From assembly GCF_001540865.1 (NCBI RefSeq), contig NC_033629.1, positions 74,501-138,500 on the forward strand: DNA of 64,000 nucleotides. Direction: 5' to 3'. The notes below the pieces were generated by a model. That model was not told where the DNA came from. It saw only the letters and a program-made list of their open reading frames with translations, and did not search any database. The position numbers and the translations under genes are program-made. Positions 1-64,000 of the stretch are shown here, piece after piece; the first letter of the stretch is position 1; the number at the start of each line of letters is the position of its first letter. Source of the stretch: Ananas comosus. Its lineage: Eukaryota; Streptophyta; Magnoliopsida; Poales; Bromeliaceae.

Positions 1-1009
1 TTGATGATCCCAGATTCTCTCAACCTCAATGTCAGCATGATAAACAAGGGGAGAAATATGACGACACCTCATCTTATTGCCAAGAGGTTCCTGTGCCCCT
101 CAGAAGTGCTGTCGATACTGATCCAGAAACTACGCATACACAAGAAAATAGGAATGAATCTCTAGTAAAAGACTCATCGGTTGAGGCAACAAGCGAAGTA
201 ACAGAGATCCATTATTCTTCTGAAGAAGAGGATGATTGTCCAATTTGCCTTGAAGGTGAGCTGAATGAAGCAATTTATTTCTGTTTCATTTTTGTTTCAT
301 CTGCTTCTCCCTCTGCTTGCCAATTTCTTTCCATGAAGGAACTGAAATACAACAATTTTCTGGATTCAAGGAATGATGTAAAAATAATGTAATGGTGTGC
401 TAGAAGAGATTGATAACTTTAGAAGTAAAGTAGCATTTTTGTTTTAGTATTTTCACTTTAAGAAATCACTTGGATGTGCACCATCCCTTCTAAGGTAACT
501 TCTCATAACCAACTCTGCTCATATCCTATGTCAAATGCAGAAATTCACTTATTGTTACCCATTTTAGTCCTGTAGGCTCACTATTTCTGTAATTTGAACT
601 TTTAGACAGGGATCTAGCTGTACTGTAACAAGAAAGTATGGTTTATTTCATTTTGCTCCTATCATGCAAGCTTAAATTAACTCCCTCTACGGCGTTTTAT
701 TGAAGATTTCTTTTGCACGTTCTTTGCAGAATATACATCTGAAAATCCGAGGATAATTTTGCAATGCAATCATCACTATCACCTCAGTTGTATATATGAG
801 TGGATGGAGAGGAGCCAAGCTTGTCCAATCTGTGGCGAGGTAAAGGGCTGCTCGCTTATTTTGCTCGGCCTGTGAAGTCGATCTGTTCATATTTTCTCAG
901 ATGGTATTAATGAAGGCCTCGTTCCTTCCATTCTCCTGATATTTTTTCTATCATTTTGCCCTTTCTGCAGGTGATGTTGTTCAAGGAGGCGACATCAAAC
1001 TTTTCCTAA
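1..1009 (+). CDS. RING-H2 E3 ubiquitin ligase, RHB1A/At3g02290 type (3' part)
   Basis: This is the C-terminal part of a RING-finger protein that starts before the window. The exons are 1(frame from 3)-255, 730-839 and 971-1009, ending in TAA. An acidic, serine-rich linker (SSEEEDD) leads into the RING. CPICLEE closes exon 1, and exon 2 carries QCNHHYHLSCIYEWMERS and then CPICGE. The cysteine/histidine order fits a C3H2C3 RING-H2, which would recruit an E2 and catalyse ubiquitin transfer. The final exon adds VMLFKEATSNFS. The split of the RING across an intron and the IYEWMERS string match the Arabidopsis RHB1A/At3g02290/At5g15790 subfamily. Substrates are unknown. The RCC1 gene follows on the same strand, an order also found in Arabidopsis. 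Confidence 0.9.
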
Positions 1010-1619
1010 ATTATTTCTTCTTCTGCGTAGAAATTAACTGGGATAAGAGTGAAATACATCTAGGAGCCAATTTTGTTTTAATTGTTTTCTTTAAGAGAGG
1101 ACGATGTCAGTCATAGATTATCTGGTTTTGGCAACTTATGATAACATTTTGTGATGACCTACTTTGCATGTCAGGATCTTGTTGTCTTCCTGGAATGTGT
1201 TATTTCAATGTGTCATTTTGTTTTTTAACCCCCTACTAGAGTTTGTGTGGTCCTGAAATGTGCTATGTTAATGATTTTTTTTTATTATTTATTTTCGGCT
1301 TTCTCTCGGAAGAGGGAGAAAAGGGTGTGGTCTTGTGGGCTTGTGGCTAGGGAGAGAATCCCGGAGTTCTTGAAACAACTATAATAATTAAAAAACATGA
1401 ACCAACTTCACAATTTTTTTTGGTTATGGGAATATGCATATTGTAAAGTTTTATATCGTTCATTATAATATCGGACAAGAAGGTGAGGGGCTGTTGCAAA
1501 ATATCCTACAGTTTGAGGGGTCTACGTACAATTTGACAAGTCGTATGTACGAACTCGCTGGCATTAAAGCACACTTCTTGGAATCTTCTTGATAGAGATC
1601 AAAAGAAGGAATCTCCCAT
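1010..1619. other. Intergenic: RING gene 3' UTR and spacer
   Basis: This stretch holds the likely 3' UTR of the RING gene and the spacer to the RCC1 gene. It is AT-rich. No open frame with family resemblance or repeat structure was seen. Confidence 0.6.
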
Positions 1620-2452
1620 CGTAGAGAGCTGGGCCCCTATTTCCATCCCAACCTCTCTCGCTCTTCCGTTCTCTCCCTTTTCTCGACTCGTCTCTGTTTT
1701 CGCCGAGAGCTTCGTCGCCGTTCCGATCCTTCTTCTATTCGGTAAGAGTGGAGCACATTCAGTTTCTCTTATTTGTGCCCGAAGCTTATCGTCGCTTCGA
1801 TTCATCGCACCGCGAATGGTCGGTTCCTCGTATGCCTCTTGATTGTTTCAGATTCTTCTATTTGGTAAGAATTACGCCGATCAAACCCTTTCCTGTTCTT
1901 AGATCTCGGTTCTTCTTTTTGTTTTCAAACCCTTTTCAAACCCTAATCTCACCATTTGGATTCGTTCCTGTTATCGTTGGTATGATCGTCGTTTCGAACG
2001 TTCTTATGACTGATTCGCTGATTCACCATTTGGAATTGCTTCTATTATCGTTGGTATGATCGTCATTTCGAACGTTCTTATGATTGATTCGCTGATTCCC
2101 TGATTGCTTTTGGATTTTTATGACTGATTCGTTGATATCTTATGGGATTCAATGTCGGAACCCCTTTTTTTTTTTGGGATATATTTTTAATCTCGAATTC
2201 AATGAGATTCTCGATTCGTACTGGGTTTTCCCACTATTTTTGATTCCTTATTCTTGTATCTTATATCACGGGATAATGTGGAGCGTTCACATCATTTTGA
2301 TCTATTGTCGTGCTATGGATAGGGCCCTAAATTTTGATGATGATGTTGATGATGGCGATTTCTTTTGATTCAGATGATTTCTTTTGATTTAGAAGCCATG
2401 GATAACCCTGCATTGTGTACTATAGGTTATCAGGTGATCGTGGTCGAGTAGA
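1620..2452 (+). other. 5' leader of the RCC1 gene with a predicted 5' UTR intron
   Basis: A CT-rich leader reaches a good donor (TTCG|GTAAGAG, intron from 1742). The first suitable acceptor is TTATCAG at 2428-2433, just 19 bases before the ATG at 2453. A leader intron of about 692 bp is therefore inferred. A second donor-like segment (TTTG|GTAAGAAT near 1864) resembles the first and could be an alternative. A 74-bp tandem duplication lies inside the intron (1972-2119). Confidence 0.5.
1972..2119. repeat. 74-bp tandem duplication in the RCC1 5' UTR intron
   Basis: Two adjacent copies begin TATCGTTGGTATGATCGTC at 1972 and 2046. They share most positions, including TTCGAACGTTCTTATGA and GATTCGCTGATTC. 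The right copy diverges at its end. Confidence 0.8.
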
Positions 2453-5400
2453 ATGGATATTGATGAGGTGCTGTGTGGTGTCCGAGTTGTAAACCTTCCC
2501 GCAAAGAGTGCAATCTATGTATGGGGATACAACCATAGCGGGCAGACGGCAAGAAAGGGCAAGGAATGCCATCTGAGAATTCCCAAAAGCCTCTCTCCAA
2601 AGCTTTTTAAATGTGGACTGGAGAATCTGCGGTGGCTGGATATTGCTTGCGGTCGTGAGCACACCGCAGCTGTAGTCTCTGATGGGTCATTGTTCACGTG
2701 GGGTTAGTCCCATTCCTTGCGTAATCTGGTTGTATTTACATTCAACTGCTTATCATATGAATTTTAAGCTTACGAGTTAATAGAGAATTAAATATCATGG
2801 AATGATGGGATGTTCCAATAAATGTCATCATCTTTGACATCGAAGGATTAAAGGACCATTTTGATGCACCTGAACCTGATGGGCTTTGTAGCCATCTGAT
2901 CAATATCTTTAATTCTTATATAGCAGATAGATGCTACTAGGTGTTTTTAGCTTAAGTCACTCTACAGCATTGACTTGAAAGATTGGGAATGACATTTGGA
3001 ATGATTGGAAACTAAATACAGGAAAGAAAATATGAAATAGATGTCTTAGATCATATCATAAAATGTCCTTTTTGTCTCCATGTGCTTGTTTATAATCTTG
3101 GTCACTAATTCCTTCTTAGGAAGGAGAGATTTATACTACAACAGGAACCTCTTCTTTTAAGTAATTGATTGTCAGGTTGGCGTATTATTATCTTTCATAG
3201 ATTTTGGCACAGCTGACTGTATACTCATGCATTTCATTTCCAATGGGGAAGAGCAGGTTCAAATGATTATGGTCAATTAGGAGATGGAACTGAGGAGAGC
3301 ACGAAGCAACCGAAAAAGGTTAAACTATTGCAAACTGAATTTGTGAAAGCTGTGTCGTGTGGAGCACACTGTACAGCTGCTATTGCAGAACCCCGAGAAA
3401 ATGATGGCACATTATCTAGAAGTAGACTTTGGGTGTGGGGACAAAATCAGGTATGACTAATGCTTTGTGTTTACACAGTTGTGAATCACATTTTTTAAGT
3501 TCTTTATATCATCTGGTAACATAAAGTCAGTCATAAATAAGTCAATTCTGTTTCTCTCAGGGTTCGAATCTTCCACGCTTATTTTGGGGGGCCTTCACTC
3601 CAAACACAGTAAGTTATGTGCCTATGCATTTTATTGAATTGAGATTTAATTATCCTTGTTTTCGTATATTTTACTGCTGCATATGTTGGATCTTTGAGGT
3701 CAAATATTTACGTGCTATATGTGCTTGACTGTATTTGTCCTTTGCGTCTCAGGAGAGCTGTCTATTTGTCCTTCTACTACTACACTTTTTTTTTTATTTT
3801 TTTTGAATGGTCAATCATTCCTTGTATGTCAAAACTCAAAAGTTGCTTGAATCAAGCGTGATTACTAATACTAATTAGATACAACTTGATTTGCCTTCTG
3901 TTATTTTTCCTGAAGGAGCATGTCACCTTAGCAAACTAATGCTTTCTTCTGTAGTTGAGCTGGTTAACTTGCTTCTATCTATTAGGACAGCATCCCTCGA
4001 CCTTTCAGAAGGCGTTTGCTAGTTGCTAAGCATGTTTTTGGACCTGTATTTTGACGCCTAGTTTGGGCCCTTTGTTTTGTTTGCAGCTATTCTTTAATCC
4101 TTCATATTAAACTGCAGTTCACTCAAAAGTATGGCATCTTATCCACAAAAGCTGTAATTGTTTGTGTCCAACTTGCTGATATATGTTTATGGCTCATCAT
4201 TTCATTTATGCAGTTCAAGAAATTGCCATGCACCTTGTTAGCCTCGAATTGTTTATATTGGTTAACCAAATCATGTAAATCCCTTTTGAATCTTGTATAG
4301 TTCATGGTAGATGTAAAATATAAAATTTTCTTTCATATAATGCTGCATTAAACTTGTTGTCTTGTTCCCTGTAGATTTAGAGGTGTTTGAAATAATAAGG
4401 TTCTTTTTCTTACAACCCTTCCCTTGTTCCCCCCAAAATAAAAAAAAAAATCGAGTGACGCATAGTTAATATCACTGTCTTTTTAACTTGCATCGTATAA
4501 AATGTTTACCTATGCTAGTCAAAAAAATGCATTAATGTATCTGTGTCATCCCCTTGCCTCTACTTCATTTGGCAGTTTGCAAATTCTTGTTGTATTTTCT
4601 TTTTTGTGCAGGTTATTCGTCAGGTTTCTTGCGGAGCAGTTCATGTTGTAGCCCTATCTGAGGATGGCCTTCTTCAAGCATGGGGTAATAAAGAATATAT
4701 AACTTCACTTTTGGTTGTCTTCTGTTTTCCATCAAGCATGTTTCCAAACCTTGTTTCTCATTAGGTGTTTTGATGATTTGTCATATGTTGGATGACTCTT
4801 TTTTGAAGTTGTATCTTTTAAGTTCAGAATTTGTCCCGAATGTCTTGTTTTTACGTTAGGACAACACAATGCATAAGCATGTACTTTGCTGCTGTTCTTT
4901 TTGTGTGTGTTTGTTTTTTTTCTTTTGCTTTGCTGTCGTGGTACTTGTAAAGCCAGATCTTTGGGGCAAACAACTGCCCATCCTTCTTAGCAGTTACTAC
5001 CTCTTATTTACTTGGATGTGTGTCACTGTTCTGACAAACCAGGCTACAATGAGTATGGTCAGCTCGGCAGAGGCTTCACGTGTGAAGGACTACAGGGAGC
5101 TCGTCTATTGAGTGCTTATGCTAAGTTCCTAGATGAACCTCCTGAGCTTGTGAAGATCATACATGTGTCATGTGGGGAGTACCACACTGCTGCAATCTCA
5201 GAATATGGCGAGGTGTAAGTTATTTGAAAGGATGCTGATTTTTGAAGTTGACTCTTCTTTCAGAGATAACATAATGTGGTTTGCTCGCATGACACAAGTA
5301 GCACTAAGGCCTTCTAAGAAGCTCTTTTCAACATAGTTAGAATATGAGGTAGTGCATAAGCCAACAAAGTTTTTTTGTTAGATATCTACTTGCTTTCAAT

Positions 5401-8075
5401 GAAGGATTTTGGTGCTGTGGCACGGGGATGTGTTGTGCCGTCACAAGAAATACCTACGCGCCTACGCATAATGGCATGAACTTTTTTTTTTTTTCTTTAT
5501 TAATTTTTTTGAACTTTATTGAGAAAAGTACTTGCTAATTTTAAAGAAAAAAGAGTTTTGACCTATGCAATTGGTCGGGACAGGGTCATATCGCGCCGAT
5601 ATCTTGTCGCCGGGTGCCAATGGACACTTAAAATCTTTGTTTTCAATTACCGCATCCTCAAACCAAATACTATCAACTACTAGTTGGTTGAATGTGTTTT
5701 CATTTTGGTTGTCTTTCATCATCCTTCATCATTTTATGCAACTAGTTTTGGTTGTTCTGCTGATTTGTATCAATAAGCTGCTTCAATTTATCTTTTTAGG
5801 TTAGTTCTCCTTGATAGCATAAGTCTAGGTGTCTGTTGCAAAATAAGCTATGTTCAGGTAACATCTGTACACTTCTACCTAAAGGATATCTCCGTGGGCT
5901 AGCAAATAAACATTTTGATATCTGTGATGTAATAATGTTTCTTCTAAATATATCTTTTATGAGTGCTGATTATTTCTCTATTGCGTATGTTGCCAGCTCA
6001 AAATCAAAACTCAAGAGGTATAGTAGTACAGTTGCATCTTTAATAGAAAATCAAAGAGGAGTGATTAATTATTATGTAATTGCTTCCAGACTGCATTATT
6101 TGATATCCACAAGATAGGAGTGGACGGAAGTGGCTAATAGAAGTAATAAGAGAAAAATGGAGACGTGCTACTAGATTACTTAAGAGCTAGCAAGGAAGAT
6201 ACTGTACTTCGCAATTCGTATTGCTTTTTATACCAGTCTCCTAATCTTTTCTTCATGTACCTGTGATATTGCACCTACTCATTATTTGTCTGATCTCATC
6301 AACAGTGCCTAAAGTGACTATGCTAGAATTACTATATCTGAAATGTTTCCTATTTCAGACTACAGATGCCAGGGCAGTTAATTAGATGATGTATAGATTT
6401 CAGTTGTCTAGTCTTTTCAAAAAGTTTCCGAAGTTGTTTATGTTCTTTTACATCTTAATTGTCCAGGGCATTTGGTAGTCTTGTCTTGATGGCGTTGTGT
6501 ATCTCTTGATTCAGATTTGCAAGACTTTTAGTGCTTAAAATTTGATGTCTCTTTCTACGATTATTTCTTATGATCATATGTAACTTGCATCAAGTATATC
6601 ATCCCCAAACTGAAAGTAAAAGCAATAGTGCTTTGTTTTCTCAGGGTTTTAGGGTTTTCCACACAACTTCGAAGCTATCAAATTCTACCAGCATCAATTG
6701 TTGATATATATTTTTTTTTCTCCTCTTGTGCCACTCTTGGTTGATATTCACATAATGCTGATACTTGTTGGTGAACATATGAAAACACCATTTGCTTCTT
6801 GGCACCTATGTTAATTTTGTATTTGTTATGACTTATTTCTGTATCTTTTTTTTAATTTTCGAGGGTTTTTTTCTTTTCTTTTTTTTTGAGGGGCCTCCTT
6901 TAACTTTCGGATTTTACAGGTACACTTGGGGGCTAGGAAGTATGGGGCAGCTTGGACATTGCTCCCTTCAATATGGAGATAAAGAGCTACTTCCAAGACG
7001 AGTGGTTGCTCTTGACAGTATAGTCATCAAGGATGTTGCTTGTGGTGGTGTGCATACATGTGCTGCAACTGCAGAAGGTGCCCTCTATGCGTGGGGTGGT
7101 GGGCAAGCAGGGCAGTTGGGTCTGGGCCCCCAAAATGGCCTCTTCTCGTGCACACTTAATGGGTCTGAGATGCTGCTCCGTAATCTCCCAGCATTTATCA
7201 TACCATCTGGGGTGCAACTTGTGACTTGTGGTCATTCTCACACCCTTGTCTCCATGAGGGATGGGAGGATATATGGATGGGGCTATAACAATTATGGCCA
7301 GGCAGCGAATGATAAATCTACTTACGCGTGGTACCCTTCTCCTGTTGATTGGTGGGTTTTTTTAAAAAAAAACTTTTCTCTCAAGCCTTTTCTTGCTTTA
7401 GCAATTTATTTGGATTGGTGATTTCTTTTCTTTTATGCGGAAGGTGTGTGGGAGAGGTGAGAAGATTGGCAGCAGGTGGTGGTCATTCAGCTGTTTTAAC
7501 AGATGCTTGCTCGTTGAAGGAATTGTGTGAGTTCAAGCTTGCTGAGAGTGTCAATCTGTCTAATGCTTTCCTAATTGAGGACGTTGCATCCCGGACAGGT
7601 GCAGATTCCTTGTCACGCCTGTGTGAAAGATTAAGGTATCATCTGCACCTACATTTTGGGACTATGCACTGACTGATTTGTTTTTATGAACAAGAGAATT
7701 ACTAGTTTCTGCTTGGTGCTTTTGAGGCCGCTGCTTTATGTTAAATCCATGTGTTGTCTTTTCCAACTGACCCTACATTTCTTGTTTAAGTGATTGTAGG
7801 TTTTTTACTTCAGCAATTACTGTTGGTCCAAAATTTTTTATTGTTATTGCCTTGGGTCCAACCAAATTCTGCACGCAAATTGCACCTTTTCATCTATTTC
7901 CTAGTGAAAATATTGTAAGACGTCATTCAATAGCTGGAGTGACTCATTTGGAGCACTGACTTGGGAAACCAATCTTTTGCTTGGAAAGTTGTACTGATTC
8001 GTTATCGACTCTTGCAGGGAACATTTTCTTAATCAAATTGACTGTGACTGCGAAGAGAACGTGGACACTGACTAA
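2453..8075 (+). CDS. RCC1-repeat (UVR8-like fold) protein, At3g02300 type
   Basis: Exons are 2453-2702, 3257-3450, 3561-3608, 4612-4684, 5043-5214, 6920-7351, 7444-7635 and 8018-8075. They join in phase to 473 codons (472 aa), close to the roughly 471 aa of At3g02300. The product is a string of RCC1 repeats, visible as repeated W-G-x-N-x-x-G-Q-L-G and C-G-x-x-H-T-A segments (YVWGYNHSGQ, CGREHTAAV, GSNDYGQLGDGT, CGAHCTAAI, GYNEYGQLGRG, CGEYHTAAI, GSMGQLGHCS, CGGVHTCAA, GWGYNNYGQA, GGGHSAVLTD). The family forms a seven-bladed propeller, so a protein-interaction role is likely. The UV-B-sensing tryptophan triad of UVR8 could not be confirmed, so photoreceptor function is not claimed. A short acidic tail (CEENVDTD) ends the protein. 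ATG 2453 is chosen because the leader intron ends just before it. Confidence 0.9.
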
Positions 8076-8734
8076 ATGTACTCTCTGCCACATTCATCAT
8101 TCTATACACGGTATGATTTATTTTTATAAGTACATTAGTTAGAAATATAGACTCATTTTTTTAAGTTGTATTTTCCAAGTAAGCTACGGACAATGAAACT
8201 GCATGTTGTCTCTTGTTAATTATCATGTGCATTTAGGAAAGAAAGGATAGAACTGTCTCTGTCTCTCTCTCTAGCCTGCAAACATAATATGGCGTAGCTA
8301 GTGGGATTCTTGTGACTGCTTGCACTGCTGATAACTTGCATTTTTATTAGTAAGGTATTGCAGTCATTTAATTTCTGTAAGACATGGAAAAATAGAGCTA
8401 AGCAGTTATTAGCATTTCAGTATGCCATCATACCATGTGCTTGCTGCCCCTGTTTTGGTTGAAAAGTGAACAAGTACCAACAACACTAGTGTGAAAGCTT
8501 TTAGTATATATGTTTTTATCAGCGTTAAGGCATGTATTTAGAGCAGTTCGCTTTCTTTACAGCACAGTGAGGATGATGTTATGCATTTCATGATGCTTGT
8601 TAATAGCTGCTGTGTTTCAGCCTATGATTTTCGTATGTAATCACAGGTGAATCCTTACCTTTTGTTATGAGATTCACTCAGATTTCTTAGGTCTAGTATT
8701 TATTCTGTTAAGACTTGACATTGAGAAAAGAGCT
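8076..8734. other. Intergenic: RCC1 gene 3' flank
   Basis: This is the likely 3' UTR and downstream spacer of the RCC1 gene. It is AT-rich, and no gene or repeat was recognised. Confidence 0.5.
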
Positions 8735-9420
8735 TGGGCATACCCATGTGCGTTTGGGTGCGCGTGTGGGATGCGTGTGGGTGGGTACGTGTATGGGGTG
8801 GGTGTGCGGGATGCGTGTGGGTGCGTGCGTGTGGGGTGGGTGCGTGCATGTGTGTGGGTGTGTATGCACATGTGCGTGTGCCTGCACGGCATGCTGGGCA
8901 TGTGTGTGTGGGTGTGTGCGCATGTGTGGCATGCTGGGCATCTGTGTGGGGGTAGGGTGTGGGCATGTGTGTGTGTGCGTGTGTGGCATGCTGGGCATCT
9001 GTGTGGGTGGGTGTAGGGTGTGGGGTGTGTGGGTAGACGCGTGTGGGTGAGGGTGCGTGCGTGCGGGGTGTGGCTTGGTGCGTGTGTGCGTGAGTCGGTG
9101 TATGGGTGTGGAGTGTGGGTGGGTGGGTGTGGGGCGTATGGGTTGGGACTGGGGGCTGCGTGTGGGTGGGTGGGGTGTGGGGTGTGGGGTGTGGGGGTGC
9201 GTGTGGGTAGGCGGGCGTCAGGTGTGTGGTGGACATGATGGGTGCATGGGTTGGTGGGTGTGGGTGTCTGTGTGAGCGCGCTTGTGTGTGCCCGCCCACA
9301 GCACGTGTGTGGGTGTGCTTGTCAGGTCAGCGTAGTGGGCGGTAGGGGTGGGTCTGGGTGTTTGTTGGGTATGCTTGTGGGTGCATCGGCGTGCGGGTGT
9401 GTATGTGTGAGGCTTCATGG
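8735..9420. repeat. G/T-rich minisatellite
   Basis: About 690 bp of the + strand is built almost only from GTGTGG, GGGTGTG and GTGCGT words, with A and C nearly absent. A higher-order segment (GGCATGCTGGGCATSTGTGTG) recurs near 8886, 8927 and 8986. Long frames on both strands here (His/Thr/Pro- or Cys/Gly/Val-rich) are artefacts of the repeat. Many runs of three or more G make quadruplex formation plausible. Confidence 0.9.
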
Positions 9421-9444
9421 CACGCAGACAGGCATATGCCAATG

Positions 9445-9594
9445 TATAAAGTTTTATTTGCAACAGTTTACAGAATATAGTGTGCAATAGATGCAGTAAT
9501 AAGTTTTTGAGAGTGTGTGCGTGCACGCGCATATTAAAGTTTTATTTGCAGCAGTTCACAGAATATTGTGTGCTTAATAGATGCAGAGATAAAG
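9445..9594. repeat. Direct repeat of about 60 bp beside the minisatellite
   Basis: Copies at 9445-9503 and 9533-9594 share TAAAGTTTTATTTGC, CAGAATAT and TAGATGCAG with a few changes. They are separated by a short GT-rich bridge, so minisatellite-like DNA probably expanded between them. Confidence 0.75.
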
Positions 9595-10499
9595 AGTGCT
9601 GAAGCATCGACAGTGATATACTTAAAAAGGAGCATGAGTTCGTCGTGTCTACCCCGCATGTGCAAATGAACATAGCGCAGACGAGAGAAATGAACGCACA
9701 TTTTGTGCATCCACGCACGGGTGCATTTGTCTACACACGTGTATGGAGGGAAAACCCTAAACGCTTCTAAACGTGCGTATTGAACACATTTGCGAACACG
9801 TCCAGGTAATTGCTCATAAAAAAATTAACATTTGAGCCCAAAACAAACACTATTTTGAAGAGATTATCACCTGCACTGTGTATGTCAAATCAGCCGTTTA
9901 TCCTCCGTGCATCATAAACTTAAGTGCTCTACCACCCTGTAAGTTGTCAGCCTTTTCTTAATTTAGAAAATCATGCGCTTCTGGATGATTGGTGATTGGA
10001 AGAACACCATGAGCATACACACCCGCACCCACACCCGCCCGTATGTATGCGAACACAAACAACTAAACTACGTGCACACAGATGGTCCCTACAAATTTGC
10101 GCACACCAAAATTTAAAAAAAAGCCGCTCGCTCTGTGAGCGTGTGGACACACGAAACAAGGGAATACACAAGGGCACAAGGCTAAACAAAACATCAAAGG
10201 TGTGGGATCATGCCCTTCGAGCTGTCATAGCTGCTAACCCCTGCATTAATCGATAACAAGCCTGACCATGGGGAGACTTTTAGGTGGCGATTCCAATCAT
10301 ATTATGCTAGCAGATAGGTGTATCCACGACTGCCCGATGCATTTACATTTTGGTTGTACCCGCTAAGAGAGTAACAGCCAACATTTTCTATCTGGTTTAA
10401 TATCTTAGCAACCTACAATCTCATCACTATCGTTCTGTAGTACAACTGATAAACCAACTAGGTAGGTAGAAAAGGATTATTGTAAGAGAGGTACCTGAG
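9595..10499. other. Intergenic, no gene seen
   Basis: This is the spacer between the RCC1 gene and the 3' end of the MADS pseudogene on the other strand. It contains a short CA-rich patch near 10013-10050. No conserved frame was recognised. Confidence 0.5.
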
Positions 10500-13400
10500 G
10501 TTTAAGGGAGGAAGAGTTTTAAGTCCATAGGAATGAAGCGTGCCGTGAGGAACTTGGGCATGTTTGTTGTTGCTCCCACTCTGGCGGATGCACCTGTCTT
10601 GCTTCCTTCTGCTTCTCCATTACCTGTCGTCATCGGTAAGTCATCCCCCGCGAATTCACAATACAGACAACTATCTGAGAACACAAGTCACGACTGCATT
10701 TCCTTATTAATCGCAACTAAGCATAAGATATAGTTTACTCAAAAACAAACAAAACAAAAAAATATATATGCTTACTTCCTCCACTAGAACCTTGTTATGT
10801 TCCAGCTGTGACTTTTCCCGTAGATTGAAGGTGTGGCTCAGTAGACAATTTTAAGTTCTACTTCACAACTCCGTCAGAAATGAACACGAGGAGCACATTA
10901 AATAACAAGAAACTGCCGACAAAATACAGATATCAATACGACAATAACAATATTTAGGGGGGAAAAAATTCAATGACCTAGGAACCTTTGACCAAACAGA
11001 ACATGAACATAATGAGAAATGAAAACAGAAAGCATAAACAGATCAGAAGCAAGCACGTCGTTATTATCATATTTATGCATTGTAAAATACAAGACAAGAA
11101 AATACCAAACGTAACCACAACTGATGGTAATGAATGTTAAACAGAATTTTCTTCAGACAAAACCTTTTTCTGAAGCTCAGAGATCGAATCAAGCATTAGT
11201 TGGCTCTGCACCAGATAAAAAATCACATTAATGTCACCTACAGCCATATATAAAAAAAAAATGTGCTCAGATTACTCATGAAAGAGCATGTCTGATCAGG
11301 CGAAACAGTCATAGAACTTTATGCACCATAACTGCAATATTTTTTGGAGGCAATTACTGAAAACATTAATCTGCTTCCCAATGTCTTTTTCCCAGGAAGG
11401 TAGAATACTTGCGTATTACAATAGCACCTTTCAGGTGAATAACACAGAGACCTTGTTTGTATCTCTAGCACGTCCAAAAATAGGTATGTACATTTTTCTT
11501 TTTTAAGCAAACAGCTAAAGAGCAATGAAGAAGTTTGACTTCAGTACCTAAACTTTGTTCCAATCTTCAAGTTTAAACAAATGGAGGGAAAAAAATGAAA
11601 GGATATGGGGAAAGGGCGGAAAGTTGATAGTGAGTAGTGACATTAGAAAAGCTGTAGTAGGATGATAAGGTGGTAATAAAACACGAGACTGCACAATTTT
11701 ATTTTATTTTTGCAAAAGATATAACAATCTAGAGTTATTGTTAGAGGACCCAAATGATGATCAACTTTCAAGAATTTTGAGCTACATCTAAAACTAGTAA
11801 CTGTATACAAACAAAAGAAGCAGACTGCTAAAAGTCTTTCGACCTTTCATCAACTGATAAATAAGGTGGATTTAAAAGCGGACATTGTCTACACTATTAG
11901 AAACTCAATATAAAATTCATGAATCTGATACTCCTTATGTGGAAAACTTTGTAAAATTGTGTTTTCGGCAATAAATCTGTCCATTTTTTATGTATAGTTT
12001 CAATATATCAGTAAAGAGCTATAAATCAAATTATTTCTGATTCATAGGTAGTCGAATTTTCTAGGTCATGATGGATTGTGCTGACCTTGAAATACAACAG
12101 TTAATTGACAGTACAAGTAATGAATTTTTTGTGAAAGAATTGAAGCAAAGTGCTCTCTCTTAAATGTACCTTTCTTGATCTTAGAAGCTTCAAGGAACTA
12201 TCCAATTGTTGCTCGAGTTGTTGTAGTTCTTTGAAATTCAATGAGTTGAGCTCCCATAAGGTGCTTAAAATTGTCAAATCAAGCTAATATGAGCATGTTC
12301 TTATATATGCCATTTTTCCATTTTTATGAAACTAATTACCTTTAACTTTTGTGTATCGCATCAATATTTATTTTCAGTTTGTTGTATTTGAGGCACCAGT
12401 TACCCTTTTGAGATAAAATATTTGTCAGCTGCTGGTACACACATTGCACGATTCATTTATTTACGAATAAAAGTTAGCTGAATGACTAAACAAGTGATTA
12501 AAAGATTATGCTAAAAAGAATAAGATTGGGCCTAACATAGGACAAACCACGGTTACCTAATTTGTAAAATACCCTCTGAATTTCGAATTAATGGCAAAAC
12601 AGGTGATCCGTGCAAACCTCTTAACCCTATATTGGAATCATATTGAGCAGCATATCCAGATATATCAGTACGTACATACATGTATATTAGTATATATATG
12701 TATGCACATAAATGTATATGTATCTAATATTTTCATTTATTTACATTTTGTGTTTCAAGTAAATGTTTTCTATTCATATAAATCATGCCAATAAAGACTA
12801 CCTCCAATCATACTATGTTTTAGAGCAAGTAGCATTTAGCAATCCCATCCCTATTCTGCAAACCATATCGATCTGCGCTTTAGGTAACAATGTAACATAG
12901 GGGNGGGGATTGATTATCAAGGAGTTGATCACCTAGTTGTTTCGTATTATCCTTGTGATTTAAAATAACTAAATTTGGGCATAACCATCTTTCTTGAGAA
13001 AGAAATGAAAGTAATTTTTCTCACTCATTAAATTTGCCAGCGAATGACATTCAACCAGTAGAACAAAAATTATTCAAGATTGTCCAGAAACATTCTTGCA
13101 GTATATTTGATTTTGTCACAAGAAAGGAGAACAGCAGATATCAAATAAAGCCGCTTCTTTGTAAGGCAAGATTGGGCAATCATGTTAAAAAAAAATATAA
13201 CCACTATTTCTGGGCATTTCCTATTACATTCATCTTTCGTAAAACACTGATTACCCATTTACTGACGTGCAGAAGACATATTTCATTCCCAAACTAACAA
13301 AATAGTCATTTCTAACTGACGATAGATTTAAAAACATGTGAAACCACTCGAAATCCGACTTAAACTGGCATTTTTTGACAGAAATTGAAGCTAACATGAG

Positions 13401-14170
13401 CTTGCAATAATGTTTTTAATCAACCTGAAAACCAGTTTGTGCGTGTAAACTGATTTTAATCTTGAAGCAAGTTACCAATACATTATTAGTTACCTTAATT
13501 TTGCAAATACCACAGGCATACATATCCACTATATATCTTTCTGGTGCACTAGGTTGGATACTTTGGACATGCCCCCAAGATCTAAAACTGCTTTCCTACA
13601 TTTTAAACAACTAACACAACAATAATGAGAAGCCAAATAAAATATTTCATGGAAAATTTAAGTATGTACATCTAATTAATGAGTAGAATGTTTCTTAAAA
13701 TAGTTAATGGCATTACTTTCCTTGTTCTTTCCGCCACTTGGCACATAGATGTGCTCATGAAAACTATTAGTTGTTGAAAAGAAACAGAAGATGAGGAGAA
13801 GAGTCGAATATTTGAGTGGGCAAAAAAAAAAAAAAAAAAAAAAGAGAAAAAGAGGAGGGGGCAGCTAGGGTAATGTTTTAATGTATTTCAGAAGTTTCAA
13901 GGAGGAAAGCCGAAATAGGAAAATGAAATAGTACATTAATTAACTGGTCACTAGATCCATAATAAGGACCAGAATCATGAGAAGGGGGAGATCATAAGAG
14001 AGCTAGGCCTTGCTCATCAGTGGAAAAGACACACAGAATGAAAGCGTAGTTACATGATGAATCAAAGAAAATGATGATTATGAGGAACAGCCTAGAAGTG
14101 CAGAAATATACAGGAAAAAGGATACCAAAATGGAAATCAAAAACTAAAAAGAAAAAGTAAACCCTAATTC

Positions 14171-14208
<38 letters not shown>

Positions 14209-14897
14209 GAGATCTATGGCTTGTTTCTCACGCTTTCGTACTAAAGCTGCGAAGGCTCATAATCCAATGTAACCGCACGACAATCAGGGGTCGCGACGAT
14301 CTCGGGACGTGGATCTCACGCCATTTGCTCTCAAATTTGGCTATATACGGAACATCGGAAGCGATTTACGCATCAGGGTCCAGAGAAGCGTGAAAGAAAA
14401 TTTTCATCCGTGGAAAGAGAAACCGATGAAGTGTAAAACAAAAAAAAAAAAAAAATAAAGAAAGAAAGAAATAAATGCATTCCCGGTATCGGACAGACGA
14501 ACAAGCACCAGAACCCAAGAACAACACATAAACTAGGAAATAAACCGTAATTCGCACTCGTACACTACGTCTTCTTTCCTAAAATTCTAGGGCACGGAAA
14601 ATATATGAATCCGTAACAGATCGATGTTGATGCCATAATTAAGGGGGGTAAAAAAAGAGAGAGAGAGAGCAAAAAAAAGTGGCGAGCAGTTCGAGAGAGA
14701 TGAAGAGATGAGAGAGATGATCGCACCAGGAATGGGTGGCGTACTCGTAGAGCTTTTCCCTGGTGGAGAAAACGATGAGGGCCACCTCGGCGTCGCACGC
14801 GCGCCTTCTTCACCAATCCATTTCTCCGCTTCGAGAACGTCCCCTCCCTATTGATCTTGTTCTCGATCCGCTTCAGCTGCACCCTCCCCCTCCCCAC
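10500..14897 (-). pseudogene. AP1/FUL-like (SQUAMOSA clade) MADS-box pseudogene
   Basis: Exon remnants read on the minus strand. Exon 1 (about 14721-14897) encodes [15 protein letters not shown], then [11 protein letters not shown]; after a frame break it continues [20 protein letters not shown], which is FUL-like. Exon 4 (12170-12263) keeps the K-box text KELQQLEQQLDSSLK, exon 5 (11164-11205) gives SQLMLDSISELQKK, exon 6 (10776-10817) gives EKSQLEHNKVLVEE, and exon 7 (from 10623 down) gives MEKQKEARQVHPPEWEQQQ. Breaks seen: the start ATG is lost (GTG, or a 2-bp insertion after ATG); about 14 bp encoding the residues before CDAE are missing; exon 4 is about 5 bp short inside the QLNSLN segment; exon 6 has GG instead of AG at its acceptor; exon 7 reaches a stop soon after SSSRHASFLWT. 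Exons 2 and 3 were not found. An intact copy would be a floral or inflorescence identity factor, but this copy cannot make one. Confidence 0.85.
14158..14204. repeat. (GA)n microsatellite in the MADS pseudogene
   Basis: About 20 GA units follow AACCCTAATTCTA in the first intron of the FUL-like pseudogene. Similar GA/CT tracts sit beside several genes in the window. Confidence 0.8.
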
Positions 14898-14915
14898 ATA
14901 TCCCGATCTCCAACT

Positions 14916-14953
14916 AAACCCTAACCCTAACCCTAACCCTAACCCTAACCCTA
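14916..14953. repeat. Interstitial telomere-type repeat (CCCTAA)n
   Basis: Six consecutive CCCTAA units stand about 20 bp upstream of the MADS pseudogene start (minus strand). This is the plant (TTTAGGG-like) motif class, but in the six-base TTAGGG form. Short telo-boxes are common in plant promoters. Six perfect units are more than a usual box and may be microsatellite expansion of one, or a repair scar. A GA-rich tract follows at 14975-15010. Confidence 0.85.
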
Positions 14954-15261
14954 TCGTACAACCTACGAACAACAAAGAGAGAGAGAGGGAGAGGGAGAGG
15001 GAGAGAGAGGTAGGGTTTGGTGGTGGTGGTGTTAGGGGAAGGAGCTTGGAGGGCGAGAGGCGATGGGTGTGGTTTTGCAAGGGTTGGAGAGATGGGAACA
15101 GGAAGGTGGTATTTGGAAACCGGAGTGGTTTTTCGTGGGTATACGCTGTCGCGTTGTGATTGGTGGGGATGGACTCTGCCAAAGGCATGTTAATGAAGCT
15201 CTGTCTCGTTTCGTACGGACAACTAAGACATAAAGGCGCACGGCCCGCCGCCCCCCCACCC

Positions 15262-15303
<42 letters not shown>

Positions 15304-16696
15304 ACGTACCTCACGCCCCTAATTTTAATGACGGTGCAGAAACAAATGCCCTCCACATTGTGGGATATTACGATTGTGCCACTCAACCTTGTAACGATAC
15401 GTCGACGTGCGCGACCATGCCACCCACCGAGCATGCTCTGATCCGTCGCTTCGTTAGCAGCCAACGGTGGGATGAGCGCCTTAATTCTCGCCGCTAGCGG
15501 ACAACCGACGGTCACGATCGCCCGACCACCTGATGCGGCCTTCCACTGCTCTATTGAGCAGAGCTGATTCGGGATTACGGGATTTTCTAGAATTGCTCGA
15601 CTCATGGTGAAATTAATTTGTGGCCAACTAATCAAGATTAATAAGGAGTGCTATCCATACATTCCATACCAGTTTGAATAAATTTTGTGCGAACCATGTT
15701 AATCCATTTTTTCTCTCAATTCTTGTTAATCCATTTTTTCTCTCAATTCTTTTTCTTTTTTAAAATATATGAAACTTAGCACTACTCCGCAAGATATAAT
15801 CTTGGCATGCACCATCTATTAATTCAGACAATAATGTGTCAATCATGCATGTACCCACCACTCATGCAGAAAGAAATATTAAGGCTAGCTTGTCGGCCGG
15901 GAAACACAAGGGGGCAGCAAAAGCGGAACAATCTACATTGCTGGATGTTCAAATTTATAACTGGATCATCAGATGCATGCACGCAGCCTGTTGGATACCA
16001 ATCATGTGAGGCATCGCTATTTCGATACCATATCATCAACAAATAATGTATATACATACACGCTTATTATTAACAAATTAATAGCAGAGAAACCTTTCTT
16101 TTTCTTTTCTTCTCTTTTTTTTCAACACTCTGGGGCCAGGGTAATCAGATCAGTTCCTGATCAGTTATGAACCACTACTTGATTGGGAAAAAGTGAAAGA
16201 AGATATTCATATTCTGATAACTACAAATGAGCATCTCCTGATTGGAATATTCATCATCGCCATGTGCCGGATAGATAAAGTGAACCAACTTTCTCACCAC
16301 AACTTCACATCAATTCTCAAGATAGCTAGTCGACCACTTCTCAAAGCAATTAATATCGTAAACATTGATGTACGAACTAACAACTATATATAAAGCTCAG
16401 TCTGAAAATTTAGAATATGCATCATATATCTTACACAAAAGGCCTGAATCTTACTGACCAGGGTGAAATAATTATTTGTTTTTTTTCAGCAAGATATTGC
16501 CTCCAACTCTTAATTAATAGCCACAACATAAAATCAAGCTCCATTTCGATCCATATACCATTCTATAGCTGTAGGAGTGTTTTATTCTTCTTCATGAGTT
16601 TTCTCGTGCATGCTTAAAAGCAAATATAAAATACAATACAGTAGTCGAGGAGGATATAAGACAAACAAGAGTTTGGTGGAAATGAAGCGTAAGGCT
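14954..16696. other. Intergenic between the SEP gene and the FUL-like pseudogene
   Basis: This 1.7-kb spacer separates two MADS genes that are transcribed in the same direction. Apart from the poly-C tract and a small duplication of TTAATCCATTTTTTCTCTCA near 15700-15745, nothing was recognised. It would have been the promoter of the FUL-like gene. Confidence 0.5.
15263..15303. repeat. 41-base poly-C tract
   Basis: An uninterrupted run of about 41 C is preceded by CCCACCCACC. Reverse-strand glycine-rich and forward-strand proline-rich frames across it are artefacts. The exact length is probably uncertain in the assembly. Confidence 0.85.
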
Positions 16697-17928
16697 TCAT
16701 CCTATCCATCCAGGAGGATAGACGTTCTCACCTGTTGTTGCATCAGCTGCATTCAACTGATTAGTATACATGGGATAGTACCTGCATGCAACCAATGCCG
16801 TATTAAGACAGTCACGTACATTCATCAGGAATGCAGTTTTTGGAGCAAATTTTTTTTTATGGAACAGTAACAAATTTAGTCATAACGTTTGATCGGAGCA
16901 CCAATTCAGTATTTAAACATACAACTATATATAATAACATTATCTGTGAACTTTGAGTTTTCATTTGTGTTTCTTCTCAAATGTTTGCACAAAGTTCATT
17001 CCATGCACTGCAACAAAAACGGTCTATAGCGACAATTTTAAATGTCGGTACAGGTCAAAAAAGTGCTGCTGACTAAATTACTGACACTGTTAAAAAGTGT
17101 TGCTATATGTGGGGTCGCTAGGTATATAGTGACAGTTAAAGAGTGTCGCTATAACAAAAAAAAATGCTGTTAATTTACCAACACTTATTTAAACATTTAG
17201 CAATCGTCGGAACTCTAGCTCGTTGGCTGCAGTGGTGGAAGAGGACGAGAGGAAGGGATCTTCGTCTAGAATTTCAATGGATTGAGTGAGGGGAGAAGGG
17301 GAGATGATAATCGATTTTTCATTTTTTTTTTTCTTTTCTGTTTATAATCAGGCCGAATGGGCTGGGTGAGGTGGGTTGAGTAGAGTAATTTTTTATTTTT
17401 GGTTGGATTGGGTTTTATATTTAGGCATTAGTAGATTTTTTAAAAAATTTTGGCATAAATGGGACACTTATACAGAAGTGTCCCAAACATATGTCCTTAT
17501 AACCTAATTCTGTTGTAGTGATGTAAAGTATAACGGTAATGACGCTAGACATGATGCTTTTCCATAGGTAGACCAAAGGACTCGATTGTTACGCAAAACA
17601 AACTTTGGGAATAAATTGTTGCGATTGAAACTATGAGAAAGAAAATGAAATTCAAGTTGGAAAAAAAAGTGACAAAGCATATATATNTATATATATATAT
17701 ATAATTGGGCTGGAATAGTATCAATAGCACCAAACTATTGGTGCTATTAGTTTTGTAGCTCTTAGATTAAGAAATTTACGGTTAGGATGATGTGGTCCCC
17801 CTAGGGTTGAGTGGGTGTTGGTTGAATAGTATAATCTAACGGATAAAAATAATCAAAAGCATTAATCTAACAGCAGAAAACTTGATAGCACCAAGTGCTT
17901 GGTGCTATCGATAGCATAGCAGCCGAAC

Positions 17929-17965
<37 letters not shown>

Positions 17966-18625
17966 CGCGCTAGGCTCCTATACTATTTATAGTAATAGAG
18001 CTTCTGGTACTAGTCTCATTTTCAACTTTACAGTGTTCAAAATAACGATCCACATCCTTAAAACTGATCTAAGGTATTTAAAGTTTTTAGAAATAAAATT
18101 TTATATATTTTCCATGTAGTTTTACTTTATGATCAAATTATTTCAAATTTGTCAATTTTTAATAGTTATTATAGTGAGTTTGTAGTTTAACGGTGTAGAA
18201 GAATTTAAATTTATTCAAATTTTGATAGAATAAATCCTATTTTCAAATTTTAAAGATGGTTGATCTTGAATTCAAGATTGGAATATTCATCAGTATCGTT
18301 GATCTTGAATTGAAAAATCCTATTTTCGAATTTTAAAGATGGTTCAATTTTTTTTTTATTTTTTTTTTTGAGAGATAGGTAGCACGCTACTCGCTTCGTT
18401 TATTTCATTTTAGAAATAAACTTAGATGGTTCAATTTTTACCATTCATTTTTGACATGATTTATTACTAACTAAACGATGTTGAAAAAAAATTAAAATTT
18501 TATTTCTAACTTCATATATCTTAGATCATATTTGACGGTAAAGATCGTTTATTTGAACACTCTAAGATCGAAAACGAGACTATAGTACCAGAGCTCCGGT
18601 ACTATAGATGGTATAGTAGCATCAT

Positions 18626-18658
<33 letters not shown>

Positions 18659-21600
18659 GTTATCCATTTCTGACAGGAATTTACCCAATTTGAAGCGAAG
18701 GTTCAAAAGGTATGGGGTGAAAGAATCCCTGGGACGACTGTGAAGGCCTTTGATTGCAGGCTACATTAGATGCACCACCGGTGCCATTTTCCCAGGATAG
18801 TAGGAGGGGATCTTGTAAATCAGCTTCCTGCAACTGAGAGAGGTAGCCGTGCAAGCAAAGTTAACAAGCGAGCTGGTACAGACTTAAAAAAAGAAAAAAA
18901 AAAGAAAAAAAAAAAAAAAGAATATAAGAAATGAACAGCTAGCGTCAAATGTTGCATAAGTTGGTGCTGTTTCCGCAGAACATACAAGACCATTCTACTA
19001 GCTAGAGAGCATTGCCCTTTAAGCTAAAGCAGACTAGATCCAGTATCGACAAACATGTAAGCAACCGGATGTTCAATGTTTTGATTTGATGGAAAGAAAG
19101 AGGCCAACTGTGAAGTGAAAAAAAAAGGGCAGTTCTTATATGACTTACTGCTAACAATTTGGTTACATAAAATTAACAGAAATTCTTCCAAGAAACCTTT
19201 GACAGATTTCTTTGTGAACTACTGAAGTATTCATTAAATTACGTAAAAGTTCTCGACGAAAAAGCAATTTTCCTGCAATCATTTACTGTGTATGCAGATG
19301 ATAAGCAATTAATTAATGGAGAAGCATCACAAGTAGGCCATTAAATGGTTACCTCCCTTTTCAAAGATCTGTTTGCTTCTTGCAACATTTGTTCCTGCAT
19401 TTGGGTAAAACAGGTTGTTGAAACAAAATTTGGAACCAGAAGAAAGAAACACCACACACCCAAAAAAAAAAAAAAAAAAAAAAAGAGTAAAAAACCTTAG
19501 CATAAGGTGTAATACCTTTGTTTTAAGATCAGATAGCTCATCAAGCATTACTTGTGTCTGCAAATAATAGACATCAAAAAACAGAATTAGTAACTATAAG
19601 AAAGAAAATATATTCCAATTCCCTATTATCGATCATCATGCAGTGACACTGTCATGCTAAACTAGAGAGTGATACCACACATCTCTAAGCTAAAGCCATC
19701 CCAATTCTACATGGCAAAGACAGTTATATCAAATCACTACAACAAGCAAATATGTTGACTAGGAAAGCAACGGCTAGCTAGATGCCAAAAGAGAGATAGA
19801 TATATTGTTCTCGGAGGAAAAGCTCAAATGCGTTTGTAACATCCTTAGATATTTACCTTTCTTGATCTGATCTGCTTTAAGGACTTCTCTAATTGATTTT
19901 CAAGATGCTCGAGTTCATTCGAACTCAGTGGAATCAAATCCTCACCAAGAAGATTTCTGTATTATTAGTCATAAGATTCTCATTAGAAAAATAATCTGCA
20001 TGGAAAGGTACTCATAGCACTACTCAAAAATATTAAGTGAGATGGGAGCTAAAACAAAAAAAACCTTTGTGACTGCTGGAGAATCTCAACTCGCATCTTT
20101 AGTTTCAGATATTCCTGATAATTGCTCTGGGCCATATAAAAGAACCTCATTATATATCACAGAAGAGCATACAATCAAAAAAAGGGGGGGAAAAAAGTAG
20201 TTACCTTTCCTATGGAAACAGATACAACACAAAGGACAAAAAAAAAGAGAAATTGTTGTTTCTTAATTGTGTTGCGGAAAAAAGAGAGGCAAGAACAAAT
20301 AATTCAGGCACACTTATATTAGATATTTGAAAATTATTTACAAACATGGCTAGGTAACAAATTTCTTCCACAAAATTATATATATACTTTCCACAGGAAG
20401 AATGCGACGGACACATACCAGGACTATTGCCACCTTCTGCACATTTATAACTTGAAAGCAATTTTTTTAACACTATATCTAGCTTTAGCAAGCTGGGATT
20501 AGAGCAATATGAGGGACCAAATTTGGCGTGGGAAAATGTGCTCAGAAGAAATGCTACCATTATGGCATTAGAGTTGATTAACTGATAGCCTAAAAGGTAT
20601 ATATAATTACCACGGACAATGAAATATTTGCAAAAGAAAGGTGTAAAATTAATGGCAGGAAACAAAATTTGAGTACAACACTTAGCAGAGAAATGACGAA
20701 CAATATGTTTCAAAGAGTTTACGGAAGAGCTAACAAGCAAAGACAGGCAAGATGTCAAACGGAGCACAGATTTCATATCCAAGACCAGACAGATTCATTC
20801 AAGTAAAAGTGAAATATTAAGTGAAGATTTAAACAGACGAGCGCACCTAGCTATTATAGGTCTGCTTGCATCACTGTGTTAATTAATTTAACTAAACAAT
20901 AATCTATCAGAGAAACTACGTACCTTATACAATATTTAGAGAAGAGATTTTGCTACCTGTGTCTCAGTGGCTGGGACGGCAGCCTTTGATGCTGCATAAG
21001 TGTGTCTTTGATACCTTTCAAGAGTCTTAAGTATGCTGCAATAAAATTGGAGAAATCACTAATTAATTAGATGACACACCTCAGGAACATCTATATGAAG
21101 TTTGCTCACAACCATATATATATTGTTTGATTAATGAATCACTTTCTAAATTTATATAAGATGGATTTCTAAACATATATAAGATGGATCAGGCAGTGCA
21201 ACAGACCATCTGCAATTAAGTTAGATCATTCTCGAGAAAACGGGAATAACCAAACTATATATATATATATTTTGAACCTTCATGTCCGGAAAAATTAGCA
21301 GACGAGTCTCCTCATCTTTATTTGAGCATTGTTTGCGGTGAAAATCTAGATTTGTCTTCCTGGAGTAAAAGGCTCTTTGATCTACTAATTGTGGATACAT
21401 GAAGTGTTTGATATGGCAAACCAATCCTAAATCCTAAGCTGATTGGATGCAAACGTACACCAAAGAGAATGGAGCGGAGATGGAGTAAAACTAAGTATGC
21501 ATGCTCGATCGCAATTCAGATGGATCAGAGCGGAAGCCTTTGTTACTGGGGAACGAAGCTCTTTGATGAGAAGCGGTGAAATAAGGAATTGGTCTCTGAG

Positions 21601-24600
21601 AGACAGTAGTTCTCAAATACATCCGTATTCTCAATCTATGTGAAACTAGAAATGGTAAGCTGGGAAACCAATATAGTTAAGAAAACAGGTGACACATCTA
21701 GATTTTGAAATAGCTAGTCATATATATAAGATATAACAAGATTAAATCTCTAAACCCGGCTATAGCATTTTTGATTGATAACTAGGCCGAAGAGGTTAAG
21801 AGGATTAGGCATGGTAGGATTATAGTAGTTCTAGGATGAATGTGTTGGAAAATGATGCAAATCTTATCATGTTAGTGGCCCTATTATTGTACAAGCTCAG
21901 GAAAGCTCTTTATGGCCTGAAGCAAGCTCCTAGAGTGTGGTATAGCCGGCTTGATATCCATCTCCGACAACATGATTTTCATAGAAGTGAGAATGAACCA
22001 ACTTTATATATGAAGGTGAAAGGTAAAGAGATTATCATTATCTGTGTTTATGTCGATGACATAATCTATACAGGTTCATCAGATCTTCTTATTTGTGATT
22101 TCAAGAATATTATGATGCATGAATTTGATATGTCGGATTTGGGACTTTTACATTATTTTCTTGGTCTTCAAGTTATGCAGACTGATAATGGTATCTTTTT
22201 GACCCAAGAAAAGTATGCAGTGGATTTGCTTAAGAAATTTAAGTTACAAAACTGCAAGGGATGTGCAACTCCTGTGAATCCAAATGAAAAATTGACAAAA
22301 GATGATGGGACTGGAAAAGTTGATGCACAGATTTTCAGAAGTATAGTTGGGGGTTTAATGTATTTGACACATTCACGTCCTGATATTATGTTTTCTGTTA
22401 GCTTAATATCCAGATTTATGCATGATCCTACAAAGCATCACCTTGGAGCCGCAAAACGAATTCTACGCTACATTCAGGATAGTATTAATTTTAGCATTTG
22501 GTATCACCCAGTTACTAATTTCAAATTGGTTGGTTTTAGTGATAGTGATTGGGCAGGTTCTCAAGATGACAGAAAAAGCACAAGCGGATGGATATTCAAT
22601 TTTGGATCTGGAGCGGTCACGTGGGCATCAAAGAAGCAAGCTACTACCACTTTATCTTCCTCCGTAGCTGAATATATAGCAGCAACATCGGCCGCATGTC
22701 AAGCTGTGTGGATGCGAAGAATTTTGGAGGATCTATATCAAGCACAAGAATATCCGACGGAGATATATTGTGACAACCGCTCAACCATTGCAATGACGAA
22801 GAATCCGGTCTTTCACGGACGCATGAAACATATCGAAGTACGTCATCATTTCATCCGGGATCTTGTCAACAATAGGCAAATCGACATGAAGAATTGTTCC
22901 ACCAATGAACAAGTTGCTGATGGATTGACGAAAGCTCTATCTCATGACAAATTTTTGAAGTTCAGAAGAGCCCTCGGCGTTACTGAATTTGCATCAAGGG
23001 GGAGTGTTGGAAAATGATGCAAATCTTATGATGTTAGTGGCCCTACTATTGTGCAAGTAGTGGGTGCAANAAATAGTGGGCTAAGATCATGTAGATAGTG
23101 GATAAGTGCATGCCTTAATTTGTGTAAGTAGTGGGTAATTAATGTTGTGGAGTTCATGATAGCTAGTTTCTAGGAGCACATGTGTAGTGGATGTAGTGGA
23201 GAACATGTGTGGTTAGGTTTTCTTAAACTTCAAGTTTCTTATTCTATTTATGTCCTTTAATTGTAAGCCTTTTGTAATCAAGTTTTTGAATGAAAGTGTT
23301 TAATTTTTCTTCCACTTAATTGCTGTAGCAAAGTGTATTAGCAAGGCTTAAATTACTTTATGCCACTTTCATCTACAGAATGACCTGCCCAGACAAGATG
23401 GCATCAGTGTGGATATTAGAGCCTATCACCAGCCGAAAGAATGAGATGGGTCTTAATTGAGTCAGAGTCTAGATAACAAATTAAATCAGGATCTGAGAAT
23501 GATAGTGTAAACCATATTTTGAATGACAAGGATAACGAGACGAGTCTCAAATTACCTGGTGCTTGTGAGTATAATTAAGATTGATGAAAATATTAGATCA
23601 TAACTCGGGGGAGGAATGTGACGCATCAAAAATTTAGAATAGTGTTATATATAAGGTATATTATGGCTAAATCTTTTAATCCGAGTATTGCATTTTAGGC
23701 GATGGCTAGGGTAAGAGGTTTAAGAGGGTTAAGTAAGCTTAGAGCTAGAGTTATTCTAGGATGGCTGACCCCTCTGAGAAGCAAGGCATCACAGTTGGTA
23801 TCATAATTAATAGAAATTTCTTAATTATCACCAAATGTATGTGTAGAAACTTTAATGAAATGGAGATTTCATTCCACTTCAGTTTTTAGTAAAAGAGTCT
23901 ACATGGGTTGATATCTATGGGTTTTGAGATTCATCAATTAAAACATCACAATTTATGCACATTAAAACCTACAACCAATGCTCTATATTTTTAAAATAAA
24001 AACAAAACAAATAAACGTCGAGCAAAATACGACTTGATTGATATGGCAGTATGTTCCTTTTCCTTTCAGTGTATTTTTATTCTTTTCCAATTTGTTTCCC
24101 TTATCGTGTTTGATCATGCCAAAGTTTCAAACAATGACAAAATAAACCCTCAACATTTAGAGAAGTCCAACTTTGTTGATATGGCAATGCGGCAATGCCC
24201 CTAATTTTTTTTCTTCTCGACGTACTACAATTCTTTTCCAGGTTAGTTCTCACACCTTATCTACATTATGATAATTATCATATCTAATAAATGAGTATGA
24301 GTATCTTATTTCAAATAATGCGAAAATCCCATGACGTGACCTCAAACTGGCATGGTAAACTAGTAATTTTAAAATATATCTACATGACCATTGGGAGCCT
24401 CATCACCTACGCATGTGAACAATCCATAGGTGTACGTATTGAATTAGATCTTCCTCTAACTTATACACTTGGATTTTGTTGAACATACCCACCGTATGCG
24501 TAATTAATGCCCAGGTATCAATACTAGTATATTAATTTTCTCAACTAAGAACCATCAACTGCATGCCGGTAACAAAAATCATGTATAAATTTACCTCTCT

Positions 24601-24873
24601 ATGAGAAAATCATACAAACTGCCTTCTTGTCAACCAACAAGAATAAGAATGCATGTACATACATGAATCCATGCATGGATAGGTAGGTGTGCATATATGT
24701 AAGCTCTCACATTCCAATGTATAATTGCATGCATGTAGGCCTATGTAAAAATATTATTAAAAACACTCCTATATATATGAACATAAATACGTAGTTATTC
24801 TTCAAAGACTTAAAGGGCTAAATCATGCCCTCAAATTGAATTACATAAAATGGTAAGACAAAATATGTGTCAC

Positions 24874-24913
<40 letters not shown>

Positions 24914-26496
24914 AAATCGTCAATTTTAAAATGTCTTTATTTATATATACTTGAAGATGAATTAGAGTATTAATTGATTTGGAACTACTTCACACCTAGA
25001 AAATAATTGCCAATCTTCATAGTTCTTTTGATGAGTAAATTAAACTATACGAGACCACAGCAATGGTTTTGTATTCTATATCTCATTTGAGGCCCTTTAC
25101 TTTTAGGATTTGCCGATTTCTTTTTTTACATCTTTTTTACATATATACATAGCAGACTAGCTAGTACTGTAAGACTCTTTATTCTTACTCTAGTATAATA
25201 TAATATAATCCTGTTTCCTGCACGTACTTGTAAACACATAGTACATTCATATATTTACATAAATGTTTTGTAGTTAGTTATTATGGATTTTGTGTACCAA
25301 CTGGTGTTCCTGCGTCTGCTTCGAAAAGAAAATTAGTCATATATTATTAGCAGCCAACAGCGAGAAATATCATAAAGTTTCTTGTAACAGTAGCATATGA
25401 GGCACTTCCTGTTACAACTTTATGCATACGAGGAAGAAGTACAAGCGATTGCACCCCGAAAGTCTTAAACTTGCTGCTGACAAGGCAATAAGAAATTAAG
25501 AAGGGGTAATTAATTAGAAAAATCAAAAAAAAAAAAAAATTCAATAGCCAAAAAGATCAAGCAAAGTAGCAATCAAACACATATTTTCATAAAAGAAAGA
25601 AAGTGGCAATCAATAAAAACAGCATAATGGCAAGCATCAAAGAGAACTTGATCATTAAAGTACCATATACATAATTAGCTTTATAGATCCTTTGTAATAT
25701 AACAAAACATAGAATGAAGGAATTAAAGTAACAAGTACGATAAGGAGTAAGTATCCCAATGGAAAAATATTCAGGCCCGAAAACATAAGCTCATTTGTAC
25801 CAATTCTTCCGATTCCATCTCCGAATAATTTATTTATTTTTCACAACTTTCTTCGTTCCGTGATTCGATTGAAAGCTAGGAAAAATAAATAAATCATTAG
25901 GCCAGGGAAAAAAAACTGCAAGAAAAATTACGACGCCACGACCAAGATAAGCACAAACAAAAAGTAACAAACGATCGATCAAAAACGAAGAAGACTAGCT
26001 ATAATTTCCTTCTCAATCAAATTATAGCTCTTCAGAGACCGTGCGTTGCACATCGAGATCGCCTAAACAGCAGGAGACTACCACAAATGACATAGGAAGG
26101 AAGGAAGGGCACACTTATAAGGTTTAAATGCAAGAATTGTAGACGGATCCGATAAAAGGTGCAGGTGGCGATTAAAGTCTTACGTACTGCAACGAATAAT
26201 GAGAAGAAACCCGAGCAAGCATAGATAGCATAGCATACATAGAAGCAGCTTCTAATTACTAATTAGCGTGTGTGTGTATTATATATATAATAGATGTATA
26301 GATCTACGTACCTGGAGCTGCTGCAGAACTCGAAGAGCCTGCCGCGGTTGGAGAAGATGATGAGGGCGACCTCGGCATCGCAGAGCACGGAGAGCTCGTA
26401 CGCCTTCTTCAGCAATCCGTTCCTCCGCTTCGCGAACGTCACCTGCCGGCTTATCTTGTTCTCAATCCGCTTCAGCTCCACCCTCCCCCTCCCCAT
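16697..26496 (-). CDS. SEPALLATA-like MADS-box transcription factor, LOFSEP (SEP1/2, OsMADS1/5) type
   Basis: Eight exons, 5' to 3': 26312-26496, 20957-21035, 20065-20126, 19857-19956, 19516-19557, 19353-19394, 18685-18833 and 16697-16781. Their lengths (185, 79, 62, 100, 42, 42, 149, 85) follow the canonical SEP pattern and total 248 codons. MADS domain: [15 protein letters not shown], then [20 protein letters not shown], then [14 protein letters not shown]. The I/K region includes [28 protein letters not shown] and [18 protein letters not shown]. The C-terminus keeps an LSW motif, [17 protein letters not shown] (SEP motif I) and ends YPPGWIG (motif II-like). The family supplies the bridging subunit of floral quartets that bind CArG boxes in the nucleus. 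Intron 1 is about 5.3 kb and intron 7 about 1.9 kb, both loaded with transposons. No breaks in the coding exons were seen. Confidence 0.95.
17006..17520. mobile_element. Non-autonomous CACTA (En/Spm) element
   Basis: The element starts CACTGCAACAAAAACGG and ends TTCTGTTGTAGTG, so its termini are inverted CACTRCAACA repeats. It is flanked by a perfect 3-bp duplication, ATG (17003-17005 and 17521-17523), as expected for CACTA elements. Subterminal repeats such as TATAGCGACA and TATAGTGACAGTT are visible. It is 515 bp with no transposase, and lies in intron 7 of the SEP gene. Confidence 0.9.
17706..17927. mobile_element. MITE family A, copy 1
   Basis: A 222-bp element has imperfect terminal inverted repeats (GGCTGGAATAGTATCAATAG... 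against CGGCTGCTATGCTATCGATA...). Both ends contain ATAGCACCAA. It is inserted in a TA microsatellite, so a TA-type target duplication is likely but cannot be measured. A second copy is at 46075-46295. It has no coding capacity and lies in SEP intron 7. Confidence 0.85.
17940..18645. mobile_element. MITE family B with long imperfect inverted repeats
   Basis: The left end (GAGAGA tract, then CTATACTATTTATAGTAATA, then CTGGTACTAGTCTCATTTTC) pairs with the reverse complement of the right end (GAGAGA tract, then CTATACCATCTATAGTACCG, then CTGGTACTATAGTCTCGTTT). The arms are about 90 bp and the element about 700 bp. It carries no frame and lies in TA repeats directly next to MITE A. A SINE fragment is nested at 18352-18424. 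Confidence 0.8.
18352..18424 (-). mobile_element. 5'-truncated SINE inside MITE B
   Basis: A poly-T tract plus GAGAGATAGGTAGCACGCTA and CGCTTCGTTTATTTCATTTT is the reverse of the SINE 3' end. It is flanked by direct copies of AGATGGTTCAATTTTT (near 18337 and 18424), a target-site duplication of about 15 bp. The promoter half is missing, which fits incomplete target-primed reverse transcription. Confidence 0.85.
19357..21424. other. SEP gene introns 1 (start) to 6: no other gene seen
   Basis: Between the small SEP exons the DNA is AT-rich intron. A 190-codon minus-strand frame at 20210-20782 lies in the second intron (between exons 2 and 3), has no family resemblance and is treated as chance. 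Confidence 0.6.
21836..23017 (+). CDS. Copia pol fragment: reverse transcriptase C-part and RNase H
   Basis: An open 393-codon frame runs from the 5' LTR remnant into pol. It has the RT motif [15 protein letters not shown], the catalytic YVDDI, and the later LHYFLGLQV. RNase H follows with [44 protein letters not shown] and [11 protein letters not shown]. The first roughly 18 residues are LTR sequence read in frame, so the apparent ATG is not a natural start. There is no internal stop, which suggests a fairly young insertion. Confidence 0.9.
   Translation: MNVLENDANLIMLVALLLYKLRKALYGLKQAPRVWYSRLDIHLRQHDFHRSENEPTLYMKVKGKEIIIICVYVDDIIYTGSSDLLICDFKNIMMHEFDMSDLGLLHYFLGLQVMQTDNGIFLTQEKYAVDLLKKFKLQNCKGCATPVNPNEKLTKDDGTGKVDAQIFRSIVGGLMYLTHSRPDIMFSVSLISRFMHDPTKHHLGAAKRILRYIQDSINFSIWYHPVTNFKLVGFSDSDWAGSQDDRKSTSGWIFNFGSGAVTWASKKQATTTLSSSVAEYIAATSAACQAVWMRRILEDLYQAQEYPTEIYCDNRSTIAMTKNPVFHGRMKHIEVRHHFIRDLVNNRQIDMKNCSTNEQVADGLTKALSHDKFLKFRRALGVTEFASRGSVGK
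21843..23377 (+). mobile_element. Internally deleted Ty1/Copia retrotransposon
   Basis: The element begins TGTTGGAAAATGATGC and ends CATCTACA, with a perfect 5-bp duplication GAATG on both sides (21838-21842, 23378-23382). The 3' LTR is 23005-23377 (373 bp) and is preceded by the purine tract AAGGGGGAG. The 5' LTR keeps only its first 53 bp (three mismatches to the 3' LTR) and is then fused to the reverse transcriptase at TACAAGCTCAGGAAAGC. Everything between (rest of LTR, primer site, gag, protease, integrase) is gone. It is 1,535 bp in total and lies antisense in SEP intron 1. It cannot move by itself. Confidence 0.92.
23794..26311. other. SEP intron 1, 5' portion
   Basis: This is AT-rich intron between the retroelement nest and exon 1. 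In AGAMOUS-, SEP- and AP1-type genes the large first intron often carries regulatory sites. No clear CArG box was picked out by eye. Confidence 0.4.
24878..24911. repeat. (AT)n microsatellite in SEP intron 1
   Basis: About 17 AT units follow CACGAATAT. Purely simple sequence. Confidence 0.85.
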
Positions 26497-27394
26497 CCGG
26501 TCGTACGTGATATTTATATATTAATATATGTATATCCCTAGCTAGCTAGCTCTTAATTATCTCCTCCTTAATTAATTTGTTATCTATGCGCGCGATCGAA
26601 TTATTTATAGATGTACGAGAAAGAGCTAGCTAGCGCGTTGCTTAATTAGGCTCCAAGCTGAAATAAGAAGATCAGGAGAAGGAAAAAAAAAAAAAAAAAA
26701 GGGAAACGAAAATTAATCTCTTCCCCTCCTCTCCCGTCCTTTAATAAGAGAATGAAGCATAAGGAGGAGGAGGAGGAGGAGGAGGAGGAGGAAAGGCCGA
26801 AGATCTAGAGAAAGAGAGAGAAGAGTAGTAGTGTATGGAGGAAGGGAGAAGGGCAGCTCTTCTTAATTAATATTGTGGATGTACTATATTATGAGCTGGG
26901 CTAGCTATTTGGGTGAGTGGCTTTGGGTGAGCTTAAAATTAAGGAAACTTGGAAGCGGAGTCGCTGCGACGCCTCTCGCTCTCCTCCCGTCTCTACTCTC
27001 TACTCTTTTGTCTCCTCTGAGGTCAAATTGAGTGCGAATAAAGAGGGGTCGATCACCTCTTTCTACAGTACACGAATATATGGTAACGTGTCGAACCAGC
27101 AGTGGCCAATCTTGATTCTCCTCGGCGGTGCCTTAATTTGCAGTTGACGCATCTGCCCCTCCTTTCCTTTGGCCCGGAAACCACAGGGGACCCCGGGTTA
27201 TACTTATTTACTCGTAATAATCGTAAGGATTAATTACGCGCGGATGCTGTATACTATCGCAAAACAAACTTAATTTGTTTCAGCGTCCTAATGTGCATCC
27301 ATCGTTCGCCGTGTGTGTTGATGAAGAGTGATCGCGTGCGCACCGTCATTCTCATCACCAAAACACGATTGTATCCAAAATAATACATTTTCGG
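26497..27394 (-). promoter_or_regulatory. SEP gene 5' leader and upstream region
   Basis: Directly upstream of the SEP ATG the strand carries CTAGCTAGCT words. A (GGA)n/(TCC)n tract of about 30 bp lies at 26766-26795 and GA-rich stretches reach 26830. Such pyrimidine-rich tracts on the coding strand often lie near plant transcription starts. The exact start site cannot be placed. Confidence 0.45.
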
Positions 27395-27557
27395 TTTTTT
27401 TTTTTTTTTTTTGAGAAATAGATAACACGCTACCTGCTTCGTTTATTTCATTTAGAAATAAACTTAGCTGGAAATATGAATCAACTAGAATTCGAACTTA
27501 GAACCTCGGGTACCAACTACCAGATCTTTTGCCACTTGCTCTAAGGACAATCGGTCT
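27395..27557 (-). mobile_element. tRNA-derived SINE, near full length
   Basis: Read on the minus strand it begins GACCGATTGTCCTTAGAGCA and has GTGGCAAAAGA (A-box-like) and AAGTTCGAATTC (B-box-like). It continues GTTGATTCATATTTCCAGC and AAATGAAATAAACGAAGC, ends CTATTTCTCA and then poly-A. The split A/B promoter shows descent from a tRNA gene. It is one of at least seven copies in the window. Confidence 0.85.
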
Positions 27558-28430
27558 CACCACCATTTTTTTATATTAATTAATTAATGAAAAAGCTACT
27601 TTGACTATTTATTTTTGTTAATCTTTTTTTTTCGTCATTATCTCAGATTGAGGTCTATTATCTCACTCTGTAACTTAATTCATATTTTTAATAAATAAAG
27701 CGAATAATATGTTTTTTTTTTCTTACAAAATAAGTTATTGACGAGATGGCCGACTGCTAATACATAGGCCCGGTGCTGCTCAGTGCCTCTAAATGGCAGG
27801 ACGGACTTAGCTCCTAATAGCCCTTTCTCCTCCTCTTCAGGCCATCTCTCTTTTATTTTACTTTATGTTTATCGACTGATAATATAGAATCAGAGTGCGT
27901 TAATTCTAACTTCTAAAGCTCTAAAAATATTGGAGCTTTTGCAGAGTAGCTACTTAGTACATCCCTAAGTCCTAGAGAAACTCCTATAATACAGATCTAT
28001 TTTGGCTTTTAATCGTGTAATTTTGAAAGGGTGAATAGCAGTATGTATGTATGCGCTTGCTCGGCTATAATTACTGGTGTAATGTTGTTCGGATCGATAA
28101 ATAATGTGCTCATTGAGTGGCGCCATTAAAAAAGAAAGAAACAATAACAAAATATATATTGAAATCTTTCCAATGACTTTTTTACAGTATAAATTAGAAG
28201 CTTTGAAAGGATGATTTTGTTTTTACGTCCTAAAATCTTGGTTATGCTTTCCTTCAAACCAAGGCATGCGATGGATGGTACGGATTTCTTTAGATATATA
28301 TATATATTTTTTTTTTGAGCATTAGACTGCAAGCTACATAGATTTTCCTAATAAAGCGTTTTCAGTTAGCACGTCAGCAACGAAATTAAGGGAGAATTAA
28401 ATATGGGATGCGCTCTAGCTGCAAGCGCTG

Positions 28431-28433
<3 letters not shown>
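27558..28433. other. Intergenic, no gene seen
   Basis: AT-rich spacer upstream of the SEP gene. Short frames here show no family resemblance. Confidence 0.5.

Positions 28434-28488
<55 letters not shown>
28434..28488. repeat. (TA)n microsatellite
   Basis: About 27 TA units without interruption, followed by a CT/CCT-rich tract to 28740. Confidence 0.9.
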
Positions 28489-28491
<3 letters not shown>

Positions 28492-28741
28492 ATGTATCGT
28501 CCTCACCTCCTCCGAGTTCCCTCCCTCCTCCCTCTCCTTCAGTTCTGGTCTCCCGCGCTCTGCCTCTCCGCTACCTCTCTCCCTTTTCCTCCCCCCTAGC
28601 CTCCCTGTTCCCTCGATCATCTTTCCCTCCCTCCTCGCCTTTCCTCTTTCGCCCCCTCCCTCCCCACGTCCCCTCACGTCCCTCTCTCACCTCCCTTTCC
28701 CCTACTCGCTCCGCCCATCCTACCCTCTTTTCCTCCAAATG

Positions 28742-28902
28742 TTTTTTTTTTTTTTTTGGAGAGAGAGAGATAGTAGCATGCCCTGCTTCGTTTATTTCAT
28801 TTAAAATAATTTTAGTTAAAAATATAAATCAACTAGAACTCGAACTTAAATATATGAATACCAACACCACAATTTTTATTCACTTGCTTTAGGAACGGTT
28901 AA
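28742..28902 (-). mobile_element. tRNA-derived SINE, diverged
   Basis: Poly-T, GAGAGAGATAG, GCTTCGTTTATTTCATTTAA and ATCAACTAGAACTCGAACTT are the reverse of the family consensus. The promoter half is more mutated than in the 27395 copy. Confidence 0.75.
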
Positions 28903-29438
28903 TATCCTGCCAAATGCTGTGCCCCTTGTGTGAACCAAGGAGCGTTTATAAAAGTATATTAGATATTTAAATTTAACGGGAACGCTAGTATTACGATCGT
29001 ACGTGCTCGTACCGTATTCATAATCTACGGCGGGAGAGAGGTGTTGAGGAGGAGAGAGCTCCGACGTTGGCAGAGCAGCGAGGGCGGTGTACGGGACGCG
29101 TAGCGAAGAGTGGACGCGCACGCGGGACAGCGTGGCTCCCCTAGTTGGGGAGGGGCTCGATGCGACACCGTGGCAAAGACGGGGGAGAGGTTCGCGCGGA
29201 TCGCCCCGTCGCATCGTATCTACGGCTTCGACGGGACTGTCGGCTACGAAAAGCCTACACTGCACCTTTCCACGCGACCGGCGCTGCGTGCGCACGCCGT
29301 TACCACTCGTAATCACGATGCTCCTTTTAACTGTTAAAATAAATAAAATTAAGAATTTGAATGGTCTTTCAAATCGCCACTTTAAATACAGATTTAAAAT
29401 TATAGCTTTTCGGACGTCTTTCTCCATGTGTCATTCGG

Positions 29439-30015
29439 GGTTTTTTTGCAAAATAGCCCCCTGACAATTTTTTTTTTAAAATTAGCCTGTGTAAAAATTA
29501 TTTGCAAAATGGCCCTGGCCCGCCCGTCAGCGCCACATCAGCGCCACGCGGGCGGGCTGGGCCAAGTGTTTAAATTGAACACGGTGAACCATTCACAGTG
29601 TTCAATACAAAATTTTTGTATTGACACGCGTGAATGGTCACGTGTCCAATACAAAATGGCTAAGGGGATATATTTGTTATTGGACACGGTGAATCATTCA
29701 CCGTGCCAATACAAATAATTGGACACGGTGAAGTTCACCGTGTCCAATACAAACACCCATAACTTAGCCATTTTTGCTAAGTCGGATGTATTTGTATTGG
29801 ACACGTGAACCATTCACCGTGGTCCAATACAAAATTTTGTATTGAACACGGTGAATGGTTCACCGTGTTCAACTTATACAATTGGCCCAGCCCCGCCCGC
29901 GTGGCGCTGACGTGGCGCTGACGGGGCGGGGCCAGGGCCATTTTTGCAAATAATTTTTACACAGGGCTATTTTCGAAAATAAAATTTTTTAGGGGGCTAT
30001 TTGCAAAAAAAGCCC
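29439..30015. mobile_element. Mutator-like MITE with about 190-bp inverted repeats
   Basis: The left arm (GGTTTTTTTGCAAAATAGCC, GTGTAAAAATTATTTGCAAA, CAGCGCCACATCAGCGCCAC, TTGAACACGGTGAACCATTC) is matched in reverse by the right arm. The 577-bp element is flanked by GTCATTCGG (29430-29438) and GTCATTTCGG (30016-30025), a 9-10-bp duplication of Mutator type with one indel. The middle is a series of short palindromes built on GGACACGGTGAA/TTCACCGTGTCC. There is no coding capacity. A transcript would fold into a long hairpin. Confidence 0.85.
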
Positions 30016-30207
30016 GTCATTTCGGTTCCCCTGATTTGTAGTTTCGGTCTATTCAATCTCTTCGGAGGGTGAGTGTAGAGCCCAAATTCAACCACCAGCA
30101 TTATTAATACCAAAAAATTTGTTGAGATTATTTAGCTCATAATCGACAAATTTTTTGGTCCTTTTTATTCTTTCTGTCACGCACTCCTGGAATCCCAGGA
30201 CTGCATG

Positions 30208-30725
30208 CATTTTTTTTTTTTTTTAAGAAATAGGTAGTACCTGGGGATGCAAATGGATCCGGGTTGGTGGAGCTCCGTCCCAATCCGTCTCGAATGGGAT
30301 GGTAAGTGAGAACAAAAATATAAAAAAACATAACCCGCTCCAAATCCGTCCCGATCCGCCAAGTAAATGGAGCGGGAGGCGGGAGACTCTTTTCTTCCTT
30401 CAATCTACCCCGATCCGTTAAAAATCCGCTCCCGCCCCGCTCCCGTCCCGATCCGCCTCGAATGGAGCGGTAAATAGGAGCCAAAAATAAAATAAAAAAT
30501 AATCCGCCCCGAATCCGCCCCGCCCAGATAAGAAATGGAGCGGGAGATGGGGGAACTCTCCCGCCCTCGGATCCGCCCCGTTTGCATTCCTAGTAGTACG
30601 TTATCCGCTTCGTTTATTTCATTTAAAAATAAATTTAGCTGAAAACATGAATCAACTAGGATTCGAACTTGGATCTCGGATATCAACCACGAAACCCTTT
30701 ACTACTTGCTCTAGAGACGGTCAAC
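30208..30725 (-). mobile_element. SINE split by a hAT-like MITE
   Basis: The two SINE parts, 30208-30241 (poly-T end) and 30593-30725 (promoter end with CTAGGATTCGAACTTGG), join into one normal copy once the insert at 30242-30592 is removed. This dates the SINE as older than the insert. Confidence 0.85.
30242..30592. mobile_element. hAT-like MITE nested in a SINE
   Basis: The termini TGGGGATGCAAATGG and (reverse) TAGGAATGCAAACGG form imperfect inverted repeats. The flanks GTAGTACC (30234-30241) and GTAGTACG (30593-30600) agree at 7 of 8 bases, as expected for the 8-bp duplication of hAT elements. Inside, a GC-rich segment (CCGTCCCGATCCGCC, AATGGAGCGG) is present twice in diverged direct copies, suggesting internal duplication. 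There is no transposase. Confidence 0.75.
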
Positions 30726-31194
30726 TGCATGCATTGTTAGACCGATCTCTCTCCAAAATGCTCAGAATATGAATTGTATTTCAGGGTTAAAAAGCCCTGT
30801 GCCTATTTTAGGCGCATCCAATATGCATGCCAACATAATTGAGCTCTCTTTTAATAATAATAACAATAATTATAGAAATAGAAATAATAATTTCTAGAAA
30901 TGTGTATGCAGACTTGTTAAAAAGCGCAAAAAAAAGAATTCCCGGCATGAGCTCTTATTCCCACGTGTCGTACAGGCAATCCGGTTTCATATTTGGGCCG
31001 CAGCATTTACATGTTTTTTTTCTTTATTATTATTATTATTATTTTTTATCTCTACTTATGATCCGTGGTTGTTGGATTCATGCTTGCTTTTGCACAAGCA
31101 TCTAAAGAAATGCTTTTGGGTTTGCTTTTGCAGTAGCATCACATTGCCGGGTAATGCCAAGCGCTACACTCTACCACGAAAGGTAGGAAGGAAA

Positions 31195-31300
31195 GTTTTT
31201 TTTTTTTTTTGAGATAAAGGTAACATGTTACCCGCTCTACTCATTTGGAAAATGAATTCGGTTACATATCTTGAGGCAACGGGGACTCGAGTGAGTCAAA
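31195..31300 (-). mobile_element. SINE-like sequence, different family
   Basis: Poly-T is followed by GAGATAAAGGTAACATGTTA and CCCGCTCTACTCATTTGG. This resembles the tail region of the main SINE family but the body differs, and no clear B box remains. Confidence 0.4.
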
Positions 31301-32310
31301 CAACTGTGGAAGCAAATAAATAAATAAATAAAACGAAGAGGTTATAGCCCTTCCTCAAATATTACCTAGAGCTGCAAAATTCAATTCATTTTTTTATCAT
31401 TTTACAAATTTGTCTAATAATTATTAAGGCGTCGAAAGATTGATTCTTAAAAATTACATTATTTCTTTCTCACCAAATTATTCACCAACAAACTACCATA
31501 CTAGTTAGATCCTTCTTAGCTGCCCCGTGAGTGTTGTTCTCCGGAATATAGTCCCAAACTCTCTTGACCTCCTCCACAAGCCTTGGGATAAATCTTTTTT
31601 CTAAATGATTGAACATGGAATCTCTACTAAGAATACATCCCACAAGCAGATGATCGCCGATTTTGAGTTCACTGCCGTACAAATCACATTATTGGTTTCC
31701 GGATCAATTTCTTTTAAGCAGATTGTCTACTATAAGTAGGCGCTTTTTCAAGACTACTAAGATAAAAGTCTTAACTTTAGATGAAATTTTAAGTACCTAA
31801 ACTTTCTATAGAAGGACATCTCGAATGTCCGTCGCTGATCAATTTATACATTAAATCAATTTATACATTGATTTAATGGTGAAACACAATCACGCATTCT
31901 ATCTCCATCATATTTCGTCAGGTTTGTGAGTGACATGGAATCTTGAAAGTAGCTCTTTGAGCTCCACTGATTCCATCAGGCCAAAGGAAAGTTGAAATGG
32001 GAGTGGTTGTGCTGTAGCGGCAGGAAGGATCATAGTTTTTCCTTTTTCCTTTTTCCTTTTTCCTTTTTTCTTTTTTCGGTTGAAAACCTATTTTTATGAT
32101 TTATGACTTCTCAACCCTGTAATCAGGCTATAACTATGAAACCAGTGGGACGTGGGGCATAAGCTTCTATCAATTGGAACTAGGACAGAACGAGGAGGAT
32201 GATAAAGGGCAGGAGCTGGGACAGGACGGGTTGGATGATGATTGACAAACTGCATCACTACTTGATCACCCACAGCGTATAAAGAATCAGCACAGATCAA
32301 CATGAAATAC

Positions 32311-32342
32311 TTGGGTTGGGTTGGGTTGGGTTGGGTTGGGTT
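32311..32342. repeat. (GGGTT)n pentamer array
   Basis: Six tandem GGGTT units, probably a simple-sequence expansion. Confidence 0.85.
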
Positions 32343-32734
32343 ATGGCGAGCATAGCCTAGCGGCTGCTGCTGCTGCAATAATACCGGTGTTCTCTAATCT
32401 CTACACACAGCTCGAGCTTTAGCATTGAAATCAATAGCACAGTGAAGAGTAAAATAGTAAACCTAGTATTCAGGTATTCTCAAACGCACTCATGCAAATA
32501 TGCAACACAAAAAGATACTCGAGATATTCAGAACACAAAGTAAGAGCATTTATTTTTCACCTCAATGTATGATAAATGACTACAATAACCCACCTGCAAA
32601 AAGACACCCCGCGACAATAGGGAACAATAAAATAAAATATGTGTTCTTCAGGAAAAAAAAAAAGAAAAAGAAAAAGAAAATTTTGACTAAGATATTCAAT
32701 TCAAGCAAAGTAAATCGAAGTTGAATAGACTAAT

Positions 32735-35734
32735 CTATTTGCCATTGGCCGTGCCGTTGGGCAATGCAGCTGCAGCTCCAGACGAGTTGAGCTCATCCCA
32801 CGCGTCGATCCAGGTGACCATAGCATCCGCGAGCTTAGTGAAGTAGGGGTCCACTTTCCCAAGCTTCTCTCTAACCTGCTCGGAGAGCGCAATGTAGCAT
32901 TTCTGAACAGTGGTGCACTCCTTCGAAAGGGCTACGGACTGGAAGAAAGGGATTATCTCTTCTTGCCAGAATATGCCCTTGTACTCCTTTTTCAAGTTCA
33001 CAAAGGGGTTGCTCGCCTTGCTGTGCCAGATATATGGCAAGCCAGTCTTAACTCCCAATCCCAAGTGATCACAGATAACCTGGATTATTTATCACCAGTC
33101 TTAGAGCTTAGGAAATACTATTATCGCCGCCTATTCCAACTAAAGAGGAAAATGAACTAGACCCCTTAAACACCGTGCTTTTATAGACGGCCATCCAAAC
33201 TTTCAACATTGGAAGGAAACTGTTGGTCGTGCCTAACATAGCCCATGATCGTCATGTGACGCTAGACAGTTTTGCCTAACCCTCTTCTTTTGTATGCCTA
33301 GATGAGTTATGAGCATTCCAGTCATTTGGCTCTCAATTGACAAACAATTGTGATCAAAAGATGACTGACATAAGAAATAGGTGATTGATTTAAACGGCCG
33401 GATTGTTCTACTATTTTTTAAAAGTTTGCTACTTCAGGCAGCAATATGTAGAGCATGATAGTTCAGGGGCCCGGTGGATTGGGGATGGTAAACCATTAAC
33501 GGCAATCACATAATATAAGCTGAGAACATGATGAAAGCATTGAGAAAGCAAGCAGAAATACGGACCTTCACACACCATCCGGCCCACATGTCATCGTAAC
33601 GTCCAATGGGCTGGCCGTCTCCCATAAGCCCAAAGTACATTGCAGGTCCAATCAGCTCACGGTCGAAAGCAAGGTTCATACCGCACATAGGGAATAAGGT
33701 TCCCTTAGGCACAGTAAGAACAGCGTCCACATACCTTATGGGTCAAAACAGAGAAATATTAACAAGATTTGATAAATTAAAAGAAGACGCAAACCATGAG
33801 ACCCTCCAGCGTTAAAATGATTAGGCACCTTGTGTTTCTCTCACGAGGCTTGACAAGCTGGGTCGGAGCATCATAGTCAGGAATGTTGAGCCAAAGGCCG
33901 TGAGAAACAGCAGTCGGTACACCTTCTCGAAGGCTAAAAGGATACCCACGAACAAAGTCCGCACCTTCGCAATAGGGATCGTACAGAGTGTTGAAGAAGA
34001 AGGGCGTCGAAGGGCACAGAAGGTTCTTTATGTGCTGCTCAAGTGCATTGATATCTTTGCCTGATGGGTTCTTTGCCACCTATTTGAAATATACAAATGG
34101 CATTATATTAAATAACAATATAATTGAAAATAGCTAAGGTCTGTATTCATCAGGAGCACTTTCTTCATTGCATATCAAGCAGACAGAATAACGAAGCACA
34201 AATAAATAAATAAATAAATGTATCCTGTGCACGTGTGTATATAGTATTCCACAATCCATAAAATATAGAACCAGGGAATGCATATATGACGGCAGTGCTG
34301 CCGACCTTGGATATGGAAGTAAATCTTTCCTACGTTGCTCAAATTTTCGTTAACATAAAAGGTAAATTTAGATGTTTATAAAAAGAAAAGTTTACAGGAT
34401 GGTTCATCATAGCTGGAGTGTATGAATAAAGATGATTGAACCATTTGACTCACGACTTTTAACAAGGCAAATGCCCAAAAGGATCAATGCCATTGATTTC
34501 AGCATGTGCTCTAAGAAACTCTTTACTAAAGTCCATGGTACCATTTGCTACTGCTGTAGTCCACCACAGCATGATGTTCCACATGGATATCTCACCTACC
34601 AGTGGGTCTCAAAAAGAAGTACCATTATTTTGGTGGAAGTTGCAGTAGCATGTGTTACCGATTCAAAGTGTTAATTTACTACATTCTTTAAGAAAATTAT
34701 AAAGTAAAATTCAAATATCGACATTGCACAACTCCCATTCTCCAGCAATCTAATCAATTTAAAGACGGTGACAATTTTTATTTTATCACGGAGAAGGAAA
34801 CGGGTAATTGTGTCTTTAACTCCCATAGACCTAACAATCTAGAGATTGAAGCAGCAAACTAGTTTAGACTAAGGTATATATTTACAATTACAGTTTAATT
34901 TAAACCAGTTGCAAATAATATGGCCAAAGATGTAGTTAGCAATGTTAAAGAACGAAATGGCTATCGTACATAAATTCAATAATTTCCTAAAGGCAGATGA
35001 GAAAGTAAAAGAAGCTGCAGCAGATGCGAATTGCATGAGGAAAGCACAAGGCAAATCCGCAACATCCAACTCCACAGACCAAAAATTCCTAACCAAGGTA
35101 AGGAAAATTTAAGAAAAAAAGAAAAAAGAAAAGAGAGAAACGGAAATGGAATTGGAAGTTCCCCCTGAAAGACTATCTTTTCCAAGCGAAATCTAATTTA
35201 TCGTGAGATAAACAGTAACCGCAACAATCCGTAGATTCCCCGTGCGCAAGATCGCACCTTTCTCCCCTATCCCAACTCCCCCATCACCCTAAAACCTCAG
35301 ACCCGGACTCAAAATTATCTCAGATCAAAGCAAAAGTGCGAATTAAGAAAAAAAAAACACACACACACACACAGAGATAGAGAGATGAGGGAGAAGGGGG
35401 AGCAACTCACGAAGCAATCGTCGTCGATGGTGTAGATGTACTTCTTCTTGGAGACCATGTAGCCGAAGCATCGGCAGGCCGAGTCCTTGAAGGAGATGCA
35501 GGAGGCTTTGGGGCCGAGGATCCGGTTGATGTCGTTGCGGTTGTAGAGCTCGTAGTCGAAGCCTTCGGGGACCTTGATGGTCTTCGTGGGATCCCCATCC
35601 TGCACTATGATCAGGTGGTAGTGCTGGAAAAAGGGCCTCCACATCTCCAAAAAGTCCAAGTTCCGGATCGTCGGGATCACGATGTCGAGCTCATCGTGGA
35701 GAGGCGGCGTCATCGGAACCGACCCACTCGCCAT
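32735..35734 (-). CDS. UDP-arabinopyranose mutase / reversibly glycosylated polypeptide
   Basis: The exons (35411-35734, 33829-34079, 33566-33734, 32735-33079) give 363 codons, 362 aa, normal for class 1 RGP/UAM. The enzyme converts UDP-arabinopyranose to UDP-arabinofuranose for wall polysaccharides and glycoproteins, in the cytosol and at the Golgi face. Visible marks are the N-terminal [20 protein letters not shown] and HLIIVQDGD, the TIDDD metal/nucleotide motif at residues 102-106, and SLREG with Arg159. This arginine corresponds to the reversibly glycosylated Arg158 of Arabidopsis RGP1. Also present are [30 protein letters not shown] and WHSKASNPF. The tail is alanine/asparagine-rich ([16 protein letters not shown]). 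All motifs seem intact. The 5' leader on the coding strand is CTC-rich. Confidence 0.95.
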
Positions 35735-37340
35735 TGCTACAGGAGGAGGAGGAGGAGGAGGAAGAAGAGGAGCGGTGATTTGAACAGAGATGGAGTTGGG
35801 AAGAGAGAGAGAGAGGGGTGGTGTATTTAAAAGGGGAGCGGGGGAGTCGGGAGGGGGAGGGGGAGGAGGACCCGTTCTGTGTTTGACGAAGAGAATTGGA
35901 TTGGAATAAAAGTGTGGTTATACTTAATCAACTTATTAATCATTTTTCTCCTCCACGAATTGATCTGACTTTTACTTGTTACTACTGCATTATGCTTATT
36001 CTTATCCCAACATTTTATTATCAGAATAGTCTAGTAACAATTTTGCAAATAGATTGTAATAAAATTTAGATAATCAAAACAGTTTACTAAAAGATATATT
36101 TATATATAATTCATATCTACTATCATAATTAAATGGCGGATATAGTTAAGTCTTGATACTTAGATAAAATTTTCAAGTATAAATAACGAGTCAGCCGGTT
36201 GAACTAAAAAAAAATTATAAAATTATTTATACAATTCAATTTGATCGAGCGACTAGTAGTTTAATGATGAGGAATTTGATCGACAACCTATCCATTAGGC
36301 CATAAATTTGACCTCTGCTAAAAAAAATTCTGAGCATGAAGGCAGCCTAATAAATTAGGTAAATGGACGGAGTCCAACCTAAATAAGGTATCTAGATACA
36401 GTGCACGAGACTGCCCAAAATCAACAAGCATTAATGATGCATGCTTGAATGGGTAAATTGCGCTTCAATTGGCTTGATCCACAACAAGAGATGAGGTAGA
36501 GGGAGTAGATCTATGCAAGTAATTCATGCGTTGAAATAGCCAGTTTTTGGTGGCATACGCACTAGTAGGCACGTACGGCATGGGAATGCGGGAATATTTG
36601 AGATGGTTAAGCATCGGCGCCATCACTTTGATGCAAAATCAGGCACATGATTTTTCTTCGTCGTATTGAGTTGGAAAGGGGAATGGGCCTAACATGCTTT
36701 CTCAAGTCAACTTTCCCCCTTCTATGCATCTTCGATCCCCATATTTATATATTATTATTATTATTATTATTATTTTGCATTTTGCAATTTTCTATGGCGT
36801 CGAACCAAACTCAACACAACGTGAGTCCACATGCGTGGTCCTCTCCTCTGGCGTGGCATCTTCTCATTGGCCCGTTCGTACCGAACTTGTCAAACTGGGC
36901 GTTAAAGAATCCACGGAAGGGAAAGCGTTGCATATGTGGTGTCACATGTGCGTGGTTGAGGTATGAGCAATCCAAAGTGGAATTTACTTTGATTTTTGTT
37001 CCACTACGTGCTTACAAAAGTTTGTAATTAATGTGCGGGAATATAGAGACTTTGTCGTTCGAGAGTTTAGGCAAAAGGGTGTTAAGAAGCAGGGATTGGG
37101 TCAAATCACGATCTGAATTCGAACCCGATTTACTACCGGTAATTGATATATTTGTTTCCACGCATGTTTACACAGGTTATTATTATTTTTTCTGGATCTT
37201 AATTTAAAACCAAGTATGACGCGATCGATAAAGTGCCTATTTGCTTGGATTTTGCAAACAAGTTACCTGCTTTGACGATGGACAAAAAATATAGGAGGTT
37301 CTTGTTATGTTAACAAAACCTACATAATAATGCTTTTAAA

Positions 37341-37469
37341 CCATCGACCGTTCCTAGCACGAGTGGCAAAAATTTGGTGGTTGGTATCCGAAATCCCAAG
37401 TTCGACTTCTAGTTGATTCATATTTTCAGCTAAGTTTATTTCTAAATGAAATAGACAAAGCGGGTAGCA
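37341..37469 (+). mobile_element. tRNA-derived SINE lacking its tail
   Basis: The sense copy starts CCATCGACCGTTCCTAGCAC, has GAGTGGCAAAAA and CCCAAGTTCGACTTC, and continues through AAATGAAATAGACAAAGCGG. It stops at GGTAGCA without the CTACCTATCTCTC plus poly-A end. Confidence 0.8.
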
Positions 37470-37489
37470 GTTGTAGTTTCATTGCAACC

Positions 37490-37595
37490 GGATGCTGTTA
37501 CTGGATCTTTTAACTTTACTGTTGGTAGTGCCTTTTGAACCAGGATGCTGTTACTGGATCTTTTAACTTTAAAGTTGGTAGTGCCTTTTGAACCA
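37490..37595. repeat. 53-bp tandem duplication
   Basis: Two head-to-tail copies of GGATGCTGTTACTGGATCTT and the following GTTGGTAGTGCCTTTTGAAC differ at about two bases. It adjoins the truncated SINE end. Confidence 0.9.
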
Positions 37596-38314
37596 TAAAA
37601 AATAATAACAATAACAATAATAATAACAAATTCTAACCCAAGGCACAAATAGGTGTAAAGCATTGTTTGGTACGTGACAAAGATAGGAATAAGGATACAT
37701 ATTTTCTTATAAACTTGCTCTCTGATAAAGACAAAACCTACCTACCGACTACCGTCGTTCGTGGCGGATGGTGGTGATTCGCACGACTCGCTCGATTTTC
37801 CGATAGTGGATTTGATGATGATATCTTACAAACGCTTTGTCAAGAAAAAAAGGGAAGCACCGACAAGAGGGCCGATGCGGATGCACGTAGACGAGTGGTG
37901 TTGGCCGAGCCCATCGAGTGCGATCCCTAGTGGAGGACCTAGGCCCAGCTTAAATAAACAGGAGAAGGCCCCTCTCATCAACACAGCAATAGCATACATA
38001 CATAATGAACCCGACAAGCCCAATTATGGCCCTGGGCCTATCGAGTTCGGGTTTAGCCCGAAACAAGTCACGTTCACTTCACGCGACCTTGGGCTCTCCA
38101 AGGATTCTAATTTGGAAGCCCATTGTGATTCATTAATGGGAGAGGAGGGGTAAGACTAAGGGGGGAAAAAGAGAGAGAAAAACGGCGGCGCTTTCGCGAG
38201 GGCTGCCGAGTGCCGACTCCTCCACTACAGAGTACAGAGGGGAACTTAGGGAAGGGGAGAGAGAACTCAGAAGGGAAGTAGGGAAGGGAAGAGAGCGCGC
38301 CGCGCTTCGACGAC

Positions 38315-38373
38315 ATGAACCCCCAGGGAGTGCAGAAGAACACCGTCTACGTAGGTAATTTTGTTTTGTTTTT

Positions 38374-38407
<34 letters not shown>

Positions 38408-39211
38408 TCGAATCTTGAATTTCCTCGAATGAATCATTCTATGTGTCCGAGGGCCTCGCCTTTGTGTTCGACGAATTGCCTCTGCGCAGGGGGTTTGGCG
38501 GAGGAGGTGGACGAGAAGGTACTGCACGCGGCGTTCGTGCCGTTCGGGGACATAAAGGACGTGAAGACGCCGCTGGACCAGGCGACGCAGAAGCACCGCT
38601 CCTTCGGCTTCGTGACCTTCCTGGAGCGCGAGGACGCCGCCGCCGCCATCGACAACATGGACGGCGCCGAGCTCTTCGGCCGCGTCCTCACCGTCAACTA
38701 CGCCCACCCGGAGCGCATCAAGGGCGGCGAGCAAGGATGGGCCGCCCAACCCAGTACGCCTCCGCCGCCTCCTCCTCCTCCTCCTCCTCCTCTTCTCTTT
38801 CCCCCTCTTTTCCCTTGGATTACATTCTCATCGTTCCTCTTTTGTCGTCTGTTGTCGTCTTTTGTTGTCTTTTTGTTGTCTTTTGTTGTGTTGCGCGCGG
38901 TAAGAGAAGAGAAGAGAAGAGAAGAGAAGAGAAGAGATGAGATGAGACTGATCTGCTTTTGCTTTTGCCTTTCTGTTTTAGTTTGGGCGGACGCGGATAC
39001 GTGGTTCGAAAGGCAGCAGCAGGAAGAGGAAATGCAGCGCCTGCAGGCCGAACAGCGAGCTGCGATGCAAGAAGGGGAGAAGCTGGCTCAAGAGAGAGAG
39101 GGCGAGAAGGACGAAGAAACAGAAACCGATGCCGCCGCCGCCGCCGCCAATCCTATGGCTATTGCAGAGGCAGAGGCTGAGGCCTTGAGAGCCACCTCCC
39201 AAAACTCGTAG
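38315..39211 (+). CDS. Small RRM RNA-binding protein, AtE1 (At1g13690) / PPIE-RRM type
   Basis: The exons 38315-38354, 38490-38753 and 38982-39211 give 178 codons, 177 aa, the length I recall for Arabidopsis AtE1. One RRM spans residues 9-90: RNP2 VYVGGL (11-16) and RNP1 RSFGFVTF (50-57), with [11 protein letters not shown] between. This is the same RRM type as in the cyclophilin PPIE/CYP33. The linker is short, then [20 protein letters not shown] begins an acidic, glutamine/glutamate-rich tail with an alanine run, probably helical. No cyclophilin domain follows, so the protein is RRM-only. Exon 2 is very GC-rich, as in many monocot genes. Frames in the intron (poly-Ser, Arg/Glu) are chance. 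Confidence 0.9.
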
Positions 39212-42200
39212 GAGCAACTGTAAAAGTGGACCTTAATTTGACGTGTTGGTCCGCTTGCTTTGCTTTGCTTTGCTTTTCTTTTTCTTCTCGTTCTGCTTGT
39301 ACTGCTAGGTTTGCACTATCGCCTGCTCTATTATCGATTTGGGAAAGGATTGCTGCTGTAGTTTTCTAATTCATTTTCTGCCAGAATTGAACTTGGTGTG
39401 AAGTTGATTTCTGGGGTTTAAAATTTCATGACTTCCATGAATACATATATGTTCTGGTTTCGGTCTATCCCGCCGATTACGGCCGTTCTGTTAGCCTGCA
39501 GTTTGTGCAAAGTTAGTTCCGAACAGGTTGGTTACAAGATGAAAATTAACACGGCTAGTCTCAGGAAGGTATGTTGTTTTTTGGGCGGCATTTTGGTGAT
39601 TCATTGGTTATGTTTTTACGGCGACAATGCAACCTATTGATGAGTATCGTCTTCTCCTATGTGGCTATTTCTCATACTTATACTTTCGATTTACATACCT
39701 GATGGAAAAGGACTCGCATTACCTGTCTAATAATATAATACGATCATTAGCACTAACAATGACCGGGAAATTGGCACCACAGATGATGACAGATCATCTT
39801 TCTACGGTGCAGTTTCATGCGGCTCTTAAAAAGCTATAGGAATTTTACGTATTAAGGAAGAAGAGGAGAGAATTCTTACTTTCCTACTTGTATTTACGCA
39901 CCTCCAGGCATGATTTGGAGAATTAGGAAAAACAACAGCTTATCATCAGGTAATTATTGCTTCTGATTCTATTTGTCCAGAAACAGCCTAGTTGTGTTGC
40001 TTCTTTTCGAGTCTGAAACCGATGTTGGCTGTGCAGTATACTTCAGATTGGGACCTTTCATCTGCTTCTCATTTCTTTGCTTCCTTTTCAAGTCCTGCTA
40101 CTGTGGACAAGTATTAATCTTATACACAAATACAAATAAGCTCAGAACATGAACATCAATCATCACCATCTTATCTTCGGAGAGATTATGTATGTGAATC
40201 ATTTAATTAATTCTTTTTATTGGTAAATTTCCATTGGATTTAAGATCAGTTGGTTGACTCTTGGTCTTCTATATTTATATATTTTTCCCTAAATATTTGT
40301 GGAAGTCCTAAGAACATGCTTTACACACAAAAAAAAAAAAGGCTACAATATATATTTATATATATTTTTTTCCTAATCAAAGAAAATGTTATATTAGTGT
40401 CTCTTTTCCACCTACAATATATATTTATATATATTTTTTTCCTAATCAAAGAAAATGTTATATTAGTGTCTCTTTTCCACACCAGCTAGCAGTACGTTGG
40501 GAAGTTCTCTCAAGTTTCCCCCACTTTTTCTCTTGCAACCAAGGCATTGCTTTAACACACAGGAACGTTGCATAAAGAGATATATATAAGAGGAGTGGAC
40601 ACTAACCGGCAACTGATGAGCTATTGCACCTGCTGCTGCTTTTTTTCTCCTCTGTTATCGTATAAAAGGCTCCTACATAATCATTTCGCCCCGATTGAAA
40701 CTGAGATCAATGCCGATACAAACAACAGCATTGTGTCTTGCCTTGTTGAGAGATCTGATGCTGTTTTCCTCACCAATCCCCGCCCATCATTCTCTGGTAA
40801 GATATATTTGTCAGCGTTGCGCCTTGCCCCTTGTATAAACTAGCCTTAGCATGATTTTGTTCCAGTGGTTGAATGATCTTGAGTGCTCTGTGGAGTGCTT
40901 TGCGAATCTATCACATATTGGCAGTTCAATCTTCCTTCAGTTGTGAAAGAATACTGGGTATTAATTTGGCTATGCAAATTCAATTCAGTTCATTACCATG
41001 GTTATATCTCTCTACCATAAGTTCTCTATAGCTTTTACAGTTGAACTTTTTAGTCTGAATTAGCATTCCTAAATCAGTTCAAAACACAAAGCATTGGCAG
41101 ATTATTGCACTCCATATTTATTTGCGTAATCAAGGATCAATCTTCTGTCTCGATGACATACTAAATACTGATAGAATTCTTAACTGAAGGTTTCAGTATC
41201 ATTGTTATGGACTTACCAGGTAATGCACTCCCAAAACCTTGTGTCCTTTACCAAGGACAGGCACCATATATTTGGTGTAAATTCTCAGAGTTTCTTCTGA
41301 TGTGGTGTCCCTGGGAACTAATGCGAACCATTCTAGACTATTTAGTGGGGTATTTGTTATCGCATTATCTGCTTCTGTTGAAGAACCTCACACAACTCAA
41401 TTTTCCATCTTTAATTTCCATTGGGTGGATACCTTAGGCTTTTCCTCTCTAGAAAATATCCCCAATTGTGTCTTCTCCTGTTCATACACAGTTTTACTAC
41501 AGATGGGCAGAGCTCATGTCCCAAATTTTCTGATGGTAGTGCCCCATTACAAAAACAGAAGGCCAAATATTTGCTGATGTTCTATTGTACTGGTAAATTA
41601 TTCTTAATTATTTGCGACTCTCTTTTAATTGCAACAAGGAGGATTTTTTCGGTTTAAGAATTCATTAATTCTCCTTTAATGAGCATCAAAATCAACTGAG
41701 CAATATCATAATTTAGATTTATAATTTCCTACTGTTTGCAATAATGTTATGACGGTAATATTTCAGTTGCTAAATTATATCTAAAATCTCCAAGCCACCA
41801 AAATTCATGCCGCAGTTGACCTTACTATTTGCCAGTTCCAGCACATATATAGGCATGTACTCCTTTTCAAGTGTTACAATTTTTTTTCAAGTAGGGGGGC
41901 TCATGAAATGAAGTACATTAAGGAGATCACAAGCTCATATAACGACTGTACTAAGAAACAATGCAGGGGATCAATGGAGAATGATAATTAAGCTACTCAA
42001 AATTATATATTTTATAAAATAAAATACTTAATCCTCAACATCAATGAACATTGAGTTCTTGTTCAATAATCTTATCAAACATTATTGGAAACAGCCCCAT
42101 TTTCCTACAACAAATAATGTCATACAAATAGACTACACTCTGAGTACATTATGAAGTTCTACTACAATACAATAGCAGAATGCAGTAACAAAGTCCATTG

Positions 42201-42379
42201 AATTGAGATTTTCTCAGTATACAGAACAATAAATACAACATGGCCAAAGTGCAAGCAATAACCTGAAGCAGCTTCATCCCGATTCCTTTAGCAAATTTTC
42301 CAGCTTGAGACTCTAAAATCCACCAAAAAAAGCTTGTTGTACTTCCCATGGAACATACCCAATAGCTTAATTTCCTTCA
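39212..42379. other. Convergent intergenic region between the RRM and COBRA genes
   Basis: Both neighbours end toward this 3.2-kb spacer. It holds a perfect 69-bp tandem duplication (40343-40480). Frames near 41207-41657 show no family resemblance, and no RNA gene was recognised. Confidence 0.5.
40343..40480. repeat. Perfect 69-bp tandem duplication
   Basis: The copies at 40343-40411 and 40412-40480 are identical, starting CTACAATATATATTTATATA and ending GTGTCTCTTTTCCAC. Identity implies a recent event, or an assembly error. Confidence 0.9.
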
Positions 42380-45300
42380 TTATACAAAAAGCAGCAAGCC
42401 CATGAGGACCATCCAAAAGACCCTAACACGAAGTGAGAAGGGTCTCTTTGATAGAGGTGAAGCATTAGGCAACCATGGATATGCATCTGGAGGTGGCATA
42501 ACACAGTTATCGCCGTTGAAATAAATGCGGCGTGGATAAGCCCATCCCTTGTCAAAAGTGAAGGTATTTGCGTCTTTCCTGAAAAGAAGTTCGGACTGCA
42601 CGTTTCCATAAGGACCAGCTTCCATAAGCAAATCATTATAGAACTTTATCCCCCAAAGCATTGCAGTATCATCTGAAGAGAGAGAAACATTTGAATGGGG
42701 CGGGCATGTAAGTAATTGAGTAATTAAATGTAGTGAATACATAGAAAAATAGATATAGAGAAATTTCATTTGGCAAGACGACTTACTTATAGCAGCTCCG
42801 TAAGGAGTGATTGACTTGTAATTAAAGCTAAACAGTTGGGTGAGATTATCAAAGTTAGGATGCTGAACAACCAAGTTCCACTGGGTGTAATTCATGCGGT
42901 AATTGAAGTTCGTGATAGTGATCTTCACTCGCCAGTAGTCTTTATAGTTAAGCTTCACGTGCCAGTGCACTCTGATGGGGCACATATGCGAAGTGCACTG
43001 AACCAAAGGCTGGTAACTATATTTGCCAGGGCCATTAATGGCAGAAGCTAGATAAGGTGAATCACCCCTGTGAAAAGTACATAAAGAATTATCAATGTTG
43101 TACTAATTTATAATAAATATGCAAAATAACAGAGCAAAGAAGTCAATATAACTCACTCCACGCAGCTTCCTGGTTGAGTATTGTTGTTTTGGCAGCCACA
43201 AGAGCATGTTGGGCAATTGACGATGGTGTCATTATAGAAAGATGAGAGAGATACACAGCATGTTGGAGTCTTCTGAGCAAGAAATTGGGAGTATGTGCAG
43301 GTAACATTCCATGTCACTGCATCAAGATGGAGACAAGTTAATCAGATATGACAAATGAAGGAAGATAGACACGACAGAAATAATAAATCAGCATCATCAG
43401 GTATTTTTTCAAATTATCTTATATCTCCTTATGGAATAAAATCCTCAAACAACCCAGATGTTCTGAATATAATCTACATAAAGTTTCGTGGTTGCAACAG
43501 AAACAAAATAGTTGCTTGATATTTGCTGCTTTAAACATCACAGGAGCATCACTTTGTAGTAGCAAGAATTCAGTTATATAGTAACTTTTTAGTACTCTGT
43601 TACTTTGAAATTTATTGCCACAATTTAGACAGCAGAGCTTATATAAGCTGGATATCAGAACAACATACTGATGCACAAGAACTATGAACTGGTCCTGCTA
43701 TCAGTCTTTTTTTCCTTTTCCTCACAAATACCAACAAAGGATGTTAAGTCGGTCTTTCAGGTTAGATCAATAGTCAAAATTTCACTTCATGATCATAAAT
43801 ATAAAGAAAGCTGCTTCAGTACCCAAGATTGCATCATCTAAAAGAAACAGAGAACTTCATAAGAGAAACTTACTTAGAGCCTGGGTAGTTCTTCTCCCAT
43901 CCTGAGTAACAAACTTAGTGGGCTTCACAATCTTCGCGAGCCCACAAGTATAACCAGGCCCAGGAGCTTTAAGTGTGAAGTTCTTGGGCAATTTGACTGT
44001 CTTATTTGTTGTCCCAGCAAGACCCACGCTAACCTGAAATGAGCTAGCGGCACTGGCTGGATCCTGATTGAATGAACTAATAACTCCGGCCTTGCAGCAA
44101 TTCGCAATCTGCATATTGTACGGAGTGCCAGGAAGCAGATCGACAACTGTCGGATCTCTTTTACAGCAGTGAGGGATGTTCCCTTTGAATTTGGAGCAAT
44201 CTCCCTGCTCAGTAGTTTGGGCCCCGACCATTGACCAAATGACTTCCTTTTTGGCCCATGTCCATCCTAGCGTCCAGCCGGGAGCTTGGATATGGCGGTA
44301 TTGTTGAAAATTGAACATCGTGACAACAGCCTGAAAGAGAATTAGTTGCATAATTTAGTATATTAATAGGAAACACGCAATAAACCCAAATTTCTGACAT
44401 TAGTATGTACTTACAACATAGCCATCAGGAGTCCACTGCATAACATCCCATTTAATGGTAATGTTTCCATTTGGGTCGAGAGAGTCGAATGCTTCTGTTA
44501 AAGAAAAAGAGAATATCCATTAGGGACAGACATCAAAGGATGAGAAAGAATAATTCCTGCCTTACTCAAATTTTAATTACTTTGCCAAGACAGCAATAGT
44601 TGATAACAAACAACAAGCATAGAATAGCAGTTATACATTGTTATATGGCTTTGAATTTGTGATCTAGGGCACACATCTAATTTTACAGTTAAGACCCACA
44701 ATGTAAACAAATTTTCTGCTTCTTCAAAATTATAGAACAATTATTGTAGCGGTTCAAAAAAATTCTGCGAAATATAAAATAAGAACTCCGTTGGTTAAAA
44801 TCAGTAACAACTAACAACTCGGCTCATAAGGCCTTCAGTTTGGATTAGCAACCATCAGATCTATCTTATTTAATTAGCAAGTCTTGTTCTTATTTTCGAA
44901 GTTTTGATAATAAATGACAATCGGATTTATAACAGATCTCTTATCATGGAGAATGAAAAAAGAAATTTTTGATGCAAATCTCTAGAATAGTAAATGCTAG
45001 GGAATATAAATACAAAGAAGTTCCCAAAAAAACAATCGAATAAAGTTCCAAACTTCGCTTCCAAGAGGTTCAAATACTTAAAAAGTCAAAACTGCTAATT
45101 TTGTACAAAAATTTGCTCCTTTTCCTCGTCAACTTGATTCGTATAAAAAGACAGATCACTGATTCGTGTTGACTTCCATTTAGGGGAAAATTTAGTACGG
45201 AATTGGCCTTAAAGCATTTCACTCGTAAATTTCGTAATTTCCAATCCTCTGGCATGATCAGAAACTGCAATTACATTAAAATGCGGTTGGATTTAGGAAA

Positions 45301-45597
45301 GGAAAAGTTGAGAACATCAGAAAAACTATAAAATTTCTTTTCCAAAACCCTTCGCATCAATTGGGTTAAAAACGCAAATCGAAGCATCTGAAAGATCAAA
45401 TCTCCCAAAGAAACGCGACTGGATCGTGGAGAAAAACAGGACTAAACATGAGATCGATCTGGCTACGAACCTGTCGAAGTAGGAGCGTTGAGGATAAGGA
45501 GGAGCACGAGAGAAGCGGCGAAAGGTGCGAGCTTTGAGACGAATCTGAGAATGGGGGGGTAGGAGGAAGAGCTCATAGTAACACTACCCACCTCCAT
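42380..45597 (-). CDS. COBRA-family GPI-anchored wall protein
   Basis: Exons 5' to 3' are 45471-45597, 44415-44494, 43874-44330, 43157-43316, 42787-43067 and 42380-42672. The total is 466 codons, 465 aa (COB is about 456). The N-terminus has a hydrophobic signal (PFAASLVLLLILNAPTST), and a second Met at residue 8 could also start translation. The COBRA domain begins AFDSLDPNGNITIKWDV, with WTLGWTWAKKEVIWSMVG and GDCSKF. The diagnostic cysteine motif CCVSLSSFYNDTIVNCPTC is followed by CSCGCQ. The C-terminus (NASPLSKRPFSLRVRVFWMV plus LLLF) has the small-residue site, basic spacer and hydrophobic tail of a GPI signal. The family guides cellulose deposition and oriented cell expansion. A (GA)n tract lies in the leader on the other strand. 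Confidence 0.95.
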
Positions 45598-45781
45598 TAT
45601 CAGATCTCTTCGGAGATTTGATTCCGAGCTCCAATGGAGATTGGCAATGGAGCCCCGATCGCGGAGGAGGGGGGAGAGAGAGATAGTGTGCGTGTGTGTG
45701 TGTGCGTGTGAGTGGTAGTGACCTACCTATACCTCTCTAAGATCTGGAATGGAGAGTCATGGTGGAGGTTAAAGCATGTGC

Positions 45782-45822
<41 letters not shown>

Positions 45823-46074
45823 CGTGTGTGTTGTGTTTAATTCTCCCCCGATTATTATAAATAAAATAAGTCACGTTCCGCTTACCCTCCTCCCTCATTT
45901 CGTGATTTACTACTACATCCGGAGCAAATAAGACACCTCGCTGCTCCCACTCTTTTCTTATTGCCCAAAATACCCTTAGCATTTTAAATTACAACTCCCA
46001 TTAATTAAATCCGTATTATTTGTCGGCGTAGTTTTCTGCACGATCTAATAATATATATATATATATATATAATT

Positions 46075-46295
46075 AGACTGGAATACTATCGATAGCACTA
46101 AACATTTGGTGCTATTAGGTTTCGGCTATTAGATGAAAAAATATACGGTTACAATGATATGGACCCCCTAAGATTGATTGAGTTATTAATTAAATAGTAT
46201 AATCTAATGAATAAAAATAGTTAAATAATTAAATCTAACGGTAGAAAATTTAATAGTATCAAACGCTTGGTACTATCGATAATATCCCAGCCGGA
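46075..46295. mobile_element. MITE family A, copy 2
   Basis: It matches copy 1 (17706-17927) across its length: CTGGAATACTATCGATAGCA start, TAGTATAATCTAA in the middle, and TTGGTACTATCGATAATAT near the end. It too is embedded in TA repeats on both sides. Differences are scattered point changes and small indels. Confidence 0.85.
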
Positions 46296-47056
46296 CTTAT
46301 ATATATATATATATATATATATTTATTTATTTATTTATTTATTTATTTTTTCGAGTCGTTCAACGTTTTTAATATAATTCTCGTAAAATATTATACGGTT
46401 ATCTTTTTTATTCCTCCCTATATGTGAAAAAAATAATATAATTAAATTTATAGCAATACCTAAATTTAAAATTTATTTATGAACAGATAGATTAAATTAT
46501 ACATGTAAAATAAAAATTATAAAATAAAAAAAATTAATAAATAGAAGAAATTATTATATCAAATATTATGAAAGAAAGATGGCCTTGAAGCTTTATTGTA
46601 ATAAAAGAAAAAAGAAAGTCATGACATTTGTTTTGATATTAATAGAAAAAAATTAGAAACTCGGAAGAAAAAAAAAAAAAACTAAAAGGAAATAGAAAGC
46701 AGGGGCGAATATGGAAGAGCAACAGTTTTGGCGCTCTTGACTAATGGGATTAGTTAGAGTTAATTATTGGCGGAAGGTGGTAATGGAAAAGAGCGCAACA
46801 CATGCAAGCCGACAAAGAAAATAATAATTAAAGGAAAAACAAAAAACAAAAAAAAGAAGAAGAAAATGAGTGGGTGTGATTTTTTGTGATTTGTGATTTG
46901 TGAGGAGTGGCAAGTTTCCTCCTCACTCTCTTTCTGTCGGTGGTGAGAGAGAGAGAGAGAGAGAGCATACATTGCAAGCTTGCCCCTGTACTTAAAACAA
47001 ATACGCATACAAGGGCTCGTCCGCATAAAGAAAAATTAAATAAAAACTAAAAGGGT

Positions 47057-47407
47057 AAACTTCAAATACAACCTCTTTGGTTTCGCACTTTTTTATTTTA
47101 GTATTCTATAATTTAAAATGAATCAATTTAGTATCATGTGGTTTTATTTTTCTTTTTTCGCCGGTCCTTTCGTTAACTTTTCGGTAAATCATATACAAAA
47201 AACTTTAGATACCTTATCTATAGTTTATCGAATATTTATTTTATTACCTTTTAGTTTTAACTTTGTTACTGATTTAACAAAAAAAATTAGTGAAAAAAAT
47301 AATAAAAAGAAAAAAAATAAAATTACCTGATACGAAAGTAATACATTTTAAATCATACAGTGTTTAGATGAAAAAGTGCGAAATCAAAATAGTTGTTTTG
47401 AAAGTTT
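47057..47407. mobile_element. Inverted-repeat element (MITE) upstream of CstF50
   Basis: The left arm (TTTGGTTTCGCACTTTTTTA, ATAATTTAAAATG, TTAGTATCATGTGGT) and the reverse of the right arm (TTTTGATTTCGCACTTTTTC, ATGATTTAAAATG, TTCGTATCAGGT) pair over about 85 bp. It is about 350 bp with an AT-rich core and no frame. Target duplications were not clear. Confidence 0.65.
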
Positions 47408-48563
47408 TTTTCTAAAAAAAAAAAAAAAAGGAAGATCGGGTCCCTATCAAATGGTTGGTACTCACAAGGCCAATGACCCTCCACCAACCGACTTATTCGA
47501 TTAAGGCCTTTTTTATAATACAATATATATGCATATAAATATTTATACGCTTGCTTAATTGAGAGCACCTCATTAATCGAATCCAACGACGGGGCAAAGA
47601 AATTTCCCATTGCGGGGCCCGCCACGATGATTGAAGTTTCATGACGTTGCTAATTGCCGTAGAAAATTCCCATAATAAGGATATATATATTTGCATTAAG
47701 TAGGTAGCGTGTCCTCTCTCCAGGTTAATGCACAGATTACTACTATTTTGGAGGGTCGTGATTTTTGATTATTCATGCATGGTTAGTTGAAAAGCATAAA
47801 TCATTTTAAAACAAAGTTGGAGGAAACCAGTGTTGAGTGGCATCTCATTATCATTCATTGCCCTTTCATCGAAGGCTAATAAATGCCGAGAAAAATACAT
47901 AATTTTTCAAATTAATCTTCTTCTGTACCGAAAGTTATTACATTAAATAAATTTATTTTATTGGTGTAGTTACATTTAGTTTGCTCTTGCTCTTGCTCTT
48001 GGGATAAAATCTATTACAGTAAATAAATATTTTTTTACAATATTTTACTTATATTATAACATGTAATATTTTAATTGGATTGGATGATATATGGGTGTAT
48101 AATATATGAAGACAAAATTTTAATTTATGATTAACATAGTAATTAACCTGATAGAACTGATGAGAAACTGTACCCTCAGCTTTTTGTAGAAAGTAATACA
48201 ATCCTTAAACGAGAGAGAAGTCACCGCATCCACTGTGTGGTTTAAAGCTGACGTGGTAAACTGTGTTCAGCTAAATGTTTCTTCTCCTAAAGTGTCCTTT
48301 ATCATTAAAAAAAAAAAAAAAACTTTGTTTTTTTGGGTCCTTTTCCCTGGCGAGCTAGGGTTTTAGAAATTGATCACTGCGAGTTAATTTAGTAGCTCAG
48401 ATTTGGGGCTTTTCAGATATAGTCGAAACTCAATCGCCTCGAAAGTGTCGATTTTGCCTTGAATTTGTTATGAAAGTTCGATTTTTGAAGGAAAATTTAG
48501 ATTCCTACGCTTTCTTTTTAGCTTAATTTTGAATCAAAACACTCCCAAATTCTCCCAATTATA

Positions 48564-51500
48564 ATGGAGGCGTATTTGGAGCAGACCCTTCAGGAGGGGA
48601 CGCTCCTTCGCCAGGTTAATGCTTTGATCGTCACCCATCTCCGCGACCACAATCTCAATCAGGCAATGCTCGTTTCCAGTTACCCCAATTTATACCCCAA
48701 AGTCTCTCCTTTTTTCAAAAAATTATTACTTAAAATTGATTAGTAATATATATTTAGTTTAACGTAGGCCGCGACCGCAGTTGCTTCGGCCACCATGACG
48801 CCTTTGAACGCAGAAGCTCCCCCAAACAAGCTTCTGGAACTCGTTGCAAAGGTCCTATTTTTAATGCAATTTTTGTGGGAAAAAATATACCTTTTTTTTT
48901 TTTTTNAACGCAGAAGCTCCCCCAAACAAGCTTCTGGAACTCGTTGCAAAGGTCCTATTTTTAATGCAATTTTTGTGGGAAAAAATATACCTTTTTTTTT
49001 TTTTTTTGCTTCAAATTGTTCTTTTTTAGCTTATTTGGGTTTTGGTAGGTGCAAATAGGGTCTTGCGGCGGAGAGGGACGAGGCGTCGAGGGGAGTTTCT
49101 TCTGGTGGTGTTGGTGTTGATTCTTTTGGAGGGATGTTGGCAGGATATGGCATGGTTCATCTTCCTACCAATGCTGTAGATTTCAGGTGAAGTGCGCATA
49201 TCGGGCCTTTTCCGTGTAATAGTGTCATTTTTGCATGTTATGTATCACAGTAGTGTAGACAATTCTACAATTATTTTTTTTTGAGCTGCCCCTTAATGCA
49301 TCTTTTTGCTGTTGTCATTTCGAGATATTTGGCTGATATATTGAATTATGAAACCAGTGCGGTGCAGGATACTAAAGGTTCCTCCAAGAGCTTCCCGAAG
49401 CATGAGACCAGGCATGTTTCAGAGCATAAGGTATTGGAATGATAGTTTGTGACGCCTTTCGTGGTTTTCTCAAAATCCTTTAAGTAACTGGGCCTTTTGT
49501 TATATTACTTGCCGACAGTAGGTGATTTGTGATTTACGGGTTGATATAGATTTTTGTGATCGACTGAAGAATCAATGTGAGGAGTACCTATGTCCCCAAT
49601 GTGTTAGAATCACCTGTGCTATAGATATTGACTTTGAATGCTCGGTGTTCGTATGTTTGTGCTCTTTTAAGCATGCATGTCTCGGACATGCATTTAGTGA
49701 TGGCTTTTTTGTATTCATATGTGAACATGGTGAAGATGTATTGTGATTTGTTCTGCCGTTTAGAATGCTGCTAGATGTGCAAGATTCAGTCCTGATGGGA
49801 GATTCTTTGCAACTGGGAGTACGGACACATCTATCAAGCTTTTCGAGGTATGCTTCAGTTAGTATTGTGGTATCTGTACACAATCATGGTTTCTGAATGC
49901 TCTTCAACAGTCCTATTTGTTTTCCCTAGGTTTTAAAAGTCAAGCAAATGATACTTGGAGATGGCAGGGATGGTCCTATTCGCCCTGTTGTTAGAACATT
50001 TTATGATCATTTACAGGTAGCCATGGTTTACTTTCTCTTCTTATTTATGTACTGGAAGACTTTAGCATGAAATGTTGTCAGGACAATTTTTAATAAGCTA
50101 TTGAAAACTTGTATATGTTGCGAGTTTTAGATAATGTAATAATTTGGGCAGTAATCAATTCATGTAATGTAAGACCCCTTTTATTTTTTGATATCCCTAA
50201 ATGCAAATTGCTAGACGCCATGTTGTGCTCCCTTTAATCAGATATTTATTACCAGCTCTTTTGAAATGTGCTTGTCTGTGTTATAGGAGGCGATTTTATT
50301 TTTCTAATAACTTTGGTAAATATTTTATGCTATCGGTCTTATTCAGAATGATAAATTCACTGACTTCAGTTTTGCTTCTTCTTTTTTTTTCAATGTGTAC
50401 TGATAATAGCATCTGTTAAATGTGTGTATTTCATGTTGGTGTAATATTATTCGTAATGCACTGTCTACTGTTCCCTTGCAGCCGATCAATGATTTGGATT
50501 TCCATCCGCAAAATACTATATTGATATCTGGGGCAAAGGACCACACAATTAAGTATGTTTACAAGGAGAAATTTACTAATAGAAGTTAATGCAGATCTCA
50601 AGTTAATTGTTTTGCGTTTTCTGTAAAAATTTTTCCAAGAGGCTACATTTCTTGAATCTTGCTGTTATTCAATTATATGTAGATGGAGAACTTGTTTCAC
50701 ACATTATTGGACATTAAACAACTTTTCCATCCATTTAAACAAGTTTTCCATCTGGAAACTCTTTTCGGGGTACTTGTACATGCAAACCAAACATAACCTA
50801 TATGTATCTGAAATTAACTTTTCAGGTTCTTTGATTTTTCGAAAACGGTTGCTAGGAGAGCTTTTAGAGTTATCCAGGTTCTTATGATCACTTTATCTTC
50901 AATATGCAGTTCGGTAGGATCAATCTATTGGTTATAATAGCTTATTTATTATTTTGTATAAATTTTTGGAACAGGATACGCATAATGTGAGATCTGTTTG
51001 TTTTCATCCTTCTGGGGAATATCTCTTGGCCGGTATCTTTCTATCGTCTTGTTTTTGTTAAATTTACAAGCCTTGTACTATGTTCTCTGGACCTGCGTCA
51101 AGTTGTGAAAATTGAAATCAGATGCCTTTCTTTTAATTTCCGTTATATGTTTACCTGCAATTCTTAGTAGTTCCTAGTTTACACTACAGTGAAATGACTG
51201 GGATAGCCAATTTACAGGGACTGATCATCCTATTCCGCATTTATATGATATCAATACTTTCAAGTGTTACTTGTCAGCAAATGCCCAAGACCTAAATGCG
51301 AATGCTGGCATCAACCAGGCATGTTGGTTTCTTTCTATTATGCATCCATCTTGATTGAAAAAAAAAGTTCACTTTTAGGAAATTATTATCCTACATTTTG
51401 GGAATTTTCGGTGTAGGTGCGATATTCAACTACCGGCAGTACTTATGTTACAGCTTCGAAAGATGGTTCTATTCGTGTATGGGATGGAGTAACTGCACAA

Positions 51501-52572
51501 TGTGTTCGGTCTATAATTGGGGCACATGGGTTGGCTGAGGCCACTAGTGCAAGTTTCACAAAGGACCAGAGGTATGGTATGTTATGTATGCTCTAAATAT
51601 TTTATTTTATTTTTCTTGTTGTACATTTCTTCCTGAGAAACTTTGTTATTCTTGTGTTATAATGAAGCTGATACCTAGTTAATTACATGGTCCAAGATAC
51701 AACAGATTGTCGCTTTTATTATTTGTGTTCCTTTTCCCTTATTATGACATGCACAGCTTCAATCTATTAGGTTTATTCTATCTTGCGGGAAGGATTCTTC
51801 TATAAAGTTATGGGAAGTTGGCACAGGAAGACTGGTCAAACAATATCTGGGTGCAATCCACACGCACTTGCGTTGCCAGGTTGGTTGATTCTCTTCCTTC
51901 CACTTAAAAGCATCACAGCCTTACTAATGTCTAAAATGCGATCTTTTATCAACTTCTCATACTTGTTTCAATATATATGGATGCTTAAACTAGCATTTGG
52001 AAAAACATCAATTCAGTTAATGCGACCTGTAGGAAATTCTATATTACTCATAAGAAATCAAAACCTGAAATATCTCTAAAAATTTAATGTGAAAGGAAGG
52101 AAGAAAATGTTTCTTGCTCGTGTATATTGCAAACTCGCAGTTCCACTAGTGATGTGAGGAACCCTCAATTGTTAAAGTCACTTCAGTAGAGCAGATGATT
52201 CTGTTCTTGATTACTTCTCCAATTTGCAGCTGATTGGTTAGTCATGTAACATCTTATGTGCTACCTAATGGATGGTTTTGTAGGCTGTCTTCAATGAAAC
52301 AGAGGAATTCATTCTATCAGTCGACGAACCGAAAAATGAGGTTAGTTCTCTCTGCTTCACAGATCTTGATAATACTTATTGGATGATAAATACTACTAAA
52401 ATGAGATTGGTTACAGGTTGTTATTTGGGATGCTCTCACCGCTGAAATTACAGAAAGGTTGCCGTCCAATCACATCGGTGCGCCAAGGTGGATAGAACAC
52501 TCTCCAGCTGAGGCAGCATTTGTCACATGTGGGAACGATAGATCAGTTAGATTCTGGAAAGAGACTCTATAG
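48564..52572 (+). CDS. CSTF50: Cleavage stimulation factor subunit CstF50 (CSTF1), WD40 protein
   Basis: Fourteen exons: 48564-48662, 48768-48851, 49059-49186, 49358-49430, 49764-49847, 49930-50016, 50482-50552, 50826-50877, 50975-51032, 51218-51318, 51417-51571, 51771-51879, 52284-52340 and 52417-52572. They sum to 438 codons, 437 aa (Arabidopsis about 429). The N-terminal homodimerisation region (LIVTHLRDHNLNQ, SATMTPLNAEAPPNKLLELV) is followed by WD40 repeats (ARFSPDGRFFATGSTDTSIK, DLDFHPQNTILISGAKDHTI, SVCFHPSGEYLLAGTDHP, TYVTASKDGSIRVWDG, FILSCGKDSSIKLWEVG, VIWDALTAEITERLPSNHI, AAFVTCGNDRSVRFWKETL). In the CstF complex it helps 3' end cleavage of pre-mRNA in the nucleus. Introns 1 and 10 have GC donors, since no GT donor keeps phase. 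Confidence 0.95.
48807..49007 (+). repeat. 99-bp perfect duplication around an N
   Basis: Bases 48807-48905 (end of CstF50 exon 2, its donor and a poly-T) recur identically from 48907, separated by one N at 48906. This pattern suits two contigs with an overlapping end that were joined without merging. The gene model uses the first copy. Confidence 0.9.
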
Positions 52573-53607
52573 GCGGGTGCGAACTGCGAAGTAACCAATA
52601 TACTGAAATGCTCCAGTGCGTACTCAGGATAACATTATGATCCATAGATATACATCTGATCCACTCTTGTTTTTCATGTTTGTGGAAAAAGGAGAGGGTA
52701 GGTCTCAAATAGAGTGTCAACTTAGTTTTTCTTTCTTGATTAACTCCCTGCAGTTTTCTCGTATTGCAGTTGCTCATGTTTTAGATTTCTTTAATGGCAA
52801 TATGAGTAATCCTGTTGTGCTAACCATGCTATTCTTTGATTCTGGTTGTTCTGTTTAAATGCAATTGACTCAATTACTAGACTGTCGGATGTTCCAAATT
52901 AGATGTGCAAGCGAAGTCTTTGTTCCTTTTTTTCTCCTCCTTAGGATGTGGCTGCCTGCACGTGTTCGGGTGGAGTTTGCTCTCAGGTTTCCTTTAGGTG
53001 CAGGTAGACCGGGAGAGTCGGGATCAGATGCAGCTAAGAGAAGCTGTGCATTTTTCTCCTCTTCATATTTCCGAGACACTTGCTGTAATGCACCTGTCGT
53101 GGGGTTCCTGTTTTGATGCGTAACCCGGAATAGCCTATGGGTGTAATCTCGGATAGAATAAAGGGCAAAAGTGATCATTCAAATTATCCCTTTCTTCCGT
53201 AAGTCGCAGCATTAAAAAAAGAAAAAAGAAAAACAAAAAAAAAAAAGGTGATACCAGATCATTCTACATTAAAATAAAGAAAGAATCATTTGTTCGAGCA
53301 AATCACTGGAATTGAGCTATCATACACTCTATCCTAGATTAATCAGTCATCCTCGTAGTCAAAACAGCAATTCACCCAACCCCAACCACCTACAGAAAAT
53401 AGTACTGTTATCCTTCATTGGCGTGCTTATTCCCCCAAGAAACATTACAGCCATTCCTACATAATCTAAAAACTAGAGCCATTATAAACACAACAAAAAG
53501 ATTATACACGGACAAACCAGACAATCTGGGGACAGAAAAAGGCATCCCCGCATAATCCAATCCTCAATCCAAACATGCTGCTCTTAGGTTCTTTGTCGCG
53601 ACATGCT
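52573..53607. other. Convergent 3' ends of the CstF50 and SIK1-type genes
   Basis: The two genes run toward each other with 1.0 kb between stop codons, so both 3' UTRs lie here and may overlap. An A-rich tract is at 53213-53247. No further gene was recognised. Confidence 0.6.
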
Positions 53608-61218
<7,611 letters not shown>

Positions 61219-61500
61219 GGCAGAAAAGAAACGAGAAAGGAGCAAGGAAAGAGGGAGGGGAGTCGGGCTGAGGGGAGAGTGGGTTTTGTTTTATTGGCGC
61301 GAGTCAAACTTAGGAGTTGGACTCAGCACAAACCCAGCGGGCCAGGCTCAAATAGGAGCCCATAGGGGTTACCCCGAGTCTCAGGCTCAATTGCAGCCCT
61401 AATGGATATTTTCGCGGTCCCAAAAAGCATTATTAAACCAAAATATGCGCCCATACGGAAACCGGAAACTATAGTGCTCGTCAACAAACATACAATATAC

Positions 61501-61656
61501 GTGCTAGAGCAAGTGGCAAAAAAATTTGATGATTGGTACTCGAAATTCAAATTCGAATTTTAGTTGATTTATATTTCCAGCTAAACTTATTTCTAAATGA
61601 AATAAACGAAGTGGGTAGCGCCCGTGCTACCTATCTCTCTTTCTCAAAAAAAAAAA
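61501..61656 (+). mobile_element. tRNA-derived SINE with poly-A tail
   Basis: The sense copy runs GTGCTAGAGCAAGTGGCAAA, then AAATTCGAATTTTAGTTGAT, then AAATGAAATAAACGAAGTGG, and ends CTACCTATCTCTCTTTCTC plus A. Flanking duplications are not clear. Confidence 0.85.
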
Positions 61657-61770
61657 CAAACTTATCTACATAATATATTTGGTTAGAGAAAAAGAAAAGA
61701 AAAAACCTGGTCCTCATTTTTGTTGTATGTCCCATCTATGTACCTACTATTAGCACTAGCAATTAGCTCC

Positions 61771-61949
61771 CAATTCCGACCGTCCCTAACGCAAGCTAGT
61801 GGCAAAGGATTTGATAATTGTTATCCGATATCCCAAGTTCGAATGCTAGTCGATTCACATTTTTAATAAAATTTATTTTTTTAAAAAAATAAACTAGACC
61901 GGTAGCACATATTCTACCTATCTCTCTCTCTCTCTAAAAAAAAAAAAAA
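61771..61949 (+). mobile_element. tRNA-derived SINE, full length with target duplication
   Basis: The sense copy (179 bp) starts CAATTCCGACCGTCCCTAAC, with GCTAGTGGCAAAGGA (A-box-like) and AAGTTCGAATGC (B-box-like). It ends in CTACCTATCTCTCTCTC and poly-A. The flanks carry an 11-bp perfect duplication CAATTAGCTCC (61760-61770, 61950-61960), so this copy defines the element ends. Confidence 0.9.
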
Positions 61950-64000
61950 CAATTAGCTCCGAATGACTTTAGCTTTGATGGACTCATGACTCATCGCGCC
62001 AGAACGCAATGAGGATACTCACACATTGTTTAGTGCTTACTTGTATATATCATAACAAAAGCAGAACTCGTAGCCTGCATATACTGTGACTGACTGCTGT
62101 TTCACAACCGAATCATCCGCATATTGCTGCACCTCATCTCCATCCGTAGTTTATTCTGTATCTTATTCTTTAATCTCTGCCGCCGGTAAGCTGAGATCCT
62201 TCCTCTATCCAGAAAAATTGACTACCGGAATGGAACTTCGCAGGCACGAAATGAGATGGCCATGCAAATCATAGACTTAGGCCCTTTTATGTAATCTTTT
62301 AATTCTAATCATAGACTTATTTATTTTTTTGAGAAATATTATAGACTTATTTATATAAATCCAATTATTTGTTTTTTTTTTTTTTATTAACAAGCAGCCA
62401 TGCAAACTGAATTTAATTTCTTTCACCAACACTATCAATTATAACATGGCAAGAAGCTGGAGTAATTATATCATTCACCGTGTTCAGAAAAAAATTTAAA
62501 ATAAACTTTACACATAAATATATAAGCTCCAATTAGTGTCTGTTGGAAGTGATGTCACTGATAACGCTGGGAGATAGCATAGTATCTACACTAGTAACTC
62601 ATGGTATATATTGATTAATATACTATCAACATAACTAATTATACATAAGCTGCAAGTTAACTGGGAAAATATGTTACTTAGAATCTAAGAAATAGTTTCT
62701 GCAAATGTCAATGAATGTTGTCCTATATATTAAATGATTAATTAGCATCTATAACATGGACGTACTTTTACTTGAAAACCATTTATTCTATCGAAGATCA
62801 TGAGTTCACATTTCACAACATGCACTATGCTTTTGATAATATATTTGAATTCACTTTCCCCTGGACACTCATTCCCTCAGGTAACATCTGGTTGAGAACT
62901 TTTATTACATAATTTGGCGTAACTCTCAAGTCCTTTTTTTTTTTAATTCAAATAATGATCTCACTGTAGAGGATCTAAATTAAAAATATTATTTTGATAT
63001 CAAACTAAACACTGGTTTTCTAACTAGGAATAAGTTGCGTGCGATTTGCAATTGATAAATTCTTGTGGAAACTTCCAAGAAGGCCTCAATCCTGTTGACA
63101 ATAATAACATTTCATAGACAACAACATATAAGAGAGGGATCCTCCGCCACCCCCCTCCCCCCCCAAAAAAGAAAAAAAAGAAAAAGAAAAAGAAAAAAGA
63201 GGGAGGCTTTATTAGGAATATAAACCTCATTATACGGAATTTTTTTTTCTTTCTTTTTTATTTATAAGCAGCATCGATCATGAGCTAGCTGTAAATTGTT
63301 ATTTTGGGTTGAATTTATTATTATTTTTTAAATAACCTCATGCTCCTTTCTTTGGAATAAATATCAGTCCATTTGATCAATTCTAAGAAGATGCTCAAAT
63401 GTTAACCATTTTTTGATTCACTGTAGGGATCAAATATTGGTATTTTTAATTATTAACTCCATTGTGAATTTAACATTGGTCGCAGTGTAATTTGATTTAT
63501 CGAACCCATGAGCAACCCCAACAGCCAATTACCCTTAGCCCATTTATTTTGCATATCGTCACAGCAATCCGAGCAACCACAAAACTAATAGACGGAGAGT
63601 TTAATTACTTTGCTGCAGTATTTTTACTGAGCTGTTCAAAAATTGATGCAGGTACATTTTCCTGTGAAACTAGAAAGATTTACAATATACATATATCTTA
63701 ATGAAACAGTAATTAACCAATTCATTCCCGGGTACGGAGAAGCCATCAAGCAGCTTAGACGACACAAACTAAAAATATGTATATAATTATAAAAAGCAAG
63801 CCTTAATAAAAGTTGAAGATCAAGTCCCAAAAAAAAAAAAAAAAAATCCAGATCACATTCGTACGTTTTTTGACCTTTTATTTTCCCCTCCCCTTGCTAG
63901 TTGCTACGAGTACACTAGTAGTACTCTCCCCAGCTATAAAATTGTGAACGCGGGATGGTTGATTGCGTGGCTCAAAAGGTACTGCTTGTCCTTTTCACGG

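Follow-up and report, generated by a model that had tools for sequence, protein, structure and literature searches.

In the ancestor of angiosperms a LOFSEP and a SQUA gene lay in close tandem (PMC9656651, citing Ruelens 2013), and such tandems are established knowledge. In the genome of pineapple (Ananas comosus) a dead MADS gene lies just downstream of a LOFSEP gene, and the locus raises the question of whether the dead gene is the second half of an inherited pair, and of what became of the pair elsewhere in the genome. The stretch of DNA analyzed, called the window, measures 64,000 nucleotides and corresponds to C9:74501-138500, on LG09. All positions are those of the window, unless preceded by a chromosome.

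A LOFSEP gene followed by an AP1/FUL pseudogene

Features of the two MADS loci are the following.

10495..14900, minus strand (as the LOFSEP gene): AP1/FUL pseudogene, called the relic; tblastn and DNA alignment to AcFUL1
10495..10623, minus strand: relic exon 7; splice sites intact, reading frame disrupted by indels
10776..10817, minus strand: relic exon 6, 42 bp; acceptor GG in place of AG, donor intact
11164..11205, minus strand: relic exon 5, 42 bp; open, acceptor and donor intact
12170..12263, minus strand: relic exon 4 (K box); 5-nt deletion, acceptor shifted by one base, donor intact
12340..12404, minus strand: relic exon 3, 65 bp; in-frame TAA inside, AG and GT preserved at its borders
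14729..14900, minus strand: relic exon 1 (MADS box); matched in two frames by tblastn, E 7.6e-19
15105..15164, minus strand: FUL promoter remnant, about 60 bp, 75% identical to a stretch upstream of AcFUL1, E 8.7e-4
16697..26496, minus strand: intact LOFSEP (SEP1-like) gene AcSEP1; tblastn, database protein match, Pfam
about 26496-26312, 21035-20957, 20127-20064, 19958-19859, 19557-19516, 19394-19353, 18833-18672, 16780-16697, minus strand: AcSEP1 exons; tblastn, exact ends read by eye

The protein assembled from the eight AcSEP1 exons measures 247 aa, is 100% identical to an Ananas comosus database entry, and features MADS and K-box domains (Pfam). In Table 1 of PMC7806820 AcSEP1 is the single SEP1-type gene of pineapple (LG09:90797-101510), and two AP1/FUL genes are listed, AcFUL1 on LG07 and AcFUL2 on LG01. 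AcSEP1 would be of the LOFSEP-B type, since LOFSEP-A is stated to be lost in pineapple (PMC9656651). In a tree of 54 proteins, in which the relic is represented by 145 residues, AcSEP1 groups with LOFSEP genes of sedge, Typha latifolia and Elaeis. Its database name, "AGL9 homolog", is misleading in this respect, AGL9 being SEP3 (PMC7806820). A Copia-type LTR element carrying an internal deletion (21843-23377; RVT_2 domain, target-site duplication GAATG, 3' LTR at about 23005-23377) resides in intron 1 of AcSEP1.

The AcSEP1 coding region ends at about 16700 and the relic starts at about 14900, which leaves a gap of about 1.8 kb. Order, orientation and spacing are as described in an earlier inspection of the window (the sequence-only reading), which had reported an intact LOFSEP gene and, 1.8 kb downstream in the same orientation, a dead AP1/FUL-like gene. 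Six of the eight relic exons (1 and 3 to 7) can be traced with AcFUL1 as tblastn query, in order and at the AcFUL1 exon boundaries. Exons 1, 4, 5 and 7 were all found where the sequence-only reading had claimed them; its inventory holds for exons 1 and 4 to 7, and missed exon 3. Lesions not given in that reading are the TAA in exon 3, the AG to GG change at the exon 6 acceptor, a 14-nt deletion, which together with a small insertion near the start breaks the frame of exon 1, and the 5-nt deletion.

Exons 1 and 4 were judged by the E-values of their DNA alignments to AcFUL1 (1.7e-44 and 2.5e-23, respectively), exons 2, 3, 5, 6 and 8 by a shuffle test (200 shuffles each). The scores of exons 3, 5 and 6 were reached by none of 200 shuffles. 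The best alignment of exon 2 (about 13345-13416) was reached by 5 of 200, and that of exon 8 by 22 of 200, and both exons are counted as not found. The C-terminal FUL motif, located in the last exon and seen as LPPWML in living FUL proteins, was accordingly not found in the relic. The relic being a pseudogene, loss of exon 8 does not exclude FUL descent.

Lesions were read by eye from the alignment to AcFUL1 DNA. At least six are disabling, and they are spread over 4.4 kb; which of them occurred first cannot be told from the sequence. The relic, having both introns and several disabling lesions, is an unprocessed pseudogene, and probably yields no protein product. A retrocopy origin is ruled out, as the exons are still split by introns.

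Low-complexity tracts surround the relic. A run of telomere-like CCCTAA units is found just upstream of its start (about 14913-14953), where AcFUL1 has at the matching position only a short AGGGTTT-type motif. A long poly-C run is located further upstream (15258-15303), a GT-rich stretch past the 3' end (8650-9420).

Four homeologous segments

The relic and AcSEP1 reside between genes which recur on other chromosomes. Three of them served as anchors.

3..872, plus strand: RING-finger gene pieces; common to C9, C7, C15
32738..35917, minus strand: RGP (reversibly glycosylated polypeptide) gene pieces; common to C9, C7, C1, C15
42383..44354, minus strand: COBRA-like gene pieces; common to C9, C1, C15

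Segments of C9, C7, C1 and C15 have flanking genes in common, in one order and orientation. The order is RING (+), relic (-), LOFSEP (-), RGP (-) in the window, and RING (+), AcFUL1 (-), RGP (-) on C7, where order and strands match those of the window. Genome searches identified AcFUL2 (-), RGP (-) and two COBRA matches on C1, and RING (+), RGP (-) and COBRA (-) on C15. The RGP exon has five matches genome-wide, four of which fall inside the four segments, and identity to the window copy is 87% on C7, 81% on C1 and 75% on C15. COBRA copies are 86% (C15), 82% and 78% (both C1) identical to that of the window, and no C7 match was listed in the COBRA genome search. RING belongs to a larger family: the query found 27 matches in the genome, among which the C15 and C7 copies rank second and third, and none is near AcFUL2. 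The link between C9 and C7 rests on only three coding anchors plus the MADS genes. The sequence-only reading had taken the relic for an AP1/FUL member and the remnant of a LOFSEP-AP1/FUL tandem; this agrees with the matching position of AcFUL1 on the homeologous segment, and with the adjacency and single orientation of relic and AcSEP1.

The four segments offer eight possible places, four for LOFSEP and four for FUL genes. Three genes (LOFSEP on C9, FUL on C7 and C1) and one relic were found in these places, and each segment is devoid of at least one living partner. The 19.6 kb between AcFUL1 and RGP on C7 (C7:228866-248502) contain no N, and none of the eight LOFSEP exons scored there above the maximum of 60 shuffles. 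In C15:2.81-2.85 Mb no MADS-box match was found among 57 genome matches, and none of 91 AcFUL1 matches (E up to 10) falls in this interval; C15 and most of C1 were assessed by these genome searches, rather than by reading the DNA for LOFSEP remnants. No intact LOFSEP-FUL pair occurs among the pineapple MADS loci found. Loss on C9 and C7 is reciprocal: C9 has a LOFSEP gene and a dead FUL gene, C7 has AcFUL1, and its LOFSEP gene is gone. That a single member of such a pair was lost, as the sequence-only reading had put it, is borne out; the picture was incomplete, this being one of several losses across the four segments.

An RCC1-repeat gene located between RING and the relic (6783-7672) is found, among the four segments, on C9 only; no second copy comes close to it, as the strongest among 19 further matches has an E of 2.3e-8. 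The first exon of the C7 RGP copy (C7:250899-251236) matches in broken frames only, by decay or assembly error. A second FUL fragment at C7:9230016-9230111 was discarded, as it is a 300-bp exact copy of the AcAGL6 locus (identified by position) on C3; this MADS fragment is followed by N and poly-A, and is probably an assembly misjoin.

Affiliation of the relic and alternative readings

FUL and LOFSEP proteins are separated in the tree with support 100/100. The relic, placed on the SQUAMOSA side as the sequence-only reading had expected, groups with AcFUL1 (93/71), and both with a Typha gene (96/82). Protein identity of the relic is 78% with AcFUL1 on LG07, its nearest relative, 68% with AcFUL2, and 53% with the adjacent LOFSEP. 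FUL residues are found at four of four columns diagnostic of FUL versus LOFSEP, and FUL-I residues at two of two FUL-I/FUL-II columns, a small number. Tree, identities and diagnostic columns point to the AP1/FUL (SQUAMOSA) clade, and the relic is most likely FUL-like I (OsMADS14/15 side). An early idea of an OsMADS18-like relic, drawn from rice gene order, was not borne out. AU tests reject the relic neither with Typha_lat_a (p 0.49) nor with grass and sedge FUL-I genes (p 0.25); fine placement is beyond the reach of 145 decaying residues, and the genome context is more telling.

Ka and Ks were calculated on gap-free in-frame blocks (143 codons, 140 with all three genes), which excluded exons 2 and 8, stretches with indels, and what remained of exon 7. 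Values are Ka 0.138 and Ks 0.610 (0.41-0.92) for relic and AcFUL1 (143 codons), Ka 0.196 and Ks 1.26 for relic and AcFUL2, Ka 0.120 and Ks 0.98 for AcFUL1 and AcFUL2. The C9 and C7 RGP copies (258 codons, three exons) give Ka 0.050 and Ks 0.714 (0.52-0.96), close to the relic-AcFUL1 Ks, so that a single duplication fits both pairs. For the RING pieces Ks is 1.08, calculated on 122 loosely aligned codons.

Descent of the relic from the older FUL-II lineage, which includes AcFUL2 and OsMADS18, with the C9 segment paired to C1 rather than C7, is very unlikely. The AU test does not reject the relic with the FUL-II set (p 0.10), and COBRA ties C9 to C1 and C15, but the relic is rejected as sister of AcFUL2 (p 0.00055), is separated from the latter by a Ks about twice that from AcFUL1, and features FUL-I residues at the two columns mentioned, few as they are; moreover, the window RGP is closer to the C7 than to the C1 copy. 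It is even harder to envisage that a copy of AcFUL1, transposed or made by a later segmental duplication, came to lie beside a LOFSEP gene by chance. AcFUL1 is indeed the nearest relative of the relic, but both loci sit between RING and RGP genes of matching order and strands, relic and flanking RGP have equal Ks within error, and LOFSEP-SQUA pairing is known as the ancestral condition (PMC9656651). A retro- or transposed copy, or a member of another clade, had been named as a refuting outcome in the sequence-only reading; introns are kept, and the RING and RGP flanks match those of C7.

The assembly has misjoins and single Ns, and errors of assembly or sequencing might make a living gene look dead. 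This is extremely unlikely here, since no fewer than six lesions are spread along 4.4 kb, two exons could not be traced, and Ka is raised on the relic lineage; in addition, the pineapple surveys, in the parts available, feature no FUL on LG09 (PMC7806820) and only AcFUL1 and AcFUL2 (PMC9597317). A decayed local duplicate of the adjoining LOFSEP gene would fit adjacency, orientation, exon plan, and the position between FUL and all LOFSEP rows that the AU test does not reject (p 0.35), but may be dismissed with near certainty, as the relic is rejected as sister of the pineapple LOFSEP (p 1.3e-5), is far less identical to it (53%) than to AcFUL1 (78%), and carries FUL residues at all four diagnostic columns.

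The relic is thus very probably the decayed FUL half of a LOFSEP-FUL tandem, present in four segment copies generated by the tau and sigma duplications, each of which lost one or both partners. The tandem would have been inherited from before the angiosperm radiation, and tau, then sigma, would have produced the copies on C9, C7, C1 and C15; identification of the duplications with tau and sigma, and the sigma pairing of segments beyond C9 and C7, are tentative. C9 would have retained LOFSEP while its FUL decayed in place, C7 would have retained FUL (AcFUL1) and lost LOFSEP, C1 would have kept FUL (AcFUL2) only, and C15, as judged from genome searches, neither.

Timing and setting of the loss

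On the relic lineage Ka amounts to 0.109, against 0.033 on that of AcFUL1, and the relic value was the higher one in every bootstrap kept. The share of relic history spent without constraint is 0.27 (95% interval 0.12-0.53) with equal branches, 0.26 (0.08-0.53) if a different functional Ka/Ks is assumed, and 0.14 (-0.05 to 0.61) when synonymous branches are unequal. Apparently the gene stayed alive for most of the time after duplication, and died late; "freshly pseudogenised", the wording of the sequence-only reading, is not supported by an unconstrained share of about 0.27 or 0.14. An age of about 110 Mya has been given for sigma (PMC12058305), and one of 100-120 Mya for the pineapple duplication (PMC9452560). 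The C9/C7 duplication may correspond to sigma; the Ks values of relic and RGP agree with each other. Applied to an age of about 110 My for sigma, an unconstrained share of 14-27% since C9 and C7 split would put the loss about 15-30 million years ago, with a wide error (share intervals of about 0 to 61%), and a recent loss is included in the unequal-branch model.

After genome doubling FUL copies may have overlapped in function, and overlap with AcFUL1 and AcFUL2 may have let the C9 FUL decay. At the pineapple apex AcFUL1 and AcFUL2 are both up-regulated after ethephon, and the LOFSEP gene Aco017563 was weakly expressed in the same study (PMC10644199); with such expression, loss of the C9 FUL could be tolerated. 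Homeologous segments likewise lose different members of a gene set in post-WGD fractionation of plants. The pineapple case is the same in kind, and is notable in that an ancient linked pair was split, and one loss is still readable. Complete loss, a decaying relic and retained single genes can be read side by side as stages of the break-up, and with the relic as a marker the loss may be dated in bromeliads at large.

MIKC exon phases match, and splicing of the relic could therefore make LOFSEP-FUL chimeras. That the relic is not silent, exon 5 and the kept splice sites being spliced into read-through LOFSEP transcripts, or the relic promoter acting on LOFSEP, is a conjecture of very low probability. 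Putative chimeras, if made, would be a natural counterpart of the tomato rin fusion. In the tomato RIN-MC pair, too, a SQUA gene lies just downstream of a SEP gene; there both genes were alive and were fused by mutation (PMC9656651), whereas in pineapple the SQUA gene decayed.

No description of the relic was found in the passages of the literature consulted. The present analysis adds the finding that C9 and C7 lost opposite partners, and a four-segment account of the missing living LOFSEP-FUL pair. LOFSEP-SQUA linkage has persisted in many flowering plants, which hints at co-regulation (PMC9656651). Pineapple apparently has no living pair, yet it flowers, its one LOFSEP and two FUL genes being located on separate chromosomes; linkage is thus not obligatory. 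SEP and AP1 genes are fewer in pineapple than in rice and orchid (PMC7806820), and break-up of the pair helps to explain their low number.

Pairs elsewhere feature the same gene types, adjacent and in one orientation, as in rice, where OsMADS34-OsMADS14, 6 kb apart, is the sole remaining pair (PMC9656651); pineapple differs in its dead FUL member, and no living pair was found elsewhere in its genome. The check in related species proposed in the sequence-only reading was made through published statements and protein match lists. From these lists (best 120 matches each), sixteen species with both a LOFSEP and a FUL match on a contig of stated length were compared by eye, where equal contig size suggests the same chromosome, rather than adjacency. 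Among the matches listed, no equal-size pair was seen in seven of the 16 species (Ananas, two Typha, Zingiber, Tasmannia, Persea, Dioscorea alata), while LOFSEP and FUL reside on contigs of equal size in the other nine (Rhynchospora, Elaeis, Phoenix, Nelumbo, Magnolia, Aristolochia, Telopea, Macadamia, Alnus). In the sedge Rhynchospora tenuis the LOFSEP and FUL matches, on contigs of equal size, carry consecutive locus tags.
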